From the IMG/VR virus record IMGVR_UViG_3300017917_002501, positions 1 to 37,257 of that record: a stretch of 37,257 nt of DNA, one strand, 5' to 3'. This DNA is from a virus. The notes beneath the pieces are model-generated. The model did not search any database. It saw nothing but the letters and a program-made list of their open reading frames with translations, and was not told where the DNA came from. Positions within the stretch are counted from its first letter, which is position 1; each line of letters starts with the position of its first letter. A program made the position numbers and the translations under genes. Below are positions 1-37,257 of the stretch, in pieces.

Positions 1-264
1 AAGTGGGCTATTGCTAACTTCTCAAAAGCAGAAAATCTACGAACCAACTTCCGTAGTTGGAACTCAACTCTCAATGTTGATTTTGACTTAATTGTTAAAG
101 AAACTGACTTCCCTAAAGAACCTGAAAAGGATTTTGAGGTAATTCACAGACACGAATACACTTCTCAAAAAGAGGAGATGGAAAACGCTATTCGTATTCT
201 CAAGATGACCGACGAGGAAGTTGTAAATACTTCTACATACAACGCAGTTGCTCGTTATCTCTAA
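1..264 (+). CDS. C-terminal part of an unrecognised protein (partial)
   Basis: An open frame runs from the first base to a TAA at 262-264, giving 87 residues of a protein whose N-terminus lies outside the window. The piece is charged, with a Glu/Lys-rich stretch in its second half (around QKEEMENAIRIL) and no Cys pairs or membrane segment. I do not recognise a family. The frame is real by codon pattern and because it ends just before a clean promoter at 291. No function is assigned. Confidence 0.6.
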   Translation, partial: KWAIANFSKAENLRTNFRSWNSTLNVDFDLIVKETDFPKEPEKDFEVIHRHEYTSQKEEMENAIRILKMTDEEVVNTSTYNAVARYL

Positions 265-290
265 CTAGATAAATTGGTGGGGAAGGGTAA

Positions 291-319
291 TTGACTTCCC
301 CCCAAAAATCTAGTAAAAT
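291..319 (+). promoter_or_regulatory. Sigma-70-type promoter, TTGACTTCCCC class
   Basis: TTGACT at 291-296 and TAAAAT at 314-319 are separated by exactly 17 bp, and the spacer begins with a C-run (TTGACTTCCCCCC). Start of transcription is expected near 326, upstream of the small gene at 359. The -35 region also forms an inverted repeat with GGGGAAG at about 280-286 (GGGGAAG...CTTCCCC), which could act as an operator or end the preceding transcript. Confidence 0.8.
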
Positions 320-358
320 TAAATAATACAAACCACCATAACAGAAAAGGAAAAACAA

Positions 359-529
359 ATGACTCTAGGCGGATACACATACCAATTAGGTGATTTATTC
401 ACCACAAGCAAAACAGGCGTTACAGGTAGAATTGTAAAGTTCTCACCTATTAACTCAAAACTAACTCGTGTTTCACTTCAGTTAGCAAATGGCTCTCGTC
501 GCTTGGCAATGGTATCAACAACTAAATAA
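359..529 (+). CDS. Small basic hypothetical protein (56 aa)
   Basis: ATG 359 is preceded by a purine-rich ACAGAAAAGGA ribosome-binding region and by the promoter at 291. The product is 56 residues, starts MTLGGYTYQLGDLF and contains a Lys/Arg/Ser-rich second half (NSKLTRVS, NGSRRLAM), looking like a small beta-rich domain. I recognise no family. It is the first gene of its transcript and is followed by a 218-nt structured intergenic region. Confidence 0.65.
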   Translation: MTLGGYTYQLGDLFTTSKTGVTGRIVKFSPINSKLTRVSLQLANGSRRLAMVSTTK

Positions 530-541
530 GTTTCATCTCTG

Positions 542-607
542 CGTTCCACGCTATTTATAGCAAGCGTCCCCTGAGATGATCATCCTGAGTATGATGTTAA
601 ACTGCTC
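542..607 (+). ncRNA. Candidate structured RNA element, copy 1
   Basis: This stretch shares an ordered set of blocks with 7049-7117: CGTTC, CTATTT, AAG-n-G-n-TC, then TCCT and a terminal hairpin. The hairpin is GAGTA (587-591)/TGCTC (603-607) with an 11-nt loop TGATGTTAAAC. It is followed by TATTTTTAATT, so in this copy it could also work as a terminator. It lies after the gene at 359 and before the promoter at 689. The element class is not one I can name. Confidence 0.4.
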
Positions 608-631
608 TATTTTTAATTGCCCTGCAAAAAC

Positions 632-658
632 GGGACGTCGTTTGTGATGTAAATCACA
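632..658 (+). promoter_or_regulatory. GGGACGTC box plus CRP/GlxR-like palindrome
   Basis: GGGACGTC at 632-639 is followed after 3 bp by TGTGATGTAAATCACA (643-658), a perfect TGTGA-N6-TCACA palindrome as bound by CRP-family regulators (GlxR in Actinobacteria). Its centre, 650.5, is about 73.5 bp upstream of the predicted start (724) of the promoter at 689, a class-I activator distance. A third half-site TGTGA lies at 667-671. Function is inferred from the consensus. Confidence 0.6.
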
Positions 659-688
659 TCTCATTATGTGAGACAATTAAGAAGCGGG

Positions 689-717
689 TTGAAAATGTCA
701 GGACCCAGTGCTATTAT
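689..717 (+). promoter_or_regulatory. Promoter of the 748 gene
   Basis: TTGAAA (689-694), 17-bp spacer, TATTAT (712-717). The predicted start is near 724, giving a short leader with AACAGAAAGAGG before ATG 748. The CRP-like site at 643-658 sits about seven helical turns upstream. Confidence 0.6.
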
Positions 718-747
718 TATATTAAACAACAACAGAAAGAGGCCCCC

Positions 748-1227
748 ATGGGAAGCGAACTACAAGACGCAGTAACAATTGATAAAGTTACTGTACCATA
801 CAATCCACATCTACTTGTTACGTACAAGGCCATTCCAGATACATATGCTGCTCCAGAAGAGCCAACTTATTTAACCTCTAAAATTACAGAGATTGAATGG
901 GACCTGCACAATCATCGTACAAACAAAAAAGCGCTACAGAATTTAAAGAGTACAATCAATACTCTTGAAGAGCAAATTGTTGACTGGTTTGATTCAGAAT
1001 ATTCTAAAGAGGATGTTCTTACAGCAATTTGCGAACACTTTGGCATTAGCCCAGTTAAGGAAATTGAAATTGAAGGTACTGTCTCATTCAGTGGAACAAT
1101 TAATGTGCCCATTGCAGACATGGCTGACTTTGACATTAATAATGTAACAATTGATGTTGACTTGAATTCATATGACTATGATGCAGATTTAAGGGTTGAC
1201 GAAGTGTCAGTAGAAGGTCCTTACTAA
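748..1227 (+). CDS. Hypothetical phage protein (159 aa)
   Basis: ATG 748 has the ribosome-binding region ACAGAAAGAGG. The 159-residue product has a helical, Lys/Glu-rich middle (about 45-85, EIEWDLHNHRTNKKAL...LEEQIVDWF), then a very acidic beta-like C-terminus (SFSGTINVPIAD, DINNVTIDVDLNSYDYDADL). No catalytic motif or Cys cluster is visible and I recognise no family. It is a single-gene transcript between its own promoter (689) and a hairpin-rich region (1231-1318), with a CRP-like site upstream as for DUF932. Confidence 0.75.
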   Translation: MGSELQDAVTIDKVTVPYNPHLLVTYKAIPDTYAAPEEPTYLTSKITEIEWDLHNHRTNKKALQNLKSTINTLEEQIVDWFDSEYSKEDVLTAICEHFGISPVKEIEIEGTVSFSGTINVPIADMADFDINNVTIDVDLNSYDYDADLRVDEVSVEGPY

Positions 1228-1230
1228 ATT

Positions 1231-1318
1231 TGATAGGGGGCTATCAGAACTGGCTACGGTACAGCCAGTATAAATAAGTGGCCAAAGGGACCTGAGCATT
1301 GTCCATGTAAACGGCTCA
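1231..1318 (+). other. Three consecutive hairpins in an intergenic region
   Basis: TGATAG-gggg-CTATCA (1231-1246), ACTGGCT-acggtac-AGCCAGT (1249-1269) and TGAGC...GCTCA (1293-1318) follow each other within 90 nt just after the stop of the 748 gene. The first two are perfect. The third belongs, more loosely, to the hairpin series seen at 587, 2494 and 7097. AAGTGGCC at 1276-1283 resembles the block found before the other hairpins. No strong U-tract follows the first two, so simple termination does not explain them. Confidence 0.5.
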
Positions 1319-1336
1319 CCTTTCTTTATAAAAATT

Positions 1337-1363
1337 GACGTCCCGCCTGTGATCTATATCACT
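1337..1363 (+). promoter_or_regulatory. GACGTCCC box plus CRP/GlxR-like palindrome
   Basis: GACGTCCC (1337-1344, the reverse complement of the box at 632) is followed after 3 bp by TGTGATCTATATCACT (1348-1363), a TGTGA-N6-TCAC site. Its centre, 1355.5, lies about 83.5 bp upstream of the predicted start (1439) of the DUF932 promoter, one helical turn further than at the 748 gene, so the same DNA face is used. This is inferred from consensus and spacing. Confidence 0.55.
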
Positions 1364-1403
1364 TTAAGAAATGTCCGATTTGCCCCATGTTTACGTAGCC
1401 TAT

Positions 1404-1432
1404 TTGACTTCCCCCTAGATTTTTGGTATGCT
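1404..1432 (+). promoter_or_regulatory. Promoter of DUF932 gene, TTGACTTCCCC class
   Basis: TTGACT (1404-1409), 17-bp spacer starting TCCCCC, TATGCT (1427-1432). The predicted start near 1439 lies before ATG 1465, which argues against the longer open frame that begins inside the promoter. Confidence 0.75.
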
Positions 1433-1464
1433 TAATTAAACAATCTACAGAAAGAAGAAAACTC

Positions 1465-2481
1465 ATGGCACATGACCTAGAAACACAAAACGGAAAAGCA
1501 TCTTTTGCATCTTTCCGTGAACCTGCATGGCATGGATTGGGTACCGTATTCACAGAAGAAAAAACAACTTCAGAAATGCTGGAAGCAGCAAATCTAAATG
1601 GTTGGAATGTTCGTCTTGAAGATATGCCTATTCCATCACACTTAACAAGCGACAAAGAATACCAATATGTTGTTCGCACAAATCCTACAGACAAAACTCA
1701 AACAGATGTTTTGGGTGTTGTTGGTGAGCGTTATCATGTTTTACAGAATGAAGATTTATTTTCATTTGGTGATAACATCCTAGATGGTGGTGGTCGCTGG
1801 GAGACCGCTGGCTCAATTAAAGGTGGGCGTGTTGTATTTGGTGCTCTTGCATTAGAGCGTGAAACAATTCTTGACCCTAGCGGTGTTGCTGATAAGGTAA
1901 AGACTTATCTTCTCATTAACACATCACATGATGGCTCAATCGCTATTCAAGCAAGCATCACACCAGTGCGTGTTGTATGCGCTAATACTCTTAACCTTGC
2001 GTTAAATACTACCAAAAAGAAAAATGGTGTTAAGCAATCTTTCAAGATTCGCCACACTCAAACAGCAAATGGTAAAGTACAAATTGCTCGTGAGACTTTA
2101 GGTCTTGCTAATGCGTACATGGATGCATTTGATATCATGGCTAAAGCAATGATTGAAAAAGAAATCTCTGCTCAACAATTCAATGATATCATTCTCGCTG
2201 CTTATCCTAAGCCTGATGCAGATGCAAAAGGTTCTTTCAAGAAATGGGAAAATAAAATAGATATGATTAACGATATCTATACTGGCGAGTTTAATGGTAT
2301 GATTGCTGGCAATGCTTGGGGAGCGTTTAACGCACTCACTGAGCGTTTAGATTGGTATCGTTCTGCTCGTGGTGGTTCTAATGAATCTATCCTTGCAAGC
2401 GCATCTGGATTTGACCCTGCAATTAACGCAGAAAAAAATCGTTTGCTAAAAGTTGTACAAAATACTTTGCAACTAATTTAG
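1465..2481 (+). CDS. DUF932 / phage-plasmid-like protein (TIGR03299 type)
   Basis: The 338-residue product begins MAHDLETQNGKASFASFREPAWHGLGT, the typical start of the DUF932/TIGR03299 phage-and-plasmid family, which is found in many phages and plasmids but has no settled function. ATG 1465 was chosen over an in-frame TTG at 1423 because the latter overlaps the -10 box and because ATG 1465 has the ACAGAAAGAAG ribosome-binding region. The gene stands alone on its transcript, with a CRP-like site upstream and a hairpin plus tRNA-Asp downstream. Family assignment is from memory of its conserved N-terminus. Confidence 0.85.
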   Translation: MAHDLETQNGKASFASFREPAWHGLGTVFTEEKTTSEMLEAANLNGWNVRLEDMPIPSHLTSDKEYQYVVRTNPTDKTQTDVLGVVGERYHVLQNEDLFSFGDNILDGGGRWETAGSIKGGRVVFGALALERETILDPSGVADKVKTYLLINTSHDGSIAIQASITPVRVVCANTLNLALNTTKKKNGVKQSFKIRHTQTANGKVQIARETLGLANAYMDAFDIMAKAMIEKEISAQQFNDIILAAYPKPDADAKGSFKKWENKIDMINDIYTGEFNGMIAGNAWGAFNALTERLDWYRSARGGSNESILASASGFDPAINAEKNRLLKVVQNTLQLI

Positions 2482-2493
2482 TAAAAAAATCCT

Positions 2494-2514
2494 GAGCATG
2501 ATTTAAAACTGCTC
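2494..2514 (+). other. Hairpin of the recurrent 11-nt-loop series
   Basis: GAGCA (2494-2498), loop TGATTTAAAAC (11 nt), TGCTC (2510-2514), preceded by CCT. The stem differs from the copy at 7097 (AGACA/TGTCT) by compensating changes while the loop is nearly the same. It ends 4 nt before tRNA-Asp, so it may also matter for processing of that tRNA. Confidence 0.55.
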
Positions 2515-2518
2515 GCAT

Positions 2519-2592
2519 GGAGTGTTAGCATAGTTGGTTAATGCGCTACCCTGTCACGGTAGAGATCACGGGTTCAAGTCCCGTACACTTCG
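2519..2592 (+). tRNA. tRNA-Asp (GTC)
   Basis: Full cloverleaf: acceptor GGAGTGT/ACACTTC (one G.T pair), D-stem GCAT/ATGC, anticodon stem CTACC/GGTAG with loop CTGTCAC (anticodon GTC), T-stem ACGGG/CCCGT with loop TTCAAGT. The discriminator base is G, as expected for Asp; CA follows, so only part of CCA is encoded. It reads GAC and GAT, the latter abundant in this AT-rich genome. Confidence 0.95.
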
Positions 2593-2653
2593 CAAATGCG
2601 GGACGTCATTTTTAAAACTAACTAATTTGACATTTTTTCTTTATTAAGAAGAC

Positions 2654-2682
2654 TTGCTTTTTTCCCCAGTTTCTTGTAAAAT
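2654..2682 (+). promoter_or_regulatory. Promoter giving a leaderless start at 2689
   Basis: TTGCTT (2654-2659), 17-bp spacer containing TTCCCC, TAAAAT (2677-2682). ATG 2689 lies 6 nt after the -10 box, where transcription should begin. Confidence 0.65.
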
Positions 2683-2688
2683 ATTAAT

Positions 2689-2922
2689 ATGACCTTAGAA
2701 ATTGAAATATATGAAATGAACTACGCCCTATCTCCTGGTGGTCTTGACTGTTGGGAAGCAACAATAAGAAAGGGATATGATAGTAATTGTATCTCAGACT
2801 TTAAAACTGCGGGGGATGCATTGAATTACATTATTGACAAATACCCTGACGAAATGTTAGAATTAACTGTAACATCCCTTCCAGCATATGAAAAGGCAAC
2901 CACATCTTATGCAACCAATTAA
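2689..2922 (+). CDS. Hypothetical protein (77 aa)
   Basis: ATG 2689 coincides with the expected transcription start, so the mRNA is probably leaderless. The 77-residue acidic product (MTLEIEIYEMNYALSPGG...) looks like a small alpha/beta domain; a DFKTAGDALNYI segment around 37-50 resembles a helix of a small dimeric fold. No family is recognised. It starts a run of six overlapping or abutting genes up to 3582. Confidence 0.7.
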   Translation: MTLEIEIYEMNYALSPGGLDCWEATIRKGYDSNCISDFKTAGDALNYIIDKYPDEMLELTVTSLPAYEKATTSYATN

Positions 2923-3067
2923 AGAACCATATACAGTACAAGAACTTATAGACAAAATATATGAAGACAATTTCTCCCACCTAGATTTTATGGATAACAT
3001 GGGTGGAGAAGATTGCGATTGTCGTATTCACATTACACTTAATACTATGATGGAATATTTGGGTTAA
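2909..3067 (+). CDS. Small hypothetical protein (52 aa)
   Basis: It overlaps the end of the previous gene by 14 nt. ATG 2909 is preceded at distance by AAAAGG (2891-2896). The product, 52 residues beginning MQPIKEPYTVQELIDKIYED, is acidic with a DCDCR motif near residue 34, which might bind a metal. No family recognised. Its position in a tightly packed run supports translation. Confidence 0.55.
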   Translation: MQPIKEPYTVQELIDKIYEDNFSHLDFMDNMGGEDCDCRIHITLNTMMEYLG

Positions 3068-3069
3068 TT

Positions 3070-3228
3070 ATGTTAGGTTATAAAGTAAAAGATTTAAACA
3101 ATATGGTTTATGGCATTGATACTGCTCTATTGCTTATTAATACTGATGAGAATCCTGCTATTGCTAGATATTTAACTACCGCTTCAGATTTCCTACAAGG
3201 TTTATGGTCAGAAGGGTATTTTGACTAA
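3070..3228 (+). CDS. Small hypothetical protein (52 aa)
   Basis: It starts 2 nt after the previous stop and ends in a TAATG overlap with the next gene, so translation is probably coupled. The product begins MLGYKVKDLNNMVYGIDTALL and looks helical; no motif is recognisable. Confidence 0.55.
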   Translation: MLGYKVKDLNNMVYGIDTALLLINTDENPAIARYLTTASDFLQGLWSEGYFD

Positions 3229-3362
3229 TGGACACAACTTGCTCTAATTGCACATATGAAGTAAACTCAGTAGATGAATATACTGGATTATGCCAAACCT
3301 GTAAAAATGCATATGATGAAGGTTTTGCTGATGGAGTAAGGCAGTCTACCAATGTGGGCTAA
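3228..3362 (+). CDS. Cys-rich mini-protein (44 aa)
   Basis: ATG 3228 overlaps the preceding stop (TAATG). Two pairs, C5-x2-C8 and C22-x2-C25, fit a small zinc ribbon. The C-terminal half carries FADGVRQ. It overlaps the next, also Cys-bearing, gene by 11 nt. Metal binding is inferred from the spacing; the partner is unknown. Confidence 0.6.
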   Translation: MDTTCSNCTYEVNSVDEYTGLCQTCKNAYDEGFADGVRQSTNVG

Positions 3363-3582
3363 GTATATATTTGTTTGTGACCCTAGTGAGTGTGATGCTC
3401 TTCTTGAATTTACCGCCAGAGATGGGTATGGATTCCCAAATGGGGTAGTTAGGATGTACTGCCCTTGTGGTAGGGAAATGCAATATATCAGTGTTGAGGA
3501 GATCAAGGGGAAATTCTATGAACCTGTGATTAAGGTCACACCCCCAAAAGTTGTCAAAATCAACTCCAACCCCTATAATTAA
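3352..3582 (+). CDS. Zinc-ribbon-like protein with CPCG motif (76 aa)
   Basis: The product starts MWAKYIFVCDPSECDALLEF and carries YCPCGREM near residues 36-43. The arrangement Y-x-F-V-C-x4-C-x5-E...CPCG-x2-M recurs in the proteins encoded at 7492 and 8968, so this is the longest member of a small paralogous set. Zinc binding by the two Cys pairs is likely. The C-terminal tail (KVTPPKVVKINSNPYN) is unique and covers the promoter of the next gene. Confidence 0.7.
   Translation: MWAKYIFVCDPSECDALLEFTARDGYGFPNGVVRMYCPCGREMQYISVEEIKGKFYEPVIKVTPPKVVKINSNPYN
3551..3579 (+). promoter_or_regulatory. Promoter of the 3612 gene
   Basis: TTGTCA (3551-3556), 17-bp spacer, TATAAT (3574-3579), located inside the 3' end of the preceding gene. 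Expected start is near 3586, followed by ACAGAAAGAGA and ATG 3612. Confidence 0.65.
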
Positions 3583-3611
3583 TATTAAGACACTACAGAA
3601 AGAGACCCAGA

Positions 3612-4145
3612 ATGCATACACTACACTGGTGGGCAGTAGAGGCAGAGGACACAGAAGAAGCCTTTAGCCTTGTTAAAGAAAGACTAACTAATGATTCAGG
3701 AGACAGTTGGATAGACTGGTCTGATTGGCATGTAGTTGGTGGTGGTCGCTGGAACCCAAAGGGTAGCGGTTACGATGACCAATCAAATATGATTATTTCA
3801 TATGCTAAAGACCCTAAAAACTTTAAAGAAAAACTTGAGGGTATTAAGACTGCTCGTAAAGACGAGATGAATGAAATGCTCTCCAAGATTAATACTGATA
3901 GGTTTATTAGTGATATGGTTGACTACATATCAAACAATGGTATGCCAAACCCTGAAGAGCGCTTCTCTATGAACAATTACTATATTAGTAATGCAACTGA
4001 TTTGTTATCAGATAGTTATAAATCAGCCAGTTACTTTTATGATATGAAGGAATACACTGCTCATATGGGGTATGTTTATGAACGACTTGACAAATCCCCT
4101 GAAAATATGCGACAATATTTAGTACCAGTAGATTTTCACTTCTAA
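3612..4145 (+). CDS. Hypothetical phage protein (177 aa)
   Basis: It begins MHTLHWWAVEAEDTEEAFSLVKERL and includes WIDWSDWHVVGGGRWNP (about 35-52), a Trp- and Gly-rich segment, then a mostly helical C-terminal two-thirds. It has its own promoter (3551) and the purine-rich ACAGAAAGAGA leader. I have a vague memory of similar Trp-rich proteins in large aquatic phages but assign no function. The downstream genes to 5609 follow with minimal gaps, so it probably heads an operon. Confidence 0.75.
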   Translation: MHTLHWWAVEAEDTEEAFSLVKERLTNDSGDSWIDWSDWHVVGGGRWNPKGSGYDDQSNMIISYAKDPKNFKEKLEGIKTARKDEMNEMLSKINTDRFISDMVDYISNNGMPNPEERFSMNNYYISNATDLLSDSYKSASYFYDMKEYTAHMGYVYERLDKSPENMRQYLVPVDFHF

Positions 4146-4157
4146 GGAGACACCACA

Positions 4158-4328
4158 ATGGCAGAATATAGATTTATGACAGGCACTTGGCATACAATTC
4201 AAGTACCTGACGACAAAGTAGATTTACCTGAATACTCACCTGAAGAGTTATACGATGCATACTTCAGTGGTGATTTACCTGAAGATGTCGAGGTAGAGGA
4301 AGATGAGGTAGACCACATATGGGAGTAA
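4158..4328 (+). CDS. Acidic small protein (56 aa)
   Basis: A good AAGGAGA site (4144-4150) precedes ATG 4158. The product starts MAEYRFMTGTWHTIQVPDDKV and ends in a long Asp/Glu run (EDVEVEEDEVD). The acidity could mean nucleic-acid mimicry, but this is speculation. It overlaps the next gene by 10 nt. Confidence 0.7.
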   Translation: MAEYRFMTGTWHTIQVPDDKVDLPEYSPEELYDAYFSGDLPEDVEVEEDEVDHIWE

Positions 4329-4777
4329 CAGTTCCTGATTTTATTGAGATGGACCTTGATGAATGGTTTGATAAGTACAAGCCAATCAAAAACCATATAG
4401 ATACTAATTCATCATTTGATGGCCACATGTTTGAGACCTATGGTGAAGAGGTAGAGTTTGTCAAGGCACAAGAGCAAAACCGTATCTGGATGTATGGAGA
4501 TGGCGATGATGGAGAAGGCCATATCTGGAGTGGATGGGGTTTTGTTAATCGAATAGGATACTTTATCACCGAGGTACCATTTCCAGAAAATACAGATGTT
4601 CAAGTTAATCTAAATGATTACTATTATCACTGTGAAAACTGTAATGAGGAATGGGAAGGTGCTGCTGGTCATCTAATTAATGATACATTGGGTGAGATTT
4701 ATAAGTGCCCTGCTTGCGCTACGATGGAAGAGATAGTAGAATATGAATACACACCAACAGAGGAGAATAATGTTTGA
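4319..4777 (+). CDS. Hypothetical protein with C-terminal zinc ribbon (152 aa)
   Basis: The core contains FETYGEEVEFVKAQEQNRIW and GWGFVNRIGYFIT (about 38-88), a pattern I associate with a conserved protein of T4-like aquatic phages. The C-terminal part has CENCNEEW (from residue 104) and CPACA about 20 residues later, two CxxC pairs of a zinc ribbon. ATG 4319 overlaps the preceding gene; the 3' end overlaps the next by 8 nt. Role unknown. Confidence 0.75.
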   Translation: MGVTVPDFIEMDLDEWFDKYKPIKNHIDTNSSFDGHMFETYGEEVEFVKAQEQNRIWMYGDGDDGEGHIWSGWGFVNRIGYFITEVPFPENTDVQVNLNDYYYHCENCNEEWEGAAGHLINDTLGEIYKCPACATMEEIVEYEYTPTEENNV

Positions 4778-5102
4778 CCTTAAAGAACTAATTTATGCAG
4801 GTTCATTTTCAGTAGATAGTGGACAAGCCATAGTAGGCGACCCTTGCTACTTACCTGACTATGACCCCAATACTAATGATGAGTGGGCACCTGAAGGTAA
4901 AGAGGGGCAATACTCTTATCAAGGTATATCTGCTACTACACTTAAAGATAACTATGGCACTATTAACGATGGCTCAGCGGTAGCATTTTCTACTGGCTAT
5001 GGCGATGGTTTATATCCTGTTTATGTTCAGTTAAATGAGGATAATAGAGTAGTGCTTGCTGTAATTGACTTTAACAATGAACTTGGATTGGAGAATGAGT
5101 AA
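4770..5102 (+). CDS. DUF4241-like protein (110 aa)
   Basis: ATG 4770 is chosen over ATG 4743 because GAGGAGAA lies just before it and because the conserved pattern begins soon after: FSVDSGQAIVGDPCYL, then NDGSAVAFSTGYGDGLYPVYV. This G-x-D-S-G-x-x-x-GDPCY signature is typical of DUF4241-like proteins in bacteria and phages, whose function is unknown. The stop overlaps the next start (TAATG at 5099-5104), implying coupling. Confidence 0.75.
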   Translation: MFDLKELIYAGSFSVDSGQAIVGDPCYLPDYDPNTNDEWAPEGKEGQYSYQGISATTLKDNYGTINDGSAVAFSTGYGDGLYPVYVQLNEDNRVVLAVIDFNNELGLENE

Positions 5103-5461
5103 TGGGAGCAAGAATCAATTACGTATTCAAGGACAGTGAGGATGGACCTAGTGTCGTTCTATATAGCCATTGGGGGCAAGACAATTGGCAGACTGACATT
5201 GCTGCAGCGCTAGAGCATTCAAAGCCACGATGGGGAGACTCATCATATGGCACCAGAATGATGATTAGCCACCTTATTAAAGACAGCATTCTTGATGAGA
5301 CAGGTTTTGGCTTGTACGCAATCAATGGGACCAACTATGATTTAGGGGAACAGACGATTGTCATAGATTTTATTAATCAAACTGTTACAGATAATATTCC
5401 TGTCAAATGGGATAAATTTATAGCAGCATATTCATCAGAGGAGGTGTTAGTAAATGCCTAA
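5102..5461 (+). CDS. Hypothetical protein (119 aa)
   Basis: The product starts MGARINYVFKDSEDGPSVVLYSHWGQDNWQTDIAAAL, a beta-rich opening followed by a helix. FGLYAINGTNYDLGEQTIVID suggests further strands. No catalytic motif is evident. It is coupled to the DUF4241-like gene upstream and overlaps the basic mini-protein downstream by 8 nt. Family not recognised. Confidence 0.7.
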   Translation: MGARINYVFKDSEDGPSVVLYSHWGQDNWQTDIAAALEHSKPRWGDSSYGTRMMISHLIKDSILDETGFGLYAINGTNYDLGEQTIVIDFINQTVTDNIPVKWDKFIAAYSSEEVLVNA

Positions 5462-5609
5462 GAAAAGATCTAAGAAGTATTCATACCTGGAGACTTGGAA
5501 CACACGCTATGGAAAGAGTCAGCGTGTTGTTATCAGACAGGATGGTAAGTTTGTAGACAATGTCTCACTTACCGCCCTAAAGCGAGGGCAAAGGGTCACC
5601 TCTCGCTAA
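5454..5609 (+). CDS. Very basic mini-protein (51 aa)
   Basis: ATG 5454 follows GAGGTG. The product, starting MPKKRSKKYSYLETWNTRYGKSQRVVI, is strongly Lys/Arg-rich and ends RGQRVTSR, so it may bind nucleic acid. It is the last gene before a hairpin terminator at 5616-5660. Family not recognised. Confidence 0.65.
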   Translation: MPKKRSKKYSYLETWNTRYGKSQRVVIRQDGKFVDNVSLTALKRGQRVTSR

Positions 5610-5615
5610 CGCTAG

Positions 5616-5660
5616 GGGGAGGGCAGGTTTGTGGTGGGCTTGCTCTCCCCACACTTTTTT
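5616..5660 (+). terminator. Hairpin terminator overlapping the next promoter
   Basis: GGGGAGGGCAGG (5616-5627) pairs with CTTGCTCTCCCC (5639-5650) over 12 positions including two G.U pairs, with an 11-nt loop; ACAC and a T6 run (5655-5660) follow. The -35 box of the next promoter (TTGCTC, 5640-5645) lies inside its 3' arm. Confidence 0.65.
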
Positions 5661-5668
5661 GATATACT
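5640..5668 (+). promoter_or_regulatory. Promoter of the 5685 gene
   Basis: TTGCTC (5640-5645), 17-bp spacer beginning TCCCC, TATACT (5663-5668). A ribosome-binding site AAGGGG lies before ATG 5685, so this transcript has a leader. Confidence 0.65.
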
Positions 5669-5684
5669 GACTTAAGGGGTAATA

Positions 5685-5915
5685 ATGTATCGCATTAGCA
5701 GAGTGACTGCACCAACCAAAGAAGAAAAAATTGCAAAGAAGATTGAAGCATTATTATCAGACTATGGATTAAATATTGAAGCGGTAGGAAAATATATGGC
5801 TATTGCAACACCACATTTAATTTATTGCAGGGCAGAACAAATGTTAGAAGCAATGGTATATAATAAAGAAGTACAACAACTCGACAGATTAGGATACTAT
5901 AGTGACAGGAAGTGA
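5685..5915 (+). CDS. Hypothetical helical protein (76 aa)
   Basis: AAGGGG precedes ATG 5685. The product is almost entirely helical by composition (KEEKIAKKIEALLSDYGLNIEAV...), basic at the N-terminus, with LIYCRAEQMLEAMVYNKEVQQLDRLG at 45-70. No motif recognised. Its end overlaps the GTG start of the next gene by 14 nt. Confidence 0.7.
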   Translation: MYRISRVTAPTKEEKIAKKIEALLSDYGLNIEAVGKYMAIATPHLIYCRAEQMLEAMVYNKEVQQLDRLGYYSDRK

Positions 5916-6183
5916 CTTTAACGATAAGGTTAAAATCTTATCAGACCTATGGATGAACTATAGGGATGATGAAGAGTTTGAAGATTTTTGTGACTATAAT
6001 GATATTGGTTTGCCATTAGCATATTTTGTGTCAAGTAATCTAGTTACACTTAGTGATATTGCTGAGATTTATATTAACGAAACTTTTGATTTACTTTGTG
6101 CTGCTTTGTCTTTGCCAAACATTGAAACTTATACTAGTTTAGAAGAAATGTTTGCGCTCTCTAATCAACTAAATAAAGAGTGA
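5902..6183 (+). CDS. Acidic hypothetical protein (93 aa)
   Basis: The GTG start at 5902 overlaps the previous gene, whose end supplies AGGA-type purines upstream. The product (93 residues, beginning MTGSDFNDKVKILSDLWMNYRDDEEFEDFCDYNDIG) is very acidic and helical. No family recognised. It is the last gene before the long repeat region and ends 7 nt before the GGGACGTCCC palindrome. Confidence 0.65.
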   Translation: MTGSDFNDKVKILSDLWMNYRDDEEFEDFCDYNDIGLPLAYFVSSNLVTLSDIAEIYINETFDLLCAALSLPNIETYTSLEEMFALSNQLNKE

Positions 6184-7000
6184 TCTTGGCGGGACGTCCC
6201 AAACCATATCAAATCGGACATTGCCAAACCTTATATCAGATATTACGATAGATCAATTTTTTTCCAGATTCCAAACATTACGATAGTTAAAAAATTTTCC
6301 AGATTCATGACAAACCTTATATCTTAAAAACCTTTGTTTGTCAAACCTTATATCCAGACTATAGTGTTTGTTATACCTATAGGGATATTACGAAGGATCT
6401 TTCTAAATCCCGTGCCCTAGCGTGTCTAATAATCTTAGCAGACATTACGAAGCGGGATTAAAAACCCCTGAACTCAATAAGAAAAACCCCTATATAAAAA
6501 ACAATTCTTTTCTGGATTTTTTTAAATATTATCAAACCTTTTTAAATTGTTTTGCAGATTTTTCTGACATTTTTGTGGGTTTTTTATATAGAAAATATAG
6601 TGGTTTGATACTTGACAAACAAGGTTTGATATGGTATAAGGCCCCTATATGCAAGATATGAAGGTTTGTTAAGTAAAGGCTAAGGTTTGTTAGGTAAAGG
6701 TTTGGACGCCAGGAGATTACGACGCCTTCTAAAAAAGTGCACTATAACCCATATATCTCCACTTCACTCCACTTTACACCACTAATTGATACTTAGTAAC
6801 ATTTATTTTCTGCAACGGTACATACCAAACCCTCATATCTGGCCATATAAGCCTATTTAAGGCCCTATTGGCTCTGGTTTGATATCAGGCTATGGATCAA
6901 AAACCTTAATATCAGGCATATAAATGTCAGGCGTATCAGGCATATCCTAAAAACAAGGTTTTGTATATAGGGTTATGTCTTATAGGGGTTATCAGGATAC
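6184..7000. repeat. Iteron-like repeat field; candidate origin or control region
   Basis: No convincing gene is present. Repeats seen: CAAACCTTATATC three times exactly (6225-6237, 6311-6323, 6342-6354) with variants at 6200 and 6899; its inverse AAGGTTTG at 6621, 6661, 6682 and 6698; ATTACGA at 6242, 6277, 6387, 6444 and 6716; two tandem 35-bp units (6242-6276, 6277-6311); two 19-bp units with a 21-bp period (6661-6679, 6682-6700); TATCAGGCATAT twice (from about 6910 and 6935). Forward and inverse forms lie mainly on opposite sides of about 6500. Confidence 0.6.
6191..6200. promoter_or_regulatory. GGGACGTCCC palindrome
   Basis: A perfect 10-bp palindrome whose half GGGACGTC also occurs at 632-639, 1337-1344 (inverted) and about 2599-2606. 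It is GC-rich against an AT-rich background and marks the left edge of the repeat field. Confidence 0.5.
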
Positions 7001-7002
7001 TT

Positions 7003-7031
7003 TTGACTTCCCCCGCAAAATTTGCTACAAT
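7003..7031 (+). promoter_or_regulatory. Promoter, TTGACTTCCCC class
   Basis: TTGACT (7003-7008), 17-bp spacer starting TCCCCC, TACAAT (7026-7031). No gene starts until 7155; the predicted transcript from about 7038 first covers the RNA-like element 7049-7117. Confidence 0.75.
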
Positions 7032-7037
7032 TATCTA

Positions 7038-7117
7038 AGAGGCATGAACGTTCTGTTCCCTATTTTGTGGAAGTGGTCGTAACTCTCTAAACTCCTAGAC
7101 ATGAGTTAAAACTGTCT
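7038..7117 (+). ncRNA. Candidate small RNA / structured element, copy 2
   Basis: It is transcribed from the promoter at 7003 and contains no plausible gene. CGTTC (7049), CTATTT (7060), AAGTGGTC (7071) and CCT (7094) appear in the same order and nearly the same spacing as in 542-607, and it ends with the hairpin AGACA (7097-7101), loop TGAGTTAAAAC, TGTCT (7113-7117). The stem changes are compensating relative to 2494-2514. A new promoter starts 3 nt after the hairpin. Confidence 0.4.
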
Positions 7118-7119
7118 AT

Positions 7120-7148
7120 TTGACTTTAAATACAAGGTTTGGTAAAAT
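7120..7148 (+). promoter_or_regulatory. Promoter giving a leaderless start at 7155
   Basis: TTGACT (7120-7125), 17-bp spacer, TAAAAT (7143-7148); ATG 7155 is 6 nt after the -10 box. Confidence 0.7.
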
Positions 7149-7154
7149 GGATAT

Positions 7155-7295
7155 ATGGAAAAAACTATCGATATTATTAAAGAAGAATTAAGGCAGCACA
7201 TTGCTGCTTCTATTATTGATAGATGCAAACATTTGTCCCCAGATCTTACTCCCTGTGCTCATTGTATAGAGTCAGCACACTTAGCCTTTGAGTAG
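7155..7295 (+). CDS. Small hypothetical protein with Cys pair (46 aa)
   Basis: Probably leaderless from the promoter at 7120. The product starts MEKTIDIIKEELRQHIAASI and carries C25 and the pair C34-x2-C37 (TPCAHCIES). It looks like a helical piece followed by a metal-binding turn. It overlaps a possible TTG-started zinc-finger frame. No family recognised. Confidence 0.6.
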   Translation: MEKTIDIIKEELRQHIAASIIDRCKHLSPDLTPCAHCIESAHLAFE

Positions 7296-7398
7296 GATAA
7301 TCATTTGCCCTACCTGCCAAAAAGAGTGGGAACTAAGATGGGGTATATTTGCTCACGATAGTTTATCTAGGCACAACAGAGATGCTCACCGAAATTGA
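7288..7398 (+). CDS. Possible C2H2-type mini zinc finger (36 aa, TTG start)
   Basis: A TTG at 7288 overlapping the end of the preceding gene opens a 36-codon frame containing CPTCQKEW and, about 12 residues later, HDSLSRHNRDAH. The C-x2-C...H...H layout fits a single zinc finger. The start codon is weak and no Shine-Dalgarno is obvious, so translation would depend on coupling to the upstream gene. Confidence 0.4.
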   Translation: MSRIIICPTCQKEWELRWGIFAHDSLSRHNRDAHRN

Positions 7399-7434
7399 GT
7401 CGATAGACTCATAGAAAGGTTTAGTTGCTCTATT

Positions 7435-7475
7435 TTCGCCGAACTGAAAAACCCTATTGATTTATTCGCCGAACT
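7435..7475 (+). promoter_or_regulatory. Two TTCGCCGAACT boxes 30 bp apart over a promoter
   Basis: TTCGCCGAACT occurs at 7435-7445 and 7465-7475. The core TTCG-C-CGAA is palindromic. The second copy sits between the -35 (TTGATT, 7457-7462) and -10 (TATGAT, 7480-7485; 17-bp spacer) of the next promoter and the first is just upstream, a classic operator layout. A further inverted repeat TGAGTC-gata-GACTCA lies just upstream (around 7396-7411). Confidence 0.55.
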
Positions 7476-7485
7476 TTGATATGAT
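7457..7485 (+). promoter_or_regulatory. Promoter giving a leaderless start at 7492
   Basis: TTGATT (7457-7462), 17-bp spacer, TATGAT (7480-7485); ATG 7492 follows 6 nt after the -10 box. Confidence 0.6.
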
Positions 7486-7491
7486 TGGTAT

Positions 7492-7641
7492 ATGCATACA
7501 TACGAATTTGTTTGTGAAAAATGTGAAACCAAGATAACTATGGAAATACATATGAAACTTGGCTATAACATGTATTGCCCTTGTGGTAACGCTATGACCT
7601 TAATGTTTTATATTAATAGTCCAGATACGAGGGCTGAATGA
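7492..7641 (+). CDS. Zinc-ribbon mini-protein of the CPCG family (49 aa)
   Basis: The product begins MHTYEFVCEKCETKITMEI and continues to YCPCGNAMTLM. Pairs C8-x2-C11 and C29-x-C31 with Y-E-F-V-C at the start match the proteins at 3352 and 8968. Zinc binding is likely; regulatory or adaptor roles are possible but unproven. It is probably leaderless under the double TTCGCCGAACT operator. Its stop overlaps the next ATG (ATGA). Confidence 0.7.
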   Translation: MHTYEFVCEKCETKITMEIHMKLGYNMYCPCGNAMTLMFYINSPDTRAE

Positions 7642-7751
7642 GTACCCCGAAAATTATGAATATGGATTGGCGAGCAGTTGGCTATTGGCCAGTATGGAAA
7701 GATGGCAAAATAATTTGGGAAAAAGATGACAGAGAAGATTCCAGGATATAA
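7638..7751 (+). CDS. Tiny hypothetical protein (37 aa)
   Basis: ATG 7638 overlaps the preceding stop by 4 nt. The product, beginning MSTPKIMNMDWRAVGYWPVW, is Trp-rich and short. It overlaps the next frame by 26 nt. Assigned as a gene because of coupling on both sides; no function recognised. Confidence 0.45.
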   Translation: MSTPKIMNMDWRAVGYWPVWKDGKIIWEKDDREDSRI

Positions 7752-7836
7752 ACAAACTCCACCAGACTGGTGTGATGATTGTGTAGCAAGTCCAGGTGAA
7801 ACATGTCCAGATTGCGGATGTACCCATAATTGTTAA
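7726..7836 (+). CDS. Cys-rich tiny protein (36 aa)
   Basis: A short frame with WCDDCVASPGETCPDCGCTHNC: seven Cys in the last 21 residues, including CxxC twice. This looks like a metal-binding knuckle. It overlaps the preceding frame and the TTG of the following one. Confidence 0.5.
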   Translation: MTEKIPGYKQTPPDWCDDCVASPGETCPDCGCTHNC

Positions 7837-8039
7837 ATCAATACGAGATTCCTGATCCATTTCAAACCTTTGTATCTAAAAAATATGAAAAGTATAGAGG
7901 TGCTATCTATGACTTCTTTGCTAAAGAATGGTCTGTTGCCTGTGGGTGTTGTGGAGAAGTTCTTTATGCCCCCACCAAAAAAACCATTATAAAAACAAGA
8001 CTTTATCATACTAGAAATGTGTGCTTGGGTGGATACTAA
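7830..8039 (+). CDS. Hypothetical protein with CGCC motif (69 aa, TTG start)
   Basis: The frame opens at TTG 7830 (overlapping the previous stop) and has no early ATG. Residues 37-42 read ACGCCGEVLY, another Cys cluster; the rest is basic (KKTIIKTR). The overlapping layout matches its neighbours. Start uncertain, family unknown. Confidence 0.5.
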   Translation: MLNQYEIPDPFQTFVSKKYEKYRGAIYDFFAKEWSVACGCCGEVLYAPTKKTIIKTRLYHTRNVCLGGY

Positions 8040-8178
8040 CTGGAATCCTGATGTAGCCAAGGAAGTAAAAAAGTTAGAGTTTGAAAGACGCATTGAATTA
8101 ATGACTAAGTTGATTGTTGATAAGGCTAAGAATGATATTAAAGCCAAAGGCAACAAGAAAAGACATAAGCAGTATTAG
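8017..8178 (+). CDS. Small basic helical protein (53 aa)
   Basis: ATG 8017 lies inside the end of the preceding frame. The product starts MCAWVDTNWNPDVAKEVKKLEFERR and ends in a Lys-rich tail (KAKGNKKRHKQY), suggesting nucleic-acid contact. No family recognised. Confidence 0.6.
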   Translation: MCAWVDTNWNPDVAKEVKKLEFERRIELMTKLIVDKAKNDIKAKGNKKRHKQY

Positions 8179-8180
8179 TT

Positions 8181-8303
8181 ATGTGTATTCAGATCAAACC
8201 ATCAGGATGGGATATTGGTGGACTTCCAATAGATGAGTTTCCTATTAAGACTACAATCGATGATGCAGTTGATACCGTGCTTGATTTAGATTATCAAAAA
8301 TGA
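8181..8303 (+). CDS. Small acidic hypothetical protein (40 aa)
   Basis: ATG 8181 follows the previous stop by 2 nt. The product starts MCIQIKPSGWDIGGLPID and ends acidic (DAVDTVLDLDYQK). No motif recognised; it closes the small-gene run before the oxygenase promoter. Confidence 0.5.
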   Translation: MCIQIKPSGWDIGGLPIDEFPIKTTIDDAVDTVLDLDYQK

Positions 8304-8323
8304 TTGAGGTGTATAATTAAAAT

Positions 8324-8809
8324 ATGGATATAACTCAAATAATAACAAATTTTGTAGATAAACAAGATTGTGCTGCAATGATTATGCGCTTAAATGAATT
8401 AGAATCGCAGGGTAATGTAATTATTCGTGATGATGGTCGCATAGGTGTTATAAATCAAGAAGATGAAATTTTTTCTCATTTTGTAACAAAATATAAACAA
8501 AAAGCAATTGATACATTTAATGATGGTTTTAATAGTTTTTCTGGGTATATTGCTACTAAATATAATCCTGGTATTGGGATGGCAACTCATATAGATTCAA
8601 AGCCAGGAGTTGAAATGGGCTGTCTTATGTATTTAAATGATGACTATAAGGGTGGAGAATTAACTTACACAGATCCAGAAGGAATATTTCATACAATAAA
8701 ACCTAAAATGGGTGATATGGTTTATTGTCCTTCTTGGTACTCACATGGTGTAAATAAAGTTGCTTCTGGCATCCGTTATTTTTTCACAATAAGTCTAGAA
8801 AAAGAATAA
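8324..8809 (+). CDS. 2-oxoglutarate/Fe(II) dioxygenase, prolyl-4-hydroxylase type
   Basis: The family hydroxylates proteins or small molecules using Fe(II), O2 and 2-oxoglutarate. The triad is visible: H89-x-D91 (ATHIDS), H141 (YSHGVN) and the 2OG-binding R151 (IRYFF); the preceding GELTYTD strand also fits. At 161 residues it is a minimal single-domain enzyme as found in many aquatic phages. A TATAAT at 8312-8317 places transcription at the ATG, so it is probably leaderless. The substrate is unknown; the neighbouring glycan and fibre genes are candidates only by position. Confidence 0.88.
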   Translation: MDITQIITNFVDKQDCAAMIMRLNELESQGNVIIRDDGRIGVINQEDEIFSHFVTKYKQKAIDTFNDGFNSFSGYIATKYNPGIGMATHIDSKPGVEMGCLMYLNDDYKGGELTYTDPEGIFHTIKPKMGDMVYCPSWYSHGVNKVASGIRYFFTISLEKE

Positions 8810-8810
8810 C

Positions 8811-8839
8811 TTTACAAAAACAGATAATTCTGGTATCCT
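8811..8839 (+). promoter_or_regulatory. Promoter giving a leaderless start at 8846
   Basis: TTTACA (8811-8816), 17-bp spacer, extended -10 TGGTATCCT (TATCCT 8834-8839); ATG 8846 follows after 6 nt. Confidence 0.55.
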
Positions 8840-8845
8840 TATTAT

Positions 8846-8971
8846 ATGAAAATATCAAGAACAGTTTATTTTGGATTAGGAATTATTATTGCACCACCAT
8901 CGAAAGAATATAAGGGCAATATTTGTATTAATTTTTTATGGTGGGAAATTAATTTTGGATGGGCTAAATGA
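8846..8971 (+). CDS. Tiny hydrophobic protein (41 aa)
   Basis: The product MKISRTVYFGLGIIIAPPSK... has two short hydrophobic stretches and aromatic FLWWEINFGW near the C-terminus; membrane association is possible. It ends in an overlap with the next gene's ATG. Confidence 0.55.
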   Translation: MKISRTVYFGLGIIIAPPSKEYKGNICINFLWWEINFGWAK

Positions 8972-9126
8972 ATGACGGAAGACAAAAATATTTATATGTT
9001 TGCCAACACTGTAAAACAGTTGTAAGCATTGAAACGAAATACAGTCTTCCAAGTGATATACAATGTCCTTGTGGATTGAGAATGAATCAAATGTTAAATA
9101 GTTTAAATAAAGAAAACTCAGAATAA
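8968..9126 (+). CDS. Zinc-ribbon mini-protein of the CPCG family (52 aa)
   Basis: ATG 8968 overlaps the preceding TGA. The product begins MNDGRQKYLYVCQHCKTVVS and continues to QCPCGLRMNQM, with C12-x2-C15 and C33-x-C35. It aligns by eye with the proteins at 3352 and 7492: aromatic-x-F/Y-V-C, acidic residue after the first pair, CPCG-x2-M. A zinc ribbon is likely; function unknown. Confidence 0.7.
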   Translation: MNDGRQKYLYVCQHCKTVVSIETKYSLPSDIQCPCGLRMNQMLNSLNKENSE

Positions 9127-9130
9127 AATA

Positions 9131-9973
9131 ATGAAAATTATTGTTTTAGGCAAAGAAGGACTTGTTGGTAGATATGTTTATAAATATTTAAAAAATAATT
9201 TTAATAATGTTTATGGAACAACAAGAACAGATCTTGATTATCTAGATACAGAAAACTTAACCAATAATTTATTAAAACTATACGAAATTAGTGAACAAGA
9301 TATTGTTATTAATTGCGTTGGAATTTTAAAGCATATTGTTAATTTACATAAAGAAGAAGAAGTTATAAAGGTTAATGCACTAGCACCACTATTGTTGGCA
9401 GAATTATCACGCACAGTTAAGTTCAAGTTTATTAATATAACATCTGATTGTGTCTATTCTGGATTAAAATCATTTCATACAGAAAATGATTTCATTGATC
9501 ATGATGAAATATATGCATTAACAAAACGTTTAGGAGAACATCCATATGCAATCAATATTAGAACAAGCGTATGTGGAGAGGAGATTAAGCACAAAAGAAG
9601 TTTTTTAGAATGGGTTTTATCAAGTGAAGGAAAAGAAATTGATGGTTTTGTTAATCATTTTTGGAATGGAATTACCTGTTTAGAATTAGCAAAAGTTATA
9701 GAAAAAATGATTAAAAAGAATATTTGGTGGCATGGAACAAGACATATTTTTTCACCAGAAAGTTTTAATAAATATGAATTATCTAATATGTTTGCTAAAC
9801 TGTACAATATCAATCCAAAATCTATAAATAAATATTCTACAGAGAAAAAAGTTGACAGAACTTTAAGTACAGTGTATAATGAAAATGAAAGGCTAGAAGT
9901 TCAAAGTTTTTTTGTGCAAATGAAAGAAATGTATGACTTTAGCAATATTCTTAGAGCGGTAGATAAGGAATAA
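9131..9973 (+). CDS. RmlD-like NAD(P)-dependent sugar-nucleotide reductase
   Basis: This extended short-chain dehydrogenase has the nucleotide-binding G7-x2-G10-x2-G13 (GKEGLVG), SDCVYSG at 105-111 and the catalytic Y128-x3-K132 (YALTK). DCVYSG is characteristic of RmlD-type dTDP-4-dehydrorhamnose reductases and related enzymes that make deoxysugar nucleotides. At 280 residues it is full length. It opens the glycan-modification island and is followed after 3 nt by a protein of unknown role. The exact sugar cannot be read from sequence; RmlA/B/C are not in the window, so the substrate may come from the host. Confidence 0.82.
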   Translation: MKIIVLGKEGLVGRYVYKYLKNNFNNVYGTTRTDLDYLDTENLTNNLLKLYEISEQDIVINCVGILKHIVNLHKEEEVIKVNALAPLLLAELSRTVKFKFINITSDCVYSGLKSFHTENDFIDHDEIYALTKRLGEHPYAINIRTSVCGEEIKHKRSFLEWVLSSEGKEIDGFVNHFWNGITCLELAKVIEKMIKKNIWWHGTRHIFSPESFNKYELSNMFAKLYNINPKSINKYSTEKKVDRTLSTVYNENERLEVQSFFVQMKEMYDFSNILRAVDKE

Positions 9974-9976
9974 AAG

Positions 9977-10687
9977 ATGAATTTTTTTAAAAAGAAATCA
10001 ACTATATATTATGAGTCTGCAATTCCTGTTTATCCAAACATAATTGTTCCAGCAAAAAATTCTTTCCCCAAATGGCATAAAGTTTTACAAACATTTCCAG
10101 ATAACAAATTACTAGATGATGGTGGAAATATAAGACATACATTAAAACAGTGTGTGCCATTTACAGATTCTTTTTTAACTGGATATACCATTGTTTTGCC
10201 ATTTGACCTAGTGGTAGAAAATAAAAATGGTTTTCCTGTATTTTCTTGGAGATACCCAGAACACAATATGGTTGTTATAAGAAATAAAGATTTAATGAAT
10301 GGTGTTCCACGTCCAACTGGATATAATAACTTTGATCTTGCTTGGCAAACTCCATTATCATTTGAAGTATCAAAAAAATATTCTGTTTTATTTACACACC
10401 CACTTAATAGATATGATCTTCCATTTTTAACAATGACAGTTGTTGTTGATGGTGGATGGGCTTTTCATAATAATGCAAATGTTCCATTTTATTTAAAAGA
10501 AAATTTTGAAGGAATAATTCCACAAGGTACACCAATTGCTCAATTAATACCATTTAAAAAAGAAAAATGGATATCTGTATATTCTAAAAAAATATTACAA
10601 AGGTCAAGACTTAATACTTTGGCCCAACAAAGTTTGGTTTCTGGTTGGTATAAAAAAACATTCTGGACAAAAAAGGAATTTAATTGA
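9977..10687 (+). CDS. Conserved phage protein of unknown function (236 aa)
   Basis: Features such as NSFPKWHKV (about 28), IRHTLKQCVPFTDSFLTGYTIVLP (53-76) and PFLTMTVVVDGGWAFHNNA recall a conserved family in aquatic T4-like phages in which a C-x-PF-x-D segment precedes G-Y-x-[IV]-x-LP. I do not know its biochemical role. It lies 3 nt behind the RmlD-like gene and is probably co-transcribed. No signal peptide. Confidence 0.7.
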   Translation: MNFFKKKSTIYYESAIPVYPNIIVPAKNSFPKWHKVLQTFPDNKLLDDGGNIRHTLKQCVPFTDSFLTGYTIVLPFDLVVENKNGFPVFSWRYPEHNMVVIRNKDLMNGVPRPTGYNNFDLAWQTPLSFEVSKKYSVLFTHPLNRYDLPFLTMTVVVDGGWAFHNNANVPFYLKENFEGIIPQGTPIAQLIPFKKEKWISVYSKKILQRSRLNTLAQQSLVSGWYKKTFWTKKEFN

Positions 10688-10708
10688 TAATATATAAAGG
10701 AGTTAAAC

Positions 10709-10921
10709 ATGGCAAGTTTTGCTGATGATTTGACAGATGAACAAAAAGAGTATGTAATGAATCTTATTATTACCACTGTTAAAGAGATTAGAGAACAAAT
10801 TGCTCAGGATATTGAGGCTACCGTGCCACTTTGGAGAGCAAAAGGCTTACTTAAAAGTCGTAGAACACACAATGCATTTAAGGTTGCTGCAGCCATTGCA
10901 AGAGGACAAAACGAAATTTAA
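10709..10921 (+). CDS. Small helical protein (70 aa)
   Basis: AAAGGAG at a good distance precedes ATG 10709. The product (MASFADDLTDEQKEYVMNLIITTVKEIREQ...) is all helical, with a basic second half (KGLLKSRRTHNAFKVAAAIARG). It could bind DNA or another protein. No family recognised; it ends 2 nt before the deacetylase. Confidence 0.7.
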   Translation: MASFADDLTDEQKEYVMNLIITTVKEIREQIAQDIEATVPLWRAKGLLKSRRTHNAFKVAAAIARGQNEI

Positions 10922-10923
10922 TT

Positions 10924-11541
10924 ATGAATTTTAAGTCTATACTAGCAATTGGTGCTCATCCAGATGATATTGAATTGGCGTGTTTTGGTTTTTTACTTAA
11001 ACAACAAAAACTCGGATCTAAGATTTATGCATTCATTGCTTCACCAGACTCATTAACAAATAATCCAAAAACTTTAACAAGAATTGAAGAATCACAAAAA
11101 TCTTTTAAACTTATTCCAGAATCTATTTTAACCATTAGAGACAAAAATAATATTAATATGGAAAATTATCAAGAAATTGGAGATCAAATTAGAAATATTA
11201 TTTTAGATAATAATATAGATACTGTTATTGTTCATTCTAATAATGACACCATGCAAGAGCACAGATTGTTACATGATATTACAATTACTGCATGTCGTAG
11301 ATTACCGTTAAATATTCTATTGTTTAAAAGTCCCAGTTCAGAAGTTTTTCAAACTAATTTGATTGTTAATATTGAAAATGAATATGAAACTAAAATATTA
11401 GCAATTAAGCAACATTCTACACAATTAAATAAGCCATATTTATTTGACGATAGCCTAACTATTTTTAATCAAAGTTGGATTGGAAAAAAAATGGGATTTA
11501 ATAAAACTGAAGAGTTTATTGTTTATAGGATTGTAATGTAA
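10924..11541 (+). CDS. PIG-L/LmbE-family deacetylase (1)
   Basis: PIG-L enzymes are zinc-dependent N-deacetylases acting on GlcNAc-type sugars, mycothiol precursors and related glycans. The signature AHPDDIE is at residues 11-17 (H12, D14, D15), and the later EHRLLHD (about residues 113-119) supplies the second metal-binding His. At 205 residues the protein is compact but complete. Its stop overlaps the ATG of the acyltransferase (TAATG), so deacetylation and re-acylation of the same sugar is a natural guess. A second PIG-L gene lies at 17646. Confidence 0.85.
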   Translation: MNFKSILAIGAHPDDIELACFGFLLKQQKLGSKIYAFIASPDSLTNNPKTLTRIEESQKSFKLIPESILTIRDKNNINMENYQEIGDQIRNIILDNNIDTVIVHSNNDTMQEHRLLHDITITACRRLPLNILLFKSPSSEVFQTNLIVNIENEYETKILAIKQHSTQLNKPYLFDDSLTIFNQSWIGKKMGFNKTEEFIVYRIVM

Positions 11542-12353
11542 TGACATTCACAATTGGAGAAAATTGTAAAATTCATCCTACTGCTATTATTGATATCAAA
11601 GAAGGGCATATTGGTGATAGAACAATTATTGAGGCCAATGTTGTTATAGAAGGAAATAAAATAATTATTGGCAAAGAATCATTTTTTGGTAGAAATGCTT
11701 CAATTGGTGGATCATCATGCTTTGACAAAGAAGCATATTTGATTGCTGGAGATTGGCTACACGTTGGAATGAATACACATATTAATATTTCTTGTGGAGT
11801 AGATATTGGCAATGAGGTTGCTTTTGGCATGGATAGCAAACTGTTTACACATTCATCGTATATAGATAGTTATGCACTAGGATTTAAGCCACAATGGAAA
11901 GGTGTAAAAATTGGAAACAATGCATTTTTGGCATCAGTTCATATTAATCCTGGTATAGAAATTGGAAATAATGTGGTTGTATCAGCAAGATCTGTTATTA
12001 ATAAAAATCTTCCAGATAATTGTTTTGCTGCAGGAAATCCAATAAAAATATTAAGAGAAAACTTTTTACCAAAACCAATGTCCATTGAAAATAAAACTAT
12101 ATTAATTAATAATATAATTAAACAAACTAAAAATAGATATGATATTGGTATTGATGACGCATCTTTTATTTTTGACAATATTAATGAAACCATTATTATT
12201 AACTCTACCAAAGGACAAACAATATTTGATTTAATTAATAGACAAATTTTTGGATTAGCAACAGAATCTTCTAAGGCATTAAAGGATCAACTTAGAAGAA
12301 ATGGAATTAGATTTAAATATAAAGAAGTCTCAGGGCTTTGGACTAGTTGGTAA
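11541..12353 (+). CDS. Hexapeptide-repeat (LbetaH) acyltransferase
   Basis: Repeated [IV]-G-x4-[IV] hexapeptides run from about residue 10 to 165 (e.g. IGDRTIIEANVVI, IGKESFFGRNASIGG, VDIGNEVAFG, IEIGNNVVVSARSVI), closing with CFAAGNPIKILREN, as in NeuD/LacA-type sugar O- or N-acyltransferases. About 100 further residues form an AT-coded C-terminal domain (180-270) of unknown role. It is translationally coupled to the PIG-L deacetylase, which suggests that the two exchange acyl groups on an amino sugar. Substrate not readable. Confidence 0.85.
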   Translation: MTFTIGENCKIHPTAIIDIKEGHIGDRTIIEANVVIEGNKIIIGKESFFGRNASIGGSSCFDKEAYLIAGDWLHVGMNTHINISCGVDIGNEVAFGMDSKLFTHSSYIDSYALGFKPQWKGVKIGNNAFLASVHINPGIEIGNNVVVSARSVINKNLPDNCFAAGNPIKILRENFLPKPMSIENKTILINNIIKQTKNRYDIGIDDASFIFDNINETIIINSTKGQTIFDLINRQIFGLATESSKALKDQLRRNGIRFKYKEVSGLWTSW

Positions 12354-12358
12354 TTTAA

Positions 12359-12432
12359 GCACCAGTAGCCAAGTTGGTTAAGGCACCGAACTCATAATTC
12401 GGCTATCATAGGTTCAAGTCCTATCTGGTGTA
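12359..12432 (+). tRNA. tRNA with CAT anticodon (Ile2-like, or elongator Met)
   Basis: Acceptor GCACCAG/CTGGTGT (G1.T72 wobble), D-stem GCC/GGC, anticodon stem CCGAA/TTCGG with loop CTCATAA, T-stem ATAGG/CCTAT; discriminator A, then CA. The G1.U72 pair is not the C-A mismatch typical of initiator tRNA. C4-G69 and C5-G68 match the pairs known to favour lysidine synthase TilS, so this may be tRNA-Ile2, reading AUA after modification. Confidence 0.93.
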
Positions 12433-12467
12433 CAAATTGTGGTATTCTATATTAATAAGGGGGATTT

Positions 12468-12629
12468 ATGGCTCGTAAATCAAAAACTAAACATCCATTT
12501 AATAAAACACAAATTAAAAATGGAATGATTGTTGTTCTTCGTAAAGATGGAACTTATAAGTCTGCAATTGATCGGATTACTGGATCACCAGTTAATATTG
12601 ATAAATATGGCAATAAACTTGATAAGTAA
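12468..12629 (+). CDS. Small basic protein (53 aa)
   Basis: A strong AAGGGGG site precedes ATG 12468. The product starts MARKSKTKHPFNKTQIKNGMIVVLRKDGTYKSA, is Lys-rich and looks like a small beta-barrel or nucleic-acid-binding domain. It overlaps the nuclease start by 23 nt. Confidence 0.7.
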   Translation: MARKSKTKHPFNKTQIKNGMIVVLRKDGTYKSAIDRITGSPVNIDKYGNKLDK

Positions 12630-13047
12630 TTTTCAATCCGAATCCAAGAAATCAGGTGATGAATTTGAAGAAAAAGTTTATAGCGACCTTGTTGCTAGGG
12701 GTTTTAATATCATCCAGTCTAGCGTTTATATTCCTGGGACTGGTTGTGAAGTAGACTTTATTGCTGATGGCATTGAATATGTAGAGGCTAAAGGTGGTAA
12801 TGAAGGTGAAAAGAAGAGGCCAGGGGCTAAAAGAACTGACAATGTAAAAAAGGCTATAGCCAATGCTGCTTTAATTAAAACAATAATGCCAGAAATTTAT
12901 TATATTGTTTACTTTTCTGCCGAACCTAACAACAATAGTTATTCGTCTGAAATGATTGATATTGCTTTAAAAAATAATATTATTAATGAAGTCAGGTATA
13001 TAAAACCAGAAGTTATTCAAGACACTTTGTTTGATATAATGTTTTAA
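12607..13047 (+). CDS. PD-(D/E)XK-type nuclease-like protein
   Basis: The product contains SGDEFEEKVYSDLVARGF (helix with conserved E), then GCEVDFIADG and EYVEAKGG: the D...E-x-K core of the PD-(D/E)XK endonuclease fold, as in YraN, Mrr and resolvase-like proteins. The C-terminal part is helical. ATG 12607 (146 aa) is chosen; an in-frame upstream extension to 12529 would read through the preceding gene. Likely cellular role: cutting or repair of DNA; which substrate is not determinable. TAATG coupling to the next gene. Confidence 0.72.
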   Translation: MAINLISNFQSESKKSGDEFEEKVYSDLVARGFNIIQSSVYIPGTGCEVDFIADGIEYVEAKGGNEGEKKRPGAKRTDNVKKAIANAALIKTIMPEIYYIVYFSAEPNNNSYSSEMIDIALKNNIINEVRYIKPEVIQDTLFDIMF

Positions 13048-13226
13048 TGGCTACAACTAATCCTGTAAAAAATATAATTTATCAAGCCCTTCAGGATTGT
13101 GCATCAGATAGCATAGTTATGCATGCTATTGATGATAAAAATGGTGTAATAGAAATTGATTATGAAAAGATTACGAGGGCTATTTTAAAATCCCTGAGTA
13201 GGGAAAACTATAAAATAACTAAATAA
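13047..13226 (+). CDS. Small hypothetical protein (59 aa)
   Basis: ATG 13047 overlaps the nuclease stop. The product starts MATTNPVKNIIYQALQDCASD and has a helical C-terminus ending in KITK. No motif recognised. Confidence 0.6.
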   Translation: MATTNPVKNIIYQALQDCASDSIVMHAIDDKNGVIEIDYEKITRAILKSLSRENYKITK

Positions 13227-13246
13227 TTAATGTTATAATAGTAATT

Positions 13247-13528
13247 ATGACTCAACATTCACTTACAACCCTTAGCAATACAACTGCTACACTTCTCACT
13301 CCTAACGGAACCCATTCTGGTATGGATATAACTATTCAAAATGTACACGCATCTGCCATTGTTTACCTTGGCGCAAGTGGTGTAACATCAACTAATTATG
13401 GATATCGTATTGATCCAGCAACAGCATTTTCAATCGAACTTTCAGGTAGGGATGCTCTTTATGCAATTACAGATACAAATGGATCTAAGGTTGCAGTACT
13501 TAAAACAAGCCTAGAATCAGGTATGTAA
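13247..13528 (+). CDS. Tail- or fibre-associated beta-sandwich protein (93 aa)
   Basis: The sequence (ITIQNVHASAIVYLGASGVTSTNYGYRIDPATAFSIEL and DALYAITDTNGSKVAVLKT) matches a small beta-sandwich pattern common next to tail-fibre genes in actinophages. ATG 13247 lies 7 nt after TATAAT (13234-13239), so the mRNA may be leaderless. It is followed 1 nt later by the collagen-like fibre gene. Virion location is inferred from pattern and neighbour. Confidence 0.7.
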   Translation: MTQHSLTTLSNTTATLLTPNGTHSGMDITIQNVHASAIVYLGASGVTSTNYGYRIDPATAFSIELSGRDALYAITDTNGSKVAVLKTSLESGM

Positions 13529-13529
13529 T

Positions 13530-14357
13530 ATGGCACGTTTTACAACTAGAGGCCCCAAAGGTGATACTGGTCCTTCAGGTAATGGATCATCAACAGATAC
13601 ATATAACAAACTTTATGTAACTAACAATGGAAATGGAACCAATATTAAAGTTGGTGACGATACTTGGATTGGCGATGTCAATATTGCCAACGTTATGTCT
13701 GTTCAAGGTGTTGAAGATCCATCTAAAGGTGGAATTGTTTTTGGTAATGGTCTTAGTGAAAAGATTGAAACAGACGGTAATGATTTAATTCTTACGGCTG
13801 AAAATGATATTGTTTTAGATCCAGGTAGCACATATGCATATCTTGGAGATGTTGTTGAAGGTAATCGTATTGCTACTTGGGATTATGTTCAATCTGGACG
13901 ACATGGTTCATCTGCTTCATATTGGAGCACAGCAGATCAAGGTCCATTCTCAGCAAATACAATTCAAGCAATGACCCTTAATGATACAGATTGGCAAACA
14001 GGAATTGTTCTTGAATCTGGATCTCATATTAAAATGACAAATGCAGGTAAATACAATATTGCATTCTCAGCACAATTTCATCAAACAGCATCTTCTGGTG
14101 TTGTAAATATTTGGCTTAATAAAAATGGTACGCCAGTTGAAGCAACTAATACAAAGTTTGATATTACTGCAAATAATCCATTTAGCGTTGCTGCATGGAA
14201 CTTTTTTGTAAATGCTTCTGCTGGAGATTATTATCAAATCATGTGGTCTTCAAATGATAATCATACTGTAATTGAAGCATTAGCAGCAACTGGTTCTGGA
14301 GCAACACTTCATCCATCAGTTCCTTCAGTTATTATAACTGTTAACCAAGTTGGCTAA
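13530..14357 (+). CDS. Collagen-like minor fibre protein with C1q/TNF-like end
   Basis: A short Gly-x-Y segment (RGPKGDTGPSGNGS, residues 7-20) is followed by a beta-rich middle and a C-terminal jelly-roll-like region (about 150-275) resembling phage C1q/TNF-type trimeric heads: KYNIAFSAQFHQTASSG, VVNIWLNKNGTP, AAWNFFVNASAGDYYQI. Such proteins decorate tails or fibres and bind receptors. Gly-rich, compact, 275 residues. Its end overlaps the convergent Stealth-like gene by 4 nt with no terminator between. Confidence 0.78.
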   Translation: MARFTTRGPKGDTGPSGNGSSTDTYNKLYVTNNGNGTNIKVGDDTWIGDVNIANVMSVQGVEDPSKGGIVFGNGLSEKIETDGNDLILTAENDIVLDPGSTYAYLGDVVEGNRIATWDYVQSGRHGSSASYWSTADQGPFSANTIQAMTLNDTDWQTGIVLESGSHIKMTNAGKYNIAFSAQFHQTASSGVVNIWLNKNGTPVEATNTKFDITANNPFSVAAWNFFVNASAGDYYQIMWSSNDNHTVIEALAATGSGATLHPSVPSVIITVNQVG

Positions 14358-15022
14358 ATTTCATATTTAGTTTTGTTTGGAAATAGTAAGTTTAATTTAT
14401 CTTTGATTAAATTAAAAGACTTATCTGTTGTTGAAACGAATTGACCATCAAGAGTCATTAAATTAGATGTTTCATCATATATTTTCACATCTGATATTGT
14501 TTTACCGCCAATGCCGACAGCATTTCCATATAAGGATCTTGGGGCAAGAGATAGTTCGGTAAACATCTGTAATTTAGTTTTATTAAATACCATAGGTGTA
14601 TGAATATCGTAGTTAAGCATTAACTTGATACCTTTTTTAAGAAGTTGTTTTTTAACTTCTTTTAATGCCAGGGCATATCTATTTGCTCCATTTAAAGCCA
14701 CATGCTCTTTAATTTTTGCTTCTAAAAGTCCACCATTATAGACTGGTATTGATTCAATTGGCTTGATAATGAAAAAATCATCATTCATTAATACAAAATC
14801 ATCAGAAAGTTTAGGTATATTTCTAATTATTTCATAGCATCGTGTTATATTCTCAAACTTATTAGTGCTTGAATCTTCAACTTTAATAAAATCTCCAACA
14901 TACCAATCTGGCTTGTAGCCAACAACAAAAATATTATCTGGATTAGCATTATTAACTACTGATCTGATTGAATATCTTAACTCTTCATTTTCACCTTCAC
15001 GGCATATATAAACATAATCCAT
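14354..15022 (-). CDS. Stealth-like sugar-phosphate transferase
   Basis: Stealth proteins transfer hexose-1-phosphate to glycans in capsules. The N-terminal half shows EELRYSIRSVVNNANP (14-28), PDWYVGD and SDDFVLMNDDFF (73-84), matching the conserved CR2 region with its N-D-D-F-F motif. At 222 residues it is shorter than full Stealth proteins and the canonical CR1 opening is reduced to DYVYICREG. A TATAAT on the minus strand (15034-15029) places transcription at the ATG, so it is probably leaderless; the promoter is back-to-back with that of the FkbM gene. Confidence 0.72.
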   Translation of the reverse strand: MDYVYICREGENEELRYSIRSVVNNANPDNIFVVGYKPDWYVGDFIKVEDSSTNKFENITRCYEIIRNIPKLSDDFVLMNDDFFIIKPIESIPVYNGGLLEAKIKEHVALNGANRYALALKEVKKQLLKKGIKLMLNYDIHTPMVFNKTKLQMFTELSLAPRSLYGNAVGIGGKTISDVKIYDETSNLMTLDGQFVSTTDKSFNLIKDKLNLLFPNKTKYEI

Positions 15023-15074
15023 AAAGCAATTATATCAGTATCCTGCTATAATTATTAGATGTCATGGGGTACTT

Positions 15075-15758
15075 ATGAGTAATGCTTGGATATCACCTGT
15101 TATAGAATACTATAAGATATTTTTTGGTACCGCTGCAGATATTATTATTGATGTTGGAACAAGAGAAGGCGATGATGCTTATTTAATTCAACAAAGACTT
15201 GAAACAAAACACATATATGCTATTGATGCAAGACAAGAAGCAGTAAAAATAACTAAACAAAGATATCCAGATTTTAATGTTTTTCATACAGCAATATCAA
15301 ATTATACTGGAACAACAACATTTTGCTCTATATTATCAGATGATCCAGATTATGTTGGTTCTTCATCTATATATAATAAAAAATTTAAAAGAAAAGAATA
15401 TGAACATGAAATTATAGAAGTTCCAGTTACTACTATGGATAATTTTATTGAAAATAATGCACTTGATTATAAATTTTTAGACATAGTCAAAGTGGATATT
15501 GAAGGATATACTTTTGAATTTCTTCAAGGATTTGCAAAGCATATGAATAATGTTAAAATGTTTCACTTAGAAACTGAACATAATTCAACACATAAAAACC
15601 ATGTTAATAGTTATGAAATAGCAAATTATATGAGATCAAAAAACTTTATTCTGGCTGGTACACAGCATGAGTGGGAAATGGATATAGAAGATCAAATATG
15701 GATTAATAAATATTTAATTAATGATACAAAAGAAAGATTAAAATGGCTAAAATCTTAA
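15075..15758 (+). CDS. FkbM-family methyltransferase
   Basis: FkbM-type SAM-dependent O-methyltransferases modify sugars and polyketides. Seen here: IIIDVGTREGDDA (SAM motif I, about 23-35), IYAIDARQEAV (acidic end of strand 2), TTMDNFIENN, and VKVDIEGYTFEFLQGF near 140-155, the K-x-D-I-E-G signature of the family. 227 residues, normal length. It overlaps the GT4/CAP59 fusion by 16 nt. An extended -10 (TGCTATAAT, 15045-15052) lies upstream with GGGGT before ATG 15075. The likely role is methylation of a sugar built by the neighbouring genes. Confidence 0.88.
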   Translation: MSNAWISPVIEYYKIFFGTAADIIIDVGTREGDDAYLIQQRLETKHIYAIDARQEAVKITKQRYPDFNVFHTAISNYTGTTTFCSILSDDPDYVGSSSIYNKKFKRKEYEHEIIEVPVTTMDNFIENNALDYKFLDIVKVDIEGYTFEFLQGFAKHMNNVKMFHLETEHNSTHKNHVNSYEIANYMRSKNFILAGTQHEWEMDIEDQIWINKYLINDTKERLKWLKS

Positions 15759-17653
15759 TTATTAGTGCCAATTTAAAAGATTGGACAAAAAATAGCGGTG
15801 GTAAAGAAAGAACTGCAACACTTGCTGAAGCATTATCTGAACATGAAGTAACTTTTCTTTCATTTTCATGGACTGGTCCCGTTATTAATCAAAAAATTAA
15901 TAGTTTTATTAAACAAATTCAGCCAGCAATACACGTTAATATTTATAAACAATATAGAAAATTAATTAATGGAGTTGCACAGTGTAATCATGATGCTGCA
16001 TTTGAATTTTTAAAAGAAGATCTATCATCATTTACTAAAAAGGCTAAACAATTAGCAGAAGAATCCGATTTAGTAATTATAGATCATCTATCAATATTTC
16101 CACTTATTGATGGCATTAAAGATATTCCAATTATATATAATTCACATAATTCTGAAATAACAATGGCTAAACAGTTATATCCAGAAAATGAACAAATTCT
16201 GGGTATAGTTGAAAAAACAGAAAGATCTATTTTAAATAAATCTATAGCAACTACTTATTGTTCTAAAAAAGATTTCCAAGAGTTACAAGACTATTATGGT
16301 TCAGTTAAGAATGGTTTTTATATTCCTAATGGAACAATAATGCAAGAAAAAGTTAATTATAAAGATAGAATTAAATCTAAAAATATATTATTTGTTGGCA
16401 GTGGTCATCCACCCAATGTTTTGGCTGCACAAAAACTAATACCGCTTGCTAAATTAATGCCAGAGTATAATTTTATTGTATGTGGTGGTGCTGGAAATGG
16501 TCTTAAAGATAAATCAATTCCTAATAATCTAAAGATTATGGGTCATGTTAGTGACGATAAGTTGCATGAACTATTTATAACTTCTTTTGCTTTTATCAAT
16601 CCTATGGAATCTGGATCTGGAACACATTTAAAAATGATGAAGGCATTAAGTTATGGAATACCAATTATTACTTCAAAGGTTGGTGCAAGAGGATTTTCTA
16701 ATAAAGAAATTCAAGAAGCAATGCTTATTGCAAATGATGATAAAGAAAATATTAAAGCAATAAAAGCATTGCAAAATGAAGCAATATATAAAAATCTATG
16801 CAATAATGCATACGAACATTCTAAAACTTATAATTGGGAAATTATTAAAAAACAATATGCAGAGGTAATTAATAGTTTTATTAATAATACTAATCAACCA
16901 TTAAAACAAAATGTAGACAGCAAAAAAGAAAAAGTTTTAATATGTTCTATTATTAGAAATGAAGCAAAGTTTATTGATGCCTACCATAAAAGATTAAGTC
17001 AAATGATTAAAACATTTCCTCAATATGAATTTTATTTATCTTTATATGAAAATGATTCGGTAGATGGAACTAAACAAAGTTTGTTATCAAAAGATTGGAC
17101 AGCATTTTCTGGTATATCTATAATTTCAGAAAATATTAATACAAAAGATTATGGTCCAGTAAAAGATGCTGATAGAGTAAAAAACTTAGCAAATGCTAGA
17201 AATAAGGTTATTGCTGGGGGAAACTTTATTAATTTTTGTGATTATGTATTAATGATTGATAGCGATATAGCATTTGATATGGATTCGGCTAAAAAAATCT
17301 TAGAATTTAAAAATATTGAACCAAACTTTGATATAGTTTCTGCTGCAAGTATACGTAAAAAATATCTTTATGATCAATGGGCTACTCGTAATGATGCAGA
17401 ATATGATCCACATATGAGAGATTTATATCAAAGGTATCGTAAAGAGCCTTATAGGAAATATTATTCTACATCTAATGGATTTTGTTTGTACCGTGCTCAG
17501 CCATTCCGTGAAGGAGTAAAGTTTGATTATATAAATACTATTACAAAACAAGCAGATTGTGAAATGGTTGTAGTGTGTCAAAAATTTCATAAATTAGGAT
17601 ATAAAAACATATATATTGTACATAGTGCTGAGGTTTATCACGAACATGTCTAA
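15743..17653 (+). CDS. Two-domain glycosyltransferase: GT4 fused to CAP59-like
   Basis: The N-terminal part (1 to about 385) is a GT4-type transferase: SGGKERTATLAEAL near 18-31, NILFVGSGHPPN (about 215), MGHVSDDKLHELF, then PMESGSGTHLKMMKALSYGIPII, the donor-site loop. From about 393 (KEKVLICSIIRNEAKFI) a second domain resembles the CAP59/CMT1 mannosyltransferase family: ENDSVDGTKQSL, NLANARNKV, then MIDSDIAFD as a D-x-D-like site. It is 636 residues, one continuous frame. Such a fusion suggests stepwise addition of two sugars. Donors and acceptors are not readable. Confidence 0.8.
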   Translation: MAKILIISANLKDWTKNSGGKERTATLAEALSEHEVTFLSFSWTGPVINQKINSFIKQIQPAIHVNIYKQYRKLINGVAQCNHDAAFEFLKEDLSSFTKKAKQLAEESDLVIIDHLSIFPLIDGIKDIPIIYNSHNSEITMAKQLYPENEQILGIVEKTERSILNKSIATTYCSKKDFQELQDYYGSVKNGFYIPNGTIMQEKVNYKDRIKSKNILFVGSGHPPNVLAAQKLIPLAKLMPEYNFIVCGGAGNGLKDKSIPNNLKIMGHVSDDKLHELFITSFAFINPMESGSGTHLKMMKALSYGIPIITSKVGARGFSNKEIQEAMLIANDDKENIKAIKALQNEAIYKNLCNNAYEHSKTYNWEIIKKQYAEVINSFINNTNQPLKQNVDSKKEKVLICSIIRNEAKFIDAYHKRLSQMIKTFPQYEFYLSLYENDSVDGTKQSLLSKDWTAFSGISIISENINTKDYGPVKDADRVKNLANARNKVIAGGNFINFCDYVLMIDSDIAFDMDSAKKILEFKNIEPNFDIVSAASIRKKYLYDQWATRNDAEYDPHMRDLYQRYRKEPYRKYYSTSNGFCLYRAQPFREGVKFDYINTITKQADCEMVVVCQKFHKLGYKNIYIVHSAEVYHEHV

Positions 17654-18374
17654 TATTGTTTTTATTCATGCACATCCAGATGACGAAGTTATTACAACAT
17701 CTTTAACAATTGCAAAATTTGTAGAAGAAGGACATAATGTATCAGTTGTTCATTTTTCAAAAGGTGAAAATGGGTTTAGTTATTTAAAAGATGTGCCATC
17801 TCATACCGATAAAGTTGGTGAGAAAAGAATGGAAGAATTAAAAGAAGCAATGGAAATTTTAGGTGTAAAAAATAATATTATGATAGGGCCTTGGCCAGAT
17901 TCTAGACCCAATATTTTATTTAGAGCCAAAAATTGTTTTGTCAATGAAGATATTAATATTATTATTAATAAATTATATGATGTATTAGTCAAAATACAAC
18001 CAGATATTGTAATAACCTATGATGATGAAGGATACACACAACATCCAGATCATATTAGAGTAAATAATGTAACAATGGAAGCATGTAAAATGTTAAAAAA
18101 TAGTGGATATATAAATTTTGAAATTTGGTGGACTGTATTGCCAACTGAAGAAAACTACTATGATTCATCATCTGATGAAAGATTATTTATGAAAAATTAT
18201 AAAATAGATGATATTGATATTGTTATAAATGGTGCAAATTTTATAAATAAAAAAAGAATGGCATTAGAAGCATATAAATCTCAAATTAAAGTTTATGATG
18301 ACTATTGGGTATTAGTTGCAGAAGAACAATATAAAATTCCTTTGTACACAAAAGAATATTACATTATTAAATGA
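17646..18374 (+). CDS. PIG-L/LmbE-family deacetylase (2)
   Basis: HAHPDDEV (H10, D12, D13) and QHPDHIRVNN mark a zinc-dependent N-deacetylase of the PIG-L family, 242 residues, larger than the copy at 10924. ATG 17646 is chosen over an in-frame start at 17616 because the family motif follows directly and the overlap with the upstream gene is then only 8 nt. DEGYTQHPDH is typical of the bacillithiol/mycothiol-like and sugar subgroups. Two deacetylases imply two different amino-sugar substrates or steps. It is the last gene before tRNA-Glu. Confidence 0.85.
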   Translation: MSNIVFIHAHPDDEVITTSLTIAKFVEEGHNVSVVHFSKGENGFSYLKDVPSHTDKVGEKRMEELKEAMEILGVKNNIMIGPWPDSRPNILFRAKNCFVNEDINIIINKLYDVLVKIQPDIVITYDDEGYTQHPDHIRVNNVTMEACKMLKNSGYINFEIWWTVLPTEENYYDSSSDERLFMKNYKIDDIDIVINGANFINKKRMALEAYKSQIKVYDDYWVLVAEEQYKIPLYTKEYYIIK

Positions 18375-18378
18375 GCAT

Positions 18379-18451
18379 GGCATCATGGTCCAGAGGCCTA
18401 GGACGCTGCCCTTTCACGGCAGAAACACGGGTTCGAATCCCGTTGGTGCTA
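18379..18451 (+). tRNA. tRNA-Glu (TTC)
   Basis: Acceptor GGCATCA/TGGTGCT (two G.T pairs), D-stem GTCC/GGAC, anticodon stem CTGCC/GGCAG with loop CTTTCAC (anticodon TTC), T-stem ACGGG/CCCGT with loop TTCGAAT; discriminator A. It reads GAA/GAG. It begins 4 nt after the preceding stop and is probably co-transcribed with that operon. Confidence 0.95.
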
Positions 18452-18473
18452 CTTCTAGTGTTATAATATATAA

Positions 18474-18857
18474 ATGGCCACAATTGTTGATATTGATGAT
18501 ACCCTTCTTAGAAATGGTACACAGCCAATTCGCAGAACAATTGATTATATAAATAGCCTTTCTGGAGCCATTATCATAGTTACTGGTCGTCCTGCATCTA
18601 CCCGTAAAAAGACTGTAGAGGCTCTCAGAGCAGCAGGAGTAAAGTATTCCCGTCTATTGATGAATCCAGGATCTACGAGGTCTTCAAATGAGTTTAAAGC
18701 GGAAGTAGCACAGAGACTAAAGGGTAGTGTAAGTCTTGCTATTGATAATGATGCTGGAGCAAGAGCAGCATATTCTAGGGCAGGAATTCCTACAAAAAAT
18801 CCATCATCACTCCCAGATATTAAAAAGTTCTGGACTTTGCCTAGTGATAATAAGTAA
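18474..18857 (+). CDS. HAD-superfamily phosphatase-like protein (127 aa)
   Basis: Motif I DIDDTLL at 6-12 (D6, D8), motif II VTGR near 37, a Lys in the middle and motif IV AIDND near 93 are all present. The compact, cap-less layout resembles the 3'-phosphatase module of polynucleotide kinases and small phage HAD phosphatases acting on nucleotide ends. TGTTATAAT (TATAAT 18462-18467) sits 6 nt before the ATG: probably leaderless. Its end overlaps the sulfotransferase GTG by 14 nt. Confidence 0.8.
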   Translation: MATIVDIDDTLLRNGTQPIRRTIDYINSLSGAIIIVTGRPASTRKKTVEALRAAGVKYSRLLMNPGSTRSSNEFKAEVAQRLKGSVSLAIDNDAGARAAYSRAGIPTKNPSSLPDIKKFWTLPSDNK

Positions 18858-19572
18858 ATCAAAAAATTTTGTTTATATACATTTAGAAAAATGTGGCGGA
18901 ACATCAATAGAGTTTGCTCTTGAACCATATTTATTGCCAACAGATATATTGTTAGGAAGTACGCCAAATGGAGAAAAATTAGAATATACATTTTTTAAAA
19001 AGTATGGATATCAAAATAGTTTAAAGAAGCATTCTTATTCAGATGACATTAAAAAATCTATTCCAGGATTTTGGGATAATATGTACAAATTTGCTACTGT
19101 TAGAGATCCACAAAAAATATTAATATCTTTGTATTATTATTGTGAAACACTTTTAAATAAAATTACTGATTTTGGTGATATAAAAGATTTTTATTTAAAT
19201 AATAAATTTCCTCAAGAATGGAAATACGAAATGCCATATATATTAGATTATTGTGAATCAATTATTGATAATACTAAATTAAATGGTTTTGTATATAAAA
19301 TATTTAAAAACCAAAGGAAAGAAGTACTTCCACAAATTACTAGACTTGGTGAAGATGTAGAACTTTTTGATATCAAAGATATTTATAGTAATTGGAGAAA
19401 TATTTTAAATAAAATTAATATTAATAATGATATTCCTTTACATGTATTAAATAGAAGCAATAAACCAACTAGACATGTTGATTTAAATCAAGAAAGTATT
19501 AATTTAATTTATAAACATTTTGAATTAGATTATTTAATTATTCCAGATAAAATTAAATGTGAATGGAAATAA
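18844..19572 (+). CDS. Sulfotransferase-family-like protein
   Basis: Sulfotransferases move sulfate from PAPS to sugars. After the GTG at 18844, VYIHLEKCGGTSIE (about 10-23) matches the PAPS 5'-phosphosulfate loop of the Sulfotransfer_2 group (consensus H-[IL]-[PE]-K-x-G-G-T-S), and TVRDPQKILISLYY (about 85) matches the 3'-phosphate-binding R/D-P segment. A longer upstream frame overlaps the HAD gene and is unlikely. No PAPS-making pathway is visible except an APS-kinase-like domain at 28257. It ends just before the terminator at 19573. Confidence 0.75.
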   Translation: MIISKSKNFVYIHLEKCGGTSIEFALEPYLLPTDILLGSTPNGEKLEYTFFKKYGYQNSLKKHSYSDDIKKSIPGFWDNMYKFATVRDPQKILISLYYYCETLLNKITDFGDIKDFYLNNKFPQEWKYEMPYILDYCESIIDNTKLNGFVYKIFKNQRKEVLPQITRLGEDVELFDIKDIYSNWRNILNKININNDIPLHVLNRSNKPTRHVDLNQESINLIYKHFELDYLIIPDKIKCEWK

Positions 19573-19606
19573 AAAAGCCAGCCTATTTCTAGACTGGCTA
19601 ATTTAT
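19573..19606. terminator. Bidirectional hairpin terminator
   Basis: AAAAAAGCCAGCC...GACTGGCTAATTT: AGCCAG (about 19578-19583) pairs with CTGGCT (about 19596-19601), flanked by A-run on the left and T-rich sequence on the right, so it can stop transcripts from both converging gene arrays. Confidence 0.75.
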
Positions 19607-19616
19607 AAGTAATAAA

Positions 19617-19883
19617 TTACTTTTTAGGTGCTGCCTTTTTCTTGGCAGGAGCCTTCTTAACAGAAGCCTTCTTAACTACATTGTCAACTTCTTCAGCAGT
19701 TGGCATACGACCAAATGCTGTATCTGCTGGATTAATTGCACGTAATGCTACTGGTGCAACTGCTGCCAATAGAGAGTATGCCAATGTCTTTGGATCTGTG
19801 ACCCCAGACATATATAGAGCAAGTCCTGCACCTAGTACAGAACGTCCGTATGAGGCCAATAGAGCCTTTAACTTGTTATCCAT
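19617..19883 (-). CDS. Small membrane protein with Lys/Ala tail (88 aa)
   Basis: ATG at 19883 has AAGGAG upstream; a longer frame upstream lacks support. The product has a hydrophobic stretch (VLGAGLALYMSGV and LAYSLLAAVAPVALRA, about 16-52) and ends in a positively charged KKASVKKAPAKKKAAPKK tail. Such proteins in phages are sometimes holin-like or membrane-anchored nucleic-acid contacts; neither is proven here. Confidence 0.65.
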   Translation of the reverse strand: MDNKLKALLASYGRSVLGAGLALYMSGVTDPKTLAYSLLAAVAPVALRAINPADTAFGRMPTAEEVDNVVKKASVKKAPAKKKAAPKK

Positions 19884-19891
19884 GTTTCTCC

Positions 19892-20050
19892 TTAAGGTAT
19901 AACGTTTGTTAGTATTGTATAGCCAATCCAGAGACCTATGATCCCTGCTACCCCTGCAAAAACTGGAGGGGCAGGTACTGGCAATTTGAATGCAGCAAAT
20001 ACAATGCCACATCCAAAACCTGTTAGTGTTGATAAAATAATATCTTTCAT
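19892..20050 (-). CDS. XapX-domain small membrane protein (52 aa)
   Basis: The product MKDIILSTLTGFGCGIVFAAFKLPVPAPPVFAG... has the F-K-L-P-V-P-A-P-P hallmark between two hydrophobic helices, typical of the XapX/DUF1427 family of tiny membrane proteins. Function unknown. It lies between two other membrane-associated genes; the next gene begins 8 nt downstream. Confidence 0.8.
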   Translation of the reverse strand: MKDIILSTLTGFGCGIVFAAFKLPVPAPPVFAGVAGIIGLWIGYTILTNVIP

Positions 20051-20056
20051 TTTAAC

Positions 20057-20404
20057 CTATTCGTTTGGAACTTGTGGCAAGAGCGCCATAAGTTTATTAG
20101 TTGATTCTTTTATATTTTTTTTATTAAGTTCATCTATTACTTCTTTAATTGTAGCCTGTGACATTTCAATATATTCATATGCCCAATCACGAGACTCTGA
20201 TAAAAATTTAATAAAGTTTTCTTTATGCATATCTTCTTCATTTGGATCAATAATTGCATTGCTTAAAAATTTTTGATTTGCAGCAATTAAATCATCCAAT
20301 ATTTTTTGTGTTTGTTTAAGTTCATTTTTTGTACCTAAATATGACAGAGCAAAAGAAACACATAAAAATGAAGGAACTGCAATCAATATAGTATTCATAT
20401 ACAT
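20057..20404 (-). CDS. Membrane-anchored helical protein (115 aa)
   Basis: An N-terminal hydrophobic anchor (ILIAVPSFLCVSFALSYLG, about 5-23) precedes a long charged helix region (KNELKQTQKILDDLI...), probably coiled coil. The layout resembles inner spanin-type proteins but no partner overlaps it, so this is only a possibility. GGAG about 9 nt before ATG 20404. Confidence 0.6.
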   Translation of the reverse strand: MYMNTILIAVPSFLCVSFALSYLGTKNELKQTQKILDDLIAANQKFLSNAIIDPNEEDMHKENFIKFLSESRDWAYEYIEMSQATIKEVIDELNKKNIKESTNKLMALLPQVPNE

Positions 20405-20419
20405 TCTATTGTACTCCTC

Positions 20420-20563
20420 TTAGTCGATACTGTCAACTGGAATCATAATTTCACATTTTTGGCATATATTATATGTGCTTCCAGTATAAGGGCATGATCC
20501 TGCAGGTATAAGTGAATGGCCATAAATTTTACATTTAATCATATTGATTAATGATTTAATCAT
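20420..20563 (-). CDS. Cys-containing mini-protein (47 aa)
   Basis: ATG 20563 overlaps the upstream stop (ATGA). Cys at 11, 24, 34 and 37 (CKIYG, SCPYTG, CQKCE) fit a zinc ribbon; an alternative start at 20542 would give 40 residues. It joins the many mini zinc proteins in this genome. Confidence 0.55.
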   Translation of the reverse strand: MIKSLINMIKCKIYGHSLIPAGSCPYTGSTYNICQKCEIMIPVDSID

Positions 20564-20790
20564 TTTATTGCCTCTCTAACTAGCATAACTACGGCACCGT
20601 TATCTTCTAGTGCTTGTTTAACCTTAATCATATATTCTACCGCTTCTCTTTTTTCATCATCAACTAATTTAATAAACATTTGTTCATTAGCCCTTACAGT
20701 TAAAAAATGTTCATTGTCTATAATATCTACTTTAAATTTATTAGGTGGCACTATAGAATGAAATGCTCGTTTCATTAAATCTGTATACAT
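20560..20790 (-). CDS. Hypothetical protein (76 aa)
   Basis: Starts MYTDLMKRAFHSIVPPNKFKVDIIDNEHFLTVRANEQMF; looks like a small alpha/beta domain ending in a helix-strand (KQALEDNGAVVMLVREAIK). It is coupled on both sides (shared base 20790 with the methyltransferase, ATGA with the next gene). Function unknown. Confidence 0.65.
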   Translation of the reverse strand: MYTDLMKRAFHSIVPPNKFKVDIIDNEHFLTVRANEQMFIKLVDDEKREAVEYMIKVKQALEDNGAVVMLVREAIK

Positions 20791-21506
20791 TATTTTATTT
20801 CCTTATCTGAGCAAATATATTTTAAATATTTACTATTTTTATCTTTAAATGCTTCATAATTATCAATATGTTTATATAATAAAAATTTACTTATTTCATC
20901 AGAATTATTTTTTAATTCATCCATTTGCATTTTACATGCCTTAATTGCATTTTCTGTAATATCTATAGTTTTAACAAAATTAAATTGATTAGTAAATTTT
21001 ATAAAATTATTATTATGTTCTTGAGTAAAAAAATCTAAGCATACAAAAACACCATCACTAGACAAATATTTTTTTATAGAATCACTAAAAGTATCATAAT
21101 TATTTATTTTCCATGTGGACTCAATCATAGTAATTATATCAAATTGAAAACTATATGAAAAATTATTTAATGATTGAAAAGAATATTCAATATTATTATT
21201 TTTAGTTTTACAATAATTAATACTATATTCATTAAAATCAAGACCATAAACTCTATTAAAATCAAAATATTTTTTATAAATTCTTGTTCCTCCACCACGA
21301 CCACAACCAAGATCTAAAATATTTTTATTTTGTGTTTTAATATTTTTAAGAGCATATAAATATAAACTAGCATTAAAATTTAAAGAATTATTTTTTTCAT
21401 TTAAAATTTTATTTATAGGATAGTATCCTATATTAATAAAATCCATATCATGATCTTTAAATAAATCATTATAATCTTGACATAAACGTAAATATTCAGT
21501 TGGCAT
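20790..21506 (-). CDS. Class I SAM-dependent methyltransferase
   Basis: ILDLGCGRGGGTRIYKKYF (about 62-80) is a clear SAM motif I, and VYGLDFNEYSI gives the acidic residue after strand 2; FDIITMIESTWKI fits motif post-I. 238 residues. It shares one base with its neighbours on both sides, so it belongs to the glycan cassette with the GDPD-like and HAD-nucleotidyltransferase genes. Target unknown; the N-terminal part (MPTEYLRLCQDYND) is unusual. Confidence 0.82.
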   Translation of the reverse strand: MPTEYLRLCQDYNDLFKDHDMDFINIGYYPINKILNEKNNSLNFNASLYLYALKNIKTQNKNILDLGCGRGGGTRIYKKYFDFNRVYGLDFNEYSINYCKTKNNNIEYSFQSLNNFSYSFQFDIITMIESTWKINNYDTFSDSIKKYLSSDGVFVCLDFFTQEHNNNFIKFTNQFNFVKTIDITENAIKACKMQMDELKNNSDEISKFLLYKHIDNYEAFKDKNSKYLKYICSDKEIK

Positions 21507-21946
21507 TATTCATTCCAATACATATAATCACTGCAAATACCAGCAGGTAAAATATCATAATCCTTTAGGTTTGGCACATTTAATTGTACCAAAATACAGC
21601 GTTCAGATACAAGTTTTCCTGGATATGTCCAGATATAATTTTTATTGGTTAATGTATAGTCATCTTGATTATGATAAAAATAATTAATATTTTCAAATTT
21701 TGATAAAAATGTTAATGCTTCTAAGTTTTTGCAATGAAACCATCCACGATTACCAATCTTGTTTATCATAGATTCATTGATTTGTGTTATTGGTTTATCA
21801 TGTCCAAAATATATTAAATTATTTATTACCCATGTATCAATTTCAACATCAAAACCCTTTTCCAATGCAAGTGAAATTGATCCAATTGTATTTTCATTTT
21901 CTGGATCTGGACCATTAATATTTCCTCTATGAGATATTTTAATCAT
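21506..21946 (-). CDS. Glycerophosphodiester phosphodiesterase-like protein
   Basis: GDPD enzymes cleave glycerophosphodiesters using a metal site. Seen: SHRGN (H6, R7), PENENT (E16), VEIDTW (E35, D37) and FGHDKP (H49, D50), the usual HRG / E-x-D / H-D sequence of catalytic motifs. At 146 residues it is only about half a normal GDPD barrel, so the barrel is truncated or reorganised. It overlaps the fusion gene by 8 nt, suggesting a joint role in handling glycerol-phosphate or similar groups on a polysaccharide. Confidence 0.75.
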   Translation of the reverse strand: MIKISHRGNINGPDPENENTIGSISLALEKGFDVEIDTWVINNLIYFGHDKPITQINESMINKIGNRGWFHCKNLEALTFLSKFENINYFYHNQDDYTLTNKNYIWTYPGKLVSERCILVQLNVPNLKDYDILPAGICSDYMYWNE

Positions 21947-23306
21947 TATTATTCCTATTAGACAAATAATGGTTTAAATCTTCTGGAGTTCCCAATCCCT
22001 GCATTTTTTTAATAGGATAAGAGTAAATACGCTTACCATCAGCAATTGCTTCATTAAATACTGGACACACATAAAATTCACCATTAGTTCTAATGTCTTT
22101 GTCTATCATTTGTTCTGCATATTTAATATAGTCGGAACCATGCTTCCAAAAATAAATTCCAGATGTTGCAATATTGCTAATTGGTTTTTTCTCTGCAACC
22201 TCTACAATAAGTCCATCTTGATCTGTTTTTACATATGACCATTTTGGATGTGTTGATTCAAATGTAATGATTGCACCATCTACATTTTCTAACATAAAAC
22301 GATACATAAAGTCTTTGCTATCCCATTCAATAAGTTGATCTGAATTTGCAATTATCAATGGTTTGTCATTGTCAATAATATTTTTAGCCAGTAAACATGT
22401 AACTGCTGCACCGTCAGTAACTTTATTCACTTTAATAATATTACAGTTTGGTGTAAGTAAATTTAATAAATATGATAAATTATATTTGTCATAGTGTTCT
22501 TTTTGAACTATATACGTATATGTTGCATCAATGTTAATATTTTCTACAACGCTTTGAATCATTGGTTTGCCATTAACTTCAACAAGTGGTTTTGGAAATG
22601 CATATCCAGCATCAGCAAAACGTTTACCAAATCCAGCCATTGGGATTAAAATATTTAAATTAGAATCGCTCCACTTAAGTTTATTATCATTTAATATATT
22701 GATTGCTTGTTGTATTTTATTAAATGTTAGGTCTGTTCTATTTAAAACTTCTATTAAAGTCGCTCTACTATCTTTTGCTGCTGTTTTTCCAACAATGCTA
22801 TCTTCAAAAATTACAGTTTGTTCTGAAACAACACCAAAATATGACATTGCTTTCCAATACATTTCTGGATGTGGTTTAGGATTTTTGACATCTTCATTAC
22901 TAACTATATGATCTACCATATCTAAAATACCAAGTTTATTTAAACACTTAATAATTGTTTCTTTAATACTATTACTAGCAACTGCAATGTTAATATTATT
23001 ATTTTTAATTTTAATAAAGAAATCAATTAATTGTAAATCTTTCTCAATATTATCAAACATCATATTTGTAATAGATTGCTTATGTGTCCAAATGGTTTTA
23101 AATGCACTTTCTGGTAATCCTTTGTTTTTATTTAATAATTTTAATTTAATATTGGTAGGAAGTCCTTCATAAATATCTTTTTGTTCTTCTTTTGTAATAA
23201 TGTATTTCTTATCAACTTGTGAAAGTGCATTATTTAAAGCATCAAAATGAATATTTTTACTATCTATTAATACACCATCAAGATCAAATACAATTAACTT
23301 ATTCAT
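21939..23306 (-). CDS. HAD phosphatase / sugar nucleotidyltransferase fusion
   Basis: Residues 1 to about 205 form a beta-phosphoglucomutase-like HAD domain: FDLDGVLID (D8, D10), ASNS (S111), NPKPHPEMY (K144) and FEDS (E168, D169). From about 218 a nucleotidyltransferase begins: LIPMAGFGKRF (223-230), FPKPLVEVNGKPMI, SDQ, and near the end EFYVCPVFNEAI. This second domain normally makes NDP-activated sugars or polyols. One continuous frame of 455 residues. The HAD part may remove or move a phosphate on the same substrate before activation. Precise sugar not readable. Confidence 0.87.
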   Translation of the reverse strand: MNKLIVFDLDGVLIDSKNIHFDALNNALSQVDKKYIITKEEQKDIYEGLPTNIKLKLLNKNKGLPESAFKTIWTHKQSITNMMFDNIEKDLQLIDFFIKIKNNNINIAVASNSIKETIIKCLNKLGILDMVDHIVSNEDVKNPKPHPEMYWKAMSYFGVVSEQTVIFEDSIVGKTAAKDSRATLIEVLNRTDLTFNKIQQAINILNDNKLKWSDSNLNILIPMAGFGKRFADAGYAFPKPLVEVNGKPMIQSVVENINIDATYTYIVQKEHYDKYNLSYLLNLLTPNCNIIKVNKVTDGAAVTCLLAKNIIDNDKPLIIANSDQLIEWDSKDFMYRFMLENVDGAIITFESTHPKWSYVKTDQDGLIVEVAEKKPISNIATSGIYFWKHGSDYIKYAEQMIDKDIRTNGEFYVCPVFNEAIADGKRIYSYPIKKMQGLGTPEDLNHYLSNRNNND

Positions 23307-24231
23307 TAATAGATCCTATCATTGCATTAAGTTTATCTATCATATTTTGAGAACTATTGTCTATATTTGGAATGCATAAATATTGTTGATTTTTAAAATA
23401 TGTAATTAAATTATAAAAATGATGTATCTCGTTAGTCATTTTATTATTTAAAAATGGATGAATAACGCTAAAAGGTGTAGTTAACTCTATAATATTTGAA
23501 TTTTCTTGCATAAACATAGCATTAGTTAGTCCAGCGCCAGTTACAGAAATTAATGTTTTAACAGTATAAAAATAATTTATTTGTTCTTGAAAATTATTAA
23601 AATTTTCTGCAAATATAATTTCAAAATTATTTTTCTTTAAATAGTCTTTTAATAAAGAATCATCCTGCAACCTAGAATTATTCTTTCTATCAAGGTAAAC
23701 TTTTCTATAAGCAGGTACAGATAAATCATTAATATATTTTTTATAAAAATTAAAAACAATATTAGAAGAATCAGTTAACCCTATTGATGGCATATACATA
23801 ATATAAAAATTATTAGCATGAATAATTGTATCTAATGTACAATCAATCAATACATATTCTATTTTTAAATCATTTAATGCTTTAAGAAAAAATGTATAAA
23901 AATTAACATCTTTATTATATAAAAGTGAAGTATCAATAACTAAAACACAATTTGGTGTTTTTTCATATTGTTCTAATAAACATGCAATAGAATCATTATG
24001 AAAATGATAGTAATTAGCACTTAATGTAATAAAAATTTTATTTTTATCAGAAATAAAATTAAAAGTATTATAACTACCAAGTTGTGTAGAAATATTTGGC
24101 CTATATAAAGGAAGTCCTGGATTAACAATTTTTATTTCATGACTATCTTTATAAAAAATAAAGTTGCCAGTATATGTTGAATCCTTTATAACTGTAACTG
24201 TCACTTTTGCTCCATTGTAAGAGACATCCAA
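23299..24231 (-). CDS. GT61/DUF563-like glycosyltransferase (1)
   Basis: Segments YYHFHNDSIACLLEQYE (about 78-94), RKVYLDRKNNSRL, FAENFNNFQEQINYFYTVKTLISVTGAGLTNAMF and IIELTTPF match the order of conserved blocks in GT61-type transferases. It has 310 residues and overlaps the end of the WhiB gene by 31 nt. The G-A-G-L-T-N motif corresponds to G-T-S-L-V-N in the copy at 30869. It likely adds a sugar to the glycan built by the neighbouring fusion gene. Confidence 0.72.
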   Translation of the reverse strand: MDVSYNGAKVTVTVIKDSTYTGNFIFYKDSHEIKIVNPGLPLYRPNISTQLGSYNTFNFISDKNKIFITLSANYYHFHNDSIACLLEQYEKTPNCVLVIDTSLLYNKDVNFYTFFLKALNDLKIEYVLIDCTLDTIIHANNFYIMYMPSIGLTDSSNIVFNFYKKYINDLSVPAYRKVYLDRKNNSRLQDDSLLKDYLKKNNFEIIFAENFNNFQEQINYFYTVKTLISVTGAGLTNAMFMQENSNIIELTTPFSVIHPFLNNKMTNEIHHFYNLITYFKNQQYLCIPNIDNSSQNMIDKLNAMIGSINE

Positions 24232-24488
24232 ACTTCAGACCAGTCTTTTTTGCTTTTATGTTTATTAAACTCTCTAGATATTTCTCCATTTTCAAGATAA
24301 ACTCCACCCCAAACTCCCCATTCTTTTCCAGAAATACCATTAGCAAAACAAAGTTTTCTAACTGGACAAGAACGGCAAAGCATATCTACCATTGGTCGTG
24401 AAGATTCTTCATCTTCATATTTATCAAAAAATAAATTAGTTTCTAAACCCAAACATGATCCTTCGTCTTTCCATAAATGTTGTTTCAT
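24201..24488 (-). CDS. WhiB-family iron-sulfur transcription regulator
   Basis: WhiB proteins are found only in Actinobacteria and their phages, bind a 4Fe-4S cluster and act with the sigma factor on promoters. Here C12, C38-x2-C41 and C47 (CRSCPVRKLC) give the four ligands, followed by GVWGGVY, the beta-turn that contacts sigma. 95 residues, normal length; the usual basic C-terminus is present (FNKHKSKKDW). It could redirect the host polymerase to phage promoters or affect septation. AAGG precedes ATG 24488. Confidence 0.93.
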   Translation of the reverse strand: MKQHLWKDEGSCLGLETNLFFDKYEDEESSRPMVDMLCRSCPVRKLCFANGISGKEWGVWGGVYLENGEISREFNKHKSKKDWSEVWMSLTMEQK

Positions 24489-24490
24489 GG

Positions 24491-24700
24491 TTAGACCTTA
24501 TATTTTTGTGGAATATCCCAACCATTACGATTAAGAGTATAAATGCGTTGCAAGTACCAGTTTTCCCCTACCCTGACACCATCTACGGATGTTCGTGCAA
24601 TATCTGATCGTTTGCGTTCTGCAACATCCCAGCCAATCCAATGAAGATTGTTATTTTTTCTAACAATTTTTTCCATTGTTTCAAGTTTATCAATAATCAT
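24491..24700 (-). CDS. Hypothetical protein (69 aa)
   Basis: Starts MIIDKLETMEKIVRKNNNLHWIGWDVAERK; the C-terminal half (VRVGENWYLQRIYTLNRNGWDIPQKY) is aromatic and basic. It lies directly upstream of WhiB, with a 2-nt gap. No family recognised; a DNA-contact role is possible given its charge. Confidence 0.6.
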   Translation of the reverse strand: MIIDKLETMEKIVRKNNNLHWIGWDVAERKRSDIARTSVDGVRVGENWYLQRIYTLNRNGWDIPQKYKV

Positions 24701-24708
24701 ATTAACTC

Positions 24709-25059
24709 CTAATATTGGAAAATTCCAATTTCTACATTTTTAAGTTCGGCAGCAGCAACTAGTTTAGATGTGCTTTGTTTTGGTTTAGCAAGATAAGCAA
24801 AATAATTTACATATTCTAAATTTTCTTCAATCCAAGAAGGAGGAACTTTATAAAATTTAATTTTTTTACCTCTTGCTTTCATTCCTTTTTCAGAAATATT
24901 AGAAAATTCAGAAACCATTGAATTAATTTTTGCAGGACCAGCAGAATAAATTAAAAACTCTGCATCTTCATCTTGCATATACGATAGTGCAACACCCATA
25001 GCACGAATAAAGACATTATAGTCATTAAATTCATTCGTTCCCTGTACTGCCACTATCAT
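24709..25059 (-). CDS. SLOG-like hypothetical protein (116 aa)
   Basis: The start IVAVQGTNEFNDYNVFIRAMGVALSYM and AEFLIYSAGPAKINSMVSEFS resemble the Rossmann-like SLOG/YspA group (DUF2493-type), which binds nucleotides or their derivatives. The match is by pattern only. It overlaps the upstream membrane protein by 29 nt. Confidence 0.5.
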   Translation of the reverse strand: MIVAVQGTNEFNDYNVFIRAMGVALSYMQDEDAEFLIYSAGPAKINSMVSEFSNISEKGMKARGKKIKFYKVPPSWIEENLEYVNYFAYLAKPKQSTSKLVAAAELKNVEIGIFQY

Positions 25060-25450
25060 TTTTATTCCCCCTATTTAAACTATCCAATATGAATAGCATT
25101 TTTTCTACTTCTTGTTTAGACATATTAGATGTATCAACAGGTTGTGCTGTTTCTGTATCTGGATCTCCATCCACTGTATCAGAAACATAAAACACATTAT
25201 CTATAACCCAATATGCTTTTCCATCTACCATAATAACCCTAAGCATATTTTTCTCAATATGTTTTCTAGATTGAGAAATCTTTTGCTTAGTCTTACTAGG
25301 TAAGTTTTTTGGAAGTAAATCTTTAACAAGTTCGTGTATGCCACTTTGACTATATACTAACTTATTAATAGTTTTTTTCTTCCTATTAACTCTTTTAAGT
25401 ATAAACCAAATACCTAACAATGTCAAGCCAGTCTGGACAAAGTAGGACAT
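25031..25450 (-). CDS. Membrane-anchored hypothetical protein (139 aa)
   Basis: An N-terminal hydrophobic segment (QTGLTLLGIWFILK, about 6-19) is followed by a basic stretch (RVNRKKKTINK) and a soluble region with AYWVIDNVFYVSDTVDGDP, ending in an acidic/Ser-rich tail. Family unknown. Confidence 0.6.
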   Translation of the reverse strand: MSYFVQTGLTLLGIWFILKRVNRKKKTINKLVYSQSGIHELVKDLLPKNLPSKTKQKISQSRKHIEKNMLRVIMVDGKAYWVIDNVFYVSDTVDGDPDTETAQPVDTSNMSKQEVEKMLFILDSLNRGNKNDSGSTGNE

Positions 25451-25460
25451 ATCGCATTAC

Positions 25461-25610
25461 CTATTTAGATTTTTTTTGATCTACTGGTGCTGCTGCAACA
25501 ACTTTATTTAATTTAATTTGCATTTTTAGCAATTCCAATTCAAGATCAGATGCTTTTTGTTTATAAAAAGCAACTAATTGCTGCAACTCATCAAGTTGAA
25601 TATCTTGCAT
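25461..25610 (-). CDS. Short coiled-coil protein (49 aa)
   Basis: MQDIQLDELQQLVAFYKQKASDLELELLKMQIKLNKVV... forms a single amphipathic helix with heptad-like Leu/Ile spacing, then AAAPVDQKKSK. Possibly a dimerising partner of a neighbouring phage protein. Located 9 nt from the next coding region. Confidence 0.55.
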   Translation of the reverse strand: MQDIQLDELQQLVAFYKQKASDLELELLKMQIKLNKVVAAAPVDQKKSK

Positions 25611-25619
25611 TTCTACCCC

Positions 25620-26003
25620 TTATTTTGTAAAATCAAAAGCACTACCAGACCAAAGTTTTTGAGTTTTATTTTTTTCTCTTTCAACTATTGCTCTAGACCA
25701 TGCAAAACCTGCATCTCCACCCCATGCAAGCCACATAATTCTTCCATTAGAAGGATTTTCTGTGTTGTTCCAATCTTTTCCTTTTTTGTCTACTTCATGA
25801 CGAGAAAAAAAAGAATACATTCTTTTTACTGTATCTAAACTTAGTGATTCTTTATTTGCTAATTGACGAGCACGAGTCCAACCAACTGCAGTACCTGCTC
25901 CATTCGCCTTACCATCTTCTTTATATTTAATTGCACGACGAGCAGCAGATGCCATAGCATCTGTTGGTGTATATGTATCTGCTTTAGATATTTCGTGGAT
26001 CAA
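25620..26003 (-). CDS. Phage-domain protein (R-H-E-V-D-K / W-G-G-D type)
   Basis: The region ARRAIKYKEDG, GWTRARQLANKESLSLDTVKRMYSFFSRHEVDKKG and RIMWLAWGGDAGFAWSRAI matches a domain common in phage head/maturation-related proteins (memory of the R-A-R-x-[IL]-x-N...R-H-E-V-D-K...W-x-L-W-G-G-D pattern). Its start is unclear: TTG 26003 with GGGGTG upstream, or GTG 26012; the upstream gene overlaps it in another frame. A frameshift fusion with that gene is possible. Confidence 0.6.
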   Translation of the reverse strand: MIHEISKADTYTPTDAMASAARRAIKYKEDGKANGAGTAVGWTRARQLANKESLSLDTVKRMYSFFSRHEVDKKGKDWNNTENPSNGRIMWLAWGGDAGFAWSRAIVEREKNKTQKLWSGSAFDFTK

Positions 26004-26667
26004 ATGCTCCACCCCACATTGATTTAGTAGTTGAATATTGACCACCACGACGCTTATATTCTTGTACAACCCATGCATTTGCTACTGCAGATGGATAAAC
26101 ATCAAATTTTCTTTTTGCTTCAGCAATAATTCTAGAATATAATTCTTTGTTTGATGGCTCACCTTTACGTGGCTTAATCATTTCTTTATATTTAGCATTT
26201 GTTGCTTTGCCCATTGTCATTTGCTCTACATCAATTGGAAGAGGTGGAATCTTTGTAACTTCTTGTCCCATTGCACCAATCATATATGGTGTTTCTTCCC
26301 AGCCATCTTCTTCATCAAATTCAAGTGTACGAATTAAAACTACTGGATTGTCTGGAGTTGCTTCTTCTGCATATTCTGAGCCAGGAATACCAAACATTCC
26401 ATTTGTCATAACATATTGAACAATACCAACATGAGTTTCATCTTCACATTGAGCAAGAACAAAATCTCCTTCTGCCACCATATCTTTTTCTAATTTAGGA
26501 TCTTGATCAGCATAAAACTTCATTGCAGCACCAGATGCATATAGTGCACGTACTTGACGCCCTGCTTTATTTTTTGTTGGGTGGCATCCCATTACTTTAC
26601 CCTTGTCATCTACTACAGGGTATCCTCCGCAGTCATTTGAGCCTTTTGCTCCTACATGATATGGCAT
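25984..26667 (-). CDS. DUF5872-containing phage protein (227 aa)
   Basis: The C-terminal part NKELYSRIIAEAKRKFDVYPSAVANAWVVQEYKRRGG (about 175-215) is the DUF5872 pattern (R-x-F-D-V-Y-P-S-A-x-A-N-x-W). The N-terminus has NDCGGYPVVDDKGKVMGCHPT and the middle an acidic region ending IPPLPIDVEQ. AAGGAG precedes ATG 26667 with TATAAT at 26697-26692. It ends in KSMWGGAFDPRNI, overlapping the next frame by about 20 nt. In other phages related domains occur near capsid-associated genes; role here unknown. Confidence 0.72.
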   Translation of the reverse strand: MPYHVGAKGSNDCGGYPVVDDKGKVMGCHPTKNKAGRQVRALYASGAAMKFYADQDPKLEKDMVAEGDFVLAQCEDETHVGIVQYVMTNGMFGIPGSEYAEEATPDNPVVLIRTLEFDEEDGWEETPYMIGAMGQEVTKIPPLPIDVEQMTMGKATNAKYKEMIKPRKGEPSNKELYSRIIAEAKRKFDVYPSAVANAWVVQEYKRRGGQYSTTKSMWGGAFDPRNI

Positions 26668-26691
26668 ATGAACTCCTTTTGTTCTATATAG

Positions 26692-26697
26692 ATTATA
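26692..26697 (-). promoter_or_regulatory. -10 box upstream of the DUF5872 gene
   Basis: TATAAT on the minus strand (26697-26692) with TTTACT 16 bp further upstream; expected start near 26685 leaves a short leader containing AAGGAG before ATG 26667. Confidence 0.45.
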
Positions 26698-27036
26698 TCA
26701 GAATTTACGCTCAAGTAAACGCTTAAGTTCAGATAAGTGCCATTGCTCTTCCTTAGATAATTTAAGCACTTCTTCTTCAATTAGGGCTTTTTTAGTAATT
26801 GTAACAATTGGATCTTCTTCAAAAAAATCAATATTTGCATACCCTTTTTCCCATAAATTCATGATTTCTCTATTAACACCATTTAAATGTTCTGCATAAA
26901 GTTCAGGCATTAAAATTTTAAGTTTTGGTGTAAAAGAATATAGTGGGTCGCCACTAGAATCAAGACCAATAATCTCAATACCACCATTTAAAATTAAATC
27001 TTCTATTGTTTGATTTATAAATTCATCATCACTCAT
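26698..27036 (-). CDS. Hypothetical protein (112 aa)
   Basis: An acidic, helical product: MSDDEFINQTIEDLILNGGIEIIGLDSSGDPLYSFTPKLK..., then a Glu-rich C-terminal helix (LSKEEQWHLSELKRLLERKF). The GGIE..GLD.SGDPLYSFT segment resembles small phage proteins of unknown function. Overlaps the upstream zinc protein by 8 nt. Confidence 0.65.
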   Translation of the reverse strand: MSDDEFINQTIEDLILNGGIEIIGLDSSGDPLYSFTPKLKILMPELYAEHLNGVNREIMNLWEKGYANIDFFEEDPIVTITKKALIEEEVLKLSKEEQWHLSELKRLLERKF

Positions 27037-27550
27037 TATTTTTACCCCACTTTTCTTGAAATTTTTTTTCTATTGATTGATTAACATCGATATACGCTTT
27101 TTCTTTCAATTCAAAAAATGTTCCATATTCAAAATCATCATCTTTTATAGTGCTCATAAAAGGACAAAAAATTCTTGCCTGAGCCATACATTCTTGATGA
27201 AATGGATGAACATCTGAAAAAACATAGGCACCATCTTTTTTTAACTCTTTTACGTTAGGACATTTCCATCTTGCAACAATTTCATTGTTATTGATAGTAA
27301 TTCCACAATAAGGACATAGCATATTTTGATAAATTAACTTTTCATTGTCTAAATTTAATTTTAATAAATTATTATTATGAAAATCAGATTTTGATTGCCA
27401 TGGAACTGGAACCTTTTTTGCTATTTTAATATTTTTAACTTTTTCATTATTCTTTTTAGGATCTGTATACGCATAAGGTCTTGGCAATCCAACTGTGCTA
27501 GTATTTTCTTCCGACCATTCAAATCCATTTTTAAAATATTTATTGTTCAT
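27029..27550 (-). CDS. Zinc-binding protein with RING/treble-clef-like Cys-His set
   Basis: ATG 27550 is chosen because the longer frame runs back into the thioredoxin gene. In the 173-residue product, CPYC (about 80), a WKCP, then HPFHQECMAQARIFCP give a C-x2-C...C...H-x2-H-x2-C...C set of ligands like a RING-type or treble-clef site. The N-terminal part is Asn/Lys-rich. Function unknown; binding of RNA or protein is possible. Confidence 0.65.
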   Translation of the reverse strand: MNNKYFKNGFEWSEENTSTVGLPRPYAYTDPKKNNEKVKNIKIAKKVPVPWQSKSDFHNNNLLKLNLDNEKLIYQNMLCPYCGITINNNEIVARWKCPNVKELKKDGAYVFSDVHPFHQECMAQARIFCPFMSTIKDDDFEYGTFFELKEKAYIDVNQSIEKKFQEKWGKNNE

Positions 27551-27797
27551 AGGATATAAAATCCAATAATTCTTGTTTTGTTTTTGCACCAGTCATTCTT
27601 GCAATTTCTTTTTCATTTTCAAATAAAATAAAAGTTGGAACGGATCTTAATTCTAAACTTCGTGCTAAATCTTTTTCATTATCAACATTAATTATTTTAA
27701 ATTTAACAAGAGAATCTTTATTGATTTCTTCAACAATTGGCTTTACTCTTTTACAAGGAACACACCAATCAGCAGTAAAATAAAGAACGTGCTTCAT
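27540..27797 (-). CDS. Thioredoxin-like protein
   Basis: FTADWCVPCKRVKPIVEEI carries the active site W11-C12-V-P-C15, and SVPTFILF gives the cis-Pro loop. Phage thioredoxins reduce disulfides or serve as partners of polymerases and ribonucleotide reductases. 85 residues: a minimal thioredoxin. The V-P pair in place of G-P alters its redox properties. Overlaps neighbours by 4 and 11 nt, so it is part of the operon. Confidence 0.92.
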   Translation of the reverse strand: MKHVLYFTADWCVPCKRVKPIVEEINKDSLVKFKIINVDNEKDLARSLELRSVPTFILFENEKEIARMTGAKTKQELLDFISYEQ

Positions 27798-28069
27798 TGC
27801 ATTATTTCTGGACGTTTATTAGCGATAATCTCTGCTGATTCGCCATGCCAATAAATTTTTCCGTCACATGCTATGTTCATTTTTCTTTCACCATTAACCA
27901 TGCTAGATTCACTATACACATATCCATGGATTTCTACTCTATCTGCAAGATATTCTTGTCCATCAATAACAATTCTCCATGCTAGATTACCATTACCAAC
28001 TTTAGTATTATATCTAATTTGAAAATGTTGCGTTGGTTTAAAAAACCATTTTTTAAATTTATCAATCAT
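27794..28069 (-). CDS. Hypothetical protein (91 aa)
   Basis: Basic opening (MIDKFKKWFFKPTQHFQIRYNTKVG) followed by a beta-rich WRIVIDGQEYLADRVEIHGYVYSESS and KMNIACDGKIYWHGESAEII. Looks like a small beta-barrel. No family recognised; coupled to thioredoxin by a 4-nt overlap. Confidence 0.6.
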   Translation of the reverse strand: MIDKFKKWFFKPTQHFQIRYNTKVGNGNLAWRIVIDGQEYLADRVEIHGYVYSESSMVNGERKMNIACDGKIYWHGESAEIIANKRPEIMQ

Positions 28070-28260
28070 TAATTTCCATGCCTTTTATCTATTCGATTAA
28101 TAATATTTTTAACCATTTTTGATGCAGTTGTTTGAAATAAAAATGGGAAAAATGAATGAATAAGGCATATTAACCCAGCAGTAATAAATACTATAGTTAT
28201 TAGCCATGCCTCAAACATATGTTTTAAATAATTTTCATGAACAAATTTTAAATGTTTCAT
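28069..28260 (-). CDS. Single-pass membrane protein (63 aa)
   Basis: One hydrophobic helix (AWLITIVFITAGLICLI, about 18-34) extends into SFFPFLF and is followed by a basic tail. ATG 28260 overlaps the upstream gene by 4 nt. Function unknown. Confidence 0.6.
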   Translation of the reverse strand: MKHLKFVHENYLKHMFEAWLITIVFITAGLICLIHSFFPFLFQTTASKMVKNIINRIDKRHGN

Positions 28261-29021
28261 ATACCTAGTTCTTTACGTTTTTGTGTAGCAGATATAGCAT
28301 GTATATCAGCACCTAGATTTACTTGTTCAATTTTATATCCTACGTCTCTACCATATACAATATTTGTAATATTAGGTAGACGAAGTACCATTGCACCATT
28401 CATAAATTCATCTTTAGCAATATACTCTTTTACTTGATCAAACATTAGTGGATCTTTTTCACTTGTTTTATATGTATTACGTACTCCAAGCAATACTTGA
28501 TCTGTTCTTTTTCCTGCTTCTTTATATAAAGCATGATGGCCTTCATGCCATGGTTGATAGCGACCAAGCATAAGTGTAGTTGGTGCAGACCAATCATAAA
28601 GTCCATCAAATATAGAAATAATTAATCCTGCTTTATCATATGCATTAAAATGATGATTTGGAAAAGTAAAATCAGGATTGTTTGGTTTTTCAAATATTTT
28701 ATTTGTATCTTCAAATCTTCCTTCTTCAATGGTATCCATAAAAATTAAAATATCTGGCTTACCAAATGCTTCACGAGTCTTTTCTGTTGGACAAACAAAA
28801 TCTACAATAACTGGTGCAACACCTTGTTTTGCAATTAAACGTGCTGTTTCTCCCATGCGACGTGCATGTTCAATACGATCCTCTATTGTAAAACCAAGAT
28901 CAGAATTAATTGTTGCACGAACTTCATCTGCATTAAGATGGATGGCATTAATTCGTTCTTTTAATGCTTTTGCAAGTTCTGTTTTACCAGAACCAGGAAG
29001 TCCTATAATTTGAATAATCAT
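28257..29021 (-). CDS. P-loop kinase / nucleotidylyltransferase fusion
   Basis: Residues 1 to about 145 form an APS-kinase-like P-loop domain: GLPGSGKT (7-14), HLNADEVR (28-35) and VIVDFVCP. From about 148 a nucleotidylyltransferase domain follows: MLGRYQPWHEGHHAL with H159-x2-H162 and ISATQKR (243-249), the signatures of the NMN/pantetheine-phosphate adenylyltransferase superfamily. One 254-residue frame. It may phosphorylate a small molecule and then activate it with a nucleotide. The APS-kinase label is by resemblance; the substrate could be another sugar or coenzyme precursor. Confidence 0.85.
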   Translation of the reverse strand: MIIQIIGLPGSGKTELAKALKERINAIHLNADEVRATINSDLGFTIEDRIEHARRMGETARLIAKQGVAPVIVDFVCPTEKTREAFGKPDILIFMDTIEEGRFEDTNKIFEKPNNPDFTFPNHHFNAYDKAGLIISIFDGLYDWSAPTTLMLGRYQPWHEGHHALYKEAGKRTDQVLLGVRNTYKTSEKDPLMFDQVKEYIAKDEFMNGAMVLRLPNITNIVYGRDVGYKIEQVNLGADIHAISATQKRKELGI

Positions 29022-29033
29022 TTATTCCACCCT

Positions 29034-29285
29034 TTAATAATCTTGGCCTTTAGCCTTATCCTCAATTAGTTTATCTCGTTCATCAATAATGCTAATCATA
29101 AACGACATCATTTTTTCATACCCTGCTGGATCATTCATAATTTTATTATAATGATGTCCACAAAACATTAATGTTCCATCAAGTCCTGTAACTTGAACTA
29201 ATGCTTCTGCAGAACATCTATCACAACGGTCCAAAGGAGATAATTTCCAAACCTTTTTAGCATTATCTTCAATAACAGAGGTCAT
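29034..29285 (-). CDS. DUF7455-like zinc protein (83 aa)
   Basis: CDRCSAEALVQVTGLDGTLMFCGHHYNKI carries C-x2-C...C-x2-H, the DUF7455 pattern known almost only from Actinobacteria and their phages. ATG 29285 is preferred over ATG 29294 because TATAAT at 29298-29293 would place transcription at 29286, giving a leaderless mRNA. Function unknown; zinc binding likely. Confidence 0.78.
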   Translation of the reverse strand: MTSVIEDNAKKVWKLSPLDRCDRCSAEALVQVTGLDGTLMFCGHHYNKIMNDPAGYEKMMSFMISIIDERDKLIEDKAKGQDY

Positions 29286-29293
29286 AGTAATCA

Positions 29294-29683
29294 TTATACT
29301 CTATTACTTTCCTTTAGTTCAAAACCATGTTCTCTATCAAAAAGTTGATATTCGTATGAAATAAGACCAAAAAATTTATCCAATAGTTTAATTACTAAAT
29401 TATGATCAAGTGTTGAACATGTATATAAATCAAATTGAAGTAGTGCTGGATCTAATTCATCCCAGATATGAAATGCAATATGAGAAGTTTCAATCATTAC
29501 ACTTGCTGTCATTCCACGATTACCAGTTTTGTTAACATAAGCAGAATGTGGACCAGAAACAATTTTCATATCAATTTGTTCCACTAAATAATTTAAAAAA
29601 TCTCTTGCTTTAACAACATCTGTTGGATATTTACTAATTTTTGCATTAATTAATAAATGATTATGCTCTATCTTTTTTCCCAT
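29294..29683 (-). CDS. SpeD-like pyruvoyl enzyme (AdoMet decarboxylase family)
   Basis: SpeD self-cleaves before a Ser to make a pyruvoyl group and decarboxylates AdoMet for spermidine synthesis. Here S67-H68-I-A-F-H72-I-W-D-E aligns with the usual E-S-H-I-S-I-H-T-W-P-E, and C89 (DLYTCS) with the catalytic Cys. The residue before the pyruvoyl Ser is T66, not Glu, although E65 is adjacent; the last-but-one Pro is D75. This unusual site suggests altered processing or another substrate. No spermidine synthase is in the window. 129 residues, normal for SpeD. Confidence 0.82.
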   Translation of the reverse strand: MGKKIEHNHLLINAKISKYPTDVVKARDFLNYLVEQIDMKIVSGPHSAYVNKTGNRGMTASVMIETSHIAFHIWDELDPALLQFDLYTCSTLDHNLVIKLLDKFFGLISYEYQLFDREHGFELKESNRV

Positions 29684-29859
29684 TATTTCCCCTTAGAATC
29701 TGTTGTATAAAAGCCAGTGCCATTAAAAATAACCCCTGGAGCACTCCATTGTCGAACCATAGTTTCCCCACAACATAATGGTTCTCTATCTTCTCCAAAG
29801 CCTCTATTAAATTCTACACTGGTAGAACATTTAGAGCATTTGTAGTCATATACTGGCAT
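29683..29859 (-). CDS. FmdB-like zinc ribbon protein (58 aa)
   Basis: MPVYDYKCSKCSTSVEF matches the FmdB/CxxC-type start M-P-x-Y-x-Y-x-C-x2-C, and CCGETMVRQWSAPGVIFNGTGFYTTD supplies the second pair and the conserved tail. FmdB-family proteins are small putative regulators. It has a promoter (29912-29884) and overlaps SpeD by one base. Confidence 0.82.
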   Translation of the reverse strand: MPVYDYKCSKCSTSVEFNRGFGEDREPLCCGETMVRQWSAPGVIFNGTGFYTTDSKGK

Positions 29860-29883
29860 TTAATTCCTTACTTCTTTAATACT

Positions 29884-29912
29884 AGTGTATCAGAAAAAGA
29901 GCCTTTTTACAA
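29884..29912 (-). promoter_or_regulatory. Promoter of the FmdB-SpeD operon
   Basis: On the minus strand TTGTAA (29912-29907), 17-bp spacer, TACACT (29889-29884). A short ACAAC/GTTGT hairpin lies around 29909-29926 and may end the HSP20 transcript. Confidence 0.5.
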
Positions 29913-29946
29913 CTTGCTCAGGTTGTCCCAGGTAGCGTCCTGAAAG

Positions 29947-30360
29947 TTAATTAATTGAGATTTTCTTAGGTTTCTTTTCTTCTGGAATTTGACGCTCTAA
30001 ATGAATGTGTAACATACCATCTTTCATTTCAGCATTTGTGACTTCCATATATTCACCTAATGCAAAAGATCTAGTAAATTTACGGCTGGCAATTCCCTGA
30101 TGAATTACTTCAGCATCGTAAACATTTGTTTGATCTCCTGTAATATTTAATGTTCCTTTATCTACTGAAACATTAATATCATCTTTTGTAAAACCAGCCA
30201 ATGCTAATGAAATTTGATAATTATCCTCATCAAGTTTCAAAACATTGTATGGTGGATATCCAGCATTTGTTGAATGGATTGTATTGAGTCTATCTAGTTC
30301 ACGATTAAACCCAATAAAAAAGGGATCTTTAAATAGATCCATTGCAAACGTACTTACCAT
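29947..30360 (-). CDS. HSP20-family small heat-shock chaperone
   Basis: Small heat-shock proteins hold unfolding proteins. The alpha-crystallin domain is clear: YQISLALAGFTKDDINVSV, GTLNITGDQ, RKFTRSFALGEYMEVTNAEMKDGMLHIHL, followed by a C-terminal KPKKISIN with the I-x-I motif. ATG 30360 (137 aa) has AAAAGGAG upstream; a longer frame lacks such a site. It has its own promoter (30445-30417). In phages HSP20 is common in aquatic T4-like genomes and may help virion assembly or host stress. Confidence 0.92.
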   Translation of the reverse strand: MVSTFAMDLFKDPFFIGFNRELDRLNTIHSTNAGYPPYNVLKLDEDNYQISLALAGFTKDDINVSVDKGTLNITGDQTNVYDAEVIHQGIASRKFTRSFALGEYMEVTNAEMKDGMLHIHLERQIPEEKKPKKISIN

Positions 30361-30388
30361 TTTATTCTCCTTTTCAGCGAGTAGTTTA

Positions 30389-30411
30389 TGTACCCCCGTT
30401 AGGCAGGTACA
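30389..30411 (-). promoter_or_regulatory. TGTACC/GGTACA inverted repeat in the HSP20 leader
   Basis: TGTACC (30389-30394) and GGTACA (30406-30411) form a perfect inverted repeat, extending by one wobble pair, located at the expected transcription start (about 30410) of the HSP20 promoter. It may be an operator or a 5' RNA hairpin. Confidence 0.5.
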
Positions 30412-30416
30412 CAACC

Positions 30417-30445
30417 ATTATAGCATTTACCTACAAAAAAGTCAA
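30417..30445 (-). promoter_or_regulatory. HSP20 promoter
   Basis: On the minus strand TTGACT (30445-30440), 17-bp spacer, TATAAT (30422-30417): a near-consensus housekeeping promoter, with no CIRCE or HAIR element visible. Confidence 0.75.
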
Positions 30446-30446
30446 A

Positions 30447-30854
30447 TTATTTACCAGATTTTTTACGCTGTTTAGCAAGGGCATCAAAATCTTTAACTTT
30501 TGTATCTCCAAGATATCCCCAAGCATATCCATCCTCAATCATATGATTATTAATAGAAACAGTATCTCCATCAGTGTAAAGCCATCCAAGAATACGTCCA
30601 TATTTTTCAGAACTATCCATTTTTTCAGTTCTGATTACAACATTTTTAGCGTCTTTAAGTTTTTTCTTAAGGTATTCTTTTGCTTCAAGACCCAATGATT
30701 TTTCCATTTTATCTGTTGTGCGAGATTCTGGTGTATCAATTCCAGCAAGACGAACTCTTGAACTAAAACTAATATCAAACCCTAAATCAATATCCACATC
30801 AATGGTATCTCCATCAACAACATTTCTAACTGTTCTTACATGATATTCGTACAT
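30447..30854 (-). CDS. Staphylococcal-nuclease-like thermonuclease
   Basis: Ca-dependent phosphodiesterase fold. DGDT (14-17), R35, IDTPE (D40, E43) and R87 (KYGRILG) match the catalytic set even in numbering. No signal peptide, so it acts inside the cell; degrading host DNA or RNA is plausible. AAGGAG precedes ATG 30854. 135 residues, the usual length. It lies between HSP20 and a GT61-like gene. Confidence 0.92.
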   Translation of the reverse strand: MYEYHVRTVRNVVDGDTIDVDIDLGFDISFSSRVRLAGIDTPESRTTDKMEKSLGLEAKEYLKKKLKDAKNVVIRTEKMDSSEKYGRILGWLYTDGDTVSINNHMIEDGYAWGYLGDTKVKDFDALAKQRKKSGK

Positions 30855-30868
30855 ATCTTCTCCTTTAT

Positions 30869-31855
30869 TTATATTGTATCAAATAAATTATCTATTTGAC
30901 TTAAAATTTTAAATATAACATTAGTATTATCTTTGCCAAAATAAATATCTAAGTAGTTTATATTTAAATGCTTGGTTATGACTCTCCACTCCCAAGAAAA
31001 ATAAGACTCATCAGAATAAAACTCTATTACATTTGCATCTTCATTTGCAAATAATAAATTTACCAGTGATGTTCCTGCAAATGCAACAATATTTTTAGCA
31101 TCATAAAAAATATTAATTTGTTCTTCAAAAGATAAGTTTTCACAATATATAATTTCATATCCAAATTCTGCAAACTTTTTTTCCATTAATTCTATATTTT
31201 CTGTATATCTTAGTGAAGATTTTAATCTAGAAACAAAAATATTTTTATTTTTTAAAGATTTTCTTTTAGGTAAAAATAGATCTCTTAATAAAGAATATAT
31301 GATCGGATTATTAAATGATGTTTGTTCATCACTTTTACCAGTTCCTGGAAACCCATATATATTTTTAAATAAATGTGAATTAGTATCTTTTGTAATTGGT
31401 AGATAATCTTGAACTGGATAATTATTAGAAAATTTATTTAAAATTTCAGGGAAAACTCTTCTATGATTGCTTTGTACTGGATTATCTTGAATTTGGATAT
31501 TAGTAAAAAATGGCTTAACATTGTTATTATATTTATGTATATATAAAAATTTTCCTATTCCATCTAATAAAAAATGACCGTAGTGAGGGAATATATCTAT
31601 TAAAACTACATCATCATTTATTTTAATTGTAGTATCTGTATTACTTGAAAAAAGTCTAACATTGCTATTTTTTTGTATATGTTTAGACCCTGGTAAATTA
31701 GAGTCAAATATTTCTTTTGTAAAATCATTATTTAAAATATTAAAAGATGTTCTTGGTGATCCAAAAACTCTAGGCTCTTTACCATTAACCTGTGTTCCAA
31801 CAGTTAAACTTAGAAGTGCTACTTCATCACCATCAACATTAATAATTTTTTTCAT
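30869..31855 (-). CDS. GT61/DUF563-like glycosyltransferase (2)
   Basis: Blocks in order: YGHFLLDGIGKFLYI (about 94-108), KNIFVSRLKSSLRY (around 200), YCENLSFEEQINIFYDAKNIVAFAGTSLVNLLFAN and VIEFYSDESYFSWEW. These match GT61-type capsule/xylosyl transferases. 328 residues. The copy at 31852 overlaps it by 4 nt and is clearly a paralogue. Very AT-rich codon use compared with the early genes, suggesting a separate origin. Confidence 0.78.
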   Translation of the reverse strand: MKKIINVDGDEVALLSLTVGTQVNGKEPRVFGSPRTSFNILNNDFTKEIFDSNLPGSKHIQKNSNVRLFSSNTDTTIKINDDVVLIDIFPHYGHFLLDGIGKFLYIHKYNNNVKPFFTNIQIQDNPVQSNHRRVFPEILNKFSNNYPVQDYLPITKDTNSHLFKNIYGFPGTGKSDEQTSFNNPIIYSLLRDLFLPKRKSLKNKNIFVSRLKSSLRYTENIELMEKKFAEFGYEIIYCENLSFEEQINIFYDAKNIVAFAGTSLVNLLFANEDANVIEFYSDESYFSWEWRVITKHLNINYLDIYFGKDNTNVIFKILSQIDNLFDTI

Positions 31856-32844
31856 TTTGTTTCCTGATTTTTATTTAAAAAAAATGTATCAATTTGATCA
31901 AATAAATTAAAGTATATATCAATATCTTCTTTGGCAATAGCAAAATCTAAATAATTAAGATTTAAGTTTTCTGCTATATGTCTCCATTCATCATTGTCAT
32001 AATCATAGTCATAATGAATAGACATTATATTGGCCTTTAAATTAGCAAAAATTAAATTAGATAAACCATTACCACCAATTCCAACAATATTTTTGGCATC
32101 ATATAAACAAGATACTTCTTCTTCAAATGACATATTTTCAAAAAATACAATTTCATAATTTCTTTTTTTAAATTCATTTTCTAAATCTAAAATAATTTGT
32201 TTATGTCTGGCAGTTCCAGGTAATCTAGAAATAAAAATATTTTTATTTTCTAAAGATTTTCTTTTGGGTAAAAAAATATCTCTTATTTTTTTGTATATTG
32301 GTTCATTTATATAAAATAATGATTGATCTTTAATAGATGGTTGTCCATTTAAACTAAAAATATTATCAAATAAATATGCATTAGAATTATCATATATGTT
32401 AATGTTTCCTGCTATATCTGTATATTCTGATAATTTATTTATAATTTCATCAAAAGTATTTTTTATTTTTTTAATATGTTCTGGATCGCTATCTTTAAAA
32501 TTATTTACAAAAAATGGTTTTAAATTTTTATTAAATTTTTGTAAATATAAAAATTTTCCAATCATATCTATCATAAAATGACTATATATTGGATAAAGAT
32601 CAATAATAACAACATCGTCTAAAATATTAATTACATTTTTATTATGTCCTAATAAATGAACATTTTTAAAATGTTTTACTCTATGTGGCAAGTTTTTATT
32701 TATAACTAAGGCATCTTCATTTAATATATTAAAACATAGTCTATGAGAGGCAACTATATAATTATCAATATTTTTTACATTTATATCATGCTTATTAATC
32801 AGAATGCCAATATCTTCTGAAATAGCATTTTTTACTATTTCCAT
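31852..32844 (-). CDS. GT61/DUF563-like glycosyltransferase (3)
   Basis: YSHFMIDMIGKFLYL, KNIFISRLPGTARH, FFENMSFEEEVSCLYDAKNIVGIGGNGLSNLIFAN and NDEWRHIAENLNLNYLDF align block by block with the gene at 30869, so the pair arose by tandem duplication. The GGNGLSN motif varies from GTSLVN. Lies directly downstream of Dps. 330 residues. Confidence 0.78.
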   Translation of the reverse strand: MEIVKNAISEDIGILINKHDINVKNIDNYIVASHRLCFNILNEDALVINKNLPHRVKHFKNVHLLGHNKNVINILDDVVIIDLYPIYSHFMIDMIGKFLYLQKFNKNLKPFFVNNFKDSDPEHIKKIKNTFDEIINKLSEYTDIAGNINIYDNSNAYLFDNIFSLNGQPSIKDQSLFYINEPIYKKIRDIFLPKRKSLENKNIFISRLPGTARHKQIILDLENEFKKRNYEIVFFENMSFEEEVSCLYDAKNIVGIGGNGLSNLIFANLKANIMSIHYDYDYDNDEWRHIAENLNLNYLDFAIAKEDIDIYFNLFDQIDTFFLNKNQETK

Positions 32845-32849
32845 GATTA

Positions 32850-33293
32850 TTAATTTATAACAGTTTTTAAAGAAGAATTAATCATCCAGCGAAACTTTTG
32901 GTGCTGATCAATTCTTTCTGCAATAAAATTTGCAAGTCCCTGTTCATTGGCTTGTATGGCAGATGCAAATCCAATATTTAAGTCTTCAATTAATTTATCA
33001 TTAGATGCTCCAAGTGTACTAAGCATATCGATTGGTGAATTAATAACCATATCATATTCTAGATTTGATGTTTCAAATATTTCCATAATATCAAATTGAG
33101 CATATGCTCCTAAACGACGTAACCATTCTGCATATTCGTCTACTGATGCCCAGACATCCTCATAAATTTCTTTAAAAAAATCGTGAAATTGATTAAATAA
33201 GATACCTTCTACATTCCAGTGATAGCCGTGGGCTTTTGTGTAAAAAATAAAGGCATTAGCCTGCATAAGTTTGATATAAGAAATTAGATCCAT
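32850..33293 (-). CDS. dps: Dps-like ferritin protein
   Basis: Dps assemblies oxidise iron and protect DNA. AHGYHWNVEGILFNQFHDFF carries H25-W-N-V-E-G...H37-D38, and VDEYAEWLRRLG gives D52 and E56: the intersubunit ferroxidase ligands. 147 residues, normal length. TATAAT (33306-33301) lies just 7 nt before ATG, so the mRNA is likely leaderless and divergent from the 33339 gene. It may protect phage or host DNA from oxidative damage. Confidence 0.93.
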   Translation of the reverse strand: MDLISYIKLMQANAFIFYTKAHGYHWNVEGILFNQFHDFFKEIYEDVWASVDEYAEWLRRLGAYAQFDIMEIFETSNLEYDMVINSPIDMLSTLGASNDKLIEDLNIGFASAIQANEQGLANFIAERIDQHQKFRWMINSSLKTVIN

Positions 33294-33338
33294 ATCTTTT
33301 ATTATACCAGATATACAATGGGCTGATATAATGGAAAA

Positions 33339-34328
33339 ATGGATAAAAATATTTATTCTTTTGATAAAAATGAGTCTTTTATAGATAAAAAAACTGGAAT
33401 AGAAATTTTTAATTTAAAAGGTTTTAAGACTCAATCCTCTGACTCTTCAGTTATTCATTTAAAAGGTAAATATTTTGCTATCAAATATGGAGTTCATTAT
33501 GGTCATTTATTAATTGACTACCTTGGACCATACCTATATTTAAAAAAAATATATCCAGATTTGCAATTAATATTTTTTAAGTATGAGTCATCTGATATTT
33601 ATTTTACATGTACAAAACCATCTGAAGATCTTGTTAATTTTTTTAATGCCAAAGTTATTGATTTAAATAAAGAAAATTATTCTTTTGATGAATTTATTTT
33701 CTTTTATAGAGAAGATCTAGAAATAACTGGCATACCAAATTTATTAAAAATAGACAAAAATGCTAAATTTATTTTGCCAATAATACCATCTAGATTATTT
33801 TTAAATAATTTTTATTATGTTGATGAACATTCTGAAACATTTATAACTTATGCTACAGAAATGCTAAAAAATGTTTATGAATATTTTGCACAATATTTAA
33901 TTAATGATAACTACTATGATAAAATTTATATCACAAGACAAATCAATAATAAAAAAACTAATTTATTTTCTGATCAAGAATGGTTTAAAAAAAGTAAAGA
34001 AAGATATGTAAGCGATAGTAAAGAAATAATACAAAAAATTAAACAAAAAAAATATAAAATTATTAATTTAGATGGTTTGGGGTTTTTTGAACAAATAAAT
34101 ATTTTTTATAATGCAAATATTATAGTTTCACAAAATGGAACTGGAATGATAAATTGTTTATGGGCAAAAGAATCATCCCAGATATTTAAAATAATTAAAA
34201 ATAGTGCATATGATTATAATTGGAATAGTCTTATTAATTCAGTAAATAAACACCATATTATTGATGTTGATACCATTGCATTAAATCAAAAAGATTCAAT
34301 TAGTAAAATATTAGAACTAATACCTTAA
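33339..34328 (+). CDS. GT61/DUF563-like glycosyltransferase (4)
   Basis: Only (+)-strand gene in the right part. VHYGHLLIDYLGPYLYLKKI (about 50-70), DKIYITRQINNKKTN, INLDGLGFFEQINIFYNANIIVSQNGTGMINCLW and SAYDYNWNS correspond to the same blocks as the other three copies, with N-G-T-G-M-I-N in the active-site loop. 329 residues. TGATATAAT (TATAAT 33327-33332) lies 6 nt before ATG: leaderless, from a 45-bp divergent promoter shared with Dps. Confidence 0.75.
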   Translation: MDKNIYSFDKNESFIDKKTGIEIFNLKGFKTQSSDSSVIHLKGKYFAIKYGVHYGHLLIDYLGPYLYLKKIYPDLQLIFFKYESSDIYFTCTKPSEDLVNFFNAKVIDLNKENYSFDEFIFFYREDLEITGIPNLLKIDKNAKFILPIIPSRLFLNNFYYVDEHSETFITYATEMLKNVYEYFAQYLINDNYYDKIYITRQINNKKTNLFSDQEWFKKSKERYVSDSKEIIQKIKQKKYKIINLDGLGFFEQINIFYNANIIVSQNGTGMINCLWAKESSQIFKIIKNSAYDYNWNSLINSVNKHHIIDVDTIALNQKDSISKILELIP

Positions 34329-34332
34329 CTTG

Positions 34333-34404
34333 CTGGTCTGGTAGGATTCGAACCTACAACCTGTCGATTAACAGTCGACTGCTCTGCCATTGCGCTACAG
34401 ACCA
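34333..34404 (-). tRNA. tRNA-Asn (GTT)
   Basis: Read on the minus strand: acceptor TGGTCTG/CAGACCA, anticodon stem GTCGA/TCGAC with loop CTGTTAA (anticodon GTT), T-stem with loop TTCGAAT; discriminator G, then CA. It reads AAC and AAT, the latter very frequent in the AT-rich glycan genes. Confidence 0.95.
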
Positions 34405-34409
34405 AATTA

Positions 34410-35036
34410 TTATTTAACCCATCCACCAAGAAGTTTTATAAGTGCTTGAATTTTAGAATTAATTAAAGACATCTGAGATGAAAATGATTCTAACATTATT
34501 TCATCAGTTGTTTTTCTTGAACTAAAAGTCATGCTTTCTGATTCTGCTATTTCTAAGTTGGCTAATTTTCTTGTTACAGAAATAGTTGCAGGGCTATTGT
34601 CTGCAAATGAACGAGAATATGTAATATTATGAGGATCTTTTATTGTATCCTGATATGTAAAAGAAACTGCATTGCTTACTGTTTCTGCATTAGAGATTAT
34701 TTGTTCACCATCATCTGTTAATTCTATTTGAGTGCTAACAACAATACTTGACTGAGGTTGAATTACTGTAAATACACCTGTTTGATTATTGTAATTTGTG
34801 GTTCCTGGACCATACCATACTCCACCAACATTTGCATTAGTTACTGGATCTGATGCTACCTGTAAAACAACTTTTTGTCCAGCAAATGTTCCACCAGAAC
34901 AAGCGGAACCGCAAACAATAATATTTGTTACATTTCCATTTGAATCCAGCATTGCATATGTAGGATCAGCATTTGCTGGCTGTAGAGATAGCATAGAAAG
35001 AATTAATACCGAAAATATATAAGTTAGTTTTTTCAT
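34410..35036 (-). CDS. Secreted protein with signal peptide (208 aa)
   Basis: MKKLTYIFSVLILSMLSLQPANADPTYA is a classic Sec signal peptide with cleavage after ANA. The mature part is Ser/Thr/Val-rich and beta-like (VLQVASDPVTNANVGG, IVVSTQIEL, TISVTRKL), ending in a hydrophobic helix (QALIKLLGGWVK). A secreted phage product might act on the envelope of the infected cell or be part of the virion. CGSAC near the start may form a disulfide. No family recognised. Confidence 0.72.
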   Translation of the reverse strand: MKKLTYIFSVLILSMLSLQPANADPTYAMLDSNGNVTNIIVCGSACSGGTFAGQKVVLQVASDPVTNANVGGVWYGPGTTNYNNQTGVFTVIQPQSSIVVSTQIELTDDGEQIISNAETVSNAVSFTYQDTIKDPHNITYSRSFADNSPATISVTRKLANLEIAESESMTFSSRKTTDEIMLESFSSQMSLINSKIQALIKLLGGWVK

Positions 35037-35254
35037 TAGTGCTCCTTTATTTTAAATACAACTTGGCATGGGTCGCCTCCTGCTTCCCACTCTTCTTGTT
35101 CTTCTTGACTCATATATGGATCTCCATCATGAGTATTGCAAAACGGTTCTGTAATCCATCCCCGCTCAATTCCATTATTAAGCCAGATTTCAAACTCTTT
35201 ATCCTCTGACTCTTTGTTTTGAATATCTTTTAGTATTTCTTCAAACTCTTCCAT
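35036..35254 (-). CDS. Acidic hypothetical protein (72 aa)
   Basis: Glu/Asp-rich (MEEFEEILKDIQNKESEDKEFEIWLNNG), then FCNTHDGDPYMSQEEQEEWEAGGDPCQVVF. Shares one base with the next gene. It may be an inhibitor or adaptor because of its charge, but nothing shows this. Confidence 0.65.
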   Translation of the reverse strand: MEEFEEILKDIQNKESEDKEFEIWLNNGIERGWITEPFCNTHDGDPYMSQEEQEEWEAGGDPCQVVFKIKEH

Positions 35255-35269
35255 ACTATAAGTATATCT

Positions 35270-35794
35270 TTAAATGCTTACTACGTCAACTGGTCCCATG
35301 CAAGAAGGACTAAATTTAATTGCAGCATTTACTGCAGAAACAACTCTATTACGTGCATTTTTTTGTTTATCTGTTGCCCATAAAACACCATATGCATATT
35401 CAGCACCAGATCCCATGGCCAAATAATCTAAATTATATTTTGATAAAGACATATCTGCAGAACTATGTTCATATATTTGACCACGAACTGCAATAATTAA
35501 TCCAAGATCTCCATCTTTTGATGTATCTACCCAAAAATCATTATAAAATTCTCTAAGTTCTTTAATAAATTTAGTTTGCATAAATTTATCTATATCTTTA
35601 ATATTAGGTACACTTGGTTTAAAATTATATCTAATGCGTTCACCATCCATTGCACCAGCATATCCAATTAAATATGGACCCATTTTCCAAACTTTTGGTG
35701 CTTCTAATGCTAAAATAGTTCCATCGTCAGATGCTCCACGATCCCCTGCCATATATATTTTATCTTCATGGCGAACTACAGCAATACAAGTCAT
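35270..35794 (-). CDS. Proteasome-beta/HslV-like Ntn hydrolase
   Basis: The sequence starts M-T-C-I-A-V, so removal of Met exposes T2 as the N-terminal nucleophile. Counting from that Thr, Asp17 (AGDRG) and Lys33 (APKVWK) fall exactly at the catalytic positions of proteasome beta subunits and HslV, and AMGSGAEYAYG gives the later Gly-Ser-Gly. 174 residues is HslV-like length. It has its own promoter and a strong GGAGGGG site. No ATPase partner gene is in the window; it may use host unfoldases or act alone. Confidence 0.85.
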   Translation of the reverse strand: MTCIAVVRHEDKIYMAGDRGASDDGTILALEAPKVWKMGPYLIGYAGAMDGERIRYNFKPSVPNIKDIDKFMQTKFIKELREFYNDFWVDTSKDGDLGLIIAVRGQIYEHSSADMSLSKYNLDYLAMGSGAEYAYGVLWATDKQKNARNRVVSAVNAAIKFSPSCMGPVDVVSI

Positions 35795-35824
35795 GACAAA
35801 ACCCCTCCAGAATGCGGTATATTC

Positions 35825-35853
35825 AGTATACCAGCAAACTATTAATCAGTCAA
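35825..35853 (-). promoter_or_regulatory. Promoter of the proteasome-like gene
   Basis: Minus strand: TTGACT (35853-35848), 17-bp spacer, TATACT (35830-35825). GGAGGGG follows in the leader. Confidence 0.75.
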
Positions 35854-35858
35854 GCATA

Positions 35859-36446
35859 TTATTTTATATCTTGACCACAAGTTGGGCAAGATTTTGACTT
35901 TTTTGTATTTTTTGCTGGTGAGGAATTAGATTTTGTATTTCCTGCATTACCAAATTTAGGTCGTCCAAATCCAACAATAGAGATCATTTCTCCTTGTTTA
36001 TTTTTCTTGAAGGCACGAAGTTTCTTTGAAACCTGTCCACCATTTCTTTGGCTACCCTTTTTATCTGGACTTGTATTTCCTTCAATACACCAGACTGTTC
36101 CATCTTCATTATCTTTAATAACAATTCCTACGTGAGAAATTCTATCAACGCCATCTGATGGGAAATCAAAATAGGCTATATCTCCTGGCTCTGGATCTGC
36201 TACATCTCCATCAATCCAAGCACCAGCCTTTTTAAATGCTTGTGCTCCACCTGGAGTATAAACAGTATTAGGAACTTTTACTCCTGCTTCATTAGCACAC
36301 CACATAACAAATGATCCACACCAAGGTTGAAAATTTGCTTTAGTAAATGCACCATATTTTGTTTCATTATCTTTTGGTCCTTCAATAGTTCCAAGTTCTG
36401 CTGTTGCAACTTCAATTAAACGTGCTGCTGTACCTTGTTCTGCCAT
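35859..36446 (-). CDS. CHAP/NlpC-type endolysin with C-terminal zinc knuckle
   Basis: The endolysin cuts peptidoglycan peptides. W42-C43 (QPWCGSFVMWC), H105 (RISHVGIV) and E122-G-N124 (CIEGNTS) give the Cys-His-Asn/Glu triad of a CHAP domain, which spans about 5-165. A Ser/Asn/Lys linker leads to KSCPTCGQDIK, a CxxC tail. ATG 36446 (195 aa) directly follows the holin-like gene's stop; an in-frame ATG at 36464 overlaps that gene. No signal peptide, so release depends on the holin. Confidence 0.88.
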   Translation of the reverse strand: MAEQGTAARLIEVATAELGTIEGPKDNETKYGAFTKANFQPWCGSFVMWCANEAGVKVPNTVYTPGGAQAFKKAGAWIDGDVADPEPGDIAYFDFPSDGVDRISHVGIVIKDNEDGTVWCIEGNTSPDKKGSQRNGGQVSKKLRAFKKNKQGEMISIVGFGRPKFGNAGNTKSNSSPAKNTKKSKSCPTCGQDIK

Positions 36447-36448
36447 GA

Positions 36449-36859
36449 TTAATCCTTGTCCCAATCAGTATCAACTGGTTGTGCTTCTGGCATTTGACCA
36501 TCTGGTTTTGCAGCAAGACGAGCCATAGTTGCATCAATTTCTGCTTCTAATTTTTTGTCTGCCTGTGTATTTTTGGCATCCATTTCTTTGTTATCAAGTT
36601 GTGCTTTCATAATATCTTTAGCACCTGAATTACCAATTAATAGTCCTGCTAGTGTTCCTGTAATAAAAGTTGCAACTGATCCAAGCACATTGAAAAACAT
36701 TTTGTCGTTTTCTGATTGTGCACCAATTGGCTGACTAACAAATAAAAGACCATACAAAATTCCTACTGCTGTAAGGAATAGAATAGATCCTAATGTAATA
36801 CCAAGAATAAATTTTAATCTTGCATCTAAATCTTGTGGCGATAATTTTTCTTTAGCCAT
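36449..36859 (-). CDS. Holin-like two-helix membrane protein
   Basis: Two hydrophobic helices (ILGITLGSILFLTAVGILYGLLF, about 18-40, and GSVATFITGTLAGLLIG, about 60-76) are followed by a charged Asp/Lys-rich coil (KAQLDNKEMDAKNTQADKKLEAE). Resembles a family seen in T4-like aquatic phages near the lysin (from memory). Its position directly upstream of the endolysin supports a holin or antiholin role. Confidence 0.72.
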   Translation of the reverse strand: MAKEKLSPQDLDARLKFILGITLGSILFLTAVGILYGLLFVSQPIGAQSENDKMFFNVLGSVATFITGTLAGLLIGNSGAKDIMKAQLDNKEMDAKNTQADKKLEAEIDATMARLAAKPDGQMPEAQPVDTDWDKD

Positions 36860-37077
36860 TATTTAGTCTCCCCTGTTAAGTTAATATCTGTCTTTGTATC
36901 TATCTTAATTGTATCTTTTGTACATGTACCAGATGCTTCACATATTGGAGGATTGCATTCTGCATTTTTCCAGTTTGCTGGATCTTGACAAGGATATCTA
37001 TAGAAACCCTGATAACCGCATCCAGTTAATGGAAGTATTAATAGTGCTACTAATGCTAGATTACGGAAGGTTTTCAT
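36859..37077 (-). CDS. Phage lipoprotein (72 aa)
   Basis: MKTFRNLALVALLILPLTGCGYQGFYRYPCQDP: a signal peptide with lipobox L-T-G-C20, so the mature protein is lipid-anchored. The GYQGFYRYPCQDP...CNPPIC...GTC pattern is familiar from small lipoproteins of T4-like aquatic phages near lysis genes. ATG 37077 is chosen: TATAAT at 37090-37085 makes it leaderless, whereas ATG 37086 lies inside the -10. It may act at the envelope in lysis (spanin-like) or exclude other phages. Confidence 0.8.
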   Translation of the reverse strand: MKTFRNLALVALLILPLTGCGYQGFYRYPCQDPANWKNAECNPPICEASGTCTKDTIKIDTKTDINLTGETK

Positions 37078-37098
37078 ACCCTCCATTATACTATACTA

Positions 37099-37251
37099 TT
37101 ACTCTTCGTCTTCACGAATGCCAATGGTCATAAACCAGATGGCAATTGACGCTAGAGTTACATATCCTACTACTGTCTTTGCACTACCCTCTAAAACTAC
37201 CCACGCTACAAAGAAGCCTAGAAATGTAAAGTTTTCACTTAGAATCGCCAT
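37099..37251 (-). CDS. Small two-helix membrane protein (50 aa)
   Basis: MAILSENFTFLGFFVAWVVLEGSAKTVVGYVTLASIAIWFMTIGIREDEE has two hydrophobic helices and an acidic tail. It lies at the right edge of the window, upstream of the lipoprotein and holin-like genes, and could be another lysis component. Confidence 0.65.
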   Translation of the reverse strand: MAILSENFTFLGFFVAWVVLEGSAKTVVGYVTLASIAIWFMTIGIREDEE

Positions 37252-37257
37252 GATTCT

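What the first reader, a model, noticed from the sequence alone, without database searches (positions are those of the whole stretch)
542..7117. Repeated structured RNA-like element with a covarying hairpin
Two stretches (542-607 and 7049-7117) share, in order and at near-equal spacing, CGTTC, CTATTT, AAG-n-G-n-TC, TCCT or CCT, and a terminal 5-bp hairpin with an 11-nt loop TGA-n-n-TTAAA-C. The hairpin recurs at 2494-2514 and loosely at 1293-1318. Stems differ by compensating changes (GAGCA/TGCTC, AGACA/TGTCT, GAGTA/TGCTC with a G.U pair) while the loop is conserved, which is the mark of a selected RNA. All sit between transcription units on the + strand. I cannot match it to a known class; it may be a processing site, a protein-binding loop or a small RNA.
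Basis: partly seen in the sequence, partly recalled or inferred. Interest (0 to 1): 0.78.

Follow-up and report, generated by a model that had tools for sequence, protein, structure and literature searches.

The report
Pseudoknot capping phage mRNA 3' ends
Many bacterial viruses end their genes with a tiny, tightly folded RNA knot placed almost exactly five letters after the stop codon and often directly before the spot where the RNA is cut; it most likely protects the freshly made end of the message from being chewed up, and it is in no RNA family library we could search.

Summary
The "conserved loop" pairs with the bases just upstream, giving a 29-nt H-type pseudoknot: NNNNC-C-URRRYA-W-GNNNN-UAAAC-URYYYA. 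All four window sites fold this way. Both stems covary: 112 diverse copies are 88% paired, against 25-41% with partners slid. Rfam 15 does not contain it. It is common in phages of many hosts, sparse in bacterial chromosomes.

It is a 3'-UTR element. In 100 upstream-gene families it starts 5-7 nt after the stop codon in 62 and closer than 5 in 5; ordinary terminators do so in 19 of 125. It often abuts places where RNA is cut: 2-11 nt before tRNA genes (66/551, never just after one), directly before hammerhead ribozymes (5 cases), and directly before DUF2800 RNAs. In other phages a strong hairpin takes the same slot before hammerheads (37/60, same 5-7-nt spacing) and before DUF2800 RNAs.

Most likely it is a 3'-end cap: it shields phage mRNA 3' ends made by processing from 3'-to-5' exonucleases. 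Anatomy, spacing and interchange with hairpins are shown; exonuclease blocking is inferred.

The parts
581..607 (+). Pseudoknot A: S1 CATC(581-584)/GATG(593-596), L1 C, S2 GAGTA(587-591)/TGCTC(603-607), L3 TTAAAC. 51 nt after the stop codon of ORF 359-529, because a separate hairpin lies between
   Evidence: orthologous sites keep a covarying pseudoknot
533..579 (+).
   Evidence: sequence; relatives have TTATCTC/GAGATAA with another loop
1288..1318 (+). Pseudoknot D (variant loops): S1 GGAC/GTCC, L1 C, S2 TGAGC/GCTCA, L2 ATT, L3 ATGTAAACG; about 60 nt after the stop codon of ORF 748-1227
   Evidence: orthologues after the same gene carry GGAC/GTCC, AATC/GATT, GGCC/GGCC
2487..2515 (+). Pseudoknot C: S1 AAATC/GATTT, L1 C, S2 TGAGCA/TGCTCG (outermost pair U-G), L2 T, L3 AAAAC; 6 nt after the stop codon by the 4-pair count and 3-4 nt before the tRNA
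   Evidence: 61 distinct orthologous spacers all carry it; pair counts
7090..7118 (+). Pseudoknot B: S1 AACTC/GAGTT, L1 C, S2 TAGACA/TGTCTA, L2 T, L3 AAAAC; ends a stretch of about 80 nt that starts at a promoter (TTGACT 7003-7008, TACAAT 7026-7031) and stops just before a second promoter-like sequence at about 7119-7147
   Evidence: promoters read by eye from the sequence
1423..2481 (+). DUF932 protein gene (probable start 1465); its stop codon is 6 nt 5' of pseudoknot C
   Evidence: Pfam PF06067 in an orthologue
2519..2593 (+). tRNA-Asp(gtc), directly 3' of pseudoknot C; RNase P cleavage at 2518/2519 would leave the DUF932 mRNA ending 3-4 nt after the pseudoknot
   Evidence: processing inferred from general tRNA biology

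Best explanation
The element is a 29-nt H-type RNA pseudoknot that works as a 3'-end cap for phage mRNAs. It is placed as close behind the stop codon as a terminating ribosome allows (5-7 nt), so the ribosome finishes the gene without unfolding it. Downstream the transcript is cut: by RNase P at a tRNA, by a self-cleaving ribozyme, or presumably by host endonucleases in the short G-poor stretch that follows. The new 3' end then lies a few nt beyond the knot. The knot, probably stiffened by the A-rich loop L3 lying in the groove of S1, stops 3'-to-5' exoribonucleases and so keeps the open reading frame intact with a minimal 3' UTR. Shown: pseudoknot, covariation, 3'-UTR position, spacing, association with cleavage modules, replacement by strong hairpins in the same slot. 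Inferred: the fold in the cell, cleavage at these sites, exonuclease blocking, longer mRNA life.
For: Pseudoknot: 335 of 402 distinct contexts form all four S1 pairs in 35 pair combinations (shuffles mean 54, maximum 69). In 40 orthologues found by protein homology alone, 91.8% of cells pair against 26-36% slid; in 112 diverse copies 88.1% against 25-41%, with 130 double changes against 33 in shuffles. 3' position: 184 of 287 lie within 20 nt behind a same-strand stop codon, only 29 behind an opposite-strand gene. Spacing, one value per upstream-gene family: 41 of 100 at exactly 5 nt, 62 at 5-7, 5 below 5; intrinsic terminators in the same DNA 19 of 125 at 5-7 and 24 below 5 (p about 1e-13). 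Upstream genes are unrelated: RNR, DNA polymerase, SSB, HNH, ArdA, DUF932 and others. Cleavage modules: tRNA starts 2-11 nt after the knot in 66 of 551 copies, 8 outside the DUF932 set against 0.3 expected, none within 60 nt after a tRNA; Arthrobacter phage Molivia has SSB - knot - 3 nt - tRNA-Gly. Hammerhead cores follow directly in L213 (two), L283, L290, L259. Interchange: of 60 other viral type III hammerheads, 37 have a strong hairpin ending at the ribozyme foot (control 18 of 600), 4-7 nt before the cleavage site in most and 5-7 nt after the stop codon in 19 of 35. Before DUF2800 RNAs the slot holds the knot or a variant in about 8 of 13 and a long hairpin in 3.
Against: No transcript-end, decay or structure-probing data were available. 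Most copies (roughly 85%) have no recognised cleavage module behind them. In some Firmicutes phages the knot follows an intrinsic terminator and precedes scaffold and capsid genes (D6E, phiEF-1.1), where an upstream 3' cap seems redundant. In a microprotein gene family of Aminicenantes and others the stop codon lies inside the knot. S2 is more conserved in sequence than a purely mechanical role needs. About one copy in six is followed by a U-run (84 of 523 against 25 at random), so some could be terminators.
Confidence: 0.6

Rival explanations
1. Ribosome barrier: the knot stops the terminated ribosome from sliding on, insulating the next gene or tRNA from readthrough or reinitiation, or it modulates termination itself.
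For: The mode at exactly 5 nt behind the stop codon is the geometry at which frameshift- or readthrough-type pseudoknots meet the ribosome's mRNA entry (general knowledge). Knots often fill the whole gap between two cistrons.
Against: Long tail of spacings (27 of 208 beyond 20 nt). Strong hairpins before hammerheads show the same 5-7-nt spacing, so the spacing is not special to a pseudoknot. No in-frame extension is kept (median 7 codons) and TAA is the commonest stop, against readthrough. The link with cleavage modules is unexplained.
Confidence: 0.13
2. 5'-to-3' barrier (xrRNA-like): the knot blocks RNase J from the 5' side and so protects the downstream part of a processed transcript.
For: Pseudoknot-based xrRNAs block RNase J1 in vitro (PMC5760640). 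Position directly before scaffold and major capsid genes in several Firmicutes phages.
Against: At tRNAs and hammerheads the knot ends up on the upstream product, not the downstream one. At sites A and D the next gene has its own promoter, and in the Aminicenantes genes only a terminator follows. The tight tie to the upstream stop codon is unexplained.
Confidence: 0.12
3. A sequence-specific binding site or riboswitch-like regulator (host or phage protein, or small ligand) that happens to sit in 3' UTRs.
For: S2, L1 and L3 are conserved in sequence while S1 is free; the phage T4 gene 32 pseudoknot is a protein-binding precedent (PMC3014915).
Against: Occurs behind at least 100 unrelated gene families in phages of many bacterial phyla; replaced by plain hairpins of unrelated sequence in the same slot.
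Confidence: 0.08
4. Intrinsic transcription terminator built on a pseudoknot.
For: A U-run follows in 84 of 523; sites A and D in the window are followed by T-rich stretches.
Against: Most copies have no U-run, and tRNAs or ribozymes start 2-11 nt downstream and must be transcribed through. Spacing differs from terminators.
Confidence: 0.05

Closest known systems
Flavivirus and plant-virus xrRNAs (exoribonuclease-resistant RNAs)
   Same: Compact pseudoknotted viral RNA thought to stop an exonuclease mechanically; placed in untranslated regions
   Different: xrRNAs stop 5'-to-3' enzymes with a ring-like fold of about 60 nt or more; this is a 29-nt plain H-type knot at phage mRNA 3' ends, proposed to act on 3'-to-5' enzymes; no sequence relation seen
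Phage T4/T2 gene 32 mRNA pseudoknot
   Same: Phage H-type pseudoknot with a very short L1 and two stacked stems (architecture from general knowledge; PMC3014915)
   Different: One gene, 5' leader, 67 nt upstream of the start codon, binds gp32 for autoregulation; ours is behind many unrelated genes, in 3' UTRs
Luteovirus-type frameshift and MuLV readthrough pseudoknots
   Same: Short C-containing L1, A-rich L3, and a spacing of about 5-8 nt behind the decoded codon (general knowledge)
   Different: No slippery site or conserved extended frame; hairpins replace it at the same spacing
Hairpins 5' of hammerhead cleavage sites in phages
   Same: Same slot: 5-7 nt after the stop codon, a few nt before the cleavage site
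   Different: Simple GC-rich hairpins of unrelated sequence; not the same RNA family
REP-type 3' stabilising hairpins and terminator hairpins
   Same: 3'-UTR structures that protect against 3'-to-5' exonucleases (general knowledge)
   Different: Hairpins, chromosomal or coupled to termination; not pseudoknots, and not fixed at 5-7 nt behind the stop codon
Rfam RF02960 DUF2800 RNA
   Same: A phage RNA motif of unknown function that starts 1-2 nt after the pseudoknot in L226, L243, L312
   Different: A separate, larger (158 nt) structure; the pseudoknot is not part of the Rfam model

Membership tests
Any Rfam 15 family | Covariance-model score at or above gathering over the element | tested here: not met
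   Window and over 60 further loci with copies scanned: no family covers the pseudoknot; only neighbours (tRNA, Hammerhead_3, DUF2800, tmRNA, DUF805b) hit
L20 leader (RF00558) | L20-binding leader upstream of infC/rpmI/rplT | tested here: not met
   One sub-threshold hit (30.8 of 58.7 bits, L252) carried by a terminator hairpin and U-run
Viral xrRNA | Ring-like fold that blocks a 5'-to-3' exoribonuclease | not testable with these tools
   No structure or enzyme assay; the short H-type topology gives no room for the flaviviral ring (inference)
Frameshift or readthrough pseudoknot | Conserved slippery site or conserved reading frame beyond the stop codon | tested here: not met
   In-frame extension median 7 codons, stop codons TAA 162, TAG 54, TGA 29; downstream tRNA in many cases
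Intrinsic terminator | Helix followed directly by a U-tract | tested here: not met
   U-run in 84 of 523 only; transcription must pass site C and its orthologues to reach the tRNA
3'-end stabiliser (functional class) | Lies at the mRNA 3' end and slows 3'-to-5' decay | tested here: inconclusive
   Position next to cleavage modules met; decay not testable here

The most novel reading that the evidence does not exclude
Phages of most bacterial phyla share a modular way of making mRNA 3' ends without terminators: stop codon - 5 nt - structural cap (this pseudoknot or a hairpin) - a few nt - cleavage module (RNase P at a tRNA, hammerhead ribozyme, or as yet unrecognised modules such as DUF2800 RNA, which would then itself be a ribozyme or cleavage target). 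The pseudoknot would be the first natural family of pseudoknots that caps bacterial or phage RNA against 3'-to-5' decay.
Probability: 0.4. Interest if true: 0.9.

Novelty: new variant of a known kind. Interest (0 to 1): 0.78.

Why it matters
It appears to be an undescribed, very widespread RNA family: at least 120 viral stretches and at least 116 genome stretches before the scans hit their limits, with degenerate patterns. It gives a concrete answer to what self-cleaving ribozymes and stray tRNAs may do inside phage operons: cut long transcripts into stable single-gene messages with capped 3' ends. The 5-nt rule makes the idea directly testable, the knot marks gene ends and cleavage modules in phage genomes, and a 29-nt 3' cap with a freely changeable stem would be a useful stability tag in bacteria.

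Tried and rejected
Upstream shared words as part of the element: rejected. L20 leader: artefact of a terminator. Stop-codon readthrough, frameshift or a conserved second stop: frames not conserved. U-tract terminator as the general role. Selenocysteine insertion suggested by CC-UGA-G: rejected, since the UGA is not kept (AAG, GGA, AGA, GGG variants) and most knots lie behind the stop codon. Orientation test (convergent against divergent neighbours): uninformative, phage genes are nearly all co-oriented. Class-wide genome survey with one pattern: Bacilli 6/299, Clostridia 3/290, Gammaproteobacteria 0/368, Actinomycetes 0/296, Bacteroidia 0/294 besides the query genomes; this shows sparsity in chromosomes, but host restriction by RNase J content could not be settled because a Vibrio phage also carries a copy. 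tmRNA PK1 and type III toxin-antitoxin RNAs were considered from memory for their similar topology and dropped for different context (single copies behind many genes); no test was run. Weak BLAST hits in Staphylococcus Remus/Romulus-type phages were not checked.
Full report
1. What is in the window. The window is a 37,257-base virus fragment from IMG/VR. Its DUF932 protein is 88-96% identical to proteins of many metagenomic phages and up to 54% identical to those of Streptomyces phages. Reading further upstream changes the picture: in each case the 'conserved loop' TGANN.. is complementary to the bases just before CCT. Site A CATC-C-T-GAGTA-T-GATG-TTAAAC-TGCTC; site B AACTC-C-TAGACA-T-GAGTT-AAAAC-TGTCTA; site C AAATC-C-TGAGCA-T-GATTT-AAAAC-TGCTCG; site D GGAC-C-TGAGC-ATT-GTCC-ATGTAAACG-GCTCA. 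This is a classical H-type pseudoknot with a 1-nt L1 (C), a 1-nt L2 and an A-rich L3. A scan of both strands finds these four and no other convincing copy.

2. Is it more than chance? Loci fetched by DUF932 protein homology plus loci from a degenerate pattern gave 402 distinct contexts with an intact S2. All four S1 pairs form in 335, in 35 different combinations (AATC/GATT, CGAC/GTCG, ATTC/GAAT, GGAC/GTCC, CCAC/GTGG and so on), against a mean of 54 and a maximum of 69 when the 3' strands are shuffled among sequences. A test free of motif selection: the spacers between the DUF932 stop codon and the tRNA in 61 distinct sequences found by protein homology all consist of a short linker, the knot, and a few nt. 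Pair counts on 40 of these: 91.8% of cells paired, 26-36% when partners are slid, covariation score 0.208 against 0.093 in shuffles. On 112 copies from all sources, chosen without regard to S1: 88.1% paired, 25-41% slid, 130 double changes against 33, score 0.368 against 0.180. The structure is not in doubt.

3. How wide? Named phages include Staphylococcus SA13, Lactobacillus phiEF-1.1, thermophilic D6E, Mycobacterium Labelle, Arthrobacter Molivia, Synechococcus S-H35 and S-RIM4, and Vibrio D456. Within phages the copies of one record all lie on one strand, 1-8 per record among those matched. Random genomes of five bacterial classes rarely have one, so it is mostly a phage or prophage feature. 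Rfam 15 has no family for it.

4. Where does it sit? Right behind stop codons. Of 287 copies with a same-strand upstream gene, 184 start within 20 nt of its stop; only 29 copies follow an opposite-strand gene. One value per upstream protein family (100 families): 5 nt in 41, 6 in 12, 7 in 9, below 5 in 5. The upstream proteins are unrelated. Terminator hairpins in the same DNA behave differently: 19 of 125 at 5-7 nt, 24 closer or overlapping, 44 beyond 20 nt (p about 1e-13). A floor at 5 nt is what one expects if the knot must stay folded while a ribosome sits on the stop codon (inference from the known reach of the ribosome's mRNA entry). The 12-20 nt behind the knot are poor in G.

5. What comes next? 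This gave the functional lead. (a) tRNA genes start 2-11 nt behind the knot in 66 of 551 copies; outside the DUF932 family there are 8 where 0.3 are expected; no knot lies within 60 nt behind a tRNA. (b) Hammerhead ribozymes start directly behind it: two in the Polynucleobacter-associated contig L213 (50.5 and 41.2 bits to Hammerhead_3, the second below the family's cut-off), and in L283, L290 and L259; the predicted cut lies about 6-9 nt behind the knot. (c) Rfam's DUF2800 RNA starts 1-2 nt behind it in L226, L243, L312. So the knot repeatedly lies a few nt upstream of places where the RNA is, or may be, cut, always on the upstream product.

6. Interchange with hairpins. If the knot is a 3'-end structure, other phages should use something else in that slot. 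I fetched viral hammerheads by their core alone. None of 77 has the knot, but of 60 with a locatable cleavage site 37 have a strong hairpin ending at the ribozyme's foot (control 18 of 600), in most 4-7 nt before the cut, and in 19 of 35 cases 5-7 nt behind a stop codon, the same spacing as the knot. Before viral DUF2800 RNAs fetched by an internal word, the slot holds the knot or a variant in about 8 of 13 and a long hairpin in 3. Knot and hairpin thus look like two answers to one need: a stable structure between the stop codon and a processed 3' end.

7. Mechanism. I conclude that the knot most likely caps processed 3' ends of phage mRNAs against 3'-to-5' exoribonucleases. Shown by sequence: knot, covariation, spacing, cleavage neighbours, interchange. 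Inferred: folding in the cell, cutting at these sites, exonuclease resistance, effect on mRNA life. Points that do not fit well: many copies have no recognised cutter behind them; in D6E and phiEF-1.1 the knot follows a terminator and precedes scaffold and capsid genes, which would suit a 5' barrier; in a microprotein family of Aminicenantes and others the stop codon lies inside the knot. Rivals are given with their tests.

8. Known or new. It works like an exonuclease block or 3' stabiliser, but it is not a member of the xrRNA families by anything tested here. The T4 gene 32 pseudoknot is similar in build but is a 5' autoregulatory site (PMC3014915). xrRNAs block RNase J1 in vitro, which shows that small viral RNA folds can stop bacterial exonucleases from the 5' side (PMC5760640). 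The searches of open-access papers found no description of this element, but subscription journals and most supplements were not searchable, so prior notice cannot be excluded. I rate it a new RNA family, a new variant of a known kind (viral RNA-end-protecting structures).

9. Limits. Copies were found with sequence patterns, so variants are under-counted and S2 variation is biased in part of the data; gene ends come from simple ORF calling; related phages are not independent, although the per-family spacing and the separate tRNA and hammerhead cases address this; no expression data were available.

Noticed in passing
L203, L204, L207, L212, L216, L221, L225, L235, L236, L237, L247, L249, L252, L309, L317; variants L257, L265, L285, L303, L310: Conserved ~20-residue microprotein gene in Aminicenantes and other bacteria: strong Shine-Dalgarno, M-K-R-[FY]-x-[VIM]-P-R-x-[AS]-H-C-x-x-G-C-..-S-stop, with the pseudoknot over the stop codon and in most a terminator behind it. 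Function unknown.
   Followed up: partly
L226 5432-5592, L243 2824-2981 (-), L312 1691-1849 (-), L462, L464, L466, L468, L469, L474: DUF2800 RNA (RF02960) follows the pseudoknot directly, hinting that this orphan RNA motif is a cleavage module or sits at a processed 5' end. L272 and L245 carry a similar structured RNA behind the knot that Rfam does not match.
   Followed up: partly
L342-L421 (hammerhead loci): Most viral type III hammerheads found here have a strong hairpin 4-7 nt before the cleavage site and 5-7 nt after a stop codon: apparently ribozyme-made, hairpin-capped mRNA 3' ends.
   Followed up: yes
window 643-658 and 1348-1363: CRP/GlxR-like palindromes TGTGATGTAAATCACA and TGTGATCTATATCACT between pseudoknots A or D and the next promoter; similar TGTGAT..ATCAC sites occur in relatives.
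   Followed up: no
window about 632, 1337, 2600, 6191: A repeated CGGGACGTC word (either strand, palindromic GACGTC core) behind genes; possibly an operator.
   Followed up: no
window about 6190-7000: Intergenic stretch of about 800 nt full of short repeats (AAACCTTATATC, ATTACGA) with no clear gene.
   Followed up: no
window 291, 1404, 7003: Recurrent promoter-like sequence TTGACTTCCCCC with a -10 box about 17 nt on, before several small genes.
   Followed up: no
L318 about 2520-2580; L321 about 2040-2090: Between the pseudoknot and the scaffold gene of Staphylococcus and Lactobacillus phages a second hairpin recurs (CGTGGCGTTGCACG, CGTGGAGCGTTCCACG), possibly another small pseudoknot near the ribosome-binding site of the scaffold/capsid operon.
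   Followed up: no
L144 417-745: A tmRNA gene (alpha/permuted type) in a viral contig, about 1.7 kb from a pseudoknot.
   Followed up: no
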